Below, in pieces: positions 1-64,000 of a stretch of 64,000 bases of DNA. The notes beneath the pieces are model-generated. The model worked only from the letters and a program-made list of their open reading frames with translations, had not been told where the DNA came from and did not search any database. How positions within the stretch are numbered: position 1 is the stretch's first letter; each line of letters begins with the position of its first letter. Source of the stretch: Bacteroidota bacterium (GTDB taxonomy: Bacteria; Bacteroidota; Bacteroidia; UKL13-3); NCBI GenBank assembly GCA_013298895.1, contig JAAFJM010000002.1:132427-196426 (forward strand), read 5' to 3'. Both the position numbers and the translations under genes were made by a program.

Positions 1-2
1 AA

Positions 3-653
3 GCACCTTTAAATGAGGTAACAGCTGCTGCTATTGTTAAAATGACTGGTTGGAATGGTTCAGAAGCTTTGATGGATGGCATGTGTGGAAGTGGAACCAT
101 ATTAATAGAAGCAGCCATGATAGCTAAAAATATTCCAGCTAATTACTTGCGTAAACGTTTTGGTTTTCAGTCGTGGTTAGATTACGACCATCAACTTTGG
201 CAAGAAGTAAAACAAGAAGGAAAAGCTAGAATAAAAGATATTAAATTAACCATTAACGGTTCTGATATTTCGTGGGAAACACTGCAAATTGCAAAATCAA
301 ACGTAGACAAAGCAGGATTAACTGGCGTAATAAAATTAGATAAAACTCCTTTTGAAAACCTAACACCTAATGCCGAGAGAGGCTGTTTAATAATGAATCC
401 ACCTTATGGCGAGCGTTTGGCCTTGGAAGAAGCAAATGCTTTTTATAAAATGATTGGCGATAAGTTTAAAAAAGATTTTTCTGGTTGGCAGGCTTGGGTT
501 TTATCATCAAATCAAGAAGCTATGAAAAGTATTAGGCTAAAAACTTCTCAAAGGTTATTGGTTTTTAACGGCCCGTTAGAATGTAAGTTTCACCAATACG
601 AAATGTACCAAGGTACCAAACGTGTTTTTGAAAAAGAAACTAAAGCTGACTAA
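3..653 (+). CDS. THUMP-type class I SAM-dependent RNA methyltransferase, 3' part (RlmL/YpsC-like), 5' end outside window
   Basis: Partial gene. The frame is open from base 3, so the Met at base 42 is internal and the true start lies upstream of the window. The visible part is the catalytic Rossmann domain: the SAM-binding motif DGMCGSGTI near the start and the N6/N2-methyltransferase motif NPPYGERL around two thirds. In family members (RlmL N-half, YpsC) an N-terminal THUMP domain binds RNA and the enzyme makes N2-methylguanosine in 23S rRNA; that part is not visible. It ends one base before the end of the convergent deacetylase-like gene. The class is clear; the exact target base is inferred from family. 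Confidence 0.85.
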   Translation, partial: APLNEVTAAAIVKMTGWNGSEALMDGMCGSGTILIEAAMIAKNIPANYLRKRFGFQSWLDYDHQLWQEVKQEGKARIKDIKLTINGSDISWETLQIAKSNVDKAGLTGVIKLDKTPFENLTPNAERGCLIMNPPYGERLALEEANAFYKMIGDKFKKDFSGWQAWVLSSNQEAMKSIRLKTSQRLLVFNGPLECKFHQYEMYQGTKRVFEKETKAD

Positions 654-654
654 A

Positions 655-1971
655 TTATTCATTCACCATATTTACCCAAACCGCTTGCCAATGCTCCCAT
701 TCAGGAGTATTGGTAAGGTTGGAGTTATGCCAAATACTTATAAAGTTTCCACCAACTTTTTTAACTTCAGTTTTTAGTTTTTGAATAGCTAAATTGGCGT
801 CTTTTGGCGTGAAATTCTCTCCATTTTTTAAAGTAACATCCATTACGCAAGGTGAAAATATTTCTAAGTTTTTTGTTGTATTTTCTATCAAATCAAAAAA
901 CTGAAAACCTTTGCAAGTGCTTGCTCTAAAGCCAATTTTATTGCCATAAGCCATGCTGTAATCTTCTAATATATTACTTTCTATCAAATGATTAAAACTA
1001 GCAGGCAGTTTAAATTTTAAAAAATGAAACCTACTTGTATTAATGGTAGTATTACTTATATTTTCTAACTCAGTCTTTTCAGTTAAAAGTATTTTTTTGC
1101 TTGAACTAGCATGGTATGATGGATGAATTCCAATTGGAAATTTAGAAGCAATATTTTTTATTAAGTTTTGATATTCGCTACTTTCTGGAAGTAAATTTTT
1201 GTCATGAGTACTTTCGCTTTCAGCTAGTAAAAAAAAGAAATGGGACGGTTTATTGCTTAGCGTTTTAAAAATAAAATCGTAAGTATCAAATTCATCTTTT
1301 AGGGATTTATCAAATTGTTTTTTAAGTTCCTTAAAGTCAAGTCTGAATAAATTACCCAATGCTTTTTTGTAAAACCTAAATTTGCTCAATCCTTTGTATT
1401 TATAGGCAAAATCAATATCAAATGTGTTGAGTTCAGAATAATTAGTTAGCGTATAATTAATTTGGCCATACTGTTTATTGATAATTTTTCCAAGTTCAAT
1501 TGCCCATAAATCAACCAAAGGAATTTGTAAAAAACCATTCTTAAGAGCCAAACTCTCCTCAGCTTTAAATCTATTGTGTAAATCGAATTGAGGGTGAATG
1601 TATTCTTCGTATCTGCTTAATAAATAAAAACTAGCGCTAAAAATATCGAATGGTAAATGTTGTTTTGGAGGTTCTACAAATTTTTCTGTATCAAATTTTA
1701 AGTTAAAAAAGGTATGAATGAATTGTTCGCTTTTTTCAACAATTACAGGTATTCTCTTTAAATTTTCTTCAAATAAAAGTGTGTGAGCTGGAATATTTAT
1801 GCATTGCTCCATAATGGTGTTGGAGTAATTTATTTTAGGCATTTTAGAACGCATAAAATAATTAAAGCTATCCGTTACAGTATAAGTTATTTGAAGGCGT
1901 TTGTACAAAACCTCATTTAAAATATATTGTAATCGTGGCGATTTTTCGTCAGCTGCAAAAATCAAAAGCAT
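655..1971 (-). CDS. DUF7033-type polysaccharide deacetylase family protein
   Basis: A 438-residue cytoplasmic-looking protein with no signal peptide. The N-terminal part (about 1-175) resembles the DUF7033 domain found with NodB-like folds in Bacteroidota. From about residue 183 a TFDIDFAYKYKG segment carries the Asp pair expected at the first strand of a polysaccharide deacetylase barrel, followed by GIHPSYHASS (about 280) and WHNSN near the C-terminus, matching the usual His/Asn positions. Members are often found with cell-surface polysaccharide genes and may deacetylate a glycan, but the substrate is unknown. Convergent with the methyltransferase gene; 33 bases separate it from the next gene on the same strand. 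Confidence 0.7.
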   Translation of the reverse strand: MLLIFAADEKSPRLQYILNEVLYKRLQITYTVTDSFNYFMRSKMPKINYSNTIMEQCINIPAHTLLFEENLKRIPVIVEKSEQFIHTFFNLKFDTEKFVEPPKQHLPFDIFSASFYLLSRYEEYIHPQFDLHNRFKAEESLALKNGFLQIPLVDLWAIELGKIINKQYGQINYTLTNYSELNTFDIDFAYKYKGLSKFRFYKKALGNLFRLDFKELKKQFDKSLKDEFDTYDFIFKTLSNKPSHFFFLLAESESTHDKNLLPESSEYQNLIKNIASKFPIGIHPSYHASSSKKILLTEKTELENISNTTINTSRFHFLKFKLPASFNHLIESNILEDYSMAYGNKIGFRASTCKGFQFFDLIENTTKNLEIFSPCVMDVTLKNGENFTPKDANLAIQKLKTEVKKVGGNFISIWHNSNLTNTPEWEHWQAVWVNMVNE

Positions 1972-2004
1972 ACTGCAATGTACAATTTAGGGTTAAATTA
2001 TAAA

Positions 2005-2628
2005 TTATTGTTTTTCGAGCTGTTTTACTTCATCTACAAACCATTGTCCAATAGGTCTTTTTGTCCAAATACTTTTTATGCCCATTGCTTCAGCTGCTTT
2101 AAAGTGCATTCTAGTATCGTCTATAAATATAGTTTCTTCGGGCTTTAGGTTATTTTCATCTAAAATAAATTGCCAAGCTTCTAAATGAGGTTTGCGCAAA
2201 TTTATTTGATGCGAATAGTAAATTTTATCAAAAAGATTTTCCCAAACTTCATTTGGATGGTCTTTTTCAAATATTTTTTTAAATTCTTGAATGTGTAATT
2301 CGTTGGTGTTACTTAGTAAAAACAATTGGTAATTTTTTCTTAAATCTTTTAAAATTTCAATTCTATCCGTAGGCACATTTAAAATCATGTTATTCCAAGC
2401 GTGGGTAATTTCTACATCGCTTGCATTACCTTTAAGTTCAGCTTTAATGGTTTGTACAAATGTTTCGGTATTTACTTTACCCAATTCGTATTCTTTAAAA
2501 ATGGGCAATTTTTCATTTACTTCGTCTAAATCAATATTGAGTCGTTTAAAACTTCTAATTGTTCTATCTTGGTCAAGATTTACAATTACACCGCCTAAAT
2601 CAAAAATTATAGCTTTATATTTTAACAT
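2005..2628 (-). CDS. HAD-superfamily hydrolase, YihX-like (class IA)
   Basis: HAD phosphatase with all four motifs: I, IIFDLGGVI (nucleophile Asp at the N-terminus); II, LLSNTNE; III, the Lys in LRKPHLE; IV, FIDDTRMH. The helical cap between motifs I and II fits subclass IA, and the closest named relative by pattern is YihX, a glucose-1-phosphate phosphatase. The substrate here is inferred only. I chose the ATG at 2628 because it puts motif I seven residues from the start as in the family; an open frame runs 16 codons further upstream to 2676 but adds no family-like sequence. Confidence 0.85.
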   Translation of the reverse strand: MLKYKAIIFDLGGVIVNLDQDRTIRSFKRLNIDLDEVNEKLPIFKEYELGKVNTETFVQTIKAELKGNASDVEITHAWNNMILNVPTDRIEILKDLRKNYQLFLLSNTNELHIQEFKKIFEKDHPNEVWENLFDKIYYSHQINLRKPHLEAWQFILDENNLKPEETIFIDDTRMHFKAAEAMGIKSIWTKRPIGQWFVDEVKQLEKQ

Positions 2629-2709
2629 TTTATAAAATTTATTTGCAAGAATAATACAAATTACATACTTTCGCACTCCCTAAAAAATCAAATAATAATC
2701 ATTTGATTT

Positions 2710-2786
2710 GGGCCTATAGCTCATTCGGTTAGAGCAACTGACTCATAATCAGTAGGTGCCTGGTTCGATTCCAGGTGGGCCCACCA
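2710..2786 (+). tRNA. tRNA with CAT anticodon, probably tRNA-Ile2 (lysidine type), otherwise elongator Met
   Basis: Complete cloverleaf: acceptor GGGCCTA/TGGGCCC, D arm GCTC/GAGC, anticodon arm ACTGA-CTCATAA-TCAGT with CAT at 2744-2746, T arm CCTGG-TTCGATT-CCAGG, and an encoded CCA end. CAT is shared by initiator Met, elongator Met and Ile2. The acceptor stem is the one usual for bacterial tRNA-Ile and has C4-G69 and C5-G68, features reported to favour the lysidine synthetase TilS over MetRS, so I lean to Ile2. A1:U72-type initiator features are absent (G1-C72 is paired). Confidence 0.95.
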
Positions 2787-2816
2787 AAGCTACTTCAAAA
2801 AGAGGTAGCTTTTTTT
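2787..2816 (+). terminator. Intrinsic terminator of the tRNA gene
   Basis: A ten-pair stem (AAGCTACTTC with GAGGTAGCTT, one G-U pair) with a five-A loop follows the CCA end directly and is followed by six T. This ends the single-tRNA transcript. Confidence 0.85.
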
Positions 2817-3004
2817 ATGTGTGGTTTTTAAAAAAAATAATTCTTCAAAAGTTTCTAGCTTAATAATTAGGAGCTTTGTTGTTTCAATGAATCGGAAAAA
2901 ACAAAGCTAACTAACAAAAACATGTAACTAAAAAAAGTTATTCCAAGTTTATCCAAATAAATAATTTACAAAATTTAAATAAAAGTGGGGATTTGTAAAA
3001 ACAT

Positions 3005-5371
3005 CTATTGCCTTCCCAAAATTTCAAAATTTACTTGTAGGCTATTTCCATTTTCATCGGTAACAGTTAATGCGTGTTTGCCTGTTTTGGGAGCTATTTG
3101 CATTTGATGGAAACGTTGGGTGGTGCCAATGTAAGCGTCATCTAAATACCAAAATACTTTGGCTTGCGCATATTTATGAGCTACTTCAAAAATGGCTTTT
3201 CCGGTCTTCCCATCTAACTCTACAGGTATAAACAGTCGGTTCGATTTTTTAGGATAAATTAAATCCATTACCTGCTTGGCATTGCCATCGTTACAATCGT
3301 TTCTGAATGGAGGCAAAGTTTTGTAATTAGGATGCGATGCTTTGTAATAATACTCTACAGCGGGAGGTAATACAAACCAACTTACATGGTTCATATTGCT
3401 AACACTTTCGCAATTGCTATTTACTCTAAAAGTATTGCTTTTGTCTAAATGTACCAATTCGTGGTAAGGACAAACAGCAGTTTTGTCGTTTTTTTTATTG
3501 ATGTAAATGGTGTCAACCGGCCAGCAATTTGGATTGGCTTTATAACCACTTTGCTGGCAAACTATTGCTTTTTTCATTTCGTCAAAAGGTGGATTAAACC
3601 AAGTAGTACGTGGTAAAATTTTAAAAATATCGAACATAATAGGTGCAGCGGCTTGCACTCCAATTAACCCTGGTTTTCCTTGTCCATCGGCATTACCTAC
3701 CCAAACAGCTACCACATACTCAGGCGTTACACCAATACTCCAAGCATCTCTAAAACCAAAACTGGTGCCTGTTTTCCAAGCTATTTTTCGGTTACTTTCA
3801 AATTGTTGCCAAAGGGCTTCATCGCCCGGGCGCATGGCTTCGTCCATGGCTTCAAAAGTTTGATACACACTTGCTGCATTCATTTTGCCAAATGTAGGCA
3901 GTTCCATAAATGGTTTATTACTCAAAGCCTTGTAATCATATCGGGCATTGAACCAATTATCGTTATTGTAATGTCCGTTATTGCTTGCATAATTATTTAA
4001 CAGCCTAGCCATGTTTGCGTAAGTGGAGGCTAATTCGTACATGTTATTTTCGCTACCTCCAAGTATCAATGCTAAGCCATAATGCGATGATGGTTTGGTT
4101 AAAGTAGTAATGCCTAACATTTTTAAACGTTCGTAAAAACGCTGGTATTTGTAAGCATTTAACATGCGGATAGCTGGCACATTTAACGACCTTGAAAGTG
4201 CTTTGTTAGCTGGCACTGCACCACTGTAACCTAAATCAAAATTTTGTGGAGAATAGCCAGCTACTTGAGTTGGAATATCGTTAATTAAAGTATTGGGCAA
4301 TATCATGCCGTCTTCTAACATTGCTTCGTACAAAAATGGCTTTAAAGTACTGCCCGGGCTGCGTGGCGCTTGTATAATATCTACAAAATTATCGTAAGTA
4401 TTTTCGTTGGGTTTATAAATATTGCCAATGTAGGATTTAATGGTTCCGCTTGGCACATGAATAATTAAAGCACAAGCATTGTTAATACCATTGGCTGCCA
4501 AATGTTTGTTATGTAAAAACAGTATTTGGTTAACCTGTTTTTGCCAATATCCATTTATGCTAGTGGTTATGGCTTTGTTGGGTAGTTTTTGTTTTTTATT
4601 TTGCTTGGCAATAAATTGAATTAAATGTGGTGCATCTTGCGCTAACTGTAATGGTTTATCAGGAATGGGTTCAAGTTTTGCCAATTTATTGGTTTCTATA
4701 TCAATAATTTTTTCAGCCAATAATTGATCTAATAATTGATTGCGTTTACGCAACAGCCAATTCCTGTTTTTTGATGGATGGATAATAGAAGGGGCATTGG
4801 GTAAAATAGCTAAACTAGCCGCTTCGGCCCAAGTTAATAAATGAGCTGGTCTATTAAAATAACGCCAACTAGCAGCTTCCAATCCAACTACATTTCCTCC
4901 AAAAGGCGCATGTGCAGCATATAAATTGATGATTTCATTTTTCGAAAAGCCACATTCAATTCTAACAGCCAACAGCATTTCATATACTTTGTTCCAAATA
5001 TTGCGTTTGCTTTTATTGGCCATTCGCGCCACTTGCATGGTTATGGTACTTGCTCCACTGATGGTTTTTTGTTTGCTAAAATTTAGTTTAATGGCTCGCG
5101 CCAATGCTAAAAAATCAATTCCAAAATGGTAGTGAAACCTTTTGTCTTCATAAGTTATAAGGCAATTTTTAAATTTTTCGGGAACCGAATCAGCTTGCGG
5201 AAAACGCCATTGTCCATCAGGTGCAATTTGAGCTTGGAGTAAATTATTTTTTTCATCAAAAAGCACCAAACTGTATTTGGTTTTAAACAAAGGTTTGGGC
5301 AACATCAAATAAAAACCAATAAGAGCAAGGGCCAATATTAGTTTGTATTTATGAGTGCGGATGAATTGCAT
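3005..5371 (-). CDS. pbpC: Penicillin-binding protein 1C (glycosyltransferase/transpeptidase)
   Basis: Bifunctional class A PBP of 788 residues. After a short cytoplasmic tail and one membrane anchor (about 8-27) comes the GT51 glycosyltransferase, with catalytic Glu75 in EDKRFHYHFG. The transpeptidase carries all three motifs: S341-x-x-K344 in SPGSTLKP, S395-L-N397 and K533-T-G. The C-terminal about 90 residues fit the BiPBP_C domain of PBP1C proteins. It polymerises and crosslinks peptidoglycan in the periplasm. The ATG at 5371 starts just before the anchor; a longer frame to 5431 would overlap the next gene and is rejected. In many bacteria pbpC lies beside an alpha-2-macroglobulin gene; none is seen here. 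A decayed second copy of its first about 27 codons lies at 7130-7216. Confidence 0.95.
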   Translation of the reverse strand: MQFIRTHKYKLILALALIGFYLMLPKPLFKTKYSLVLFDEKNNLLQAQIAPDGQWRFPQADSVPEKFKNCLITYEDKRFHYHFGIDFLALARAIKLNFSKQKTISGASTITMQVARMANKSKRNIWNKVYEMLLAVRIECGFSKNEIINLYAAHAPFGGNVVGLEAASWRYFNRPAHLLTWAEAASLAILPNAPSIIHPSKNRNWLLRKRNQLLDQLLAEKIIDIETNKLAKLEPIPDKPLQLAQDAPHLIQFIAKQNKKQKLPNKAITTSINGYWQKQVNQILFLHNKHLAANGINNACALIIHVPSGTIKSYIGNIYKPNENTYDNFVDIIQAPRSPGSTLKPFLYEAMLEDGMILPNTLINDIPTQVAGYSPQNFDLGYSGAVPANKALSRSLNVPAIRMLNAYKYQRFYERLKMLGITTLTKPSSHYGLALILGGSENNMYELASTYANMARLLNNYASNNGHYNNDNWFNARYDYKALSNKPFMELPTFGKMNAASVYQTFEAMDEAMRPGDEALWQQFESNRKIAWKTGTSFGFRDAWSIGVTPEYVVAVWVGNADGQGKPGLIGVQAAAPIMFDIFKILPRTTWFNPPFDEMKKAIVCQQSGYKANPNCWPVDTIYINKKNDKTAVCPYHELVHLDKSNTFRVNSNCESVSNMNHVSWFVLPPAVEYYYKASHPNYKTLPPFRNDCNDGNAKQVMDLIYPKKSNRLFIPVELDGKTGKAIFEVAHKYAQAKVFWYLDDAYIGTTQRFHQMQIAPKTGKHALTVTDENGNSLQVNFEILGRQ

Positions 5372-5399
5372 GCTTGGGCAAATATAACTTGAATAAAAT

Positions 5400-6188
5400 C
5401 TAAAACACCAATTTTGAGTTAGGTTTAACACCTTTTACTTTGCCATTTTTTCTGATCTGCCAGTTTGTTATTAAGTTGAAATCGTTTGATTCAGTAGAGC
5501 TGATTTTATAAATCTTTATATCACTCACTTTTCTGTAATTATTATTGCTAATAATTTCTAAAAAATATCTTTTGTCTGTAAAATTTAAATCTCTAATTTG
5601 AATACTTCTCAATCGATTAAGCAAAATCAAAGAAATATTATTCACATAACTTCTAACTTGAACGATTCTTCTTTCACTGTCTAGATCTAAACTTTCACCA
5701 TTGTAATTATAATTACTATCTATTTCACCTATATTGTAAAGATTGCCCATTGAATCATATTGAAAAAGTGAAGGGAATCCTGCTTCTTTGATTCCGAAAG
5801 GAGTAGTTGGTTTATTTCTTATTGAAAGATTTGTATTATAAGCTAATGACAATTCACCATTGGGTTTATAAATTTCATTTAATACTCCTGTATTTAAATT
5901 AATATATTTTTCTTTAGTTGGCAAATCGTTAGAAAATTTCACTAAAGAATCCAAATAATTTTCATTCAAATAATACTGAAATCCATCCAATTTATCGTAT
6001 TTGATATTACAAATTCTTGATACTCGATTATTTGCATCAACCAATAATATTATTTTTTCAAATTGATTGATTTGAAATGTTAGAGTATCAATTTTCTTTT
6101 TCGAATTTATTGAAATTGTTACTTGACTTTTTACAAAATTGCCAAATAATAAAAAGGGTAAAAAGAATATTGTTTTATAAATCATCAT
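5400..6188 (-). CDS. Secreted protein of unknown function
   Basis: 262 residues with a clear N-terminal signal peptide (hydrophobic FFLPFLLFGNF, likely cleavage near KSQ). I do not recognise the family. The mature part is rich in Asn, Ser, Tyr and Leu, has no lipobox, no sorting domain and no further membrane segment; it may be periplasmic. Its stop lies 28 bases before the pbpC start on the same strand, so the two may be cotranscribed. It lies between the intact pbpC start and the decayed copy of that start, so it may have arrived with the rearrangement that separated them. Confidence 0.6.
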   Translation of the reverse strand: MMIYKTIFFLPFLLFGNFVKSQVTISINSKKKIDTLTFQINQFEKIILLVDANNRVSRICNIKYDKLDGFQYYLNENYLDSLVKFSNDLPTKEKYINLNTGVLNEIYKPNGELSLAYNTNLSIRNKPTTPFGIKEAGFPSLFQYDSMGNLYNIGEIDSNYNYNGESLDLDSERRIVQVRSYVNNISLILLNRLRSIQIRDLNFTDKRYFLEIISNNNYRKVSDIKIYKISSTESNDFNLITNWQIRKNGKVKGVKPNSKLVF

Positions 6189-6281
6189 TTAAATAGTCTA
6201 ACTCTAATTGTCAAATCTTTCACCTTCAAATAAAACCATAAAAGTTTAAATTAAGTACGAGTTTTAGTTTATAGTTTTTTT

Positions 6282-6289
6282 TATATTTG
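6282..6289 (+). promoter_or_regulatory. Bacteroidota -7 promoter motif of the toxin-antitoxin pair
   Basis: TATATTTG matches the Bacteroidota -7 consensus TAnnTTTG exactly and ends four bases before the antitoxin ATG. With the usual spacing, transcription would begin at or next to the ATG, giving a leaderless mRNA. No good -33 TTTG is seen at the expected distance. Confidence 0.45.
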
Positions 6290-6293
6290 AAAC

Positions 6294-6542
6294 ATGATAA
6301 TAAGAACAATTGAAATTGATACAGAAGAACATGCACATATTTTTGATGAATATATTGCAACTCTTACGTTTGCTAAATCAATTGGAAACAATATAAAAAT
6401 TACATCAAAAGATTTAGCTTTAGGAATTGGAAGACCTTTAACTGATGCAGAATGGGATCAATATTTTGAATCAAATCCAAATACCTCAACACCTCTAAAT
6501 GCCAATGATGCTAAAACCTTTTTGAAAAATAAATTGGCTTAA
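6294..6542 (+). CDS. Antitoxin of a type II toxin-antitoxin module (unnamed family)
   Basis: An 82-residue acidic protein whose stop codon touches the start of a RelE/ParE-like toxin gene, the standard antitoxin-first order. The N-terminal half (beta-rich, RTIEIDTEEHAHI) and the motif SKDLALGIGRPLTDAEW resemble small Bacteroidota antitoxins, but I cannot assign a named DNA-binding fold. The C-terminal about 25 residues, with many Asn, Thr and Ala before KTFLKNKLA, would be the toxin-wrapping tail. Autoregulation of the promoter just upstream is expected from the family and is not shown by the sequence. Confidence 0.65.
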   Translation: MIIRTIEIDTEEHAHIFDEYIATLTFAKSIGNNIKITSKDLALGIGRPLTDAEWDQYFESNPNTSTPLNANDAKTFLKNKLA

Positions 6543-6827
6543 ATGGAGGTTTTGTATAAGCAAAATGCTTTAGATACACTATTCGAAATTGCTAATTTTG
6601 TAGAAAGCAAAAACACCAAAGGAAGCGGTTATAGATTTATTGAAAAAGTTTTTGAATTCATTGCAGATTATTCGAATCCAAATGTTCAATATCAATTGTG
6701 TAAATATTCAAAATTCAGACAAAAGAACTATAGCTGCATTTTTTTTCATGATTGGGTTATTGCTTTCAAAATTGAAAACGAAACTTTTATTGTTTATGAG
6801 ATTGCTTTGGGCACCCTTTTTAAATAA
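6543..6827 (+). CDS. RelE/ParE-superfamily toxin
   Basis: A 94-residue basic protein with the RelE/ParE plan: an N-terminal strand (VLYKQNALDTL), an alpha hairpin (about 15-45, NTKGSGYRFIEKVFEFI), then a beta sheet (YSCIFFHDWVIAFKIENETFIVYEI). RelE members cleave ribosome-bound mRNA and ParE members poison gyrase; the residues that separate these are not clear here. The ATG follows the antitoxin TAA with no gap, which implies translational coupling. The pair sits alone between a secreted-protein gene and two gene remnants, typical of a mobile accessory cassette. Confidence 0.75.
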   Translation: MEVLYKQNALDTLFEIANFVESKNTKGSGYRFIEKVFEFIADYSNPNVQYQLCKYSKFRQKNYSCIFFHDWVIAFKIENETFIVYEIALGTLFK

Positions 6828-6873
6828 CCAAATTCTATCAAATATCTGCCATCAAAAATCACCAATTACACTG

Positions 6874-7098
6874 CTAATTTTTTAAGAATTTTATTGTTTC
6901 AATAATGCCATTGGAATGATAAATTTTCACAAAACAAATCCTATTGTTTAAGCCCGAAATATCAATGGTTTCTTTGGTATAATTTAATTCTACTACTAGT
7001 TTTCCTAAGTAATTGTAAATACCCACCGACTGGTATTTTATGTTTTCTACATTTTCTATTTTTATAAAGTTATGCGCAGGATTTGGATATATTATTTT
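6874..7098 (-). pseudogene. Remnant of a T9SS cargo gene: type A sorting domain only
   Basis: On the minus strand an open stretch of 74 codons encodes a near-perfect T9SS type A C-terminal domain: it opens with IIYPNPAHNF, continues with a GIYNYLGKLVVELN strand pair and an IDISGL turn, and ends in a Lys-rich strand and TAG. An in-frame TAA (7099-7101) lies just before the first strand and no cargo body or start precedes it. It is therefore the tail of a lost gene. The intact tail with a missing body points to deletion or recombination, not slow decay. Confidence 0.75.
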
Positions 7099-7129
7099 TT
7101 AAACCACGTTTTATTTTGGGTAATATTTT

Positions 7130-7216
7130 TTACAAAAGTTTTGGCAACATGAAATAAAAACAAATAAGTACTAAGGCTAAAATTAGTTTGTATTTATGAT
7201 TGAGAAATTGTTACAT
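7130..7216 (-). pseudogene. Decayed duplicate of the pbpC 5' end
   Basis: The 87 bases aligned without gaps to 5285-5371 show about three quarters identity by eye, with a core of higher match. Translated in frame: ATG (7216-7214), an immediate TAA, then QFLNH, HKYKLILALVLICFYFMLPK, matching MQF...HKYKLILALALIGFYLMLPK of PbpC, then TAA. It covers only the cytoplasmic tail and membrane anchor. The orientation is the same as pbpC. The second stop and the TAA after the ATG mean it makes no protein. Confidence 0.75.
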
Positions 7217-7300
7217 TTAATATTTAAAAGTTCCCCTTGCTTTTTTATTGCTTTTGAATACATTCATTTAACCAAACTAATAAAGTATTTTAGTATATCC

Positions 7301-8077
7301 CTACCAAACTAACTTTTCTTTATTTAAAAAGGCATTTATACCCTTTTTGCAATCATTGGTTTGGCGTGCATAAGCATTCATTTCTGCAGCATAGTTTAAT
7401 GCATCAATTAAACTTCTGTTTTGTACTTCATCAATCATTTGTTTGGTTAATGCCAAGCTTTGACCCGATGCGCCTTTGCACAATTTTTGAGCAAAATTGA
7501 AAACATGTTCTTCTATTTCTTCAAAGTTTACTACTTCGTTTATTAACTGAAAACTTTTAGCTTGTTCTGCTGTCAAGATTTCTGCTGTAAGTAAAATTCG
7601 CTTAGCTGTTTGTTCGCCAACTTTGCGTAGTAAAAATACCATTACTATAGCTGGCACAAAACCAATTTTCACCTCGGTATAAGCAAATTTACTATCGTTA
7701 GTAGCAAAACAAAAATCGCAAATAGTAGCCAAGCCGCATCCTCCAGCTAATGCCGCACCTTCTACTTGTGCTATTACTACTTTTCTCGATTGGTAAATCA
7801 TGGCGAATAATTCCATTAAGTTTTTACTATCTGCTAAGTTTTCATCATAGGTATTATTTTGCATGGTTTGTAAGCTACTTAAGTCGGCACCACTACAAAA
7901 AGCATCTCCATTACCTTTAATAACAATCACCTTACAGTTTTCATCACTTTCGGCTTGCACAAACACGCGTTTTATTTGCTGTACAAAATCAAAACTTAAT
8001 GCATTACGTTTTTCGGGGCGGTTAAGGGTAATGTAACCAACGCGTTCTTTTACGTTATAAATTACTAAATCATTCAT
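7301..8077 (-). CDS. Enoyl-CoA hydratase/isomerase family protein
   Basis: 258-residue crotonase-fold protein of normal length. It has the N-terminal NRPEKRNALS, the CoA-binding oxyanion segments FCSGADLS and AGGCGLA, and a Glu in the TEVKIGFVPA segment where the catalytic acid of hydratases sits. By pattern it is near methylglutaconyl-CoA hydratase of leucine degradation, but the substrate cannot be fixed from sequence. It starts 17 bases after the stop of comEC on the same strand, so the two are probably cotranscribed though not functionally linked. Confidence 0.9.
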   Translation of the reverse strand: MNDLVIYNVKERVGYITLNRPEKRNALSFDFVQQIKRVFVQAESDENCKVIVIKGNGDAFCSGADLSSLQTMQNNTYDENLADSKNLMELFAMIYQSRKVVIAQVEGAALAGGCGLATICDFCFATNDSKFAYTEVKIGFVPAIVMVFLLRKVGEQTAKRILLTAEILTAEQAKSFQLINEVVNFEEIEEHVFNFAQKLCKGASGQSLALTKQMIDEVQNRSLIDALNYAAEMNAYARQTNDCKKGINAFLNKEKLVW

Positions 8078-8094
8078 GGCTATTCAGTTTATTT

Positions 8095-10152
8095 TTATTG
8101 TTCAATATTAATGGTAATTGCGCCATTTTCAAGCACATTATTAGTCAAAACATTTTTTGTTTTTAAAAATTTCACAATACTTTGAGATTGAAGATTATTT
8201 AATTTAGAACTTATAATAACAGGTGTATTGACTGCCAATAAATTGGTGTCAATATAAATTTTTTCGGTTAAAATATTGGTGTAATTGGGCCGTATTTTGT
8301 TACCAATATTTATGTTTAGCTGGTCAATTTTAATTTGTAAATTATTCTTAAAATTAATGGTGTCTACTTTTGTTATACCACTTGCCCAAATATGTTGTTG
8401 TAAATGAAAATGGAACTTATCCTTATCATTAATTAGTGAAGTATCGGCTATTAAAGTACTTTTTTGACCATCCACAATTTGCATGGCAAATGTTTTATTG
8501 ATATTATAAATGGTAATAAATTTTTGATTCTCAGTTTTGAAATCTTCATATGTATTTACTATCAAAACTAGGATATAAAATATTAATGCATTTTTGGCTA
8601 AATATTGTTTTCGAGTGATAAAATAATTACAAGTATAAGCAACTGCAATAAATATAAGAATGGTCTCTATTTCGGTAATTTGAATACCTGTAATATAAGA
8701 AAATGGCAACTTTTCGAGCCAAAGCACAATGACATTAGTAAAATAGATAAGCCATTTTACCATAAATCCTAAACCAAATGCTAAATAAGTAAATAAAGGA
8801 ATAAGTTGTGCTAAACCTGCTGCAAATATCATGGCTATAGCTACAAAAATAATCCCGGTTGTTATAGGAATAATAAGCAAATTACTTGCTAAAAAGTAAA
8901 CTGGAAACTGATGGAAATACAATAATCCTAGAGGGAAAGTAGCTAATTGCGCAGCTATAGAAACTGAAATAATATTCCAAATTTCATTACTTATCCAATA
9001 TTTAAAAGTGAACCAATGTTTAAAATATTTTTGCATGGTTACAATACCAAAAACTGCTAAAAAACTCAATTGAAAACCTACACTAGCTAACATATTACTA
9101 TCGAATAACAGTAATGAAAATGCCGATGCCGCTAGTGTATTATAAATGTTTGGCTTGTTTTTTACTGTATTGCCAAGGGCAACAAAACTAAACATAACAC
9201 TGGCACGTAAAATAGATGGTGAAAGCCCGCAAAGCAGCGAGTAAGCCCAAATTATTAGTAGGGAGATGATGGCTTTTATAATGCGTTGGTATTTTTTCTT
9301 ATCAAAATATTTGAGTACCAAATTGATTAACCAAAAAATCAAACCAACATGCATTCCGCTAACCGCTAATACATGCAATGTTCCTGTGTTGGAGTATGCC
9401 TTAACTAAATCAGAGTCAATATCATCGTCATAACCATAAAGAAGTGCTTTTGATATGGCAATTTCAGAATTACTTTTAACATAAGTTAGCAGTGTTTTGT
9501 TAAAAAATCCTTGCGCTTCATAAGCGATTTTCCATAAAGGATTTCCACCAAGTTTATCAATTACGATAAAGTTATTTTTTAATAAAAAAGCTTGCTGATA
9601 AATTTGGTTGAAAGCTAAATAACGCTTGTAATTAAATTCATAGGGGTTTTGCGGTCCTTTAATTTCTTGGCATTTATTTTTTATTAATAATCTAGTTCCA
9701 TAACTCAATTGAGGTAATAATGAAGAGTCTTTTTCAAAATATAAAATAATATTTCCATCAACTGCTTGATTGTAACCTTTACTAACTACTTTTAAAACCT
9801 TAGCCCTGCACTTAATTGAATTTTTCCGAATTTGTCCAGGTTCATTTATGTCTAGAAGTAAATACTCTCCATTAGTTTTTGTAAAATGAGTTTGATAATT
9901 TAAATGATTGTGACTGGTGTGAATGGCTACACCGGCAGTGTATAATAAGAAATTTAAAAAAATACCAAATGACAAATTGTTAAGTTTATAATTATAGAAT
10001 TTCCAAACTATTAAAAGTAAAAGTAATGATATTGAAAATATACTAACACAAGTGGCAATTGGTATTGGGAAAAACATGTTGATTCCAATTCCAATGCTCA
10101 TAGGAATAACTATTCTTACAAATGGTATTTGATGCCAATAGCCAGCTAACAT
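8095..10152 (-). CDS. comEC: ComEC/Rec2 family DNA uptake channel protein
   Basis: 685-residue polytopic inner-membrane protein. Residues about 10-80 form the first membrane segments; a soluble DUF4131 domain (about 85-200) follows; the competence domain with many membrane helices spans about 230-520 and holds the hallmark VSGMHVGLIFWL. The C-terminal about 150 residues lack the HxHxDH metal motif of the metallo-beta-lactamase domain found in Bacillus ComEC, as is usual in Bacteroidota. It carries single-stranded DNA into the cytoplasm during transformation. The Met at 10152 directly precedes the first hydrophobic segment. Confidence 0.9.
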   Translation of the reverse strand: MLAGYWHQIPFVRIVIPMSIGIGINMFFPIPIATCVSIFSISLLLLLIVWKFYNYKLNNLSFGIFLNFLLYTAGVAIHTSHNHLNYQTHFTKTNGEYLLLDINEPGQIRKNSIKCRAKVLKVVSKGYNQAVDGNIILYFEKDSSLLPQLSYGTRLLIKNKCQEIKGPQNPYEFNYKRYLAFNQIYQQAFLLKNNFIVIDKLGGNPLWKIAYEAQGFFNKTLLTYVKSNSEIAISKALLYGYDDDIDSDLVKAYSNTGTLHVLAVSGMHVGLIFWLINLVLKYFDKKKYQRIIKAIISLLIIWAYSLLCGLSPSILRASVMFSFVALGNTVKNKPNIYNTLAASAFSLLLFDSNMLASVGFQLSFLAVFGIVTMQKYFKHWFTFKYWISNEIWNIISVSIAAQLATFPLGLLYFHQFPVYFLASNLLIIPITTGIIFVAIAMIFAAGLAQLIPLFTYLAFGLGFMVKWLIYFTNVIVLWLEKLPFSYITGIQITEIETILIFIAVAYTCNYFITRKQYLAKNALIFYILVLIVNTYEDFKTENQKFITIYNINKTFAMQIVDGQKSTLIADTSLINDKDKFHFHLQQHIWASGITKVDTINFKNNLQIKIDQLNINIGNKIRPNYTNILTEKIYIDTNLLAVNTPVIISSKLNNLQSQSIVKFLKTKNVLTNNVLENGAITINIEQ

Positions 10153-10251
10153 TTAAAACGAATAAATACAACTAATTACAAATAAATACAAAAAAACTCA
10201 AAGGTTAATAAAAGTGTTTATTAATCTTTAAAATTTAATTGCAAGCAATAT

Positions 10252-10259
10252 TATGTTTG
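10252..10259 (+). promoter_or_regulatory. Bacteroidota -7 promoter motif
   Basis: TATGTTTG fits TAnnTTTG and lies 22 bases before the ATG of the small membrane protein gene. The spacing gives a leader of about 15-20 bases. No clear -33 element is visible. Confidence 0.45.
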
Positions 10260-10281
10260 TATACTAATTAAATAAAAAAAT

Positions 10282-10740
10282 ATGACATACAATTACTTAT
10301 TAATGGTTCACAGTTGGTTGCGTTGGGCATTTTTAATTGCAGCACTTTTTGCAATAATTCGTTCATTAAATGGCAAGTTTGGCAATAAACCATTTGGGAA
10401 AGAAGATAATACTGCAGCTACTATTTTAATTGCATTAACACACACAATGTTATTATTGGGAATAATACTTTGGTTTGTGAGCCCTAATGTGCAAAATGCT
10501 TTGGCTCAAGGTGCTGGTGTGTTTATGAAAGATAAATACATGCGATTAATAGTAATAGAGCATCCTATAACCAATATAATTGCTGTGGCTTTAATTCAAA
10601 TTGGTAGAATAAAAAGCAAGAAAGCATATGAAGATGCAGTTAAACACAACCGTAGTTTAATTTATTATGGTTTAGGTTTATTGTTAATCTTGTCGCGCAT
10701 TCCGTGGGGCACAACGCCTCTGTTTAGAGGAATGGAATAA
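10282..10740 (+). CDS. Small four-helix membrane protein (Bacteroidota, often labelled cytochrome b-like)
   Basis: 152 residues with about four membrane helices (about 10-27, 45-66, 90-108, 125-142). It starts YNYLLMVHSWLRW, with His10 in helix 1, His54 (ALTHTMLL) in helix 2 and His95 (IEHPITN) before helix 3, spaced so that heme binding is conceivable. Homologues in Bacteroidota genomes are often annotated as cytochrome b, but no CxxCH or proven heme site is seen, so the role is unknown. It stands alone with its own promoter motif and terminator. Confidence 0.75.
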   Translation: MTYNYLLMVHSWLRWAFLIAALFAIIRSLNGKFGNKPFGKEDNTAATILIALTHTMLLLGIILWFVSPNVQNALAQGAGVFMKDKYMRLIVIEHPITNIIAVALIQIGRIKSKKAYEDAVKHNRSLIYYGLGLLLILSRIPWGTTPLFRGME

Positions 10741-10757
10741 TTTTAAAAAAGAAAAAA

Positions 10758-10790
10758 GGGAGCATTTGTTTTTAAATGTTCCCTTTTTTT
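10758..10790. terminator. Bidirectional intrinsic terminator
   Basis: GGGAGCATTT and AAATGTTCCC form a ten-pair stem (one G-U) with a short T-rich loop; A-runs lie before and T-runs after it. It serves both the plus-strand membrane protein and the convergent T9SS gene. Confidence 0.85.
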
Positions 10791-10807
10791 TGTGGCGTAG
10801 ATTTTGT

Positions 10808-13800
10808 TTATTCTTTTATAAACCTACTTGTTTGTTTAGCATTAACTTCATCAATTATTTGTAAAAAATAAATTCCTTGCGCTAAATTATCAATAGTTAA
10901 AGAAATTTTTTTCAAATTATTATTTTCATAGTTTATTTCTTTTACCAACTGACCTGTTACATTATAAATCAAAACAGTTTTTATAATATTATTGGTAATT
11001 ATGTTTAGTTTGTTGCTAGCAGGGTTAGGGTAAACGTTGAATGCTAGTATTTCATTTTCTACTATTCCTACTGAATTAATATTTAAGCAAATTGAAGTGT
11101 CTTTACACCCTAACCGACTTACAATTACTGCATAATTTCCATTTACTTTAGCAGTATAATTTTGACCATTTGCATTGGCTATAATTGAGTTGGTATTACA
11201 ATTTAGCCATTGGTAATTAGCTTCGGTTTGAGTTGCGGTTAATATTGTTTTATTTTTTGTTATTGCTACATTTGGTAACAGTTTAACATCTAATTTAATA
11301 CTTGCAGTGTCTGAACAACCCTTTTCGTTTAATACAGTTACACTGTAAGTTTTGCTACTTAAAGGTACAAATACTTCTCCGTTAATAATACCATCTGTCC
11401 AAAAATATAAATTACCACCAGTAGCGGTAAGTTTTACGGGTGTTTTGGCACATACAGGATTTTGGCTTGCAAGTATATTTACAGTTGGATTTGCATTAAC
11501 AACTATATTAATAAAAGCAGAGTCAATACAACCGTTGCTATCAATACCAATTAGTTTGTAATTGGTATTTACCAATGGTTTAAAAGGCTCATTATTTATA
11601 ATATTATTATTCCAATTATATGTTTTTGCACCATTACCGCTAAGTTTAATGGTTTCTCCTTGGCATATTATGGTGGAATTGGCGCTAATGGTTATTTGTG
11701 GTTTCGGATAAATGTTAAATGTTTTTGACAGTGAATCCTTACAATTATTTAAATCATCAGTAACAATTAATTGAATAATGTAACTAACAGCATTATTGAA
11801 ATTTTTAGTAAAATTAATGTTGGTTGATGTATCTAAGTTGTTTAATTTCCATAATCTATTAATGTTTCCTTGGCCAACTGCTGAAGTATCAGTAAATACC
11901 AATGTATTGTTAATACATTGACTACCATCATTTAAAGTAAAACCAATTTTTGGTTTTGGCAACACTAATACAGTAACTTTGTTTCTTTTACTTGCCCCAC
12001 ATGTACTATCCTGTATATAATAAGTAGTTATTTTGTTCAATATTGGCGTGTTAAAACTTGTTCCTGATTTTAAAAAAATTCCATCAATTGAGTCAGTGTA
12101 CCAAGAAATAGTACCTATACCAATTCCATTTAAAGTACTACTCGAACCTTCACAAATTACTGTATTGTTAGCAGTTGGCGGATGCGGAGGAATGCAAATG
12201 GTTGTATTTGCTCCTAAAAAGAAGGTGTTGTTTAATTCAGCATCATTTAGTTGTGTGCGGGTTGCTATTGGTGCGATAGGTGTTCCTATTCCATTTTGTG
12301 CAAGTCCTGGTGCTTTTCCATTAGCCAAAGTGAGTCTAATATTTGTAGGTAAATTTATGTAACCACTATCTAAGTTTCCTTGGGCTCTTATGGTTATGTT
12401 ATTGCCTTTTAAACCATTAGCTGTGACTATTTGCCAGTTATAATTTTGTCTATTTTTTACTGTGGTATTACTATCACTAAATGGATCAGTAAAACTAAAC
12501 ATGCCCCCTATATTGTTATGTGAGATGCTTATAGTTCCGCTTTGAGTAAAATTTCCAACAACCCAAATGTTACGTCTTTGGTTTCCAAAACCAAACGGGT
12601 AAATATTTGAATCTAAATTCTGGGTGAATAAATTGTTAGATGGAAACCACTTTGTAACTACACCATTTCCTTTTAAATATCCATTGCTAGCTAAAAGGTT
12701 CCCCCTATTAATTGAGTCCATTCCTAGGGTTAAATTATTGTTATTAAGGTCAAATGCTCCATTTTTAAGAATTAAATTACAGTTGATAATATTTATATCT
12801 TTACCTAATTTTAAACCAAAATTATTATCTAAAGTAATATCTAACCTATTTGGCAATTCAGATTTAAACTGTATACTTCCTTCGCCTTTTATCTCTTGTA
12901 AGGTGTTGCCTCCTAATGTTATTTTTCCTGTTAAATTAATTTCAGGACTAAAAACAACAGATGCCATTGGTTTTACTGTAATATTTTTTTTTATTATTAA
13001 ATTGTCCCTAATTGTAACTTGAACATTGCCGCTATCTATTTGTAGGTTTTCCATTGTACAGTTTACAAAAGCTAACGTGTAGTTTGGTGATACTACATCA
13101 TTTTTATAAATGAAATTACTAAAATTTAGGTCATTATAATAATGACCTGTGAAATTACGAATAATACCAACTCCATTATAAATAAAAGTGCTTCCGCTTA
13201 AAAAAGTAAAAGGGTTCTTTGAAGCATTATAACTTAAACGAGTAAGTTCCTTTTCTTCATAAATAGCTCCAGAATCGAAAACAACCTCATTGGTATTATC
13301 AAGTAATCTAAATATACTGATAAATTGTTTTTCAGAAATAGTTATTTTTCCATTGTTTTTTATACGAATTGAATTTGAATCAATAGCTGTTAACATGGAG
13401 CTAGTTATGGTTAATGCAAAAGGAGCAATATCCAAAGCACCACCTATATTGGCAAAGGCTCCTGGCCCTTTAAAAATGGATAAACTAGGTGCACTACAAT
13501 TAATTTGTAATGCAGCACCTGTAGTAATTTCAAAACTTGGTGTAGTGCTGCTTTTTTGTGTAATTTTTAATTGGGGCTGAATATAAAAAGACCTATAAAC
13601 AGTATCAAATACAAAATTGTTATATAAAACGTCACCTCCACTAGTAAGACTATCATTTATTACTCCATTTATATGTAAACCAATACTGTATAACGAATCT
13701 GTAATAATATCATATTTTTTTAATTGGGTTAAATATTTAGTACCTTTAGGACCTCTACCATCAACTCCAAATTCGTATTCCCCAATGCCTTTTTCTGCTA

Positions 13801-14032
13801 TTGCAGTTGCAAAATTAACCTTGGCATTATTTTTAATCACTAATTTTCCAATAGTTTGTGTCCTTATGTTGTTTACCGTACAAATAGCTAAATTGTTCCC
13901 GTCAAAAATAAGAACATCGTTTGTATCTGGGAAATTCCTTGCAGGCAGCCAACTATTAGGTGATAAAAAATTACCTGAATCTACCGCCCAAGTATAAGTG
14001 TTTTGTGCATTTCCCAAATGGTTACAAAACAA
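10808..14032 (-). CDS. Large surface protein with PKD domain and T9SS type A sorting domain; signal peptide out of frame at an A7 tract
   Basis: The 1,074-codon frame begins only at a TTG (14032) inside the signal peptide. Translated further up in the same frame, codons give KNLLFAFYLFCNHLGNAQ, a good signal peptide, but no start codon occurs before the upstream TAA. A GTG at 14061-14059 followed by A7 would give MKKNLLFAF... if the tract had one more (or two fewer) A. The mature body has a long beta-rich region (about 10-610), Ig-like and PKD-like segments (about 620-960, including TFNIYPKP linkers) and a C-terminal sorting domain (about 1000-1074, VYPNPASNKL). It is expected at the cell surface through T9SS; function unknown, perhaps adhesion. 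Confidence 0.85.
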   Translation of the reverse strand: MFCNHLGNAQNTYTWAVDSGNFLSPNSWLPARNFPDTNDVLIFDGNNLAICTVNNIRTQTIGKLVIKNNAKVNFATAIAEKGIGEYEFGVDGRGPKGTKYLTQLKKYDIITDSLYSIGLHINGVINDSLTSGGDVLYNNFVFDTVYRSFYIQPQLKITQKSSTTPSFEITTGAALQINCSAPSLSIFKGPGAFANIGGALDIAPFALTITSSMLTAIDSNSIRIKNNGKITISEKQFISIFRLLDNTNEVVFDSGAIYEEKELTRLSYNASKNPFTFLSGSTFIYNGVGIIRNFTGHYYNDLNFSNFIYKNDVVSPNYTLAFVNCTMENLQIDSGNVQVTIRDNLIIKKNITVKPMASVVFSPEINLTGKITLGGNTLQEIKGEGSIQFKSELPNRLDITLDNNFGLKLGKDINIINCNLILKNGAFDLNNNNLTLGMDSINRGNLLASNGYLKGNGVVTKWFPSNNLFTQNLDSNIYPFGFGNQRRNIWVVGNFTQSGTISISHNNIGGMFSFTDPFSDSNTTVKNRQNYNWQIVTANGLKGNNITIRAQGNLDSGYINLPTNIRLTLANGKAPGLAQNGIGTPIAPIATRTQLNDAELNNTFFLGANTTICIPPHPPTANNTVICEGSSSTLNGIGIGTISWYTDSIDGIFLKSGTSFNTPILNKITTYYIQDSTCGASKRNKVTVLVLPKPKIGFTLNDGSQCINNTLVFTDTSAVGQGNINRLWKLNNLDTSTNINFTKNFNNAVSYIIQLIVTDDLNNCKDSLSKTFNIYPKPQITISANSTIICQGETIKLSGNGAKTYNWNNNIINNEPFKPLVNTNYKLIGIDSNGCIDSAFINIVVNANPTVNILASQNPVCAKTPVKLTATGGNLYFWTDGIINGEVFVPLSSKTYSVTVLNEKGCSDTASIKLDVKLLPNVAITKNKTILTATQTEANYQWLNCNTNSIIANANGQNYTAKVNGNYAVIVSRLGCKDTSICLNINSVGIVENEILAFNVYPNPASNKLNIITNNIIKTVLIYNVTGQLVKEINYENNNLKKISLTIDNLAQGIYFLQIIDEVNAKQTSRFIKE

Positions 14033-14300
14033 ATAAAAAGCAAATAGTAGATTTTTTTCACACTTATATTATTTCAAAGCAATTTAGAATTTTAATTGAA
14101 ATCTTAAAAGGATAATTTATAATTTTTAAACTAATTGGATTGATAAAGTTAAGATACAAAGGTTAGATTATAATACTTTTTAATATTAACCAAATACAAA
14201 TCACCATTAATAAGTGTTTGTTTCTTTTCCTAAAATATGGCTTTTTGAGGCAATAACCTAAAAGTTTGGTTAAAAACAGAATGGATTATGTTATCCAAAT

Positions 14301-15581
14301 TTACGCTATGCTTTGGGTTTTTCGTTTACTAAAATAGTAAAACATAATGATACCTACCACTATCATAGAAGTAGAAATAAGCTCGGCTTGTGTTGGGTGA
14401 AAACCAAAAATATTATAAGTAGTATTAACCCTTATTTTTTCAATAACAAAACGTTCAATTCCGTTTACAATCATGTAAAAACTAATTAAAGTTCCAGGTT
14501 TGGTAAACTTAGCTCTAAATTTCCAAAGTCCAGCAAACATTAAAATGCAAACTATAGCTTCATACAAAGCAGTTGGAAAAACTGGGTTTGGAAGCATATA
14601 GCAATGAGTTCCTGAACAATTGCTCATTTGAACACCTGCTTTTATAACATTATTATGGTAATTAAAACCCCAAAACCAATCAGGTAAAAAGCTAAATCCT
14701 TCAAAATAAATGGCTCTTACATTTTGAATTCCACCAAATTCGTGAGCATAATAATCACTGTATAGCGGCAAAACACTCGATTCGAAATAACCTGGAGCTG
14801 CTTTAAACATTTCACCAGCTGCATTTAAATGGTATGCTGAATTGATAACACCCCAATCGCCATCGCCACTTAAATGACATCCGATTCGGCCAATTCCATA
14901 GGCTAGCATTAATCCTGGAGCAATAGCATCTGACAAATGAATGGGGTCAATTTGATTTTTGCGTGCATAAAAAACTACACTTGCAGCAGCTACTAATAAT
15001 CCACCATAAAAAGTTAATCCGCTAAATGATATCAAAGAATTAATTGGGTCGGCAATTAGCTCGTCAATATTTTCTAAATTATGAAAAATCTTAGCACCTA
15101 AAATACCTGAAATAGCTGCAATAAATAAAATATTCCACATGTGGTTATGCGGAAACATTTCTCTTTCAATTTCTTTTGGTTCTAAATCGCCTAATTTTTT
15201 ATTAGCCGCGTAAATTGTATAATATCCATAAGCACCGCCAATAATTAATCCTACAAAACTGCCTTGCATTGATAAAATAAAATCTTGCGGGTTTTGAACC
15301 AAAGAATCGTAATTGGTTAAAGCTTCAAAAAACTTAAAACCAATAAATGACCAAGAGAGAATTGCAAAAAAAGTTTCTGTTGAACTGGCTTTTTTATTAA
15401 TCCAAACTTTAGTTCTTATTGGTTTTAATAAACCTAAACTTTCTCTTCTTTTTAACTCGTTAACAGCAGTTATAAAAGCGCCTGCAAACGATAATCCAAG
15501 CATTAAACCAAAGGTTTGAATGGGCAATGGAATATTCAAACCAAAAAGGTCTCTTAATAAATCACTTAACGATGCGTACAT
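14301..15581 (-). CDS. lgt: Prolipoprotein diacylglyceryl transferase
   Basis: 426-residue polytopic membrane protein that moves diacylglycerol from phosphatidylglycerol to the lipobox Cys of prolipoproteins. The Lgt signature region reads GRIGCHLSGDGDWG, holding the family's conserved Gly-Arg and the acidic residue; seven or more membrane segments are visible. Longer than E. coli Lgt (291), with extra loop sequence around 240-330, as in other Bacteroidota. Third gene of a likely map-speB-lgt operon (22 bases after the agmatinase gene). Several lipoproteins in this window would be its substrates. Confidence 0.93.
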   Translation of the reverse strand: MYASLSDLLRDLFGLNIPLPIQTFGLMLGLSFAGAFITAVNELKRRESLGLLKPIRTKVWINKKASSTETFFAILSWSFIGFKFFEALTNYDSLVQNPQDFILSMQGSFVGLIIGGAYGYYTIYAANKKLGDLEPKEIEREMFPHNHMWNILFIAAISGILGAKIFHNLENIDELIADPINSLISFSGLTFYGGLLVAAASVVFYARKNQIDPIHLSDAIAPGLMLAYGIGRIGCHLSGDGDWGVINSAYHLNAAGEMFKAAPGYFESSVLPLYSDYYAHEFGGIQNVRAIYFEGFSFLPDWFWGFNYHNNVIKAGVQMSNCSGTHCYMLPNPVFPTALYEAIVCILMFAGLWKFRAKFTKPGTLISFYMIVNGIERFVIEKIRVNTTYNIFGFHPTQAELISTSMIVVGIIMFYYFSKRKTQSIA

Positions 15582-15603
15582 GAAGGCTTAGGTTTTTTAG
15601 AAA

Positions 15604-16494
15604 TTATATTGTTTTAAGTGTTAAATAACCAATTAGTTTATAAACCAATTTAGCCATTGTGTATTCAGTTAAAATATTGCCTTTTACTGGGGCAATTTCA
15701 ACAACATCAAAACCAACAATATTTTTTGAAGCAATTACTTTTTTCAAAAATTGGATGGTTTCGTTCCATTGCATTCCGTTTGGTTCTGCTGTTCCTACAG
15801 CGGGTACTATGCTTGGGTCAAATCCATCCGCATCAATGCTGATATAAACATTTTCGCCAAGTGTTGCCAATGCTTCATCTGCCCAATTGGGGTTATTACG
15901 AATTTGGTGCGCATAAAAAGTATGTATGTGGCTTGACTCTTTAATTAGATTAGATTCTTCAATACACTGAGCTCTGATGCCAATTTGAGTTAAAGGAACA
16001 CCTAATTCTTGCACACGATACATAACACTTGCATGGCTATAAGGGTTATCGTTATAACTTTCGCGTAAATCACTGTGAGCATCTATTTGTAATACATGTA
16101 CATTTGGCGTTTTAGCTTTTACTGCTTTGATACAACCTAAGCTAATGGTATGTTCTGCTCCTAAGGTAATCGGGAATTTATTATCACTGATTAATTTAGC
16201 AGTTTCTTCCTCAATTAATTTCACCGCTTTTGCATCAACTTTACGTTTAAAATCCATAGGGTGTAAAGTACATATACCTCCCAATTTGTAGCTTTCTTGG
16301 TCTAATTCTTCATCATAAAGTTCTACAAATTGGCTTGCTTTTATAATTGCTTCAGGGCCTTTATCAGAGCCGCTCAAATAACTTGAAGTGTATTCATAAG
16401 GAGCTGATTGGATAACATATTTTGAGTTTTTATAGCTAGAAAATTCAGTGTCCTCAATAGCTAAAAAGTTTTTTTTGTGGTTATAAAATTTCAT
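15604..16494 (-). CDS. speB: Agmatinase/arginase family ureohydrolase
   Basis: 296-residue ureohydrolase with the full dimanganese site: His115 in GAEHTIS, Asp138-x-His140-x-Asp142 in QIDAHSDLR, and Asp211-x-Asp213 in SIDADGFDPS. The pattern GAEHT and overall length favour agmatinase (agmatine to putrescine and urea) over arginase or formimidoylglutamase, though specificity cannot be proved. It lies 20 bases after map and 22 before lgt on one strand. Putrescine synthesis would be its role. Confidence 0.88.
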   Translation of the reverse strand: MKFYNHKKNFLAIEDTEFSSYKNSKYVIQSAPYEYTSSYLSGSDKGPEAIIKASQFVELYDEELDQESYKLGGICTLHPMDFKRKVDAKAVKLIEEETAKLISDNKFPITLGAEHTISLGCIKAVKAKTPNVHVLQIDAHSDLRESYNDNPYSHASVMYRVQELGVPLTQIGIRAQCIEESNLIKESSHIHTFYAHQIRNNPNWADEALATLGENVYISIDADGFDPSIVPAVGTAEPNGMQWNETIQFLKKVIASKNIVGFDVVEIAPVKGNILTEYTMAKLVYKLIGYLTLKTI

Positions 16495-16514
16495 ATTATC
16501 TAAAAATATTGTTG

Positions 16515-17306
16515 TTAAAAAATGCTGGTTGGTACTGGAAACTCGTTGTTAATATCGGTTAAAACCAATGGAGTTGAAGTGGTAATGCAAATGGTATGCT
16601 CAAATTGGGCAGATAACTTGCCATCAATAGTTCTGGCAGTCCACTTGTCTTTTTTATCAACTTTAGCCCTTGCTTTTCCTGCATTTATCATAGGTTCAAT
16701 GGTAAATGTCATTCCCGGAACCATTTCAGGTCCTAAATCTTCTGTTCTGCAATGGCCTACTTCGGGTTCTTCGTGAAATTTAATACCAACACCATGTCCG
16801 CAAAATTCGTAGACAACAGAATAACCAAAAGCACTTATGTATTTATCAATGGCATTGCCAATAAAACCAATTCTATTACCTGCTTTACATTGCCCAATCC
16901 CAATAGCCAAACTTTCTTTGGTTACATCAATTAATTTTTGAGCATACTCGCTAACTAGGCCAACTGTATACATTTTTGAAGTATCGCCATAATAACCATT
17001 TAAAATGGTGGTAACATCAATGTTTAAAATATCGCCATCGCGCAATACATAAGGTCCTGGAATACCATGACAAATTACATCATTAACCGAAATACATGTT
17101 TCTGCAGGATAACCTCTATAGCCCAAAGTAGCCGGAATAGCCTTGTTATCACGCATAAATTGGTTGCAAATATCGTTTAGGTATTTGGTAGTTACCCCTG
17201 TTTTTACAAATGGAGCCACTGTTTCTAATGTTTTGGCTGCCAATATAGAACTTGCTTTAATTCCTTCTATTTGCTCAGGAGTTTTTATGATTATTTTCTT
17301 CGACAC
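16515..17306 (-). CDS. map: Methionine aminopeptidase, type I
   Basis: 263 residues, the compact type I form. All five metal ligands are present: Asp97 (NIDVTT), Asp108 (YYGDTSK), His171 (CGHGVG), Glu204 (TIEPM) and Glu236 (QFEHT). It removes the initiator Met from nascent proteins. First gene of the likely operon with speB and lgt. A 160-base divergent gap separates it from the LUD gene. Confidence 0.95.
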   Translation of the reverse strand: MSKKIIIKTPEQIEGIKASSILAAKTLETVAPFVKTGVTTKYLNDICNQFMRDNKAIPATLGYRGYPAETCISVNDVICHGIPGPYVLRDGDILNIDVTTILNGYYGDTSKMYTVGLVSEYAQKLIDVTKESLAIGIGQCKAGNRIGFIGNAIDKYISAFGYSVVYEFCGHGVGIKFHEEPEVGHCRTEDLGPEMVPGMTFTIEPMINAGKARAKVDKKDKWTARTIDGKLSAQFEHTICITTSTPLVLTDINNEFPVPTSIF

Positions 17307-17466
17307 AGTATAAAAATGCTTTCTAAATTTTCGGCTGCAAAGTAAAGTAATTTATAGGCTTATACAATGATAAGTTTAGGTGAATTTTTAAAAGGAATGT
17401 GACAGCAAAACAATTTTTAAGTATACCTTTTAAGGTACTTGTATTGTATGCTAAATAAATATTACA

Positions 17467-18132
17467 TTGCGCATAGTGGATCAGCAGGTAACACCCAAAG
17501 AGAAAATATTAAAAAAAGTACGTCAAGCACTTACTTTTAAAAGCAAAAATCAATTTACCAATATTGATTTAGATAGCAATATTTATACACAACCAAGTAG
17601 TGATTTGAGTTTGTTGGAAATTTTTGCACAACAATTTACCGAGGCAAAGGGTGAATTTGTTCATTGCAGTAGTCAATTTGATTTTTTAGATAAACTGATA
17701 ACACTTTTGGAACAAAGAAAATGGAAACATTTTTTTTGTTGGGAGCACCAATTGCAAGATATGCTAAAAGATACGGGTATAAATTTTACTCATAAAAGAG
17801 AACAATTGGATAAAGTTCAAGCTTCCATTACTTCATGCGAAGCATTGATTGCCCGAACTGGTACTGTATTGGTTAGTTCCACTGCTAATAGTCGTACTTT
17901 AACAATTTGGCCTTCTGTCCATATTGTAATTGGCAAACGTTCACAACTTGTAATGGAAATTAAAGATGGAATGCAATTGGTAAAAAATCGTTACGGTAAA
18001 AATATTCCTTCACTTTTAAGTTTTATTACTGGCCCAAGCCGATCTGCTAATATTGAAAATACCATGGTTGTTGGAGCGCACGGCCCTACTGAGGTTTTTG
18101 TATTTATTATTGATGATACCCTTAGAGAATAA
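17467..18132 (+). CDS. LUD domain protein (LutC/YkgG family)
   Basis: 221-residue protein with the LUD fold: the C-terminal half has the family's SCEALIARTGTVLVSS glycine/serine stretch and the VVGAHGPTEVFVFIID end. LutC takes part in lactate oxidation with LutA and LutB, but those partners are absent here; single LUD proteins of this kind are common in Bacteroidota and their role is unknown. The start is uncertain: TTG at 17467 or GTG at 17476, both just before KEKILKKVRQAL. The stop overlaps the lpxH start by one base (TAATG), indicating translational coupling. A small inverted repeat (TACCTT/AAGGTA) lies about 40 bases upstream. Confidence 0.85.
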   Translation: MRIVDQQVTPKEKILKKVRQALTFKSKNQFTNIDLDSNIYTQPSSDLSLLEIFAQQFTEAKGEFVHCSSQFDFLDKLITLLEQRKWKHFFCWEHQLQDMLKDTGINFTHKREQLDKVQASITSCEALIARTGTVLVSSTANSRTLTIWPSVHIVIGKRSQLVMEIKDGMQLVKNRYGKNIPSLLSFITGPSRSANIENTMVVGAHGPTEVFVFIIDDTLRE

Positions 18133-18914
18133 TGGAAGCGCAAAAAAAAACTTACTTTGTTTCCGATTTTCATTTAGGCATTCCTAGCTTTGAAGAAAGT
18201 GCAGTACGCGAAAAACGTATTGTTTCATTTTTAAACAGCATAAAACCACAATGTAATGAACTATACATAGTTGGTGATATTTTTGATTTTTGGTTTGAGT
18301 ACAAAACAGTGGTTCCTAAAGGATTTGTAAGACTTTTAGCAAAATTGGCTGAGTTTGTAGAAGATGGCATTCCTGTTCATGTTTTTCATGGTAACCACGA
18401 TTTATGGCAATTTGGATATTTAGAAAAAGAAATTGGCTGTAAAGTATATGCCAAACCCATTATTAAAACCATTGCTGGCAAAAAATTATACATTGGCCAT
18501 GGCGATGGTTTAGGACCTAAACAACAAAAGTTTAAGTTTATACTTTCAGTTTACAGAAATTACTTTTTCCAACGTTTATTTGCATTTTTCCACCCAAATA
18601 TTGGCATTGGTTTAGCTAATTATTTTAGCCAAAAAAGTAAAGAAGAAACTTATAGTGATAACCATGCATTTTATGGAGAAAACGAATTTTTAATTCAACA
18701 TGCTCGTAATTTTTTAAAACACGAACATATTGACTATTTCATTTTTGGGCATAGGCATTTACCTATGATTTACAAGTTGAATAACCAATCAAATTATATC
18801 AATTTAGGAGATTGGATTGATTACAATACTTATTTAGAATTAGGAGAAAAAGAGGTTACTATAAAAAGTTTTACCGATAGTTCGGCCAATTATATTTATA
18901 ATATTGAAAACTAA
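18132..18914 (+). CDS. lpxH: UDP-2,3-diacylglucosamine hydrolase (LpxH-type metallophosphatase)
   Basis: 260-residue calcineurin-like phosphoesterase with the expected metal motifs in order: SDFHLG, GDIFDFW, GNHDLW, GHGDGLG and GHRHLP. The FDFWFEYK segment and overall length match LpxH, which cleaves UDP-2,3-diacylglucosamine to lipid X in lipid A synthesis at the inner face of the membrane. Coupled to the upstream LUD gene and overlapping the next gene by 11 bases, so a three-gene operon is likely. Confidence 0.9.
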   Translation: MEAQKKTYFVSDFHLGIPSFEESAVREKRIVSFLNSIKPQCNELYIVGDIFDFWFEYKTVVPKGFVRLLAKLAEFVEDGIPVHVFHGNHDLWQFGYLEKEIGCKVYAKPIIKTIAGKKLYIGHGDGLGPKQQKFKFILSVYRNYFFQRLFAFFHPNIGIGLANYFSQKSKEETYSDNHAFYGENEFLIQHARNFLKHEHIDYFIFGHRHLPMIYKLNNQSNYINLGDWIDYNTYLELGEKEVTIKSFTDSSANYIYNIEN

Positions 18915-19734
18915 GGCATTATATCATTTTGTTTCATTATCGGTAAAAACAATGGTTGTTTTTACCTTGATATTTACAAGCAATATAAATGCACAAACCA
19001 TATTAGACAGCACCCAATTAGTGAACGAGTTTGTGTTAAATGCCAAGTTTATTCAAGCAGATGAATTGGGCAATTTATACGTAGTATCTCCTAGCAATCA
19101 ATTATATAAATACAATACATCAGGCAAAGTTTTAGCTACTTTAAATTATAACTACAATGGAAATATTAGCAGCATTGATGCTAGTAATCCAATGGAAATT
19201 TATGTGTTTTACAAAGAAATAAATCGCGTTTTATTTTTAGATAATAACCTTGCTTACCGAGGTGAATTAGATTTAACCAAACAAGATATTACTCAGGCTT
19301 CAGCCATTGCACGCAGTTACGACAATGGCATTTGGGTTTTTGATTTGGGCGATTTACAACTAAAAAAAATGAGTAAAGATGGAACCGTTACACAAACCAG
19401 TGGAAATATTAGACAAATAATTAAAACCGATTTTGTGCCAACTACTTTATTAGAAAATACCAAACAGGTTATGATAGCAAATGATAGCACGGCCTTGTTA
19501 TTCGATGTTTTTGCCTCATATGTAAAAACATATAAATTCAGTAAAACAGCATCGTTTCAACTTAACAGCAACTATATTTTACAAACTTCTGATAATCAAA
19601 TAAACGCAATTGAATTAAAAATTGGCATTAACCGCCCGGTTTTTCAAATTTTAAATAAAATAAAATGGTCTTACTTAGCAAAGGACCTTATCTATACCTT
19701 TCAGGATAACAAGGTAACTATTTATAAAAAGTAG
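18904..19734 (+). CDS. Secreted beta-propeller-like protein of unknown function
   Basis: 276 residues with a signal peptide (hydrophobic VVFTLIFTSNINAQ, cleavage after NAQ). The mature part has repeating strand patterns such as GNLYVVSPSNQLYKYNTSGKVLATL and NGIWVFDLGDLQLKKMSKDG, as in NHL- or TolB-like propellers. The family recurs in Bacteroidota but I cannot name it. The frame opens with TTG at 18904, overlapping the lpxH end; an ATG at 18952 is the alternative and leaves a short signal with no Lys. The TTG form has a normal charged n-region, so I prefer it. Place in operon suggests an envelope role. Confidence 0.7.
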   Translation: MKTKALYHFVSLSVKTMVVFTLIFTSNINAQTILDSTQLVNEFVLNAKFIQADELGNLYVVSPSNQLYKYNTSGKVLATLNYNYNGNISSIDASNPMEIYVFYKEINRVLFLDNNLAYRGELDLTKQDITQASAIARSYDNGIWVFDLGDLQLKKMSKDGTVTQTSGNIRQIIKTDFVPTTLLENTKQVMIANDSTALLFDVFASYVKTYKFSKTASFQLNSNYILQTSDNQINAIELKIGINRPVFQILNKIKWSYLAKDLIYTFQDNKVTIYKK

Positions 19735-19767
19735 TTCAGCTAAATGCAATTACAGCCTAAAAATATT

Positions 19768-19775
19768 TACCTTTG
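19768..19775 (+). promoter_or_regulatory. Bacteroidota -7 promoter motif of asd
   Basis: TACCTTTG fits TAnnTTTG and ends 30 bases before the asd ATG. It lies in the short gap after the propeller-like gene, so asd likely has its own promoter. Confidence 0.5.
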
Positions 19776-19805
19776 AGCCTCACATTAATTTACTAAAGAA
19801 AAAAT

Positions 19806-20798
19806 ATGAAAGTTGCAGTAGTAGGTGCCACAGGTTTAGTGGGTTCTGTTATATTGAAAGTATTAACCGAAAAAAATTTCCCAGTATCTGAGTTTATTCC
19901 AGTTGCTTCCGATAAATCTGCTGGTAAAAAGATACTTTTTAAGGATAAGGAATACACCTTACATACTATGCAACAAGCCATAGATGCCAAACCAGATGTG
20001 GCTTTATTTTCGGCTGGTGGAAGTGTTTCGTTAGAATGGGCTCCAAAATTTGCTGAAGTTGGTTGTTTTGTTATTGATAACTCATCGGCTTGGCGCATGG
20101 ATGAAACCAAAAAATTAGTAGTTCCAGAAGTAAATGCTCATGTATTAACTAGCAACGATAAAATTATAGCCAATCCAAATTGTTCAACCATACAAATGGT
20201 ATTGGTTTTAAATCCATTACATGCCAAATATAAAATTAAACGTGTGGTTGTTTCTACTTACCAATCGGTTACAGGTACAGGCGTAAAAGCGGTGCAGCAA
20301 ATGGAAAACGAACGCAATGGCATAGTTGGCGAAATGGCTTACAAATACCAAATTGATAAAAATGCCATTCCACAAATAGATGTTTTTTTAGATAACGGAT
20401 ACACCAAAGAAGAAATGAAAATGGTGAAAGAAACTAAAAAAATTATGGGCGATGATTCCATTAAAGTTACTGCTACTTGTGTAAGAATTCCTACTACAGG
20501 CGGGCATAGCGAAAGTGTAAATATTGAATTTGAAAATGATTTCGATTTACAAGAGGTACACGATATTTTAACCAAAACTTCGGGAGTAATTTTACAAAAT
20601 GATATTGCCAATTTTGAATACCCAATGCCCTTATTTGCTGATGGAAAAGATGAAGTTTTTGTAGGCCGAATTAGAAGAGACGAAAGCCAGCCAAACACCT
20701 TAAACTTATGGATTGTAGCTGATAATTTACGCAAAGGAGCCGCAACTAATACTGTTCAAATTGCTGAATATTTAGTAGCAAAAGGTTTTATTAGATAA
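19806..20798 (+). CDS. asd: Aspartate-semialdehyde dehydrogenase
   Basis: 330-residue enzyme of the normal length. NADP-binding GATGLVGSV at the N-terminus, active-site Cys126 in NPNCSTIQ, and His234 in TTGGHSESV where the catalytic base lies. SSAWRM and RRDESQ segments also match the family. It reduces aspartyl phosphate to aspartate semialdehyde for lysine/diaminopimelate, threonine and methionine. Followed by a bidirectional terminator. Confidence 0.95.
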   Translation: MKVAVVGATGLVGSVILKVLTEKNFPVSEFIPVASDKSAGKKILFKDKEYTLHTMQQAIDAKPDVALFSAGGSVSLEWAPKFAEVGCFVIDNSSAWRMDETKKLVVPEVNAHVLTSNDKIIANPNCSTIQMVLVLNPLHAKYKIKRVVVSTYQSVTGTGVKAVQQMENERNGIVGEMAYKYQIDKNAIPQIDVFLDNGYTKEEMKMVKETKKIMGDDSIKVTATCVRIPTTGGHSESVNIEFENDFDLQEVHDILTKTSGVILQNDIANFEYPMPLFADGKDEVFVGRIRRDESQPNTLNLWIVADNLRKGAATNTVQIAEYLVAKGFIR

Positions 20799-20910
20799 GT
20801 TTTACTAATAAAAATATTTAATTTTTATTGGTAACCTTTAATTATAAAAAATATTGCAATACAAAATTACTCCTTTAAAAGAATTTTAGTTAAAACGAAA
20901 TTTATCAAAC

Positions 20911-20941
20911 AAAAAGGCTGCTTTTAAAATCAGCCTTTTTT
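20911..20941. terminator. Bidirectional intrinsic terminator (copy A of a dispersed form)
   Basis: AAAAAGGCTG and CAGCCTTTTT pair as a ten-pair stem with an AT-rich loop between convergent asd and the tolC-like gene. The same stem core and the same upstream flank (TTTATCAAACAAAAA) recur at 54045-54086. Confidence 0.85.
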
Positions 20942-20968
20942 GAGATATTTCCATTTAATAATATTTTT

Positions 20969-22411
20969 TTAAAAAAGCCTAATTCCACTTGCCCACTGTA
21001 ATTGAACTTTAGCTTTTGCATATTTGCTTTTAATTTCAGCTTGTTTTATCTGGGAATCTATTAGGCTACGTTCGCGGGTATTCACTAAAAAAAGTGAACT
21101 TTCTCCATTTTCAAATCTCGTTTGCTCTGCATCGCGCAGTGTGAAAGCATTTTTAACCAACACTTCCTGAATACCGATAAGTTGTTCTAAGTTCAGAAGA
21201 TTGTTATAGTTAGCAAAAACCTCATTCACCAATTCACGTTTGGTTAATTGGGTTTCAAAATCAATATTTTTTAGTTTTAAATTGGCTTGTTGCAGTTTTC
21301 CTCTTTCTTTACGTAAAAACAAACTGCTGTAAAAACTTGCTCCAAACTTATATTGTCGGTTAAAAATATTGTTTACATCATTTTGAGTGCCTTTGCTATA
21401 AGTTTGAAAAGGATAATATTCAATATTTAGTTGAGGCTTTATGTTTTCAATGGCCAACTTTCTATCTATTTGTAATTGCTTATTTTTAAACTGCAATTTC
21501 ATCAATTCTGGATGATTACCTTCGGTATAGTTAACCATGCGCTGCAATGAGTCACTACTTATCTTTTTAAATTCAGTTCCAATTGCCGATGGATAAACAG
21601 ATGCTTTCAACTGTAAAGGTTCATTTTTATTGCTCCATAAATAATTGCTGATGCTCAAACTCGCGTTTTTAAATTCAACGTCTGTTTCCAACAGAAGCGT
21701 TTCTCTGCGTTTTAGTTCAATCAATGCTTCTACACTGTCAATAGGTTTGTCTTCGCCACCTTTTATACGGCTGCTAATAAAGTTGAATCGGTTTTCGGCT
21801 AAATTATAACTAAGCTGCATCAGTTTGAGTTTTTCGTATGCTAATTGCCATTCCCAATAATCCTTGGCTGCACTTAAAAGCAGTTTATTAATTACTTTAA
21901 CACGTTCTGCCTCGTTTAGTCCTTGTAAATATTGAGCTTGACGCAATGTAGCTCTGCGGCTATCAGTTTGCAAACCTCTTAAAATGGGCACATTTACTCC
22001 AGCATAAAGCATTCCGTATTGCCCGTATTGCGGGAGATACTGTCCATTATTTTCTAAAATTTTTACACGGTCGTTATTTACTGCTATTCCATCGCTTTGG
22101 TCGTAACCTGCTTTTACATCCACCCCAATTAAGGTTGGTATTTTTATTTGAGGTTCAAAGTAAGTATAGCTGTTTTTTCCATCAGTAGTTTTGTTTTCAT
22201 AATTGGTACTAATTACTGGGTCAAAAGCTCCGCGAGCAGCTAATAATTCAGCTTTGGCACTTTGAGTTAATAAATTAGCTTGTTTTGAAACAGGATGGTA
22301 ATTGAATACCTGTGAATAAAAATCTTGGAATGAAAATACAGAGGAATCTTGTGCTGATATTGCATTGCATATGCAAAATAAAAACCCAAATGGAATCAAT
22401 TTTATTTTCAT
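20969..22411 (-). CDS. TolC family outer-membrane efflux protein
   Basis: 480 residues with a signal peptide (PFGFLFCICNAISAQ) and long heptad-rich helices typical of the TolC tunnel; two outer membrane factor repeats are visible (about 45-250 and 270-470). It forms the outer-membrane exit duct of a type I exporter. The start is two bases after the stop of the HlyD-like gene, so the ABC-HlyD-TolC set forms one operon. No substrate gene lies beside it. Confidence 0.88.
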   Translation of the reverse strand: MKIKLIPFGFLFCICNAISAQDSSVFSFQDFYSQVFNYHPVSKQANLLTQSAKAELLAARGAFDPVISTNYENKTTDGKNSYTYFEPQIKIPTLIGVDVKAGYDQSDGIAVNNDRVKILENNGQYLPQYGQYGMLYAGVNVPILRGLQTDSRRATLRQAQYLQGLNEAERVKVINKLLLSAAKDYWEWQLAYEKLKLMQLSYNLAENRFNFISSRIKGGEDKPIDSVEALIELKRRETLLLETDVEFKNASLSISNYLWSNKNEPLQLKASVYPSAIGTEFKKISSDSLQRMVNYTEGNHPELMKLQFKNKQLQIDRKLAIENIKPQLNIEYYPFQTYSKGTQNDVNNIFNRQYKFGASFYSSLFLRKERGKLQQANLKLKNIDFETQLTKRELVNEVFANYNNLLNLEQLIGIQEVLVKNAFTLRDAEQTRFENGESSLFLVNTRERSLIDSQIKQAEIKSKYAKAKVQLQWASGIRLF

Positions 22412-22413
22412 GG

Positions 22414-23784
22414 TTATTTATCCTTTTTGGTTTTGGTATCTGCATCTTTTTTCATTTGGTTGGCTTCGTCCATAAAATCGGGAGGGAAAGCATTAAACTG
22501 ACGCCATAACTCGTACCAAACGGGCACTTTGTTAAGCATAGCCCAACCATAAACACCTCCACCAGCGCGAATTAATTCAGGCCAAGGCACATCATTAGGA
22601 TCTTGCACTACTAAAATTCTAAAATTACCTTTTTCATCAGCGTTTCTATCTATAGCTTGCACCAATCCTCCAAATGTTCCAACACTCGAACTTGGCCATC
22701 CGCTAAAAACCAAAGCAGGCCAGCCATCAAACTGTATACGAACTTTACAACCTTTATATAAAAGTGGCATATCCAAAGCTCTTACAGTCATTTCAACTGC
22801 AGTTTTGGTATTAGCTGGAACAATGGTTGCTAAGTTTTCATTTTCCTTAATGGTTTCGCCAATACCCGCTTTTAACACTTGCACCAAATAACCATCTTGA
22901 GGAGCTTTAATGGCATAAAATCCACTTCTTAACAATAAATTGCTATATTCAATTCTTAACTTGATTAACTCGGCTTGACTTTCAAAAAGTTCGCCAGCTG
23001 TTTCCTCTAAAATACTTTCTGCTTTCGAAATTTTATCTAAATACTCAGCCTCAATAAAATTTAAATCTATTCGCGCATTTATTAATTCGTTTTCTGCTTT
23101 GTCGTATTTGTTTTCACTTTCTATCGCTTTCGATTTAGCTTCTTGCATTTTATTGGTTCTATTCTGAATTTCAGTTAAAGAAGCCAATCCTTTTTTATAC
23201 AGTTCATTTAAACGTTCAAACTGATTACGCGAGAGTTCTTCATTTGTTTTTGCTGCATCAAAATTTCCTTTTTCTCCTTTCACAGTAAACTGTGCTTGCA
23301 AAATCTTGTTTTTGGCCATTTTAAGTTTAATGGCAACGCTGCTTTTAAGCGCATCTATTTGTTTTTCTAAAGCAATAATTTTACGGTTTTTTGCCTCTAA
23401 ACCTTCTTCTTTATTTGCAATTTGCTTTTGGGTTCTTGCTAATAATTCAGGGTCGAAAAACTTTTCCTTTACCTCACTGATAATAACTAAAGTATCTCCT
23501 TTTTTTACAAATTGACCTTCTACTACTTTCCATTTTTCAATTCTTCCACCAATGATAGATGGAACATTTTGTGGTCTATCTTCGGGGGCAAAAGGAGTAA
23601 CTTTTCCTTTTCCATTTATGTTTTGTTGCCACGGCAAAAACAAACTTAAAAACACCAATGAAAAAATGCCAATAAGCCAATTTCTGATGGTTTTGAACTT
23701 TTTAGGAGTATTTACTAATTGAACGGTGTAAAGTTTGCTATTTTTAAACTCGTTTAGTGTATTATTATAAGGATTTTGATCCAT
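22414..23784 (-). CDS. HlyD-family membrane fusion protein
   Basis: 456 residues: a short cytoplasmic tail, one membrane helix (about 33-50, IGIFSLVFLSLFLPW), a biotinyl-lipoyl half motif (about 60-95), a long coiled coil (about 100-285) rich in Lys, Glu and Asn, then the second lipoyl half (IKAPQDGYLVQVLKAGIGETIK) and a beta-barrel region. It links the inner-membrane ABC exporter to the TolC duct. The tail near 395-430 (VWYELWRQFNAFPPDFM) is longer than in E. coli HlyD. Middle gene of the operon. Confidence 0.88.
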   Translation of the reverse strand: MDQNPYNNTLNEFKNSKLYTVQLVNTPKKFKTIRNWLIGIFSLVFLSLFLPWQQNINGKGKVTPFAPEDRPQNVPSIIGGRIEKWKVVEGQFVKKGDTLVIISEVKEKFFDPELLARTQKQIANKEEGLEAKNRKIIALEKQIDALKSSVAIKLKMAKNKILQAQFTVKGEKGNFDAAKTNEELSRNQFERLNELYKKGLASLTEIQNRTNKMQEAKSKAIESENKYDKAENELINARIDLNFIEAEYLDKISKAESILEETAGELFESQAELIKLRIEYSNLLLRSGFYAIKAPQDGYLVQVLKAGIGETIKENENLATIVPANTKTAVEMTVRALDMPLLYKGCKVRIQFDGWPALVFSGWPSSSVGTFGGLVQAIDRNADEKGNFRILVVQDPNDVPWPELIRAGGGVYGWAMLNKVPVWYELWRQFNAFPPDFMDEANQMKKDADTKTKKDK

Positions 23785-23811
23785 TTTGTTGTTATAAATT
23801 GGAGTGGAATA

Positions 23812-26025
23812 TTAGTTTAGAAATGAGCTTAATGCATTGTTTTGACTCAAGTTTTGGTAGGTATCGTTTTGGGTAAATGTGCCATTTTGCATTAAATAAA
23901 TACGATCACATTTTTGTAAAATACCTGCTTGCGATGAAACAATGACTATTGCCCAATTTTTATTGTTAAAAATATTATTTACCAAAGTGGCACTCTCTTT
24001 TTGGTTCATATTATAAAAAAAGTCGTCAATAATTAATAATTTAGGTTTCTGAACAAAACTGCGTGCTAACAATATTTTTTGAATAATACTTTTCGGGAAA
24101 TTGGTTCCACCAGGATTTACATTGCTTTGCAATCCTTCTTCTAATTGTGCTAAAAATTCAGTTAAACACGATTTTTCTACTGCATCCATTACATCTTTAA
24201 AAGTAATTCCTGCTCTACCCATTGCAATATTTTCTTCAATGGTTCCTTCAAATACATCGTCTTGCGATAAATTATCGCCAACTATTCCTCTGTATGAGTC
24301 AATATTTAGTTCGCGTAATGAAACTCCATTTAATGTAAATGAACCTTCAAAATTGCAATACAAACCTGAAAGTGTTTTTATAAAAGTAGTTTTACCACTG
24401 TCGTTGTGGCCTGTTATTCCTATTCTTTCACCTTTGTTAATTTCAAAATTTATATTGGTTAAGGTGCTTTTTTTGCTGCTTGGGTATTTAAAACTTAGGT
24501 TATTTGTTTTTAAAAGTAGCTTTTGTTCAATTTCTAAATCGTGTAATTCACGGCCTGCATTGCTTTCGGTTTCTAAATCGGTTACATGACCAATTTTATC
24601 TAATGCAGTTAGTAAATCATAAGCAACTTCTAGGGTAGAAATAAGTTTTTCAACCGAATTGATGATTAACACAATAATTAATTCCGCAGCTACAAATTGT
24701 CCTAAATTTATTTGCCTATTTACTACCAAAAAACTACCTAAAATTAATAAAGAAGCAGTAATTAATGTTTTAAACGATACAATGGCAGCATATTGTTTTA
24801 CCAAAATACTAAAATGTTTGTTTCTATATTTTAAATAATTAGCTAGTAAATTATCTGCTTTGTGAATAGGTAAATTGGAGTTTCCAGCGAGTTTAAAGGA
24901 AGTTATACTTCTACCAATTTCTTGCAACCAATAAGCTACCTTGTATTTGTATTTCGATTCGTAAATACTGGTTTCAAGTGCTTTTTTTCCTGTGGTATAA
25001 AATATGATTAGGATGATAACTAAAATAAAGATTCCGAAACCGATAAACACAGGATGGTAAAGTGAAAGTAACAATAAGCCAAATAGTATTTGTATTAAAG
25101 CGGCTGTTAAATCAATCAAAATTTTAGGCAACGATTTTTGAACGTTTAAAACATCAAAAAAACGATTTACCATTTCAGGTGTGTAGTGCTTTAATAAACT
25201 TTCTATTTTAATGCGTGGCAAGCGCCAAGCAAATTCAAAAGTTACATTGGCAAATACACGCTGCTGTAATATTTCAACCATTTTTAATTGCTGAATTTGT
25301 AAATAACCAGAAAGACCTGTGGCAGCAATTACCAAGGCTATTAAAATAATAACCGATTCTAGTAACAATCCTCCAGATATTAAACCAACTATAGCCTGCA
25401 CACCAAGTGGCAACGCTAAATTGATAATTGCAATTAAAATAGCAAAGAAATAAATGTATTTTATGTCTCTTTTTTCGGCTTTAAGTAAACTTACAAATCG
25501 TTGAAAAGGAGTAATTCCTTTTTTATGTTCTGTGTTTAACATTGACCCAATATGAAAGCCAGTTATAAATAAAATACTATCGTTTTCTCCATTTTGATTT
25601 TGATAATCATTTTCTAAAATCAATTGGTTAATGGTTTTTGCTTCGTTGGCTATTTCAGCTATGTTGTTGAAATGAGTAACTTTTTCCTCAGTATCTTCAA
25701 AAGCAATAGTTTGGTAACTTTGAGTTTGAAAATGTTTTAGTAAAACAGGTGTTAAGTCTTTATGTGATTTTTTAAAATAAATAACTGGAAAAGTATTTTT
25801 ATTTAAAAATGTTTCAAATTCTGCTTTTGAAGCAGTTCTTACTTCAAAGGCAAATTTGGCAAAGGTTCCAATATTTATTAATTGCTCAAAAAACGTATCA
25901 AAATTATTAGACAAGCTTTGTTGGTATCTTGCCTTTGCTTTTTGAAGTTCTACGTGGTCTAAAACATGGTTTGATGCTTTTGAAAACTCTTCAATTAATC
26001 TAACAATTTGGTGGTTATGTTTCAT
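23812..26025 (-). CDS. ABC exporter (membrane and ATPase domains fused) with degenerate ATPase motifs
   Basis: 737 residues. N-terminal soluble region (about 1-185) with no C39 peptidase Cys/His motif, six membrane helices (about 190-445), then an ATPase domain (about 500-730). Walker A is intact (GHNDSGKTT, about 536-544). The signature LSGGQ is replaced by FPKSI (about 642-646), Walker B reads LLIIDD, with Asp for the catalytic Glu, the D-loop is YNMN, and the switch His is Ser (VIVSSQ). If it is a homodimer both sites are altered. With the downstream HlyD and TolC genes it looks like a type I secretion system; hydrolysis may be weak or use other residues, perhaps as a subfamily trait. Confidence 0.88.
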   Translation of the reverse strand: MKHNHQIVRLIEEFSKASNHVLDHVELQKAKARYQQSLSNNFDTFFEQLINIGTFAKFAFEVRTASKAEFETFLNKNTFPVIYFKKSHKDLTPVLLKHFQTQSYQTIAFEDTEEKVTHFNNIAEIANEAKTINQLILENDYQNQNGENDSILFITGFHIGSMLNTEHKKGITPFQRFVSLLKAEKRDIKYIYFFAILIAIINLALPLGVQAIVGLISGGLLLESVIILIALVIAATGLSGYLQIQQLKMVEILQQRVFANVTFEFAWRLPRIKIESLLKHYTPEMVNRFFDVLNVQKSLPKILIDLTAALIQILFGLLLLSLYHPVFIGFGIFILVIILIIFYTTGKKALETSIYESKYKYKVAYWLQEIGRSITSFKLAGNSNLPIHKADNLLANYLKYRNKHFSILVKQYAAIVSFKTLITASLLILGSFLVVNRQINLGQFVAAELIIVLIINSVEKLISTLEVAYDLLTALDKIGHVTDLETESNAGRELHDLEIEQKLLLKTNNLSFKYPSSKKSTLTNINFEINKGERIGITGHNDSGKTTFIKTLSGLYCNFEGSFTLNGVSLRELNIDSYRGIVGDNLSQDDVFEGTIEENIAMGRAGITFKDVMDAVEKSCLTEFLAQLEEGLQSNVNPGGTNFPKSIIQKILLARSFVQKPKLLIIDDFFYNMNQKESATLVNNIFNNKNWAIVIVSSQAGILQKCDRIYLMQNGTFTQNDTYQNLSQNNALSSFLN

Positions 26026-26061
26026 TTAATGCTTAAAACAATAGAGGTTTAAAATAGTTTT

Positions 26062-26069
26062 CAAAAGTA
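26062..26069 (-). promoter_or_regulatory. Bacteroidota -7 promoter motif of the exporter operon
   Basis: On the minus strand TACTTTTG fits TAnnTTTG, 36 bases before the ABC gene ATG. No strong -33 TTTG at 17-23 bases. Confidence 0.45.
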
Positions 26070-26120
26070 AACTTTTAATACGTTTTTATCTGTTCAGTTT
26101 TCAATTAAATTTTATTTCAA

Positions 26121-26157
26121 AAAAAATCCGTAACAACTTAGTTATGCCACGGATTTT
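26121..26157 (-). terminator. Intrinsic terminator of the GH31 gene
   Basis: On the minus strand AAAATCCGT and ACGGATTTT form a nine-pair stem with an inner AAC/GTT pairing, followed by a run of eight T. It lies 30 bases after the GH31 stop and before the exporter promoter. Confidence 0.85.
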
Positions 26158-26186
26158 ATGATTTATATAAAAGATAAATTAAGAAT

Positions 26187-28577
26187 TTATCTTAAAATAA
26201 CACGTTTAAAATCTCTATCTATTTTAAACTTAACTGTACCTACTGCTAAGTTCTTTTCAGTTACTTTGTGGCTCTTTCCATCTACCACAAACTCAGTGCA
26301 AGTAAATGGCAATCCATGAACAACCACTTTAAACGTTTTATTACTTTCAAAAGCACCCTCTAAAATATGAGAAAGGATTAAGTTTTTACTGTTTCCTTTT
26401 ACATAGAATTTATGTAGGTTATATAAACCCATGCGGTAGCCATAATTGTCGCCCGCATCTTCGTAAAGGTAACTAATTACCTCTTTTTCTTTATTAAAAT
26501 ATACATGTAAGGTTGTTTCCAAAACTTCTAATTCACCCACATATTGTTGTTTTGGCCATTGTGGAATAACTGCACCGGCTTTAATAAATACAGGCATTCT
26601 ATCAAGCGGACAACCCACCATATGTTCCTTACCTCCATTATATTCATGATCGTTCCAAATATTGAACCAACGTCCTCTTGGCAAATAAACAGTTCGTTCG
26701 GTAATTCCAGGGCGCATTACAGGGCAAACCAAAATATGATCGCCAACTGCAAATTCATCATTGCGGAAAAGGGTTTCAGTGTCGGTTTGGTCAATAAATG
26801 CTAATGGACGTAATATGGGGGTTCCAAACGTACTGTTTTGCCAAAATGCAGTGTACATATATGGCAATAATTGGTAGCGTAGGTGAATGAATTTTTTTAC
26901 AATGTATTCGTATTTGGTTCCAAAACTCCAAGGTTCTTGGTCAAATTTAGTTTCGTTACCAGCGCTATGTGTTCTGAAAAACGGATGGAAAGCAGCTAAT
27001 TGAACCCAACGTGTATACAATTCACCATCAGGTTCGCCTATAAATCCGCCTACATCGCTTCCGCAAAACGATACACCCGAAATATTTAATCGTAAACATT
27101 GTTGACTGGCAATCCATAAATGCTCCCAAGTAGCTATATTATCTCCAGTCCATACACTTGAATAACGTTGTAAACCACTGTATCCTGAACGAGTAATTAC
27201 AAACGGACGCAATGGTTGTAAATAGCGTTTAATACCTTTTTGGGTAGCTCTTGCCATTTGCATACCATATACATTATGCGCTTTTCGGTGGCTACATGGG
27301 TTGCCATCGTAATCATGGCGAACATCCTCAGGGAAAGTGCCAATTTCGAAAACAGCAGGTTCGTTCATATCGTTCCAAACTCCACGCACGCCTGCTTCAA
27401 TTAAACCTTTGAATAAACCACTCCACCATTCGCGCACTTCAGGATTGGTAAAATCAGGGAAATGGCATTTACCTGGCCAAACATCGCCTTCCATTAAAGT
27501 GCCATCTGCTCTTTTACAGAAATAATCTTTGGCAATAGCTTCTTGCCAAACCCAATAATCTTTGTCTATTTTTATTCCTGGGTCAATAATTACAACCGTT
27601 TTAAAACCATCAGCCGAAAGTTCGCTGATCATTTTTTTAGGATCAGGAAAATACTCTTTGCTCCAAGTAAAACAACGGAATCCTTCCATGTAATCAATGT
27701 CTAAATAAATGGCATCACACGGAATTTTACGTTTTCTAAATTCAGAAGTTATTTCGCGTACTTTACTTTCGGGATAATAACTCCACTTACATTGATGGTA
27801 ACCTAAACTCCACATTGGCGGCAGTTCAGGCGTACCTGTAAGGCTTGCATATTGTTCTACCACTTTTAACAAATCGGGTCCGTAAATGAAATAGTAATTC
27901 ATTTCGCCACCACGTGCATAAAAACTTAAGGTATCAGCATTACTTTTACCAAAATCAAAAATGGTACGGAAAGAATTATCATAAAATATACCATATCCAA
28001 TTTCGCCTTTGCTATGCACACCCATAAAAAACGGAATGTTTTTATACAATGGATCTTGGTCTTTTTGAAAACCATAAGTATCCATACCATAGTTTTCAAA
28101 ATATTTACCACGTAAGTTCATTTCGGTGGGCTTATCGCCCATTCCATAAAAGTACTCATCGGGTTGAATTTTTTTGCTGCAATAATTTATTTTACCACCC
28201 TTTACCAAGTAATGTTGCCAATGAAAACCTGCTTCATCTTCACTAATAATATTATTTTGCCTATCAAGCATGGTAATTTTCATGTTTTCCTTGCTTATTT
28301 TGGCTGTAATGGATTGCGTTTGGATATAATAAAATCCATCATCTTCATAAAAATGAAGTTCTACCAATTTTTCATCAAAATATTTACTAACAGCATAACT
28401 AAAATCTTTTTGAAAAAAACCATCAGCAGCATACCTAAAACGAATAATTTTATCGGTCATTACTCTTGCTTCTAAAATGGTTTCGCTGGTAATAAAAATA
28501 AAGAAATTACCTTCTTTTTTTACCTCTGTAACTGCATCGGGGTAAAATTTACTAGAGTATTTAGTTTGTGTTAGCAT
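26187..28577 (-). CDS. Glycoside hydrolase family 31, alpha-glucosidase
   Basis: 796 residues with the GH31 plan: N-terminal beta domain (about 20-235), catalytic barrel (about 240-600) and C-terminal beta domains. Nucleophile Asp403 in GVWNDMNEPAVF and acid/base Asp479 in SVWTGDN are both present, as is the HQCKWSYYPE segment of alpha-glucosidases. No signal peptide, so cytoplasmic. It releases glucose from alpha-linked oligosaccharides. It lies on the opposite strand to GT4 and GH57 genes of alpha-glucan metabolism 1-3 kb away. Family members can have other alpha-glycoside targets. Confidence 0.93.
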   Translation of the reverse strand: MLTQTKYSSKFYPDAVTEVKKEGNFFIFITSETILEARVMTDKIIRFRYAADGFFQKDFSYAVSKYFDEKLVELHFYEDDGFYYIQTQSITAKISKENMKITMLDRQNNIISEDEAGFHWQHYLVKGGKINYCSKKIQPDEYFYGMGDKPTEMNLRGKYFENYGMDTYGFQKDQDPLYKNIPFFMGVHSKGEIGYGIFYDNSFRTIFDFGKSNADTLSFYARGGEMNYYFIYGPDLLKVVEQYASLTGTPELPPMWSLGYHQCKWSYYPESKVREITSEFRKRKIPCDAIYLDIDYMEGFRCFTWSKEYFPDPKKMISELSADGFKTVVIIDPGIKIDKDYWVWQEAIAKDYFCKRADGTLMEGDVWPGKCHFPDFTNPEVREWWSGLFKGLIEAGVRGVWNDMNEPAVFEIGTFPEDVRHDYDGNPCSHRKAHNVYGMQMARATQKGIKRYLQPLRPFVITRSGYSGLQRYSSVWTGDNIATWEHLWIASQQCLRLNISGVSFCGSDVGGFIGEPDGELYTRWVQLAAFHPFFRTHSAGNETKFDQEPWSFGTKYEYIVKKFIHLRYQLLPYMYTAFWQNSTFGTPILRPLAFIDQTDTETLFRNDEFAVGDHILVCPVMRPGITERTVYLPRGRWFNIWNDHEYNGGKEHMVGCPLDRMPVFIKAGAVIPQWPKQQYVGELEVLETTLHVYFNKEKEVISYLYEDAGDNYGYRMGLYNLHKFYVKGNSKNLILSHILEGAFESNKTFKVVVHGLPFTCTEFVVDGKSHKVTEKNLAVGTVKFKIDRDFKRVILR

Positions 28578-28838
28578 GGTTGTAAATATCTTAATTCAAA
28601 ATCCAACACAATAAAACATTTATATAAAAAAATAACTAATTAAGTTATCAAGAATTATAAGTTAGTTGTTTCATTTTATTATATTTTTACCTACTCACAT
28701 TTTGTAAAGTATTATTTACCATACTATTTAAGCCAATTTTAAATATAAACTACTAGTAAATAGTACATTGTGTTTTTAAAGTAAAATACCACAAATGCAG
28801 TGTTGCTATTGGTATTAAAATAACCAATGTTTGTTTTA

Positions 28839-29396
28839 ATGAAAACAACCAAAACATTTACAATTTTACTTTTCACCATTTTATTAATAAATGTATGTGG
28901 TTAAGGCTGCCCTGAAAGCAAACCTATTGAAAAGGGAGTAGATAAAAGCTACTTACCATACATCATTCCTTACAGTGATACCAGCACACGTTTATTTTTA
29001 AAAAATGGTGAAGACACCTTACTTTTTAAAAGCCAAGGTTTAAAAGAAACAATTACAAATGAACAAGCAGGTGAAGGAAGTTGCGACAAATATAATTTAC
29101 AACAATACAGCCTTAAAATGGCAGCAAGTGATACTGACTTTTTTGAAGTTAAATATTTTGCGATAAAAACTAATGTGCCTAAAGTGCAATATATATGTCA
29201 TAATTTAGAAACAGATAAAATAGATGATAGTTGTTATATTTATTTTTTTCAATTAAAACAGCTTAACACCCTAAATTATACATACGATAGCGTTTCTATT
29301 TCTGATAATAAATATGGAGACACAGTATATACAAATTTGAAATATGGTATACTTCGAGTTAAGGATTTTAATAATGTTTATGAATTAATAAAATAA
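28839..29396 (+). pseudogene. Lipoprotein gene broken by a stop codon in the signal peptide
   Basis: From ATG 28839 the frame gives a textbook signal peptide (KTTKTFTILLFTILLINVCG), then TAA at codon 22 (28902-28904), then directly GCPESKPIEKG and an undisturbed frame of 163 further codons to TAA at 29396. The Gly-Cys right after the stop fits a lipobox whose -2 residue would be the mutated codon. A single-base change (for example from TTA, CAA, GAA or TCA) explains it. The body is not a family I know. A later ATG at 29118 lies in frame but would give only a 92-residue fragment. The rest of the frame is clean, so the mutation is young or the base is a sequencing error. Confidence 0.7.
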
Positions 29397-29701
29397 AATT
29401 TTGCCTACGGTTGGTGTTTTCACCAACCTTTTTAATATTAAAAAATAGCTCGTTTTATTAAGCTAAAAATTATAAATACTCATTTGTTTCTATTATTCAT
29501 TTTAGAACTTGCATTTAACTGTTTTGGTAGGTGAGAACACCAACCATAGACAACTCTGAGGATAGCATCTTGGAAAAAACCAACCATAGGCAAAATAGCT
29601 AGTTGTTTTATTTTATAATATTTTTAAAACATTTTGTAGTTTGAAATAGAAATAAATATATTGCTTGAAGTAATTTAATAAAATTGAATTAAAATATCTA
29701 C
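29397..29701. other. 305-base gap: terminator and three copies of a 16-base motif
   Basis: No gene seen. A motif like CACCAACCATAGGCAA occurs at 29538-29553 and 29578-29593 and, inverted with one or two changes, at 29401-29416. The inverted copy overlaps the terminator hairpin at 29409-29433. The rest is AT-rich and should hold the promoter of the glycosyltransferase gene, but no TAnnTTTG match is convincing. Confidence 0.6.
29409..29433 (+). terminator. Intrinsic terminator after the lipoprotein pseudogene
   Basis: GGTTGGTG-TTTT-CACCAACC is a perfect eight-pair stem followed by five T, starting 13 bases after the pseudogene stop. Confidence 0.85.
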
Positions 29702-30982
29702 ATGCAAAAACGACCTAAAGTATTAATGTTTGGATGGGAATTTCCGCCAGTAATAAGTGGTGGATTGGGTGTAGCTTGTTTGGGATTATGTAAAGCACTT
29801 TCCCCTTTGGCTGATGTAAAAATGATTATCCCCAAAAGTGTTCCTGATTTTAAAATACCCAATATTGAACTCATAGGTTTAAATGCTTTTAATAGGGAAC
29901 AATTGCGCGATATTTTCAGTAAACCAAGTAAACATGGTGATTATGGTTTAAATTCACATCAGGTTAACGCGGGTGTAAACCCTTATGCCAAAATAGATAA
30001 CCACGAGTCAATTAACCAAAAGTTTTACGAAGTTTATAATAATAATATTGAACCCTTTGAAATAGATGCATTATACGCTGGCGATGTAATAAAAAAGGCC
30101 ATCGAATTTTCGCGTATTTCGGTTCAGTATGCACTTACGCAAGAGTTTGATGTAATACATGCACACGATTGGATGACTTTTTTGCCCGCCATTGAATTAA
30201 AAATGCTTACAGGTAAACCAATGGTTTTGCATGTGCATTCAACCGAATACGACCGCTCGGGGGCCGATAGCAGAAATTGGGTATATGATTTAGAAAAACG
30301 TGCTATGCAGTTAGCCGATAGGGTTATTCCTGTAAGTCATTATACTGGTAGTATTTGTCATCATCATTATGGCATTCCTGAATATAAAATTACTCCCATT
30401 CACAATGGTGTTGAAACAGTAAAACATACTGTAAAAGATAGTCCGCATAAAGATAAATTAGTTATTTTCTTTGGACGGATAACCATGCAAAAAGGTCCTG
30501 AATTTTTTGTAGAGGCTGCACGTATTGTATTGCAACACCATAAAAATGTAAAGTTTGTAATGGCTGGCAGTGGCGATTTACACAAACCATTAATCGAAAA
30601 AATTGCCTCATTTGGTTTAGGCGATAAATTCTTTTTTACAGGTTTTTTAAATAAACAAAAATTAAATGAACTGCTAGCAATAAGTGATGTGTATTGTATG
30701 CCTAGCATGAGTGAGCCTTTTGGTCTAAGTGCAGTAGAAGCTGTGCAATACGGTTTACCTGTAATTATGAGTAAAACCAGTGGAGCAGGAGAGGTATTAA
30801 GTAGTTCATTAAAAATAGACTTTTGGGATACTCATAAATTAGCTCAATACATCATTGCATCGCTTGATTATAATGGATTAAGCACCGAAATGGTAGATAA
30901 AGCAAACGAAGACCTAAAACACATTACTTGGGAAAATACAGCCTTAAAAGTAATGGAAGTGTATGAAGCTGTTATGAGTTAA
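29702..30982 (+). CDS. GT4 family glycosyltransferase, glycogen/starch synthase-like
   Basis: 426 residues with a GT-B fold. The N-terminal domain opens MFGWEFPPVISGGLG, as in GT4/GT5 glucan synthases, and includes HAHDWMT (about 157-163). The C-terminal domain has FFGRITMQKGPEFF and the donor-binding MSEPFGLSAVEA with the ExxxxxxxE spacing. Likely uses a nucleotide sugar to extend an alpha-glucan. A GH57 gene follows 115 bases later on the same strand, a pairing common in Bacteroidota glycogen loci, where a debranching enzyme gene is often also present but is not seen here. Confidence 0.88.
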   Translation: MQKRPKVLMFGWEFPPVISGGLGVACLGLCKALSPLADVKMIIPKSVPDFKIPNIELIGLNAFNREQLRDIFSKPSKHGDYGLNSHQVNAGVNPYAKIDNHESINQKFYEVYNNNIEPFEIDALYAGDVIKKAIEFSRISVQYALTQEFDVIHAHDWMTFLPAIELKMLTGKPMVLHVHSTEYDRSGADSRNWVYDLEKRAMQLADRVIPVSHYTGSICHHHYGIPEYKITPIHNGVETVKHTVKDSPHKDKLVIFFGRITMQKGPEFFVEAARIVLQHHKNVKFVMAGSGDLHKPLIEKIASFGLGDKFFFTGFLNKQKLNELLAISDVYCMPSMSEPFGLSAVEAVQYGLPVIMSKTSGAGEVLSSSLKIDFWDTHKLAQYIIASLDYNGLSTEMVDKANEDLKHITWENTALKVMEVYEAVMS

Positions 30983-31097
30983 TAGCGTTGGTTAGTTAAT
31001 AAAGTTAATAGAGTAGCAATTCAGCAATACAACAATTAAACAATACAATAATTTCACAAATCATCAATCACAATTCACAATTCAAAAATATACTCCT

Positions 31098-32297
31098 ATG
31101 CCATCAATTTGTTTTTATTTTCAAGTACATCAACCATATCGTTTAAAGGAATATACTTTTTTTGATATTGGCAATAACCATCATTATTACGATGATGAAA
31201 AAAACAGACAAGTGTTAGATAAGGTGAGCGAGCGCTGCTATTTGCCTACTAATAAGTTAATGCTTGATTTAATAAAAAAGCATAATGGCGAATTTAAAAT
31301 AAGTTATGCCATTAGTGGTGTGGCTTTGGAGCAATTTGAAACTTGGCGCCCTGATGTATTGCAAAGTTTTAAAGACCTTGCAGCAACTGGCTGTGTGGAG
31401 TTTATAAGTGAAACTTATTATCATTCGTTGGCTTATATTTTTAGTAAAGATGAATTTGTAAAGCAAGTTGATAAACACAAAGCCTTGTTAAAAAAACATT
31501 TTAACTATACGCCTAAAGTATTTAGAAATACTGAATTGCAGTATAATAATGAATTAGCCAAATTCATTGAAGATTTAGGTTACGAAGGCATTATTTGTGA
31601 AGGGGTAGATAGGCTTTTAAAAGGGAGAACCCCCAATTATTTATACCAAGCACCAAACGTTACTAAAATAAAATCATTGCTTAAAAATTATCAACTAAGT
31701 GATGATATAGCATTTAGATTTAGTAACCGTGGTTGGGAAAGTTGGCCATTAACAGCCGATAAGTTTGCTAGTTGGTGTCATCAAGTTGCGGGACATGGTG
31801 AAACAATTAATTTATTTATGGATTACGAAACTTTTGGCGAACACCAATGGGCCGAAACTGGTATTTTTGATTTTATGTGGCACATGCCTGAGTATATTTT
31901 AAAACATAAAGATTTTTCTTTTAAAACTCCTTCAGAAACAGTGGCTGCTTATCCTACAAGAGATGTGTACGATGCACACGAATTAACAAGTTGGGCTGAT
32001 ATGGAGCGAGATTTATCTGCTTGGCTTGGCAACCCTATGCAGGATGAAAGCATAGCTAAAATTTACTCTATTGAAAAAAGAGTTTATGCTACTGCCGATA
32101 AAGCCATTATTGATACTTGGCAAAAAATGCTAACCAGTGATCATTTTTACTATATGTGTACCAAGTTTTGGAGCGATGGTGATGTTCATAAATATTTCAG
32201 CCCATACGAGAGCCCTTACGATGCTTATATTTATTTTATGAATTCGTACAGCGATTTTTTAATGGAGCTTGATAAGTTTGAAGCCAAAAAAGTATAG
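31098..32297 (+). CDS. Glycoside hydrolase family 57 (alpha-amylase or glucan-modifying enzyme)
   Basis: 399 residues. The GH57 N-terminal signature FYFQVHQPYRL is followed by SETYYHSLAY, FRNTELQYNNELA (likely holding the nucleophile Glu) and MDYETFGEHQW (likely holding the acid/base Asp). No signal peptide. The family contains amylases, 4-alpha-glucanotransferases and branching enzymes; the short length and DYETFGEH motif favour the cytoplasmic alpha-amylase-like group. Cotranscription with the GT4 gene is likely. The gap between them holds low-complexity AACAATT-like sequence. Confidence 0.9.
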   Translation: MPSICFYFQVHQPYRLKEYTFFDIGNNHHYYDDEKNRQVLDKVSERCYLPTNKLMLDLIKKHNGEFKISYAISGVALEQFETWRPDVLQSFKDLAATGCVEFISETYYHSLAYIFSKDEFVKQVDKHKALLKKHFNYTPKVFRNTELQYNNELAKFIEDLGYEGIICEGVDRLLKGRTPNYLYQAPNVTKIKSLLKNYQLSDDIAFRFSNRGWESWPLTADKFASWCHQVAGHGETINLFMDYETFGEHQWAETGIFDFMWHMPEYILKHKDFSFKTPSETVAAYPTRDVYDAHELTSWADMERDLSAWLGNPMQDESIAKIYSIEKRVYATADKAIIDTWQKMLTSDHFYYMCTKFWSDGDVHKYFSPYESPYDAYIYFMNSYSDFLMELDKFEAKKV

Positions 32298-32301
32298 ACA
32301 C

Positions 32302-32339
32302 AAAAAAACCTGCATTTACTTAAAATGCAGGTTTTTTTT
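32302..32339. terminator. Bidirectional intrinsic terminator between GH57 and atpG
   Basis: AACCTGCATTT and AAATGCAGGTT form an eleven-pair stem with a five-base loop, A-run before and T-run after, between two convergent transcription units. Confidence 0.88.
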
Positions 32340-32357
32340 ATAATTAAAATTGTTGTT

Positions 32358-33239
32358 TTAAGCGCTTAATGCAGCAGCTCCACCCACAATTTCCGAAATT
32401 TCGGTAGTAATTGCAGCTTGACGAACTCTATTGTATTCCACTTTTAATGATTTCAATAATTCACCAGCATTATCAGTAGCTTTATCCATAGCAATCATAC
32501 GAGCACCATGTTCTGAAGCTAAAGAATCTAGCATACATCTGAATAATTGTGTTTTCAAAATTCGAGGAATTAATTCCAATAAAATTTCTTCCTTATTTGG
32601 TTCAAAAATATAATCGTTTTTCTTAACACTGTCAGTAGCTAAACTTGCGGTATTAATAGGTAAAAATTGTTCTGCACTTAAAATTTGAGTAGCAGCATTT
32701 TTAAATTGATTATAAACTATTTCAACAGCATCAAATTTACCTGAATTGTATTGATTCAAAATAAACTCACCTATAGCAAATCCCGTTTCAGAATTAGGTG
32801 TTAGTAATGAGTCCTTAAAGGTATCAATATAATTAACTGCCTGTTTTGAAAAGTACTCATGTCCTTTTTTGCCAATTCCGATAACGCTTAAATTACCATT
32901 AGCTTTTTGTTCTGCATATTTTTCATTGATAGTTTTGTTGGCCATTTTAATAACATTCGCGTTAAATGAACCACATAAACCTCTATCACTAGTAATAACA
33001 ACTATTAATACATTTTTTACAGGACGAGTATCGAAATAAACTTTTAAAGAATCTACATCAATACTATCAGACAAATTACTTAAAATGCCATTTAACTTTA
33101 CTGCATAAGGGCGCATTAAAGTAATTGCATTTTGTGCCCTACGCAATTTAGTAGCCGAAACCAATTTCATGGCTTTGGTTATTTGTTGTGTAGAGGTAAC
33201 TGATGCTATTCTTATTCTAACTTCTTTTAAATTTGCCAT
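32358..33239 (-). CDS. atpG: ATP synthase F1 subunit gamma
   Basis: 293 residues, the central rotor stalk. N-terminal helix KEVRIRIASVTSTQQITKAMKLVSATKLRRAQ and C-terminal helix RMIAMDKATDNAGELLKSL with the long coiled coil between them match the family; the segment TSDRGLCGSFNANV is the conserved core strand. Last gene of the operon; 89 bases after atpA, a gap with repeated TAACTAATCA-like sequence. Confidence 0.95.
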   Translation of the reverse strand: MANLKEVRIRIASVTSTQQITKAMKLVSATKLRRAQNAITLMRPYAVKLNGILSNLSDSIDVDSLKVYFDTRPVKNVLIVVITSDRGLCGSFNANVIKMANKTINEKYAEQKANGNLSVIGIGKKGHEYFSKQAVNYIDTFKDSLLTPNSETGFAIGEFILNQYNSGKFDAVEIVYNQFKNAATQILSAEQFLPINTASLATDSVKKNDYIFEPNKEEILLELIPRILKTQLFRCMLDSLASEHGARMIAMDKATDNAGELLKSLKVEYNRVRQAAITTEISEIVGGAAALSA

Positions 33240-33328
33240 TTTTTATTAGTTGATTGGTTAAAAAGATGATTAGTTAATTAAGTGTAAGTACTCATTTAAC
33301 TAATCAACCTATTAACTTTTTACTATAA

Positions 33329-34906
33329 TTAACCTACGTATTTTGCTGATAATTCTTTACAAACCTTTTCAATAGTTGCTGCAGCATCATCCGATAATCC
33401 TTTTTTCAAATCATCTAACGTGTTTTTATGTTTATTTTCCATATAACTTAAAAACTCAGCTTCGAATTCACGCACTTTATTAACTGGAACATTACTTAAT
33501 AAACCTTTAGTTCCTAAGTAAATAATTGCTACTTGTTGATCAACACGTAAAGGTGAGAATTGACCTTGTTTCAAAATCTCTACGTTACGAGCACCTTTAG
33601 CTAATACTGCTTTAGTTGCAGCATCTAAGTCAGAACCAAATTTAGAGAAAGCTTCTAACTCGCGGTATTGAGCTTGATCTAATTTTAAAGTACCAGCTAC
33701 TTTTTTCATTGATTTAATTTGCGCATTACCACCCACACGCGATACCGAGATACCTACGTTAATAGCTGGACGAATACCAGAGTTAAATAAATTTGACTCT
33801 AAGAAAATTTGTCCATCGGTAATTGAAATTACGTTAGTTGGAATGTATGCAGATACGTCACCAGCTTGTGTTTCAATAATTGGTAAAGCAGTTAATGATC
33901 CACCACCTTTAACCAAATGTTTGATTGAATCTGGAATATCATTCATTGCTTGAGCAATAGAATCGGTAGCGTTAATTTTAGCAGCACGCTCTAATAAACG
34001 GCTATGTAAGTAAAATACGTCACCAGGGTATGCCTCACGTCCTGGAGGTCTACGTAACAATAACGAAACTTCACGGTAAGCTACTGCTTGTTTTGATAAA
34101 TCATCATAAACAACCAAAGCAGGATTTCCTAAATCGCGGAAAAACTCACCTATTGCAGCACCAGCCATTGGAGCATAAAACTGCATTGGAGCTGGATCAG
34201 ATGAAGTAGCTGTAACAACTGTAGTGTATTTCATTGCTCCATTAGCTTCTAAAGTACTTACAATTTGAGCAACTGTAGATGCTTTTTGTCCAATAGCTAC
34301 GTATATACAATAAACTGGTTTTCCAGCTTCATAAAATTCTTTTTGGTTGATAATGGCATCAATACAAACTGCTGTTTTACCAGTTTGACGGTCACCAATA
34401 ACTAACTCACGTTGTCCACGACCAATAGGAATCATGGCATCAATAGCCTTAATACCTGTTTGTAATGGTTCTTTAACTGGCTCACGGTAAATAACACCCG
34501 GAGCTTTACGCTCTAAAGGCATATCATATAAATCACCAGCAATTGGTCCTTTACCATCAATTGGTAAACCTAAAGTATTTACAACACGACCAACCATGCC
34601 ATTACCTACTTTAATAGATGCAATTTTACCAGTTCTTTTAACTGTATCACCTTCTATAATTGAATCACTAGAGCCTAATAATACAGCTCCAACGTTATCT
34701 TCTTCCAAATTTAATACAATTGCTTGTACACCATTTGCAAATTCGATTAACTCTCCAGATTGAACTTTAGTTAATCCATAAATACGGGCAATACCATCGC
34801 CCACTTGAAGTACCGTTCCTACTTCTTGTAATTCAGCATCCGATTTAAAGTTGCTTAATTGCTCTCTGATAATTGCTGATACTTCGTCAGGTCTAATCTC
34901 TACCAT
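33329..34906 (-). CDS. atpA: ATP synthase F1 subunit alpha
   Basis: 525 residues of standard length. Walker A GDRQTGKT at 171-178, the noncatalytic nucleotide-site DELSEED-like C-terminal domain and [20 protein letters not shown], the classic alpha/beta signature region, are all present. It forms the alpha3beta3 head with beta, whose gene is not in this window. 13 bases after atpH. Confidence 0.97.
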
Positions 34907-34919
34907 AATTAATTTTTGT

Positions 34920-35471
34920 TTATTTTGAGATATATGTGTTTAATAACTGTTGTTTGGCTTTACGTAAGCTACCCGAAATACTTGCATCATACAAACGGTC
35001 TTCCATTTGAATCATAACTCCGCCTATTAATGATGGATCTACATGCATTTTAAGTTCTACGTTTTTACCACTTTGTTGTTGTAAAAAGTTTTTAATTTCA
35101 GCTTGAATTTCAGCTGAAGCTTCTACTGCGGTTTTCACTGAAGCAGTAGCAATTTTGTTTATTTCGTTGTATTGTGCAATAACCGCATCACAAATTGAAG
35201 GGAATATCATTTCGCGTTGTTTACGCACAATAATTGAAATAAATGAAAGAGTAAGTTTATTAAATGAACTAGCAAAAATTTGAGTAATAACTGCTAATTT
35301 TTTGTCACCTTTAATAACTGGGCTTTTAAGCAAGTTTTCAAGTGATTGATTTTGTTCAATAGTTTGTTTAAATAATTTCATATCTGCACAAACTACCTCT
35401 AGCAGGTTTTGTTCAATAGCTAAATCAACTAATGACTTTGCATAACGACTGGCTACTCTAAAATCCGACAT
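34920..35471 (-). CDS. atpH: ATP synthase F1 subunit delta
   Basis: 183 residues. [16 protein letters not shown] at the N-terminus (six-helix bundle) and the C-terminal [30 protein letters not shown] motif are typical. It fastens the peripheral stalk to the head. The gene follows atpF with one base between stop and start. Confidence 0.94.
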
Positions 35472-35472
35472 A

Positions 35473-35967
35473 CTAGTTCAGTGTTATATTTTTTAAACTT
35501 TCATTTACAAAAACCTCTTGTTGGCTTCTGTCTTCCATTTTGTTACGTAATATTTTTTCAGCTAAATCAACTGAAAGGTTAGCAACTTGAGTTTTCAATT
35601 GGTTCATGGCGTTAACTTTCTCCATTTCAATTGCCTCTTTAGCTGCAGTTATCATTTTGTCGCCTTCGCTTTTAGCATCACTTTTAGCTTTAGCTAAAAT
35701 TTGATCCTTAATTTCGTTTGCTTCTTTTAATAACATATCGCGTTCAGCACGAGCTTCGTTTAACAAACGTTGGTTATCAGTTTTTAAACTTTCCAACTGT
35801 AAACGAGCAGTTTCAGCCGATTTTAAAGCCTCATCAATGCTATCTTCTCTTTCTTTAAGGGTTTTGGTAATTGGTTTCCAAGCAAATTTTGTTAATACAA
35901 AAAATAGTATAAAAAATGCTATCGAACTCCAAAAAATCAAACCAATACTTGGGGTTACTAAATCCAT
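35473..35967 (-). CDS. atpF: ATP synthase Fo subunit b
   Basis: 164 residues: one N-terminal membrane helix (about 8-27, IGLIFWSSIAFFILFF) and then a long charged coiled coil, the peripheral stalk. KFAWKPI after the helix is the conserved family motif. Follows atpE after 82 bases that hold a strong hairpin. Confidence 0.94.
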   Translation of the reverse strand: MDLVTPSIGLIFWSSIAFFILFFVLTKFAWKPITKTLKEREDSIDEALKSAETARLQLESLKTDNQRLLNEARAERDMLLKEANEIKDQILAKAKSDAKSEGDKMITAAKEAIEMEKVNAMNQLKTQVANLSVDLAEKILRNKMEDRSQQEVFVNESLKNITLN

Positions 35968-36005
35968 TGTATATATAATTTTATAAAAGTTTTTTCAAAT
36001 AAAAT

Positions 36006-36033
36006 AAAGCCCGATTTAAAACAACCGGGCTTT
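36006..36033 (-). terminator. Intercistronic hairpin between atpE and atpF, possible attenuator
   Basis: AAAGCCCG and CGGGCTTT form an eight-pair GC-rich stem in the gap after atpE. On the operon strand it is followed by a broken T-run (TTTATTTTATTT), weaker than the other terminators here. It may reduce downstream transcription or protect the atpE message, giving more c subunit. Confidence 0.6.
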
Positions 36034-36049
36034 TTGGGGTACTAATTAA

Positions 36050-36277
<228 letters not shown>

Positions 36278-36316
36278 TTAGTTTAGTTTGAAATTTTTAA
36301 AATTTATTTTTATTGA

Positions 36317-37477
36317 TTAATGATGTGCTTCCTCGCCATGTTCAGGTTCTTGAACGGCCATTCCAATAAATAAAGCCGACAAAATAGTGAATATAAATGC
36401 TTGGATAAAAGCAACCAATAATTCAATAGCGCTAATAAATACAATAAGAGGAGTTGCTACTGCACCTACTGCATACGATTTAAAGATGAATGCTAAACAA
36501 ACTAAGCTTAGCACTAAAATATGTCCTGCTGTAATGTTTGCAAATAAACGAATCATTAAAGCGAAAGGTTTTGTAAAGATACCAATAATTTCAACTGGAA
36601 TCATTAATGGGTATAACCAAAGTGGTACGTGAGGTGTAAAAATATGTCCCCAATAGTTTTTGTTACCGTTAAAGTTAGTTATTAAGAAAGTAATTACCGC
36701 TAACACTAAAGTTACTGCGATATTACCTGTTACGTTAGCTCCTCCCGGGAAAAACGGAATTAAACCAATTACGTTAATGAACCAAATAAAGAAGAATACA
36801 GTTAACAAATATGGCATAAACTTTTGGTATTTATCACCTAAGTTTGGTTTAGCAATATCGTCACGAACAAAAATAATGATTGGTTCAATCCAGCTTTGTA
36901 AGCCTTTAGGAGCACCAATTCCTCTTTTGCTATAACCTTTAGCTACAGTTAAAAATATTAATAATAGGCCAATTACAGCTATAAATAAAGTTGCTACGTT
37001 TTTTGTGATAGAGAAGTCTAATACTTTTTTGCTAGCCTCTTCATCTATTTCGCCTGCTTCGTTTACAACTTTAATTTTTTCGTGAACTAATTTATAAGTG
37101 TAGTTACCTTTATAAGCATCATGGCCATGATTAAATTTACCACTTGAAAAAGTTTCTAAACCTTTGTCTGTATAGATAATTACTGGTAAATGAATACTAG
37201 TATGTCCAAATAAATGCCAATCGTGTGCATCGGCAATATGTTCCATTATTGTTTTGTTTGCATCAAATTTTTCTTCACCATGATTTTCCTCATGTGTGCC
37301 TTCAGCGTGAGCAGCAGTAGCATGTTCGCTTTCTGCTGAAACAACTGTAGAATCAGTGTGTTCACTAACCAGAGGTTGATTTGCGAAAGAAATGACTGAA
37401 ACGATAGAAAACACTATCGTTAAAAGAGCATTTTTAATGGTGTAGTTTATTGATTTCAAATTGTTTATATAGGTCAT
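36317..37477 (-). CDS. atpB: ATP synthase Fo subunit a with N-terminal signal peptide and His-rich periplasmic segment
   Basis: 386 residues. The ATG at 37477, 19 bases after the stop of the upstream gene, begins a signal-like helix (LLTIVFSIVSVISFA) followed by about 100 residues rich in His and Glu (EHATAAHAEGTHEENHG, HDWHLFGH) and then five or six membrane helices. The essential stator Arg is in MIRLFANITAGH. Long N-terminal regions of this kind are seen in Bacteroidota AtpB. A longer open frame reaches 37624 but runs over the preceding gene and is rejected. Confidence 0.93.
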   Translation of the reverse strand: MTYINNLKSINYTIKNALLTIVFSIVSVISFANQPLVSEHTDSTVVSAESEHATAAHAEGTHEENHGEEKFDANKTIMEHIADAHDWHLFGHTSIHLPVIIYTDKGLETFSSGKFNHGHDAYKGNYTYKLVHEKIKVVNEAGEIDEEASKKVLDFSITKNVATLFIAVIGLLLIFLTVAKGYSKRGIGAPKGLQSWIEPIIIFVRDDIAKPNLGDKYQKFMPYLLTVFFFIWFINVIGLIPFFPGGANVTGNIAVTLVLAVITFLITNFNGNKNYWGHIFTPHVPLWLYPLMIPVEIIGIFTKPFALMIRLFANITAGHILVLSLVCLAFIFKSYAVGAVATPLIVFISAIELLVAFIQAFIFTILSALFIGMAVQEPEHGEEAHH

Positions 37478-37496
37478 TTGGTTCTTCTTTTCGTCC

Positions 37497-37877
37497 TTAA
37501 TGGTGGCGCAATTTAGTTGTAAGGATATAAATTTCAAACACAATAAATAAAATAAAAAGCAACATAAAGTAAAAAATGAAAGATAATTGATACGTTTTAT
37601 GGGTTTGAGCATAGTACAAAACATAGAACAAACTGCTTATAAATCTGATTGCTAGGGCTGCATAGGAGTGCATCACAAAATTTTGTGGACCTTTTTTTAA
37701 ACCCAAATAACTGATATAAAACACTAAACACGTTACAATGCAGTAAAATGTCAAACATATAATAGCATCATTAATATTTAAATTGATTTTCAGTGAATTA
37801 ATGCTCCAAAAAGTGGACAAACCTATAAAAATGCCTAATCCAATGCTTAGCAAAAAAAATTGTATAATTGTTTTCAT
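37497..37877 (-). CDS. Four-helix membrane protein within the ATP synthase operon
   Basis: 126 residues with four predicted membrane helices (about 5-23, 40-58, 70-90, 97-117) and a basic C-terminus. Sits between the atpZ-like gene and atpB with gaps of 7 and 19 bases, the place of atpI in other bacteria. Sequence similarity to AtpI is not evident, so I name it only by position; a role in Fo assembly is inferred. Confidence 0.7.
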   Translation of the reverse strand: MKTIIQFFLLSIGLGIFIGLSTFWSINSLKINLNINDAIICLTFYCIVTCLVFYISYLGLKKGPQNFVMHSYAALAIRFISSLFYVLYYAQTHKTYQLSFIFYFMLLFILFIVFEIYILTTKLRHH

Positions 37878-37884
37878 AGATGAG

Positions 37885-38118
37885 TTACTTTTCTTTTATG
37901 AAGTTCTTAATCAAATTGTAAAATCCAATTGTCATTCCTATGAAAACACCAATAACGGTTAGATATGGGATTTTATGTGCAAAATGTTTATCAATCCAAT
38001 TACCCAAAAAGGTAAAAATAAGCATGAAAATAATAAGCTGAACCAATAAGCCAAATACTTTGCTGTATTTGGCATAGCTGCTTGTTAATTCTTCTTTATT
38101 GAGTTTAGGGTCGGTCAT
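37885..38118 (-). CDS. atpZ: AtpZ/AtpI family protein
   Basis: 77 residues with two membrane helices (LLVQLIIFMLIFTFLGNWID and YLTVIGVFIGMTIGFYNLI). The glycine-rich second helix and the WIDKHFAHKIPY loop match the small AtpZ/AtpI family, thought to help c-ring assembly or Mg2+ supply to the synthase. First gene of the operon. Confidence 0.85.
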   Translation of the reverse strand: MTDPKLNKEELTSSYAKYSKVFGLLVQLIIFMLIFTFLGNWIDKHFAHKIPYLTVIGVFIGMTIGFYNLIKNFIKEK

Positions 38119-38130
38119 TTTTTATGACCG

Positions 38131-38138
38131 CAAAAGTA
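38131..38138 (-). promoter_or_regulatory. Bacteroidota -7 promoter motif of the ATP synthase operon
   Basis: On the minus strand TACTTTTG fits TAnnTTTG, 12 bases before the atpZ ATG; a TTG lies 16 bases further up (38155-38157), close to the expected -33 spacing. The mRNA leader would be under ten bases. Confidence 0.5.
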
Positions 38139-38178
38139 ATTTATTATGGCAAAACAATTATTTTTTTAATTTGCAGGC

Positions 38179-38301
38179 ATGAAAACCACTAAAATTATCG
38201 CTTTTATATTAATTGGCATTTCGCTTTTATGCGCATTTAGTGCTTGTGGAAGCAAAAAAGGAATTGCACGAAATAAAAAATGTAATTGCCCTAAATTTTA
38301 G
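38179..38301 (+). CDS. Tiny lipoprotein (40 residues)
   Basis: ATG at 38179, 40 codons and TAG. The whole product is a lipoprotein signal peptide (MKTTKIIAFILIGISLLCAF) with lipobox FSAC, followed by a 17-residue mature peptide GSKKGIARNKKCNCPKF that is basic and has a CxC pair near the end. Too short for default ORF callers. It starts about 60 bases from atpZ in the divergent gap and ends 11 bases before the GT2 gene, so it may share its transcript. Small CxC-ending lipoproteins recur in Bacteroidota; the function is unknown. Confidence 0.75.
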   Translation: MKTTKIIAFILIGISLLCAFSACGSKKGIARNKKCNCPKF

Positions 38302-38312
38302 TTAATCAAAAC

Positions 38313-39122
38313 ATGCAAAATCCTTTAGTAAGCTTAATTACGGTTACTTATAATGCTGAAACACTTCTTTACGATACTTGGCAATCTGCCATCAATCAGT
38401 CGTTTAAAGATTTTGAACTCATTTTAGTAGATGGTGGCTCGAAAGATAATACTGTAAAAATAGCTCAACAATTTACCAGTAATATAGGAACCATTATTTC
38501 GGAACCCGATAAAGGGATTTACGATGCCATGAATAAAGGCATAAAAGCAGCAAAAGGACAATGGGTTTATTTTTTAAATGCAGGAGATTCATTTTACAAT
38601 AATGAAGTGCTTGCTGATATTTTTAAAAACAATACTTTTAATAACTGCGAACTTATTTATGCCAAAGTGCAAACAGTAAATGAACCAACTGGTGTAAACT
38701 ATATAAATGGCAAACCTGTTAAATACAGCGATTTCTTTTCGCACTACCCTATTTGTCATCAAGCTACATTTACAGACAAAAGTGCTTTTGAAAAAATAGG
38801 CTATTATAATACAGCCTATAAATTAGTAGCTGATACTACTTGGTTTGCTTCATTTTTTAAAACTCAGCCGGAAAAAGCTCTTTATTTAGATAAGGTTATT
38901 GCTTTTTACGATATTCAAGGTGCCACTTACCACAAGCGTATGCTTGGATACAAGGAGTATATTCATTATGGATGGAGTAATTTCCCGCTAACAATTGCTA
39001 TCAAAAATTGGTTGATGTATCCTATAATTTGGCTAAAAGTAAAATTGATAAGAACTTTAACCAATACTGCTATTTTTAAATTTTATAGAAAAATAAAGTT
39101 TGGAAATAATGCTTCTGTTTAG
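38313..39122 (+). CDS. Family 2 glycosyltransferase
   Basis: 269 residues with a GT-A fold. PLVSLITVTYNAE at the N-terminus, the nucleotide-binding ILVDGGSKDNT, the IYDAMNKGIKAAKG segment and a DxD-like NAGDS motif all match GT2 enzymes near WcaE/PglI-type galactosyl or glucosyl transferases. Acts at the cytoplasmic face on a lipid-linked glycan; acceptor unknown. No other polysaccharide gene lies next to it except the GT-C-like gene 1.5 kb away. Confidence 0.9.
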   Translation: MQNPLVSLITVTYNAETLLYDTWQSAINQSFKDFELILVDGGSKDNTVKIAQQFTSNIGTIISEPDKGIYDAMNKGIKAAKGQWVYFLNAGDSFYNNEVLADIFKNNTFNNCELIYAKVQTVNEPTGVNYINGKPVKYSDFFSHYPICHQATFTDKSAFEKIGYYNTAYKLVADTTWFASFFKTQPEKALYLDKVIAFYDIQGATYHKRMLGYKEYIHYGWSNFPLTIAIKNWLMYPIIWLKVKLIRTLTNTAIFKFYRKIKFGNNASV

Positions 39123-39157
39123 TTATTAAACTTTCTTTTTAATTAATTTCTTACTGT

Positions 39158-39586
39158 TTATTTTTCATTGTTTTGACTTTCTGCAACCGAAAGAACTTGC
39201 TTGAGGAAATTTAGCGAATTATTAAAATCGTAAATAAAGTAAAAACTCAATGCGACTAAAGAGAAAATTACCAAAAACGAAATTACTACTATTTTAAAAT
39301 TCATATTGCTATCAATCAAAATGTTTGTAAACTGAGACAAACATGTAAAAAGCAGAAATGGTAAAAAAATCACAGCTAGTACTAACCCTATAAATGGATA
39401 ACAGCTAATTTCAATTTCTGAATGTCCATTTTCCAATAGTTTGGTTTCACCATGTAAATAAATTTGAACTTGTTTATTATCCATAAAACCTCTTTTTAAA
39501 TTTACATCAAATTGCTTACCAGAGGTAGTACCTTCAAGCATTTTTTGATTAAATACAGACTCTGTATTGGTGTTTTTAGCATTCAT
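39158..39586 (-). CDS. Membrane protein of unknown function, two helices
   Basis: 142 residues. A soluble N-terminal half (about 1-63) leads to two membrane helices (about 64-87 and 97-118), then a short tail. I do not recognise the family. Clean open frame with normal codon use; not cotranscribed with the hydrolase gene because a terminator lies between them. Confidence 0.6.
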   Translation of the reverse strand: MNAKNTNTESVFNQKMLEGTTSGKQFDVNLKRGFMDNKQVQIYLHGETKLLENGHSEIEISCYPFIGLVLAVIFLPFLLFTCLSQFTNILIDSNMNFKIVVISFLVIFSLVALSFYFIYDFNNSLNFLKQVLSVAESQNNEK

Positions 39587-39696
39587 ATTATCATGAATAG
39601 CCTACATAATTTGCGGAGGAGTTAAATTAACTTCGAAAACTACAATTCGGGGAAATAGATTGAAAAACATAACTCAAAAATAAACTTTTAAGGCAT

Positions 39697-39730
39697 AAAA
39701 AAACCGAAGTTTAAAAAGCTTCGGTTTTTT
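39697..39730 (-). terminator. Intrinsic terminator of the dienelactone hydrolase gene
   Basis: AAAAAACCGAAG and CTTCGGTTTTTT pair as a twelve-pair stem with a short AT loop, 16 bases after the hydrolase stop; T-runs on both strands. Confidence 0.88.
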
Positions 39731-39745
39731 ATTATTTGGTAATTA

Positions 39746-40582
39746 TTATTTCAACTTCAATTTTAAAAATGCCAAAGCTTTTGCATGTGCATCTGCCGAA
39801 AATTCTTTGTTAAACTTAGGATTACTAGGATTAGCAAAAGCATGGTCAGCATCGTAATTGTAAACAGTTAATTTCTTTTTAGCTTTTTTCATATTAGCTT
39901 CAAATGCTTTAACTAAATCAGCATTGATAAACTGATCTTGTTTAGCAAAAATACCTAATACATCGCAATTCAAAGTTTTTAAACGCTCAATGCTTTTTTC
40001 TGGCATTCCGTAATACATTACGCAAGCTTTTGCTTGTTTACTTTCTAATAAAGTACTTTGCAAACTCCAAGCACCACCCATGCACCATCCAATAGTGGCT
40101 ATTGATTTGTCAGCTCCAACTTTAATTATAATTCCGTTTACTATAGCAGAAGCACGTTCTTGTTTTAAACCCGACATTAATTTTTGTGCGGTTGGAACAT
40201 CGGCTGCTACTTCGCCATCGTATAAATCAATTGCATACACATCTACATCTCCCATTTCCATAGCAAAAGTTTCAGCTTCTTGTTTTATGTAATCGTTTAA
40301 TCCCCACCATTCGTGAAATACAAATAATACTTTATGGGTTGGCTTTGAAGATTTAATATAATAAGCATTTCCGTTTGAACCCTCTTTGGTGGCAAATGAA
40401 ATAACTTCGCCTTTTGGTTGTTCTAACTTGAAAGGTGCTGGCACATCGTGTTTAGATGCAAATTTGTCGTTCATGGCTAAGGCTGCATTTTGACTGCTAA
40501 CGGTTATAGTGCAACAGCTGGTTTGTGATTTTGCAATAGTAGCTAAAACAATTAATGACATTGCTAATAAAATTTTTTTCAT
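39746..40582 (-). CDS. Secreted dienelactone hydrolase family protein
   Basis: 278 residues with a signal peptide (KKILLAMSLIVLATIAKSQ). Alpha/beta hydrolase fold with the DLH nucleophile Cys in GWCMGGAWSL, an Asp in FAKQDQFINAD and His in YDADHAF, completing the Cys-Asp-His triad. FVFHEWWGLNDYI is the DLH family entry motif. Exported DLH proteins of this kind are common in Bacteroidota and the natural substrate is unknown. The start ATG is followed by A7 in frame, a useful contrast with the two out-of-frame genes. Confidence 0.88.
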   Translation of the reverse strand: MKKILLAMSLIVLATIAKSQTSCCTITVSSQNAALAMNDKFASKHDVPAPFKLEQPKGEVISFATKEGSNGNAYYIKSSKPTHKVLFVFHEWWGLNDYIKQEAETFAMEMGDVDVYAIDLYDGEVAADVPTAQKLMSGLKQERASAIVNGIIIKVGADKSIATIGWCMGGAWSLQSTLLESKQAKACVMYYGMPEKSIERLKTLNCDVLGIFAKQDQFINADLVKAFEANMKKAKKKLTVYNYDADHAFANPSNPKFNKEFSADAHAKALAFLKLKLK

Positions 40583-40635
40583 TTTTTGGTTTTGGTTTAT
40601 ATGAACACAAACTTGCTAAATCCTAAATTGTTTCA

Positions 40636-42090
40636 TTATTCTTTTCTTATTTTATACTTTAACTCTTGTAATTTTTGCTCAAAATAACTTGGCTGTCTTA
40701 ATTTAAACCAACTTGGTTTTGAATAATATTTTGGATTTAAAAATACATTTACATAAACAGCCCCATTTTCATAACTATTTCCATACCAATTATGATATAA
40801 AAAATCACGTTGGGTCTTGGTAAATTCAGCATTTACATTCGATTGAAGCAAAGCAGGAATGGTATCTAAATTCAAATCATTTAACGAACCAATTTTTAAA
40901 CCTTTGTCCAAATCTAAATAACGTATATCGGCACTTGAACTAATAGGGGCGTATGAATAAAATGCAATCGAATCGAAATCATTTTTTACTAGTTGTTCTA
41001 ATTTAAAAAAATTACGGTATTGCAAATTGGTGTCTGCTATTACCTTACCTGGGTAATACATAATATTTCCAATGCCTAAACTTACCAAAACCAAACTTAC
41101 AATCCATTTGAGTTGTTTTTTATTGCTTGCTTCTATCAACAAAATAATAGATAAAAACTGGCTAATCATAAAATACCTGTGGCCAATGGTATTGTATAAA
41201 AATACCGCCATGCATAGGCTATTTACCAATAAAATAATAGCACTAAAAATAAACAATTCCTTGTTTAATTTTTGTTTGAAAAACAAATAAATAAGCAAAG
41301 CATAAACAGTTAACACACCATTATCAACCAAACGCCAAATAATTAGGAATACACTTTGAATAAACTGCTTCATTCCTTTTATATCATTATGTTCGGTATA
41401 ATTGGGCGATAAAAAAGCCCAACCAAAATGCTGTTGATGAACGTACAACCAAATACCTAAAACCGTTACCGCTGGAAGAAAAAGCAACAGTCCGTTTTTA
41501 AAAAATTGGGCAATGGTTTCTTTGTTTTTAAATACTTGGTAACAATAAATAATACCAAAAGCCAATAAGAAAAAATTGGCTTGTAAATGGTTTAATTCCA
41601 TTAACACAGTGCTGATTATAAAACCTGCTTTTTGTTGTTTTATTAAATAATAAAATGCCAATAATACAAATAAGTAAAACAACGGTGTATTAAGTAATAA
41701 TGCCTGCTGAGCCACAAAAACAGAATAACACCCAGCTAACAATGTAGCTAAATTAGCTTTGGTTTCGTGGCAATAATGCAAGGCAATTTTTCTAGTAACA
41801 AAAAGAATAAAAAAGGAAATAAGTATGATTATAAAATGACTTACTACTAACGACTTTCCAAAAATCATCCAACAGCAAGCCAATAAATATGGAAACAAAG
41901 TAGGATGTCCTGGATCAAAATTAGCGGGATACCAAATAGTCTGTAAATTATTATTATAAATATTTAACGCAGCCCTTGCTGTAGAGGTAACCGCATCGCC
42001 ATGAAAAGGATCGTTTTTAATTACAAAAAACAATACCAATTGCAAAACTGCTATGATGGCTAAAATATACTTGTTAAAGGGCTTTTGCAT
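40636..42090 (-). CDS. GT-C fold glycosyltransferase-like membrane protein
   Basis: 484 residues with about ten to twelve membrane helices. The first periplasmic loop has the acidic pattern NDPFHGDAV and FDPGHPTLFPYLLA, the arrangement of the catalytic Asp loop in ArnT/PMT-like GT-C enzymes that use polyprenyl-phosphate sugars. C-terminal soluble part from about 350 includes YAPISSSADIRYLDLD. Transfer of a sugar at the periplasmic face is inferred from fold only. Starts 104 bases from the divergent dockerin-like gene. Confidence 0.75.
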   Translation of the reverse strand: MQKPFNKYILAIIAVLQLVLFFVIKNDPFHGDAVTSTARAALNIYNNNLQTIWYPANFDPGHPTLFPYLLACCWMIFGKSLVVSHFIIILISFFILFVTRKIALHYCHETKANLATLLAGCYSVFVAQQALLLNTPLFYLFVLLAFYYLIKQQKAGFIISTVLMELNHLQANFFLLAFGIIYCYQVFKNKETIAQFFKNGLLLFLPAVTVLGIWLYVHQQHFGWAFLSPNYTEHNDIKGMKQFIQSVFLIIWRLVDNGVLTVYALLIYLFFKQKLNKELFIFSAIILLVNSLCMAVFLYNTIGHRYFMISQFLSIILLIEASNKKQLKWIVSLVLVSLGIGNIMYYPGKVIADTNLQYRNFFKLEQLVKNDFDSIAFYSYAPISSSADIRYLDLDKGLKIGSLNDLNLDTIPALLQSNVNAEFTKTQRDFLYHNWYGNSYENGAVYVNVFLNPKYYSKPSWFKLRQPSYFEQKLQELKYKIRKE

Positions 42091-42194
42091 TAAATAAAAA
42101 TTGTATTGATTATTGCCTTGTGTTTAAAACCTTGTTAATTAATTGAAAATTAATAATAATTCATTTGTTATTACAATTTTAAACAACTAAAAAC

Positions 42195-42940
42195 ATGAAA
42201 AAAAAATTATTTTACTATGCACCTTTGCTAGTTTATTTGTATTTATTTCAAATGCAAGTAACGCAAAAAAAACAAATTTGTTGGTACCTCCAACCACCAC
42301 TTACAACGTTACTTTAAATTTGACAATGTTTGTTCAAGGTTATTACTTAAAAAATGGCCTTATGAACCCCAGAATTTATAATGCAGGAATTCCCTCTGTA
42401 ATTTTAAATGGATCAACTACATCACCTACATCAACGACAGTAACACCTGATGATGTTGAAGTAATACGAATAGAGCTAAGAGAAAAAACCAATCTTGCTG
42501 TTGTAGCGGCATCACAAGAGGGAGTGTTAAAGAAAAATGGAACTATGAATATTAACCTTACGAACATCCCTCCAGGTGATTATTATATTATAGTTAATCC
42601 CTCTGACCCTATTGGTAATCAGACTCACACAAGTTTTGTTTTAGCAACATGTTCTAGTGGGACTATTTCCGTTTCTTCATCCTCTACAATTAATTATAAT
42701 TTTACTACTAATAAAAACCAAGCATTTGGAGATAATCTTATAAGTTCAAATGACGGAGCATCTACTGTGTATTTATTAATAAATGGCGATATTAACAATG
42801 ATGGTTATATGGACTTTAATGATTATCCTGACTTCGATTTACAAAAACCTGATTTGGATGGAAATGGATATATGAATATCTTGGATAAATTAGTTATTGA
42901 TTATGGAAATTATTTAAACTTTTATTCAATTTTACCTTAG
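42195..42940 (+). CDS. Secreted dockerin-like protein; start codon out of frame at an A9 tract
   Basis: The main frame is open from upstream of 42195 to 42940 and encodes KKIILLCTFASLFVFISNA, a perfect signal peptide, but has no start codon of its own before a TTG at 42278 inside the mature protein. An ATG at 42195 followed by A9 is in another frame; A10 or A7 would join it to the signal peptide. The mature part (about 200 residues) has a beta domain (about 30-160, NVTLNLTMFVQGYY) and two EF-hand-like dockerin loops, GDINNDGYMDFNDY and DLDGNGYMNILD. It ends five bases before the giant T9SS gene, so both are likely one operon. No sorting domain. Confidence 0.75.
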
Positions 42941-42945
42941 TAATT

Positions 42946-45900
42946 ATGGAAAAAAAATTAATCATAATAATTGGTTTATTGTTTCTTTTTGTAAGCAACA
43001 ATAAAGCCCAAAATCTCTCTTTTTCAAATACTAATTCTGAAATTGCAGGATATAACTCTACTTTTTTTAACAAAATAGCTACAACTGACCTTGATGGAAA
43101 CGGAAAGAATGACATAGTAACTTACGAAACAAAATACTTGGATTCTTCAAGAATAGTAATAAAGGAAAGTAATTACAATTCAGGGGTAATTTCAAGTACA
43201 AGTTTTACAAACAAGTTTATTGATATTGATAGCAGAAGTTGTGCTACATCGTTATTAACTGCTGACTTGAATAATGATAAAAAACCAGAAATAATATTAG
43301 CTACCAACTTAGGTGATTTGTATATTTTTTATAATAATTCTTCTCTTGGAAATATTTCGTTTCCATCAAATACTCTAGCAACAACTGGTGTTTCAAAACT
43401 TTCTGGTTTTACAACTGAAAAAATAATAAAAGTTGAAGATATGGATGGTGATGGAGATAAAGACATCATAGCATTAATAAGAAATTCGAACACAGTTTCT
43501 ATTTATATTAATAATGCAGGAACAATATCAAGCACACCAAATAATATAGTTTATTCAAGTAGTATAAATTCATTACCTAACTTTAGTAATTTCTATGTAA
43601 CTAATATTGCTGGTTCTTTAGTTGCAGATATTGTAATAATGGAAAAAAATAAAATTTTTACTTTGGTTAATAATTCTCTAGTTTCTCCTTTATCTACATC
43701 AAGTTATACTATTAGTAGTTCGTCACATAGTTTAAATATTCAGTCAGACGCTTTATTTGAAAATTTGATATTTGCAGATTATGATAATAACGGTGATAAT
43801 GAAATTATAACTAACATACCCAATTTAAATCAAATTGCTATTTTCAACACAACTAAATTGTCTCCAATAACAATTGATGTGGAAAACATTAATCAATTAA
43901 TAAGTATTGAAGATTATGATTTAGATGGTAAAAAGGATATTTTGTATGTAAATGACAATGGTAAAATTTGTTTTAAAAAGCAAATTTTAAGAAAGCAGGT
44001 TGCAGGAACTTATAAATTAGACTTTAAACCAAGTGTTTTTGTTTCTAATGTGCTAGGAGGTATTTATAATTGTGAGTTAGCCGATATTAATAATGATAAC
44101 AAGAATGATATTTTGTTATTTAGTGGAGCGGGTTCAAATATGAACCTAATTCTAAATGAAACAAAAACCACAAAGCCAATTTTTTCAATGCCATCAACTA
44201 CTTCCACAAGTATTTTTACTCAAGTGGAATGTGCTGATTTAGATAATGATGGCAAAAAGGATATCTTAACTTTAGAAACCTACTATTTAGACTCATCAAA
44301 AATTTATATAAAAAATAATATTCATAACAGCGGTGATTTATCTGCCGCTTCTTTTGCAAGTCCCACTTTTAGCAATTTGGAATTAGAAAAAAGATGTGTT
44401 GCAACTTCTGTAAAAGTTTCAGATTTGACAGGTGATGGACCAGGTTATTCAGATTTAGTTATTGCTACTAACACCGGTCAAATCTATTTGTATGCAAATA
44501 GAGGTGGTGGTTTTCATAATTTTGGTGGCCGTTCTTTTATGGAATTAAATTATAGTTTGTCAGGAATAAATCAACTATTTGAACAGCAAATAGAATTGGT
44601 AGATATGAATAGTGATGGTTATAAAGACGTAGTTTCCATGTTACGCAATACAAATACGGTTTTAATTTATTTAAATACAACTTTGGATAGTGTTTCAAAG
44701 AACACATCTGTTTGGAATTTGAGTAATTTATATTTTAACCCTACTCCAATTGTTTTAAGTATAGGTTCGTTAGGAATATCTGATTTGAAAAGTAGTTGTA
44801 TGAAAATAAGCGATGTAGATGGAAATGGCAAAATGGATATTTTTATAAAACTAAAAAATGACTTCAAATTACTTTTAAATAATTATGATACATCTGTTAC
44901 TCCCAAATCCCTCATATCCGCATCTAACTTCAACCTTTTGGGCTATTATCATGGGAAAGAATTTACATCAAATTTGGTAGCAAATAGTATTGAAATAGGT
45001 AATTTAGATGATAATTCAGCAAACGGAAATGAAATAGTTGTTTTAGATCCAACTGATAATAAATTAGTAATTTATAATATCAATATGGCAGCCATTACTG
45101 CTGGAACACCTAGTTTAATATTAACTAAATTGACTACCGATTTTTATATTGACAGTGAAAGTGAATCAATTTCGATAGCCGATATGGACAATGATTACAG
45201 AAATGATTTAGTAGTATTAGGTTCAGAATTGATCATTTATAAAAACGTAAAAACACAAACATCATTTTCGTTCATAGAAGCTAAAAAAGTAAATGGCATA
45301 GGTACAGGAGGATTTTTAAAAATTGCTGATTTGAATAATGATGAAAAACCTGATATTACATTTGTTAATAATACGCTACAGGATATCAAAATTATTCAAA
45401 ATGATTTTGATAAAATTGGAAAAGACTATGACAATAATATTATTAAAAACAATTCACTTAATGAAGACAATATGTTGTTTCCTTTGTATTCAATTGTGGG
45501 TAATGATAAATTGAATCCAAATTTGTTGTTTGATGGAGATGAAACTTCAAATAATAGTTTTAATTTTATAAATACTACATTCACTAACGATTTTACTTTT
45601 ATATTAGATTTAAAAGATGAATACACAATCAGAAAAATTAAATATAAGGAAAACTCTTATAATGCTAATTGTTTCATAAAATTTAGTTCTGGAGATCCGA
45701 GCAATTGGAGCAGTCCTATAAGTTTTAATTCAAATCCAAGTGCTGATACAAATACCTACACCGTAAACCATGTAAATCTTACAACTAGGTACTTAAGAAT
45801 AAATGTACAAGGTGCTGGTTTTAAAATTTCAGAGTTGAAATTGGAAGGTTTTCTGTATTCTAATACCGATATGATAATACCTGAAATTGTAGCACATCCT

Positions 45901-48900
45901 AGGCCTAAAATGAGTGACATGATGGGTGTAAATGCTTCGATTAATGAGACTGTTAGTGATTTACACCAATTTAAAAATGTAAGGTATTTTCATGATTTTC
46001 ATACAACAGATACTGGTGATTCATTACAGACATACCCAAACAATTTGTACCAGTTAAACCCTGCTTATGATGGAAAACATTTTGATGGGGATCCAATAAG
46101 TTATGAGACTTATCATGGTTTTGCCTATTGGAAAAAGGGAGGAGTGAATATATTCCCTTGTATTCAAGAATCGCCTGAATGGTTAAGAAAATTGCATAAT
46201 CCTAAATTAGAAAAGTATGAGTGGGATTTTAAGCCTATTTTTCCATTAAATGGTAATTCGGAAGAGTCTGATAGCTATAAAAGTCACGCAGATTTTTTAT
46301 TTCAATTTGCTTTTAGGTATGGCAAAAACTCAAGTTTAGATACTGGATATGCTAGATTGAATTCCTCACAAACCATAAAAAAAGGATTGAATTATGTAAA
46401 ATATATTGAAAACAGAAATGAGCAAGATAAGTGGTGGAAATCAGACAAACCATATATTTATTTCTCACCTTTTGAATTTGCAGCTATGTGTAATATTGAT
46501 TACGATAATAAACAAATTTCTTTATCTACTCTAGTTTCACCTACAAATGGAATAGGTGTAAAAAATGCTGACACAACTATGAAAATGGTAATGGGTGGGC
46601 TTGCTTCCCTGGATTTGAAATATATAAAAACCATGAATTTATGGAGTCAATACCATAGAACATCAATTGGTAATAAAAGTATATTCCCAGCCGATGTTAT
46701 TAATTTGCATAATTATTCATTTAAAGTTTATTCTGGCACTAAAGAAATAGGTATAAGTCCTGAAGATGATGATTTGAAGAATAAATTAATTAACATAGTA
46801 AATTATAGAAATCAGTATTTACCCGGAAAAGAAGTTTGGTTAAGTGAATTTGGTTATTCAACATTTGATGGACAAATTACTACAAGTAATCCAAAAGAAG
46901 GAAACAGGGCTGTACCTCCACAAAGCGAAACAGGTGTGAGAAAAATGGAAACCCAAGGCAGATGGCTGTTAAGAAGTTATTTAGCCATTGCTGCTGCAGG
47001 AATAGATAAGGCCATGTGTTATACATTATTGGATGAAGACTTTAGCACCCATCAGTTTTCCAAAACGGGTCTATTTAATGTAAACTATAACAAGGCTATA
47101 ACTCCAAAACCGTCATACTTTTACATTCAATGTATGTTGAAAACATTGAATGATTATGTTTATGATTCCGAATTAAACTCAGGCAATCCAAATGTATTAA
47201 TGTATAAATTTGTTAAACCTAATTCTACCGATTTTGTATGTGCTGTTTGGTGTAAAACTTCCAACAACACAATGGTTAATAATTTCAATAACTACCCATC
47301 AATACCTATAGGTAAAAAAGGAGAAATAATAACACCCCAAATTGGAGAAGCAAAAATAACTTGCTTATCAGGTGGCATTACTGTTACGGAATTGCCTGTT
47401 TTTGTTAGGTATACAGATGTTCCAGTTTATGTTAATAGTCAAAATGAAATTTACAATTCAAATACAACAATAAACATTGACAAAGAATTTAGGGAAAATA
47501 TTGAGATTAGTAATAACGCGACACTAACTATAAATAATGCTAAAATACTAATGAATAGTGGTTCAGAAATAACCGTTAATTCTGGTTCTACTTTAATAAT
47601 TGAAAACAGTGAATTAAGGTCTAACAAGTGTTCAGCTTCTACTGTAATTTGGACAGGTATTCATGTAAAAGATGGAGGTTACTTAGTGATAAAAAACTCG
47701 GTTATTAATGATGCTAGAGTTGCTGTATTTGGTAATAATCCAAAGTCCATTACAATCGACAATAGTATTTTTGCCAATAATTGGACATCTATTGCCTTTG
47801 CAAATAACGTCTCATCTGTTTCAAATATTATAGTTAAAAACTGTGTGTTTAATTCTCAGAATTTTTACCCTAATAGTACTATTATGTTTACTTCAGCAGA
47901 TCCACGTTATTATTTAAATAGTGGAGTTCCTATTTCGAATAGTTATGTAAATATTATCAATTCGGAAAATATTGCATTATACTCAAATACTTTTTATGGT
48001 GTAAATGGAATAACAACTGTAAACACTAATCCAAGTATTCTTAGTGAGCTAGATGCTATTATTATAAAAGAGTCTGATAATATTAACATCGATTATAATA
48101 AATTTTTTAGTGGAGGAGAATTAACACTTGATAGGGCAGTTTTATGTATTGGTAATGGTGATTATACCTCTAAGAATTTATATGTTTTTAACAATACATT
48201 TAATAATGTTACTGATGCTGTTAAAGTAGATAAATATCAATCTTATTTGATAAGAAACAATAAATTTTATAGTTGTAAAATCGGAGTCGAATCTTATTGT
48301 GATAAGTATCAAAATTATAGTCCTACAGTTTTACCAAGTTGCAAAATAAGTAATAATAATTTTGATGGTTTAGAAAAAGCAATCATAATAGCACCAAAGT
48401 CCAATCCATTCTTATTTACTTCTACTATAGGGAACAACAATTTTGCAACTGGTTATTCAGCTGCCGAACATTACATTTCTATTGCATGTAATAATTTTAA
48501 TAATAATACCATAGGAATGAGTGGCACAGGTAAATTATTTGATAACTTAAATATTACCAATGGTTCGAATAGCTTTTTGAATAATAAACAATGGGATATT
48601 ATTTGGGCAAGTAATGGTTCTAATTGGAAATTTTATTACAACCAGTTAATTATTACAACACCGGTTAATTCTTCTACAAAATATGATGTTAATTCAGCAC
48701 CAACAGCTCAATTATCTAAATTACCTTGTATGCTAAATGGCGTTACTGTAACAACACCTGGTATCAATTATATCATCAATATACCAAATAGTAATGATTG
48801 TAATTATATTACGCCTTTTCCAAATTATCAACCTGACAATTCATATATATATAGTTCTTTGTCTAAAATGATTAGTGAACCAAAAGCATTATCAACAGTT

Positions 48901-49155
48901 GAAACTAAAAAAATAGTGAATGGATTGGTTTTATATCCTAATCCAGCAACTGATAAGTTAATGATTCAAAATTTAGGTGAACAATATAACTTTAGAGTTA
49001 AATCAATAAGTGGACAAGAATTGCTGAATGGTCAAATTAATAATTCTGAAAGTTCAATTAGTATAAATACACTGAAAGATGGTATTTATATTATAGAATT
49101 AATTAATAATAAATTAGAATTTCAAACTTTAAAGTTTGTTAAACTAACTAATTAA
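42946..49155 (+). CDS. Giant T9SS-exported protein: FG-GAP propeller, discoidin-like, GH-A barrel, beta-helix, sorting domain
   Basis: 2,069 residues. Signal peptide (IIIIGLLFLFVSNNKA); FG-GAP/VCBS-like repeats with D-x-D-x-D-G calcium loops (about 30-830, for example MDGDGDKD, LDNDGKKD); a discoidin/F5-8C-like domain (about 855-965); a clan GH-A-like barrel (about 980-1470) with candidate acid/base Glu1159 in ENRNEQDKW and nucleophile Glu1301 in VWLSEFGYS, 142 residues apart as expected; a right-handed parallel beta-helix rich in Asn-Asn-x-Phe turns (about 1500-1915); and a type A sorting domain (about 1990-2069, LYPNPATDKL). It should be a cell-surface or released glycan-active enzyme; the GH family is not fixed. 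Followed by a 34-base palindrome. Confidence 0.88.
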   Translation: MEKKLIIIIGLLFLFVSNNKAQNLSFSNTNSEIAGYNSTFFNKIATTDLDGNGKNDIVTYETKYLDSSRIVIKESNYNSGVISSTSFTNKFIDIDSRSCATSLLTADLNNDKKPEIILATNLGDLYIFYNNSSLGNISFPSNTLATTGVSKLSGFTTEKIIKVEDMDGDGDKDIIALIRNSNTVSIYINNAGTISSTPNNIVYSSSINSLPNFSNFYVTNIAGSLVADIVIMEKNKIFTLVNNSLVSPLSTSSYTISSSSHSLNIQSDALFENLIFADYDNNGDNEIITNIPNLNQIAIFNTTKLSPITIDVENINQLISIEDYDLDGKKDILYVNDNGKICFKKQILRKQVAGTYKLDFKPSVFVSNVLGGIYNCELADINNDNKNDILLFSGAGSNMNLILNETKTTKPIFSMPSTTSTSIFTQVECADLDNDGKKDILTLETYYLDSSKIYIKNNIHNSGDLSAASFASPTFSNLELEKRCVATSVKVSDLTGDGPGYSDLVIATNTGQIYLYANRGGGFHNFGGRSFMELNYSLSGINQLFEQQIELVDMNSDGYKDVVSMLRNTNTVLIYLNTTLDSVSKNTSVWNLSNLYFNPTPIVLSIGSLGISDLKSSCMKISDVDGNGKMDIFIKLKNDFKLLLNNYDTSVTPKSLISASNFNLLGYYHGKEFTSNLVANSIEIGNLDDNSANGNEIVVLDPTDNKLVIYNINMAAITAGTPSLILTKLTTDFYIDSESESISIADMDNDYRNDLVVLGSELIIYKNVKTQTSFSFIEAKKVNGIGTGGFLKIADLNNDEKPDITFVNNTLQDIKIIQNDFDKIGKDYDNNIIKNNSLNEDNMLFPLYSIVGNDKLNPNLLFDGDETSNNSFNFINTTFTNDFTFILDLKDEYTIRKIKYKENSYNANCFIKFSSGDPSNWSSPISFNSNPSADTNTYTVNHVNLTTRYLRINVQGAGFKISELKLEGFLYSNTDMIIPEIVAHPRPKMSDMMGVNASINETVSDLHQFKNVRYFHDFHTTDTGDSLQTYPNNLYQLNPAYDGKHFDGDPISYETYHGFAYWKKGGVNIFPCIQESPEWLRKLHNPKLEKYEWDFKPIFPLNGNSEESDSYKSHADFLFQFAFRYGKNSSLDTGYARLNSSQTIKKGLNYVKYIENRNEQDKWWKSDKPYIYFSPFEFAAMCNIDYDNKQISLSTLVSPTNGIGVKNADTTMKMVMGGLASLDLKYIKTMNLWSQYHRTSIGNKSIFPADVINLHNYSFKVYSGTKEIGISPEDDDLKNKLINIVNYRNQYLPGKEVWLSEFGYSTFDGQITTSNPKEGNRAVPPQSETGVRKMETQGRWLLRSYLAIAAAGIDKAMCYTLLDEDFSTHQFSKTGLFNVNYNKAITPKPSYFYIQCMLKTLNDYVYDSELNSGNPNVLMYKFVKPNSTDFVCAVWCKTSNNTMVNNFNNYPSIPIGKKGEIITPQIGEAKITCLSGGITVTELPVFVRYTDVPVYVNSQNEIYNSNTTINIDKEFRENIEISNNATLTINNAKILMNSGSEITVNSGSTLIIENSELRSNKCSASTVIWTGIHVKDGGYLVIKNSVINDARVAVFGNNPKSITIDNSIFANNWTSIAFANNVSSVSNIIVKNCVFNSQNFYPNSTIMFTSADPRYYLNSGVPISNSYVNIINSENIALYSNTFYGVNGITTVNTNPSILSELDAIIIKESDNINIDYNKFFSGGELTLDRAVLCIGNGDYTSKNLYVFNNTFNNVTDAVKVDKYQSYLIRNNKFYSCKIGVESYCDKYQNYSPTVLPSCKISNNNFDGLEKAIIIAPKSNPFLFTSTIGNNNFATGYSAAEHYISIACNNFNNNTIGMSGTGKLFDNLNITNGSNSFLNNKQWDIIWASNGSNWKFYYNQLIITTPVNSSTKYDVNSAPTAQLSKLPCMLNGVTVTTPGINYIINIPNSNDCNYITPFPNYQPDNSYIYSSLSKMISEPKALSTVETKKIVNGLVLYPNPATDKLMIQNLGEQYNFRVKSISGQELLNGQINNSESSISINTLKDGIYIIELINNKLEFQTLKFVKLTN

Positions 49156-49177
49156 CAATTTAAATTATTAATTACTG

Positions 49178-49211
49178 CAAAAGCCATTTAACTTAAGTTA
49201 AATGGCTTTTG
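49178..49211. terminator. Perfect 34-base palindrome after the giant gene, probable terminator
   Basis: CAAAAGCCATTTAACTT is followed at once by its exact reverse complement AAGTTAAATGGCTTTTG, 17 pairs. As RNA it would fold as a long hairpin with a tight loop, with T4 at the end. It lies 22 bases after the giant-gene stop and 31 before the ACC deaminase start. Confidence 0.75.
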
Positions 49212-49242
49212 TGTTATTATTGCAGTTATTATAAAAACCTAA

Positions 49243-50115
49243 ATGATAGAAATAAATTCACCAATTGAACCATTATATTTTAAGCTTTTTAAACAAAAAC
49301 AAATTTCGGTTTATATTAAACGAGATGACAAAATCCATCCATTTATAAGTGGAAATAAATGGAGAAAACTTAAACATACAATAGCCGATGCCAAACAAAA
49401 AAATAAAACACATTTGGTTAGTTTTGGTGGTGCTTACAGCAATCATTTAAATGCATTGGCTTGTGCAGGTGCTATGTTTGGTTTTAAAACTACCGCTTTT
49501 ATTAGGGGTGATGAAGGCGTAAGCAACCAAATGTTGGCTTTAAATAAACTTTGGGGAATGGAGTTTATTTATACAGATAGAACCAGCTATAAGGATAAAG
49601 ATACATTATTTAAAACTTATTTTGGACAAGATGAAAATGCTTATTTTGTTAATGAAGGTGGTGCAGGCATTTTAGGTGCTAAAGGTTGTCAAGAAATTGT
49701 AACTGAACTAACCGATAGTTACCAGCATATATTTTGCGCAGTAGGTACAACCACCACCTTGCAAGGAATTGCTCAAGCTATAAAAGACCAACAATTAACA
49801 ACCAAAGCCGAAGGAATTTGTGTTTTGAAAGGTGCTGAAAATATTGATGAAGAATTGCTAAAAAATCAATTACAAGATTATTATAAAATTCATCATCAAT
49901 TTCATGAAGGAGGCTATGCCAAAAGCAATCCTAAACTAATGGACTTTATAGCCCAGTTTGCTAGTAAAACAGGTATATTATTAGATCAAGTTTATACCGC
50001 CAAAATGATGATGGCCGTTTTTACTTTAGCAGAACAAGATTATTTTAAACCTAATAGTAAAATTTTGTGTATTCACACAGGTGGAATATTGGGATTGTTA
50101 GGGGTTTTGAAGTAA
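49243..50115 (+). CDS. 1-Aminocyclopropane-1-carboxylate deaminase/D-cysteine desulfhydrase family PLP enzyme
   Basis: 290 residues, fold type II PLP enzyme. Schiff-base Lys39 in ISGNKWRK and the cofactor-side Ser-Asn-His in GGAYSNHLN (63-70) match the ACCD/DcyD group; CAVGTTTTLQG binds the PLP phosphate. In bacteria without plant contact, D-cysteine desulfhydrase is the commoner activity, but sequence does not settle it. The gene stands between two T9SS genes and shows no functional link to them. Confidence 0.85.
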   Translation: MIEINSPIEPLYFKLFKQKQISVYIKRDDKIHPFISGNKWRKLKHTIADAKQKNKTHLVSFGGAYSNHLNALACAGAMFGFKTTAFIRGDEGVSNQMLALNKLWGMEFIYTDRTSYKDKDTLFKTYFGQDENAYFVNEGGAGILGAKGCQEIVTELTDSYQHIFCAVGTTTTLQGIAQAIKDQQLTTKAEGICVLKGAENIDEELLKNQLQDYYKIHHQFHEGGYAKSNPKLMDFIAQFASKTGILLDQVYTAKMMMAVFTLAEQDYFKPNSKILCIHTGGILGLLGVLK

Positions 50116-50167
50116 GTTTACAAGTAAACCAATGGCTTTGTTCAGCTTAGTTATAATTCAAATTTAA

Positions 50168-52444
50168 CTATTCAATTACTAAACGTTTTACCAATTGTTT
50201 GCCAGTTTCAGTTTGGATTTTTACAAAATAAACTCCTGCATTTAGGTTTATTAGCTCAATGTTTGCTGATTGAGTTCCGCGGGCCATTGCTTGATTAATA
50301 ACTGTAGCACCCAAAATATTGATGATACTTACTTGCGCTTTTTCGTTCAATAAATCGGTTTCAATAGTTAATTTATTTTTGGCTGGATTAGGATAAATTT
50401 TGGCTTCAAATGTTTGTTCTGTTAAATCATTGGTAGTTGATAAACTTATTTTCCCTAAAATAGTACTTTTATAAAATTTAAATCCACCACGTTGGTTTCC
50501 AATTAACACCTCAGGGCTGGCATCAGCATCAATATTTGCGATGGTAACACTGGTATAAACCCCTTGAGAAATACTATCAGCAGCCATGTTTGCATCATCT
50601 TTAAATATATTAGCAATTCTACGTGCTTTTATTGCAGGATTAGCACTTATATCAGTATATAAAACTACACTTTTGCTATAACTTCCAATTAAAGCTTCGT
50701 AAATGCCATCATTATCCAAATCAAATACAAATGGATAGGCATTTCCATAACTTTCGTTTCTTGATCGCACACTTAATTTTCCTAATGAATCAATAGTTGG
50801 GGTAGAATTAAATGAAGGTTCTGTAACTGTTCCAGTGTTTTGATAATAAGCCAATGTTCCATTGTATTTTCCAATAACTAAATCAAGTTTTCCATCAGCA
50901 TTTAAATCAATTAACTGCGGGGCTATTTGTGTACCGGCATTTATATTGAAGTAATTGCTATCTCTTTTAGTAAAGTTTATAGTAGAGGTTGTTGAAGTAT
51001 TTTCATAATAGTTTAAATAACCATTGTACCAACCCAAAATCATGTCCTTTTTGCCATCATTATTTAAGTCACCAAATGTTGGAATTACATTGGTTAATGG
51101 CAAACGTACATCCGCTTGAATATTGGCAAAATTGGTGTCTGCCAAACTAAATACAGGATTGATTTTAGTTCCAATATTTTTGTATAAATACAATTGCTCA
51201 AAATTATTTTTGGTACTTGAATAATTCCCCTGCGTTGCAACAATTAAATCTTGGTCATCATCATTGTCGATATCAACAAAAACTGGCTTGGAGTTTCCTC
51301 CTAAATCAATCATTTCATCTATTAAAAAATTCTCTTTCACAAATTGAAATTTGGCAGCAGTATTATTACTGGTTGCTGTGTTTTTATATAAATTGATATG
51401 GTTCGTGTTTTTAACAGCTGCAGGTTCATTCGTTGTGATGATTAGATCAGTGATTCCATCATTATCAAAGTCTTGAAAATAAGGGGTAGGCCATGATAAA
51501 TCTAATGGACGATAAGTATTCCTAGGGAAAATGGTGTCTTCAGTTACAAAGGAGTCCCTTAACAAAGAGTTTGACTCTCTACCGTTTTTTGCAAAAATCA
51601 ATGTATTGAAAAATCCATCCCCATAAATAAGATCTTTATCTCCATCTGCATCAGTGTCAAATACAGCAAACGAATTGCTTACATGCTTTCCACCCTTGCC
51701 TAAATAATAGGCATCTAATCCAAAGTTAAATCCGTGAGTGTTTACCTTATAACCTACATGTCCCCAAAAATTAACACCAAATCCGAAATTTATTGAATCG
51801 CAATTATTTTTTGGTCTTCTATTTCTGTATAAATCAAAATAATTGGATCCTGAAGGCATATAAACTACATCGGGGTCGCCATCATTATCCATGTCCTCTA
51901 TTGCTCCAATATCAGTTGGGGTAAATTCCAAGCAGTCTTCAAAATCGGCACTATTTATGTAGGTTAAACAATTACTTCTTTGTTTAAATTTCAGATTATT
52001 AGTTGTGGAAATATTTTGCAAATACCTTATGGAGTTTGATTTTACATATTCTCCTGGATTTAATACATATGCTGGTCCAGATGCTGTAAGTAAATCGTCC
52101 TTTCCATCGCAGTTAAAATCAATTATTTTTAACCATTGCGAAATATTAGGTAAGAATTTTTCGTAAGAAGGTTCATAAACCCAACTATTATTTTTCCAAA
52201 GGTAGGTAAATACTTTGTCGCCAATGCCGTCAAATACCACTAAATCTTTTTGTCCATCATTATCTAAATCCATCTTATTGAATTGCGGTTTTTGAAAACC
52301 ACCAACAAATGGGTATTTCAAAGTATCTGTGTTGTTTCTTTTTAAAAATTTTGCGGTATTAGCTAAAGTAAAATATACATTTTGAGCATTCATTATTGAG
52401 TTTATAAACAATAGTGAAATAATAGCAAGTATGAATTTACGCAT
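50168..52444 (-). CDS. FG-GAP/VCBS repeat surface protein with T9SS type A sorting domain
   Basis: 758 residues. Signal peptide (FILAIISLLFINSIMNAQ), then at least seven FG-GAP/VCBS-like repeats with calcium loops (DLDNDGQKDLVV, DMDNDGDPDVV, DTDADGDKDLI, DLNNDGKKDMI, DLNADGKLDLVI), about 45-660, forming one or two integrin-like propellers, and a C-terminal sorting domain (IYPNPAKNKL onward). It should be an exported surface protein. It shares the repeat type with the giant gene on the other strand, suggesting related partners or a common origin. No catalytic domain seen. Confidence 0.9.
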   Translation of the reverse strand: MRKFILAIISLLFINSIMNAQNVYFTLANTAKFLKRNNTDTLKYPFVGGFQKPQFNKMDLDNDGQKDLVVFDGIGDKVFTYLWKNNSWVYEPSYEKFLPNISQWLKIIDFNCDGKDDLLTASGPAYVLNPGEYVKSNSIRYLQNISTTNNLKFKQRSNCLTYINSADFEDCLEFTPTDIGAIEDMDNDGDPDVVYMPSGSNYFDLYRNRRPKNNCDSINFGFGVNFWGHVGYKVNTHGFNFGLDAYYLGKGGKHVSNSFAVFDTDADGDKDLIYGDGFFNTLIFAKNGRESNSLLRDSFVTEDTIFPRNTYRPLDLSWPTPYFQDFDNDGITDLIITTNEPAAVKNTNHINLYKNTATSNNTAAKFQFVKENFLIDEMIDLGGNSKPVFVDIDNDDDQDLIVATQGNYSSTKNNFEQLYLYKNIGTKINPVFSLADTNFANIQADVRLPLTNVIPTFGDLNNDGKKDMILGWYNGYLNYYENTSTTSTINFTKRDSNYFNINAGTQIAPQLIDLNADGKLDLVIGKYNGTLAYYQNTGTVTEPSFNSTPTIDSLGKLSVRSRNESYGNAYPFVFDLDNDGIYEALIGSYSKSVVLYTDISANPAIKARRIANIFKDDANMAADSISQGVYTSVTIANIDADASPEVLIGNQRGGFKFYKSTILGKISLSTTNDLTEQTFEAKIYPNPAKNKLTIETDLLNEKAQVSIINILGATVINQAMARGTQSANIELINLNAGVYFVKIQTETGKQLVKRLVIE

Positions 52445-52466
52445 AAATTATGGTTATTTGTTGATT

Positions 52467-52474
52467 CAAATTTA
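52467..52474 (-). promoter_or_regulatory. Bacteroidota -7 promoter motif of the FG-GAP gene
   Basis: On the minus strand TAAATTTG fits TAnnTTTG, 22 bases before the ATG at 52444. It lies in the 70-base divergent gap with murF. Confidence 0.45.
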
Positions 52475-52514
52475 TAAATTAAAGTTTGAAGTAGTTTCAT
52501 AATTTTTTATTAAA

Positions 52515-53813
52515 ATGGATATAGCCAATTTACATCAATTATTTTTAAAACATCCTACTGTTTGCACTGATACACGTAAAATTGCGGCTAATAGTTTGTT
52601 TTTTGCATTAAAGGGAGAAAAATTTAATGCAAATCAATTTGCGAGCCAAGCATTAAGTCAAGGAGCAGCTTATGCCATAATTGATGAAGCACAATATAAA
52701 ATGAGTGAGCAATATATTTTGGTAAATGATGTATTGACCACCTTGCAACAGCTTGCTACTTTTCATAGGGATACTTTGAAGATTCCAGTTATAGCCATTG
52801 TAGGAAGCAATGGAAAAACCACTACTAAAGAATTAATCACATCGGTTTTAAAACAAAAATTTACAGTTTTAGCTACTCCAGGTAATTTTAACAATCATAT
52901 TGGCCTACCTTTAACCATGTTACAAATAACTAGCAGTCATGAGATAGCAGTTATAGAAATGGGCGCTAATCATATTGGTGAAAATGAGTTTTTATGCAAA
53001 ATAGCCAAACCAAGCCATGGAATTGTTACCAATAATGGTAAAGACCATCTTGAGGGTTTTGGCGATATGGAAGGTGTAGCAAAATCAAACTCTGAGCTAT
53101 ATTATCATTTACTAAAAAATAATGGAATTGCATTTGTAAACATGCACGATGAATGGTTGATGCGCATGGCAAGGCAATTAGAAAATAAAGTTACTTATGC
53201 TGCTAATTTTGAAGGTAAGATTAAGGAAGCATCTCACACTTGTTACGCTAGTCATTTACAGCCAACTATTAATTTTACAATTGAAAATTCACCAATTGAA
53301 ATAAATAGCAATTTAAGTGGTGATTACAATTTTGATAATATTACAGCAGCAGTGTCCATGGGATTGTATTTTGGATTAAGTATTTCTCAAATTGCTAAAG
53401 GAATTGAGAGCTACAAACCGAGCAATAATCGCTCAGAAGTAATAAAAAAAGAATCAAACACCATTTATTTAGATGCTTATAATGCCAATCCAAGTAGTAT
53501 GGAAGTTTCCATTAAAAATTTTGCAGCTATGCCATTTGGCAATAAAGTACTCATACTTGGCGATATGTTTGAATTAGGAAAATATGCTGAAGAGGAGCAT
53601 CAAAACTTAGTTCATTTTTGCGAAGTACTTGGCTTAACAAATGTATTTTTATGTGGTGATTTGTTTAAAAATACCAAAAACAATTATGTAAGTTTTGGCA
53701 CTACAGAGGAATGTAAAGTGTATTTATCAGAAAATAAATTAATGAATTCAAATGTATTTATGAAAGGCTCTAGAGGAATGAAGTTAGAAACCTTAATGGA
53801 AGTTATTGATTAA
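52515..53813 (+). CDS. murF: UDP-N-acetylmuramoyl-tripeptide--D-alanyl-D-alanine ligase
   Basis: 432 residues. ATP-binding GSNGKTTTKE at 97-106, IEMGANHIGEN, and the DAYNANPSSMEVSI segment near 320 match MurF and not the other Mur ligases. It adds D-Ala-D-Ala to the peptidoglycan precursor in the cytoplasm. Not in a mur/fts cluster here; stands alone with its own start region. Confidence 0.95.
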   Translation: MDIANLHQLFLKHPTVCTDTRKIAANSLFFALKGEKFNANQFASQALSQGAAYAIIDEAQYKMSEQYILVNDVLTTLQQLATFHRDTLKIPVIAIVGSNGKTTTKELITSVLKQKFTVLATPGNFNNHIGLPLTMLQITSSHEIAVIEMGANHIGENEFLCKIAKPSHGIVTNNGKDHLEGFGDMEGVAKSNSELYYHLLKNNGIAFVNMHDEWLMRMARQLENKVTYAANFEGKIKEASHTCYASHLQPTINFTIENSPIEINSNLSGDYNFDNITAAVSMGLYFGLSISQIAKGIESYKPSNNRSEVIKKESNTIYLDAYNANPSSMEVSIKNFAAMPFGNKVLILGDMFELGKYAEEEHQNLVHFCEVLGLTNVFLCGDLFKNTKNNYVSFGTTEECKVYLSENKLMNSNVFMKGSRGMKLETLMEVID

Positions 53814-53817
53814 AACA

Positions 53818-54012
53818 CTACAAGCCTAGCTTACTTTTTATGTAAAAATACAAATCATCAAAAGGAAAGTTAACCCCTTTAATTACATCAATAGCATACC
53901 TGCGTTTAACTTCAAACATAACAATATGAACCGAAACAAAGGCTATTGTAGCTATGGCCATAAATCGTTTGTTGCATAGTAAATACTTGCATGCTAAAAT
54001 TTTTTGTAACAC
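53818..54012 (-). CDS. Small protein of unknown function, possibly membrane-anchored
   Basis: 64 residues: MLQKILACKYLLCNKRF then a hydrophobic helix (MAIATIAFVSVHIVMF) and a soluble tail with GVNFPFDDLYFYIK. The tail looks protein-like, not random, and the frame fills the space between murF and the terminator at 54054. I do not recognise a family, and an overlapping noncoding origin is possible. Confidence 0.45.
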   Translation of the reverse strand: MLQKILACKYLLCNKRFMAIATIAFVSVHIVMFEVKRRYAIDVIKGVNFPFDDLYFYIKSKLGL

Positions 54013-54053
54013 ACATTCTATAACTTTTTAAACAATAAAATGTTTTATCAAAC

Positions 54054-54086
54054 AAAAAAGGCTGCTTTATAAAAGCAGCCTTTTTT
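54054..54086. terminator. Bidirectional intrinsic terminator (copy B of a dispersed form)
   Basis: GGCTGCTTT and AAAGCAGCC form a nine-pair stem extended by A-run and T-run. Serves kup on the minus strand. Stem core and upstream flank match the terminator at 20911. Confidence 0.88.
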
Positions 54087-54089
54087 GTT

Positions 54090-56054
54090 TTAGTAAATTC
54101 GTTTTAACTTAAACTCTTTTAGTGGAGTAATAACCAATGGTACTTTTTCAATCAATACCGAACTAGTATCTAATCCAAATGCTTTGGCCTCCGATAAACT
54201 TAACCTATCGAGTGTAAAGTACACATCCATAATCCATTGCTCGTATGCCGAAAGTTCGTTTTCGTTTGATAGATGGCGTTGTAAAACTACAAATTTAAAA
54301 TCACCCGTAATGTTTTGTCCTCGTAAAGAAGCATATCGACTGGTAACATCCACCTCGCCATTTAAAACTAACTCTTCTACTACTTTTCTAAAGTAATAAT
54401 TAATTTTTTGCTCTACTCTAAAGCCTAATTTAAACTCTACTTTTATAATATCGTTAGGCACTATATGGTCAACTTTATATTGCATAGTATAAGGTTGATC
54501 ATCTACATGAATATGCACAAACCAGTAAATATCGGCACGTTTTGGCTGTTTTTGTAAAATAGAATACATAATTTTTGATTCTATTTCGTTTTGTAAGTCA
54601 GCACTGGTTAGATAAACCAAATGTGTGGCAAACTTAGAAACCGATTCGTCTTTACTTAATTGCTCTAAAATAGGAATATATGATTTTAACTGAACAAACT
54701 CAGTCAATCTGTTTTTGATTTTACGGCCTTTATACCAAATCCACATAACAAAAATAAACACACTACTAATTACTAAACTTACCCAACCTCCGTGTGTAAA
54801 TTTCAATAAATTAGCAGCTAAAAACGACCCTTCAATGGCTACATAAATTAATAACAATAATGCAATTAGCCATTTATTTACCTTTATATGGCTAAGGTAA
54901 TTAACCAGTAATAAAGTGGTCATTAACATAGCAATGGTAATAGCCAAACCATAAGCGGCTTCCATAGCTCCTGCTTCTTTAAAATACAATACTATTCCAA
55001 TACAGCCAGCCCATAAAATTAAATTTGCACTAGGCACATAAAGCTGACCTTTCATTTCGCTTGGATACTTTAAAGCAACTTTTGGCCAAACATTCAACCT
55101 AATTGCTTCTGAAATTAAAGTAAATGAACCACTGATTAAAGCCTGACTGGCAATAATAGTAGCCATAGTAGCAATGGCAATACCGTATGGTAAAAACTCG
55201 GTCGACATAATGCTATAAAAAGGATTAATAGCAGCTTGAGCTAATGTTTCGCCCTCGTGGCTTAATAAATTTGCACCTTGTCCAAAATAGTTTAATAATA
55301 AGGCTGACTTTACAAAAATCCAACTTACACGAATATTGTTTTTTCCGCAATGTCCTAAGTCAGAATATAAAGCTTCAGCTCCTGTAGTACAAAGAAAAAC
55401 TGCACCTAAAATCCAGAAACCCTCATGGTAATTAACCAACAAATTATAAGCATAATATGGGTTTAAGCAGTTTAATACATCTAAGTGAGAACCAATTTTA
55501 GCAACACCTAAAACAGCTAACATACCAAACCATAAAAACATAATTGGACCAAATGCTTTACCAACTATAGATGTACCAACACGTTGAATTAAAAACAATA
55601 AACTAATAATAGCAATTACTATAGGTACAGTTGGAATTTCAGAAAAATTAATGGTATCTGATTTTAACAATCGCAAACCTTCAATGGCTGATGAAACCGA
55701 AATAGGTGGAGTAATTACCCCATCGGCTAATAAAGCACAACCACCAATAATCGCAGGGAAAATTAAATAGGGCCTTCGCCTACGAACCAAGGCATATAAT
55801 GAAAAAATTCCACCCTCACCGTTATTATCAGCATTTAGTGTAATCAATACATATTTGATGGTAGTTTGTAAGGTTAATGTCCAAACAATACAAGAAAGGC
55901 CGCCATAAATTAATTCTTTCGAAATGATTTTATCGCCTACTATGGCATTTAATACATAAAGTGGTGATGTTCCAATATCGCCAAAAATAATTCCAAGTGT
56001 AACTAAAAGTCCAGCTACTGATAGCTTATTATGATTACTGTGATGCTCTCCCAC
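54090..56054 (-). CDS. kup: KUP family potassium transporter
   Basis: 654 residues with about twelve membrane helices and a cytoplasmic C-terminal domain from about 440. GIIFGDIGTSPLYVLNAI at the start is the KUP signature; GEGGIFSLYALVRRRRP and DGVITPPISVSSAIEGL also match. It imports K+ by proton symport. Monocistronic, with a terminator directly after the stop. Confidence 0.95.
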   Translation of the reverse strand: MGEHHSNHNKLSVAGLLVTLGIIFGDIGTSPLYVLNAIVGDKIISKELIYGGLSCIVWTLTLQTTIKYVLITLNADNNGEGGIFSLYALVRRRRPYLIFPAIIGGCALLADGVITPPISVSSAIEGLRLLKSDTINFSEIPTVPIVIAIISLLFLIQRVGTSIVGKAFGPIMFLWFGMLAVLGVAKIGSHLDVLNCLNPYYAYNLLVNYHEGFWILGAVFLCTTGAEALYSDLGHCGKNNIRVSWIFVKSALLLNYFGQGANLLSHEGETLAQAAINPFYSIMSTEFLPYGIAIATMATIIASQALISGSFTLISEAIRLNVWPKVALKYPSEMKGQLYVPSANLILWAGCIGIVLYFKEAGAMEAAYGLAITIAMLMTTLLLVNYLSHIKVNKWLIALLLLIYVAIEGSFLAANLLKFTHGGWVSLVISSVFIFVMWIWYKGRKIKNRLTEFVQLKSYIPILEQLSKDESVSKFATHLVYLTSADLQNEIESKIMYSILQKQPKRADIYWFVHIHVDDQPYTMQYKVDHIVPNDIIKVEFKLGFRVEQKINYYFRKVVEELVLNGEVDVTSRYASLRGQNITGDFKFVVLQRHLSNENELSAYEQWIMDVYFTLDRLSLSEAKAFGLDTSSVLIEKVPLVITPLKEFKLKRIY

Positions 56055-56219
56055 GTTTCTGTTTTTTTGAAATAAGGTTGCAAATGTATAGGTTCATTTA
56101 TATTCCGCAAATTTTTTATTTAACTATTATTTAGGTGGGTATTAAATAATTAAAAAGAATACTTAGTGGTTTTTGCAAGTAATTATTATTTTGCCAACTT
56201 TAATATACCAAAAACTATT

Positions 56220-56840
56220 TTGATTCAAACTATTTTAAAAGGGTATGGAACAGGACTAATACTTTCGCTATCATTTGGCGCAGGTTTTTTTTCATTACTA
56301 CATACTAGTATTGATAGAGGTTATAAAAAAGGATTATTAATTGCCTTGGGTATGGTTATTAGCGATTTGCTGTTTATTGCCCTCTGCGTATTTGCTGCAA
56401 GTTTCGTGGAAAATCAATTACGCCAGCTCGATTCTGAAATACGTTTGGTAGGTTTTGTGGCATTACTTATATTAGGTATAAGTACTTACCTTAAAAAACC
56501 AAACGATCCAAATGAAATACAACCACCCGCAAGCGGTAATTTTATTTATATAATGAAAGGCATTATGCTCAATAGCATAAACCCCTTAACACTTTTGTTT
56601 TGGTTGGGTTTAGCTGCATTTATTAAAAGTAACCTACCTACCCTATTAGAAGTAGTGGTTTTTTTTAGTGTTACCTTGGGCGCCATGTTTTTTCACCAAT
56701 TTATTATTTGCTATTCGGCTAATAAAGTGAAACACTTATTATCAATTAAAAAACAACAATTACTGAATCATATTATTGGGATTGTGTTTGTAGTAGTGGC
56801 TTTTGTTTTGGTATGGCCAGTGGTGCAAAAAATCATGTAA
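56220..56840 (+). CDS. LysE family translocator
   Basis: About 207 residues with six membrane helices. The family entry pattern is seen as GLILSLSFGAGFF (usually GPxFF), followed by KGLLIALGMVISDLLFI, and LNSINPLTLLFWLG mid-protein. LysE/RhtB proteins export amino acids or related small molecules; the cargo is unknown. The frame opens at a GTG (56166), but the extra 18 residues are polar and not family-like, so I prefer the TTG at 56220, which gives the usual short N-terminus IQTILKG. Confidence 0.82.
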   Translation: MIQTILKGYGTGLILSLSFGAGFFSLLHTSIDRGYKKGLLIALGMVISDLLFIALCVFAASFVENQLRQLDSEIRLVGFVALLILGISTYLKKPNDPNEIQPPASGNFIYIMKGIMLNSINPLTLLFWLGLAAFIKSNLPTLLEVVVFFSVTLGAMFFHQFIICYSANKVKHLLSIKKQQLLNHIIGIVFVVVAFVLVWPVVQKIM

Positions 56841-56845
56841 GTTAT

Positions 56846-56853
56846 TAGGTTTG
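56846..56853 (+). promoter_or_regulatory. Bacteroidota -7 promoter motif of glyA
   Basis: TAGGTTTG fits TAnnTTTG, 37 bases before the glyA ATG and six after the stop of the LysE-like gene. Confidence 0.4.
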
Positions 56854-56890
56854 AAAATATACTTTCGTAAAAATATTATTTAGAAAAACT

Positions 56891-58162
56891 ATGCAAAGAG
56901 ATACCGTTATATTTGATTTAATTAATCAAGAAAAAAGCCGCCAAGAACATGGCATTGAGTTAATTGCCTCTGAAAATTTTACTAGCCCACAAGTAATGGA
57001 AGCTATGGGAAGCGTATTAACCAATAAATATGCTGAAGGCTTACCAGGAAAACGCTATTATGGTGGTTGCGAAATTGTTGACGTAGTTGAAAACTTAGCT
57101 ATTGATAGATTAAAACAAATGTTTGGCGCTACTTGGGCCAATGTTCAACCTCACTCAGGAGCGCAAGCCAATGCAGCAGTAATGTTAGGTTGCTTAAACC
57201 CAGGAGATAAAATTTTAGGATTCGATCTTTCGCACGGTGGACATTTAACGCATGGTTCGCCAGTTAATTTTTCAGGTAAATTATATGTTCCTTCGTTTTA
57301 TGGAGTAGAGCAAGAAACTGGTTTAATTGATTGGAATAAAGTAGAAGCAAAAGCACATGCTGAAAAACCAAAAATGATCATTTGTGGTGCTTCGGCTTAT
57401 AGCCGCGATTGGGATTATGCCCGTTTACGTGCAATTGCAGATAGTGTTGGTGCTATTTTATTAGCCGATATTTCTCACCCAGCTGGTTTAATTGTTGGAA
57501 AATTATTGAACGATCCAATTCAACATTGCCATATTGTTACATCAACTACTCATAAAACTTTACGTGGACCTCGTGGCGGTATTGTGATGATGGGTAATGA
57601 TTTTGAAAATCCATTTGGACAAAAAACACCTAAAGGAGAGTTAAAAATGATGAGTGCTGTTTTGGATGGTGCTGTTTTTCCTGGAACACAAGGTGGACCT
57701 TTAGAGCATGTAATTGCAGCAAAAGCAGTAGCCTTTGGCGAATGTTTGACTGATGATTACAAAACTTATGTAAAACAAGTAGCAGTTAATGCGCAAGCAA
57801 TGGCCAGTGCATTTGTAAGCCGTGGGTATGAAATTATTTCTGGTGGAACCGATAATCACTTGATGTTAATTGATTTGCGTAGCAAAAACTTAACTGGAAA
57901 ATTAGCCGAAGCTGCATTAGGCAAAGCCGATATTACTATTAATAAAAACATGGTTCCTTTCGATGATAAATCGCCATTTGTTACAAGCGGCATGCGCGTA
58001 GGAACTGCTGCCATTACCACTCGTGGTATGATGGAAGCCGATATGGAACAAATAGTTGACTATATTGACACCGCTTTAATGAATAATGAAAACGAAACCA
58101 TGCTTGCCGATATTAGAAAAAATATCAATACTTGGATGGCTAAGTTCCCATTGTACAAATAA
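56891..58162 (+). CDS. glyA: Serine hydroxymethyltransferase
   Basis: 423 residues. [26 protein letters not shown], and the PLP Lys222 in [14 protein letters not shown] are all present. It interconverts serine and glycine with tetrahydrofolate, giving one-carbon units. Single gene with its own terminator. Confidence 0.97.
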
Positions 58163-58215
58163 GTTGTATTGTTAAATTGATAGATTGTTGAATTGTTATT
58201 ATAACAACTAAAAAT

Positions 58216-58255
58216 AAAAAATCCCTTTCAAGTAATGTTGAAAGGGATTTTTTTT
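58216..58255 (+). terminator. Intrinsic terminator of glyA (first of a near-identical pair)
   Basis: ATCCCTTTCAA and TTGAAAGGGAT form an eleven-pair stem with a six-base loop and a long T-run. A close copy lies at 58861-58893, after the next gene. Confidence 0.88.
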
Positions 58256-58297
58256 ATTGAATTGATCAAGTTAATATTGTGTTGAAACAATAATCAA

Positions 58298-58837
58298 ATG
58301 AAAAAATTAATATTCTTAGGGTTAATAACAGTAATTTCAATATTTTTTTATGGCTGTTGTGGCGGTTTTGGAGCAAGTGGTATTGACTGCACAAATTATA
58401 ATGCAAGTACTACGATTTTTATTAAAATGAATATGGATTCTTCTAACTTGGGATTTAAAATTATGGAATTGGACTCAACTTATTTAATAAAGTACAAATC
58501 AAGCAAAACTAACCTTTTTGATAAAGTAATTGATACAACATATTTTTATAATAAGAAAAATATCAGATTTATTGATTCTAATTATTTAAAAAACAGTGAG
58601 ATTGGTATACAAATTTACGATGAGTCACAAGAAGGAAAAAGTTTATCAGATTATAGTTATAAGGTGATAAACTCAAATTCTCAAATTATAAATGACATTA
58701 CATTGATACAAATTGAAGCTTTAAACCATGAAAATAAATGCTGTACAGATAAATATAGAACCTCACCTAACATAACTGGTTACAAGCTAAATGGTGTTCA
58801 AAAAACAGACAAAATAATTGTGATTAATAAAAAATAA
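58298..58837 (+). CDS. Lipoprotein of unknown function
   Basis: 179 residues with a lipoprotein signal (LIFLGLITVISIFF) and lipobox FYGC, then a Gly- and Cys-rich stretch (CGGFGASGIDC). The mature body has repeated Asp-Ser-Thr/Asn strand patterns and a second CC pair near residue 148. I do not recognise the family. It lies between two near-identical terminators, which hints that it was inserted or duplicated as a unit. Confidence 0.7.
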   Translation: MKKLIFLGLITVISIFFYGCCGGFGASGIDCTNYNASTTIFIKMNMDSSNLGFKIMELDSTYLIKYKSSKTNLFDKVIDTTYFYNKKNIRFIDSNYLKNSEIGIQIYDESQEGKSLSDYSYKVINSNSQIINDITLIQIEALNHENKCCTDKYRTSPNITGYKLNGVQKTDKIIVINKK

Positions 58838-58860
58838 TTGGTGTTCCTAAACTATTTAAA

Positions 58861-58893
58861 ATCACTTTCATGTAAAATTGAAAGGGATTTTTT
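58861..58893. terminator. Terminator-like hairpin (second of the pair)
   Basis: ATCACTTTCA and TTGAAAGGGAT pair with one mismatch, followed by six T. It matches the hairpin at 58221-58255 in stem, loop length and T-run. It also lies 11 bases from the end of the convergent aspartyl protease gene. Confidence 0.75.
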
Positions 58894-58903
58894 ATATAAG
58901 AAA

Positions 58904-60100
58904 TTATTGTAAATGTGAAGGCTGTTTTAACAAAATAAATTCTTTATCCTTTTTACCAATTAGTAAGGTAACTCTTAATTCATTTTTAGATTGTAATGAC
59001 TTCTTTAAATCACAAAGTTCAACGTTACTTAATTTTCCAATTTCATTATTATCAATTTTCAAAACCTGCTGCCCAATTTTAAATCCGGCTTTTTTAGTTT
59101 CTTTATTTTCCCAAACAAAATTTATTACCAATTGGTTAGAGTCGTTTAAGCCAAATCCAATATCAAAAATATTGGTTAATGTGGTGTCGTAGTTTACAGG
59201 CGTAAATATCATTTTCTTTTCTAAAAAATTATATACAAATACGTTTCTTTTTAACAATGCAGAACCAATAGTTGGTTTACAACTACAAATGGTAGCAGGA
59301 ATATTTGTAATAAATCCCGATTGTGTTTTGAATGAATCTATTTTCGAATTTGATACATATGAATTTTGAATAGAAAATGCGGCAAGTGCATACTGTCCAA
59401 ATCCTACCTTTCTTTTAAGTTTTTTATACTTTTTCGATTTCCATAAAACATCATCATTCGATTGAAAGTAACCAGAAAAGCCTGAGTCAATAAGCGCGTA
59501 AAAAGCTATTTGGTCATAACTTAATTGAACCAATGGAAGACGAGAATCAGTAAATTCAATATTACATTCGGTGCTGTTTATTTCCTTTTTAAATGCTGTT
59601 TTCGAAAATGAAATTGTTTGATTAGTTGGATCTAATTTCCAATTACATAGTTTAATTAAACTTGTTCCAATAACTCCATCAATTTTTACACAACCTAAAT
59701 TTGCCAATCTTTCAGTATTAGCAACTAAGCAAACTATATTATTAAATGAACTTTTACCAATACTAATATTTTTAAAAACTACGTTTGCATTATTTTCTTT
59801 TCCACCGGCATCTTCAATTGGCAAACTACTTTCAATATTGACCTTGCCAGCAATTTCACTAGAGATAAAACATCCTGAGGCACCTGTATCAAATAAAAAT
59901 AGATATTCCTTACCATCAATTATAACTTTTACAAAAGGAATATTATCTCGTTGGTAAATAATTGGAACTGATTCAATACTATCGTTTCCCATTATTAAAA
60001 CACCAGAGTTAAATAATTGCTCCTCATTTTTATTGGGTGTTTGAGCAAAAAGGTTTACACCAAACAATGATAAAAAAAATAACACGCTGCATACTTTCAT
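58904..60100 (-). CDS. Secreted pepsin-like aspartyl protease with PDZ domain
   Basis: 398 residues from the ATG at 60100, which begins a signal peptide (VCSVLFFLSLFGVNLFAQ); an open frame runs 22 codons further but adds nothing family-like. Two half sites are visible: Asp71 in FLFDTGASG and Asp205 in ALIDSGFSG, with DGVIGTSLI between (141-149), so a complete two-lobe aspartyl protease is possible on one chain. The C-terminal about 90 residues form a PDZ domain (AGFKIGQQVLKIDNNEI). Such periplasmic proteases are typical of Bacteroidota. Last of a five-gene run with the efflux genes. Confidence 0.83.
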   Translation of the reverse strand: MKVCSVLFFLSLFGVNLFAQTPNKNEEQLFNSGVLIMGNDSIESVPIIYQRDNIPFVKVIIDGKEYLFLFDTGASGCFISSEIAGKVNIESSLPIEDAGGKENNANVVFKNISIGKSSFNNIVCLVANTERLANLGCVKIDGVIGTSLIKLCNWKLDPTNQTISFSKTAFKKEINSTECNIEFTDSRLPLVQLSYDQIAFYALIDSGFSGYFQSNDDVLWKSKKYKKLKRKVGFGQYALAAFSIQNSYVSNSKIDSFKTQSGFITNIPATICSCKPTIGSALLKRNVFVYNFLEKKMIFTPVNYDTTLTNIFDIGFGLNDSNQLVINFVWENKETKKAGFKIGQQVLKIDNNEIGKLSNVELCDLKKSLQSKNELRVTLLIGKKDKEFILLKQPSHLQ

Positions 60101-60225
60101 AAATAATAGATTTAATAGTTGTTTAACAATAGCTTTCAAGTAAAGTTTTATAAGTGATTGATTCATTGTTTACTTAAAGTAGTATTATAATTCAAGCAAT
60201 TATTGTTCATTTAACCAAATTGGCT

Positions 60226-60900
60226 TTAAAATATTTCTATAAAATACCCAATTTGCAAAAAATCTCTTCCTGTTTCATCATTAATTTTATAGTCGAATTG
60301 GTGTAAATAACCAACTTGCAAAGTGGTTGATTTTGATGGTTTGTAATTAAATGCAACTTGCATTCTGTTTCTTTCAAAATAGGGCTCATTATCGGTAAAG
60401 AAAATTTCGTTGCTTGTACTAACTTTAAAAGGTTTATAGTCATTTTTTTCTTTACCAAATGGGTAAGACAAACCTAATCTATACCTAAACCTATTTCTAT
60501 AACCATTGGAAGTAAACCTTAATTCTGTGCGATATCGTTGCTCAATTTTTAATTTTCCTAACGATTGAAATAAAACAATTTGCGGCCAAATTCTGAATTC
60601 ATTGTTATTTTTTGGAGTTACAAAATCTCCACCTTCCCTATAGGTTTGATAACTTCCTGCACCTAAGGTAAATGTGGCATTACTATAAAACTTATAATTA
60701 AACCCTGCCTTGTATTCGTAATAATTGAAATTATTATAGAATTTTAAGGAACGTAACTGCGATTCGCCAAATAAACTCCATTTGTTGTTTACATTCAATT
60801 TTAAATTGACAATATTCCAACTGCCTAAATCATAATTTTGAGCTATAATTATTGGAGTTGACAAAATGAGTATTAAGGTAACTAGTGAAACTCGTTTCAT
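60226..60900 (-). CDS. DUF2490 outer-membrane-barrel-like protein
   Basis: 224 residues with a signal peptide (VTLILILSTPIIIAQ). LGSWNIVNLKLNVNNKWSLF and the alternating strand pattern through the length match DUF2490, predicted as a small outer-membrane beta-barrel. Ends in a Phe, as barrel proteins often do. 18 bases after the MscS-like gene, 125 before the protease gene. Function unknown. Confidence 0.85.
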   Translation of the reverse strand: MKRVSLVTLILILSTPIIIAQNYDLGSWNIVNLKLNVNNKWSLFGESQLRSLKFYNNFNYYEYKAGFNYKFYSNATFTLGAGSYQTYREGGDFVTPKNNNEFRIWPQIVLFQSLGKLKIEQRYRTELRFTSNGYRNRFRYRLGLSYPFGKEKNDYKPFKVSTSNEIFFTDNEPYFERNRMQVAFNYKPSKSTTLQVGYLHQFDYKINDETGRDFLQIGYFIEIF

Positions 60901-60918
60901 ATTATATTTAAAAACAAC

Positions 60919-61416
60919 TTACTTCTTTTCAATCGTTAAAATTGATTTTTGGAATATATGAGAATTTGGAATAGTAATTAGTTCGCCAGTAGTTGTTTTT
61001 AGATGAACAAAGAAATAAGTAAGGTCAATTACTTCGCCCTCAAACGGGCAATCTTTATCAAGTACTTTAATGGTATCGCCTATTTTTACAGGGTGATTAA
61101 AAAACAACAATAAGCTGGAAGTAATATTTGACAACAATGACCATTGAGCAAAAAAAGCAATACCTAATGCTGTTAAAAGTGTTCCTACAAAAACAGCAAT
61201 TTCGCTTTGTTTTAGCCCCCAAATAGCCGAAAGCAAAATGGTAGCAGTTAAGAAACTTAAAATATGAACCGACTTAATAATCATTTTTCTTCTACCCCTC
61301 TGTAAATGGGTATTCTTAAGTGAATTATTTACAAATGTTGTTGTAATATAATACACCAAAAAGTAGCTGATAATAACTAAACTGCTCTCAATAAGTTGAA
61401 TTTTGAATGGCTCCAT
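60919..61416 (-). CDS. Small mechanosensitive ion channel (MscS domain)
   Basis: 165 residues: about three membrane helices (about 10-28, 47-66, 75-100), then the MscS beta domain (NHPVKIGDTIKVLDKD, FEGEVIDLTYFFVHLKTTTGELITIPNS). The pore-helix segment TALGIAFFAQWSLLSNITSSLLLFF is typical. It lacks the C-terminal alpha/beta vestibule of E. coli MscS (286 residues), so it is a minimal form. Likely opens on osmotic down-shock. Confidence 0.85.
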   Translation of the reverse strand: MEPFKIQLIESSLVIISYFLVYYITTTFVNNSLKNTHLQRGRRKMIIKSVHILSFLTATILLSAIWGLKQSEIAVFVGTLLTALGIAFFAQWSLLSNITSSLLLFFNHPVKIGDTIKVLDKDCPFEGEVIDLTYFFVHLKTTTGELITIPNSHIFQKSILTIEKK

Positions 61417-61457
61417 TGCTTTGTTTAAAATGAATTATTTACAGAAAACAAATTTAA

Positions 61458-62870
61458 TTATTTCCAACCTCCACCCAAAGCTTTGTAAATATTAACACCT
61501 GCTAGTTTCAAATTCTTATTATTTATAATTAACTCCAATTCGGCCTGCAATGAACCTTGTTGAGCAATTAACACCTCTAAATAAGTGGCCTTTCCAACCA
61601 TAAATAATTGATTGGACACTTCAACTGATTGATTCAAAATTTGCGATTTTTGTTTTTTTAAATTATTCATTTCTTTCAAATTTTGAACATTGGAAAGCTC
61701 GTTGGTAACCTCTACAAATCCATTGAGTATTGTTTTTTGATATTCGAAAATGGCATTAAGTTGTGTTGCTTTTGCTGTATTAAAATGCGCCTTTAAGGCA
61801 TTTCTGTTTACCACAGGAGCAACTAAATTTCCAAGCGTATTGTAGGCCAAAGATGCAGGTGCTTGAAATAAATACTGTGGGTCGAATGCTTGAAAACCAA
61901 AGCCTGCCGTAATATTTAAATTTGGATAAAAAGCGGCTTTAGCCGATTTTAAATCAAAATTACTTGCCTGAACCATTAATTCCGATTTACGAATATCAGG
62001 CCTTTTTTTCAATAATTGCGAAGGAATACCTGCATTAAAATCTTGCGCAATTTCGGTAGCCAGCAACTCTTTATTTCTGCTAATTGTTTGAGGAAATCTA
62101 CCAATTAAAAAATTTATTTTATTTTCAAATAATACAATTTGTTGTAACGTTTCTTTTTCTAAAATTTTTGATTGCAACAAATTAGCTGAAAACTGCTGCA
62201 ATGCCAGTTCATTGGCTAATCCAGCTTCCTTTTGGGCATTCACAGTTTGCAGCGCATCTTGCTGTTTTAAAATGGTCTTTTGTACCAAATCCAATTCATT
62301 ATCTAATGCAAGAAGTTCGTAATAAGCGGTAGCAACCTCTGCTATTAAATTTGAAATAATAAAATTGGTTCCTTCAATGGTTGCTAAATAATTGGAAACG
62401 GCCGATTTGCGTTGGTTTCTTAATTTACCCCAAATATCAAGCTCCCAAGAAGCTTGCAAACCAATATTCATATCTGGTAAATCGATGGGAACAATTTGGC
62501 CTGGAGTAATTTGGGTAGAGATATTTCCAGCTCCATCCATAGTATACAAACCAAATTTACGTACTCCACCACCAATATTTAAACCAACTTGAGGTAATAA
62601 AGCGCCTTTAGCTAATTTAACACCCGCACGCGAAATTTCAATTTTTTGAAGTGCCATTTGCAAGTCTAAATTATTGACTAAGGCTGAATCTATAAGTAAC
62701 TCCAATGTAGGGTCTGAAAAATATTTTTTCCAATTAATATTAGCAATATTTAAACTATCGGTTGAAGTATTATAACTTTTGGGTAAAACCTTTTCTTTAA
62801 CAGTGGCAGCCTTGTATTTGGGGGCGCACCCCACAAATACAATTACCACCACATAAATGGCTAACCTCAT
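61458..62870 (-). CDS. Outer-membrane efflux lipoprotein (NodT/OprM-type)
   Basis: 470 residues from the ATG at 62870, which gives a clean lipoprotein signal (LAIYVVVIVFVGC) with lipobox Cys and KYKA after; an upstream ATG at 62909 is less likely. Two OEP repeats with long helices and the NLDLQMALQKIEISRAGVKLAKGALLPQV motif match NodT-type outer membrane factors. It forms the exit duct of an RND pump whose permease lies directly upstream; a periplasmic adaptor gene is expected beyond the window. Confidence 0.9.
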   Translation of the reverse strand: MRLAIYVVVIVFVGCAPKYKAATVKEKVLPKSYNTSTDSLNIANINWKKYFSDPTLELLIDSALVNNLDLQMALQKIEISRAGVKLAKGALLPQVGLNIGGGVRKFGLYTMDGAGNISTQITPGQIVPIDLPDMNIGLQASWELDIWGKLRNQRKSAVSNYLATIEGTNFIISNLIAEVATAYYELLALDNELDLVQKTILKQQDALQTVNAQKEAGLANELALQQFSANLLQSKILEKETLQQIVLFENKINFLIGRFPQTISRNKELLATEIAQDFNAGIPSQLLKKRPDIRKSELMVQASNFDLKSAKAAFYPNLNITAGFGFQAFDPQYLFQAPASLAYNTLGNLVAPVVNRNALKAHFNTAKATQLNAIFEYQKTILNGFVEVTNELSNVQNLKEMNNLKKQKSQILNQSVEVSNQLFMVGKATYLEVLIAQQGSLQAELELIINNKNLKLAGVNIYKALGGGWK

Positions 62871-62929
62871 TTTATTAAATAATAAATATTGCACTCTTTT
62901 CTCTATCATCTTTATGATTGTTTTTTAAA

Positions 62930-64000
62930 TTAATAATTGTTTTTATGGGCGATATTTTTTTTATTCAATTTATCTTCAATGGTGGCAAATACCACATACA
63001 AACCTGGGATAATAATAATGCCAAAAATGGTTCCAAATAGCATACCTCCTGCCGATGCAGAACCAATGGTTTTATTTCCAATAGCCCCAGCTCCACTAGC
63101 AAGCATCAATGGAATTAATCCTGCCACAAATGCAAACGAAGTCATTAAAATAGGCCTTAACCTTAAGGTAGCTCCTTCAATTGCGGCTTGTAAAGGAGTA
63201 TAACCTTCGCTGTGTTTTTGTGAAGCAAATTCCACAATCAAAATGGCATTTTTTGCCAATAACCCAATCAACATAATCATGGCAATTTGGGCGTAAATGT
63301 TATTTTCTAAACCCATCATGAATAAAAACAAAAAGGCTCCAAAAATTCCAGTTGGCAACGATATAAGAACAGGCAGCGGTAAAATAAAACTTTCGTATTG
63401 AGCTGATAGCAATAGGTACACAAATAACAAGCAAATGGCAAAAATAATGATGGATTCATTACCTGCATTGGCTTGATCTCTTGACGAACCTGCCCAATCA
63501 TAATCAAATCCTTTTGGTAATTTCTCTTTAGCAGTTCTTTTTATGGCTGCTATGGCATCACCACTACTAAATCCTTTGGCAGGCTCGCCAGTTAACATGG
63601 CAGAAGTATACATGTTATAACGAGTAACTTGTTCGGGTCCGTATGTTTTGGTTATGCTTACAAATTCTGAAATAGGCACCATTTCGCCTTCCTTGTTTTT
63701 TACAAACATTTTTAAAATATCTTCGGGCATTGCTCTATATTCAGGAGATGATTGAACCATAACCCTGTACAACTGTCCAAATCGAATAAAATTTGTAGCA
63801 TACTCACTACCTAAATAGGTTTGTAAAGTACTTAATACATCCTCAATTACAACCTTTTTCTGTGCTGCTTTTAAGTAATCAATATTCACCATTAACTGAG
63901 GAAAGCTTGCATTAAATGTGGTGAAAGCATTTATAATTTCTGGCTGTTTATTCAGTTCTTTTACAAATTCGTTGGTTACCTTTTCAAGTGCCTTTAAATC
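62930..64000 (-). CDS. RND efflux permease (AcrB/MexB family), C-terminal part; 5' end outside window
   Basis: The frame is open to the window edge, so the Met at 63892 is internal; 356 residues are visible. They cover the second periplasmic part (VTRYNMYTSAMLTGEPAKGFSSGDA) and the last membrane helices. The family motifs GLLAKNAILIVEFA and RLRPILMTSFAFVAGLIPL are clear. It uses the proton gradient to pump hydrophobic drugs or other compounds out through the OMF partner. Whether it is of the HAE1 type depends on the missing half. Confidence 0.93.
   Translation of the reverse strand, partial: DLKALEKVTNEFVKELNKQPEIINAFTTFNASFPQLMVNIDYLKAAQKKVVIEDVLSTLQTYLGSEYATNFIRFGQLYRVMVQSSPEYRAMPEDILKMFVKNKEGEMVPISEFVSITKTYGPEQVTRYNMYTSAMLTGEPAKGFSSGDAIAAIKRTAKEKLPKGFDYDWAGSSRDQANAGNESIIIFAICLLFVYLLLSAQYESFILPLPVLISLPTGIFGAFLFLFMMGLENNIYAQIAMIMLIGLLAKNAILIVEFASQKHSEGYTPLQAAIEGATLRLRPILMTSFAFVAGLIPLMLASGAGAIGNKTIGSASAGGMLFGTIFGIIIIPGLYVVFATIEDKLNKKNIAHKNNY

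Follow-up and report, generated by a model that had tools for sequence, protein, structure and literature searches.

The window, a stretch of 64,000 nucleotides from a Bacteroidota bacterium, contains a gene for a secreted protein whose probable start codon, ATG 42195, runs straight into nine A and lies in a different frame from the protein body on the other side of the tract. The explanation that we rank first, and to which we give about even confidence, is a sporadic one-base indel in an ordinary secreted-protein gene, leaving an OFF or low allele that replication slippage could revert and that is probably leaky.

Direct reading of the stretch around the start gave CAACTAAAAAC ATG AAAAAAAAA TTATTTTACTATGC, with TTATTTTAC directly after ATG 42195 and its nine A (Table 1). 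This confirmed the central claim of an earlier sequence-only reading of this DNA, that the tract places the gene out of frame. The intact frame encodes (K)HEKKIILLCTFASLFVFISNASNA and then the mature protein; KKIILLCTFASLFVFISNASNA is the N-terminal part of what 42191-42940 encodes, with the mature protein after it. The same reading had held that no start codon opens the frame encoding signal peptide and mature protein, and that the ATG frame soon loses sense. Both points stood: scanning from 42191 found no ATG, GTG or TTG before TTG 42278, which is past the signal peptide, and the ATG 42195 frame stops after 40 codons. Its frame arithmetic was likewise correct, a tract of 7 or 10 A putting ATG 42195 in frame with the body. 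In the ATG 42195 frame, the tract forms A_AAA_AAA, a −1 slippery heptamer. The ORF list holds only the 220-aa TTG form of this gene, and the GC content of the window is 27-36% in 2-kb blocks.

Table 1. Features of the A9 locus and its neighbourhood (positions in the window).
Feature	Position	Strand	Basis
Probable start codon ATG of the secreted-protein gene	42195..42197	+	Sequence; initiation context
A9 tract	42198..42206	+	Sequence; 1 of 169 genomic A9/T9 runs
Frame opened by ATG 42195 (40 codons; stop at 42315-42317)	42195..42317	+	
Intact frame, stop-to-stop, 249 codons; signal peptide (by eye), beta-sandwich, dockerin/EF-hand-like C-terminus	42191..42940	+	
A8 run just past the signal peptide, within the intact frame	42265..42272	+	
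Intergenic region separating the minus-strand gene 40636-42090 from the divergent A9 gene	42091..42194	.	
2069-aa secreted protein; FG-GAP repeats, T9SS type A tail; ATGG + A8 start, in frame	42946..49155	+	

ATG 42195 is probably the true start of the secreted-protein gene. According to the available part of PMC6847099, A at positions -3, -6, -12 and -13 are positive determinants of initiation in Flavobacterium johnsoniae, and ATG 42195 has A at all four; so do 33 of the 2229 ATGs of the window, and only 1 of the 43 first ATGs of its ORFs of at least 150 aa, which leaves the context a weak test. A promoter scan of 42080-43000 gave 6 sigma-70-like matches against a shuffle mean of 6.8, no excess, and the search for known RNA elements at the locus returned a single match (E 0.52), under the gathering score.

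The 249-codon body is a real gene, since its open frame is beyond chance (20,000 first-order Markov resamplings of this region gave no such frame) and it has homologues. Its codon-position GC (0.36, 0.37, 0.21) is like that of the large downstream gene (0.33, 0.34, 0.19). Across 27 aligned homologues, identity to the window protein is 29-37%, and 10 columns of the family alignment are invariant, mostly D or G of the calcium-loop region. Matches were found in 8 of 58 relatives' genomes, its own included, and in 11 of 64 genomes of the order, a set overlapping with the 58; the top match outside the gene itself has 38% identity over part of the query. In a collection of named genomes that may omit the own or very near genomes, a scan with the single protein found nothing, and a five-member alignment as query found 32 loci, all in MAGs, mostly titled Bacteroidetes, Bacteroidia or Chitinophaga, with one Ignavibacteria. 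No orthologue with an in-frame start was found in the 64 genomes of the order (own included), the 58 relatives or the named genomes, and the own-genome paralogues L321 and L322 gave no phmmer match at 1e-5.

The protein had been called dockerin-like, which holds weakly for the family and not for the window protein by itself. The profile of alignment A2 matched PDB chains weakly, EF-hand chains best (E 5e-5) and dockerin-named chains at E 0.006-0.04, and it matched cellulosomal enzyme fragments at E 0.0025-0.08. Pfam Dockerin_1 was found at E up to 0.01 in 3 of 28 family members, the window protein not among them; alone, it matched neither Pfam nor NCBIfam at E 0.01. Its AlphaFold2 model has a mean pLDDT of 68.9, with blocks above 90 in the beta sandwich and values below 50 in most of the C-terminal repeats (residues 204-242), and a structure search with this model gave no PDB match at E <= 0.001. 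In the relatives' loci that we read, longer proteins carry this module at their C-terminal end. Shorter forms, of 265 and 268 codons, also occur in G018, and one of them starts ATG AAA AAA AAT, in frame. The sandwich with its dockerin-like module recurs as a C-terminal tail (18 matches in G018, 9 in G006), and the module loci read (L002, L055-L058, L323-L325 and others of G018 and G006) end in a short motif like NNGVIxxxP. The module might be an anchoring or sorting tail.

The T9SS gene that had been placed 5 bases downstream is indeed there. It starts at 42946, 5 bases past the stop ending at 42940, and its type A tail scores above both cut-offs (Por_Secre_tail / TIGR04183 in 42946-49152; Pfam 36.4 bits, cut-off 27; NCBIfam 37.1 bits, cut-off 23); an F5/8-type-C-like stretch is weak and below cut-off. 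It starts with an ATG of its own and may be independent of the upstream frame. With ATGG + A8 at 42946-42957, both genes of the pair have a slippery start. The middle of the 2069-aa protein (residues about 878-1489, window about 45577-47412) has matches in four congeners, in open frames 696-704 codons long (two stops lie inside one match), and two partial copies lie in the own genome (G000:C33:19552-20409 and C68:3623-4690). A single-sequence search of this middle part gave no PDB sequence match at E 0.01, and it is perhaps a poorly described domain.

We then set the tract against all 188 A/T runs of at least nine bases in the draft genome (90 contigs totalling 3,615,081 bases, with an estimated completeness of 98.64% and contamination of 2.49%; the window is on contig C12), of which 169 have nine bases, 17 ten, one eleven and one thirteen. 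A script that can miss breaks with short flanking frames classified all of them and flagged 26 as candidate frame breaks. Twenty of these were inspected (19 by eye and the A9 locus) and six were judged from the script's positions. Two frame breaks were left after this review, the A9 locus and dnaX (G000:C5:41710-41719); the other flagged runs were adjacent genes (L312, for example, lies between two genes), runs in leaders or intact frames. By an automatic rule that can admit spurious ORFs and that includes the short dnaX frame, ORFs that have a start and 100 or more codons contain 86 of the 188 runs, and we found none of these broken apart from dnaX. The longest A-run of the assembly, an A13 (G000:C59:4196-4208, L200) on a 6-kb contig, adjoins a fragment that is recombinase-like by eye.

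Runs of A directly after an ATG are found repeatedly in this genome. Nine sites have an ATG with nine or more A behind it: three in-frame gene starts (A10, A9 and A9), the A9 locus and five that are not start-like. ATG followed by exactly eight A occurs at 38 sites, of which 29 were parsed (one was too near a contig end and eight were left out); 13 of the 29 are in-frame gene starts, counted as ORFs of at least 100 aa with little open frame upstream, none is a broken start, and the rest are in other frames or without a clear gene. Altogether, 16 of 17 judgeable gene starts with ATG and eight or more A are in frame, mostly signal peptides by eye, and the runs follow the ATG because the AAA lysine codons of signal peptides are written in AT-rich DNA. 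By our own, non-formal criterion, the A9 tract itself is ordinary for this genome and not above background. The frame break is best taken as a single event, because only the A9 locus and dnaX are broken among the 188 runs. The same count led us to reject an endosymbiont-like, genome-wide reliance on slippage. The likeness to AT-rich endosymbionts that had been drawn is therefore loose, for a genome of 3.6 Mb with 2 of 188 runs at breaks, and what survives of it is the very probable use of A10 slippage or frameshifting at dnaX.

The broken dnaX (L100:801-810; NCBIfam TIGR02397 above cut-off) reads ...GAC TTA AAA AAA AAA TAG; the -1 frame holds the tau-specific part. A dnaX search matched 58 of 58 genomes, G016 and G043 weakly (near E 1e-5) and G046 in part, and the 30 best loci of these (L156-L185) were compared with a BLAST-anchored script. 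A run of nine to eleven A is kept at the site in all 30; dnaX is split in 17 of them and unsplit in 13, and an added A or a -1 shift rejoins the frames in every one of the 17. The A10 with its immediate stop is common to 10 of 10 genomes of the genus. Among the same 30 best loci, several sister genera have the run in frame, the default product (gamma or tau) flipping within one family. The split fits a published type of recoding: of the 17 split dnaX genes of Antonov and colleagues, 12 have poly(A), which is ten A long in nine (PMC3711429). Slippage or frameshifting on the A10 is thus very probably in use at dnaX of this genus, which would mean that the lineage misreads long A-runs productively. 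This does not show that the same happens at an A9 beside a start codon. The A9 locus shares with the A10 split (of the GeneTack type, with the A9 slippage of Thermus, as given in the available part of PMC3711429) an A-run with frames joined by an added A or a -1 shift, whereas the dnaX split is common to the genus and taken to make two useful subunits, two features that the A9 locus may lack.

For the A9 locus, the sporadic mutation that we prefer would have worked as follows. The lysine-codon run after the ATG, in the n-region of the signal peptide, would have gained or lost one base and so produced an OFF or low allele. The indel would have been made recently by replication slippage on the A-run, which could also undo it. 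Some correct precursor MKKKIILLC... could come from a minority of mRNAs into which a slipping RNA polymerase has put an extra A, or from ribosomes that shift by -1 on A_AAA_AAA, and the downstream T9SS gene would be read from its own ATG. The break appears recent or tolerated, because the 249-codon frame is open, with homologues and a well-modelled core. Reversion is plausible in populations given the published indel frequencies (PMC2831843): swrA, flhA and vaa, whose 5' poly(A)/poly(T) tracts have 7-9 bases, show about 1e-3 to 7e-6, and inlA shows lower values, about 5.5e-7 (A6 to A7) and 4e-8 (A7 to A6). As to the leak, the available parts of the sources give nine as the shortest run on which RNA polymerase slips (PMC3694819), describe an exponential rise of transcript insertions with run length (PMC5574713), find that selection against such runs is visible at nine in a large proportion of genomes (PMC1088944) and give, for a cited study, 30% full-length transcripts in frameshifted symbiont genes (PMC3017870). 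Leaky rescue at A9 is plausible, and is weakened because no frame-restoring error was detected in the Buchnera transcriptome, according to the part available of Traverse and Ochman (PMC5574713). The poly(A) genes of Blochmannia and Buchnera are similar in having a single indel in an otherwise intact gene with possible mRNA rescue, and differ in number, with eight such genes in B. vafer and here one beside dnaX (available part of PMC3017870).

Sporadic mutation, assembly miscount, selected phase variation and programmed recoding are all known kinds of event, and we rank them in this order. Homopolymers are a common site of assembly errors, and in a draft of 90 contigs with the completeness and contamination given above, an assembly or consensus error, or the assembler's pick of a minority allele while most cells hold an in-frame tract, is the next candidate, an unlikely one in our estimate. 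A systematic homopolymer error is improbable when the 86 runs inside ORFs are unbroken except at dnaX, although a lone assembly error is as possible as a lone mutation.

Less likely again is a tract that selection maintains to switch a surface or secreted protein ON and OFF. That such tracts slip is established, and in that respect the proposal of a phase-variable off-state was sound; yet nothing that we found shows a phase-variable operon, and in-frame starts prevail among the A-run starts. The protein class and the position of the tract match the 5' poly(A) systems inlA (A7/A6), swrA (A9/A8) and Vaa (A8/A7) (PMC2831843), but post-ATG runs recur in this genome and are explained by the AAA codons of signal peptides, and no second genome with the gene was found, hence no polymorphism was seen. 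Each of these systems also differs from the A9 locus. In Listeria monocytogenes inlA, a one-base change in the 5' poly(A) of a surface-protein gene leads to a short peptide (A7 in frame, A6 truncated; PMC2831843), and alleles and reversion were measured there, whereas here there is one assembled sequence with a longer tract and an unrelated protein. In Bacillus subtilis swrA, the length of a run of 8-9 A near the 5' end sets ON or OFF (PMC2831843), and rescue by transcript slippage has been proposed (available part of PMC3874003); swrA, however, encodes a regulator and high-frequency switching is reported for it. In Mycoplasma hominis vaa, the 5' poly(A) controls a surface antigen (PMC2831843); the switching frequency was estimated there and the protein differs. 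Among the top results of our literature search, judged by title or start of abstract, no Bacteroidota locus with such start-proximal poly(A) or phase variation appeared, which does not establish absence.

Programmed recoding, with A9 as the functional state and RNA polymerase slippage or a -1 ribosomal shift yielding a fraction of the product, seems more doubtful still. The run has at least nine A and an added A joins the frames, as in the criterion for transcriptional-slippage (PTR) genes, and the direction is that of dnaX, where the run is retained in all 30 best loci and the 17 splits are all joined in the same way. Against this, one in two random indels would go in that direction, no orthologue was found in the 64 genomes of the order on which conservation could be checked, the downstream RNA structure is not unusually stable, and a shift at codons 2-4 makes no obvious useful short product. 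A stimulated ribosomal frameshift was rejected as a candidate: 42185-42285 has no unusual fold (z-score -0.55; distant or pseudoknotted elements lie outside this fold). Fainter still is the chance that the start-proximal A9 is a built-in low-dose setting in the genus, in which RNA polymerase or the ribosome would slip so easily on A9-A11 that nominally OFF DNA would give a steady fraction of extra-A mRNA, and replication slippage would turn lineages fully ON. A non-standard start with nothing broken is the least credible reading, for although ATT is a rare start in Table 11 and TTG 42278 opens 220 codons, ATT 42206 or 42209 would drop the charged n-region, TTG 42278 is past the signal peptide and the A-rich initiation context belongs to ATG 42195.

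If genuine, the allele is an OFF state of a secreted-protein gene at a 5' poly(A) tract in a species of Bacteroidota, and it warns that automatic annotation can lose or mis-start such genes. The genus-wide dnaX run offers a natural control for measuring slippage tolerance. Should the improbable low-dose setting be true, a secreted protein that probably binds calcium would be coupled to a T9SS partner and subject both to an epigenetic leak and to genetic phase variation.
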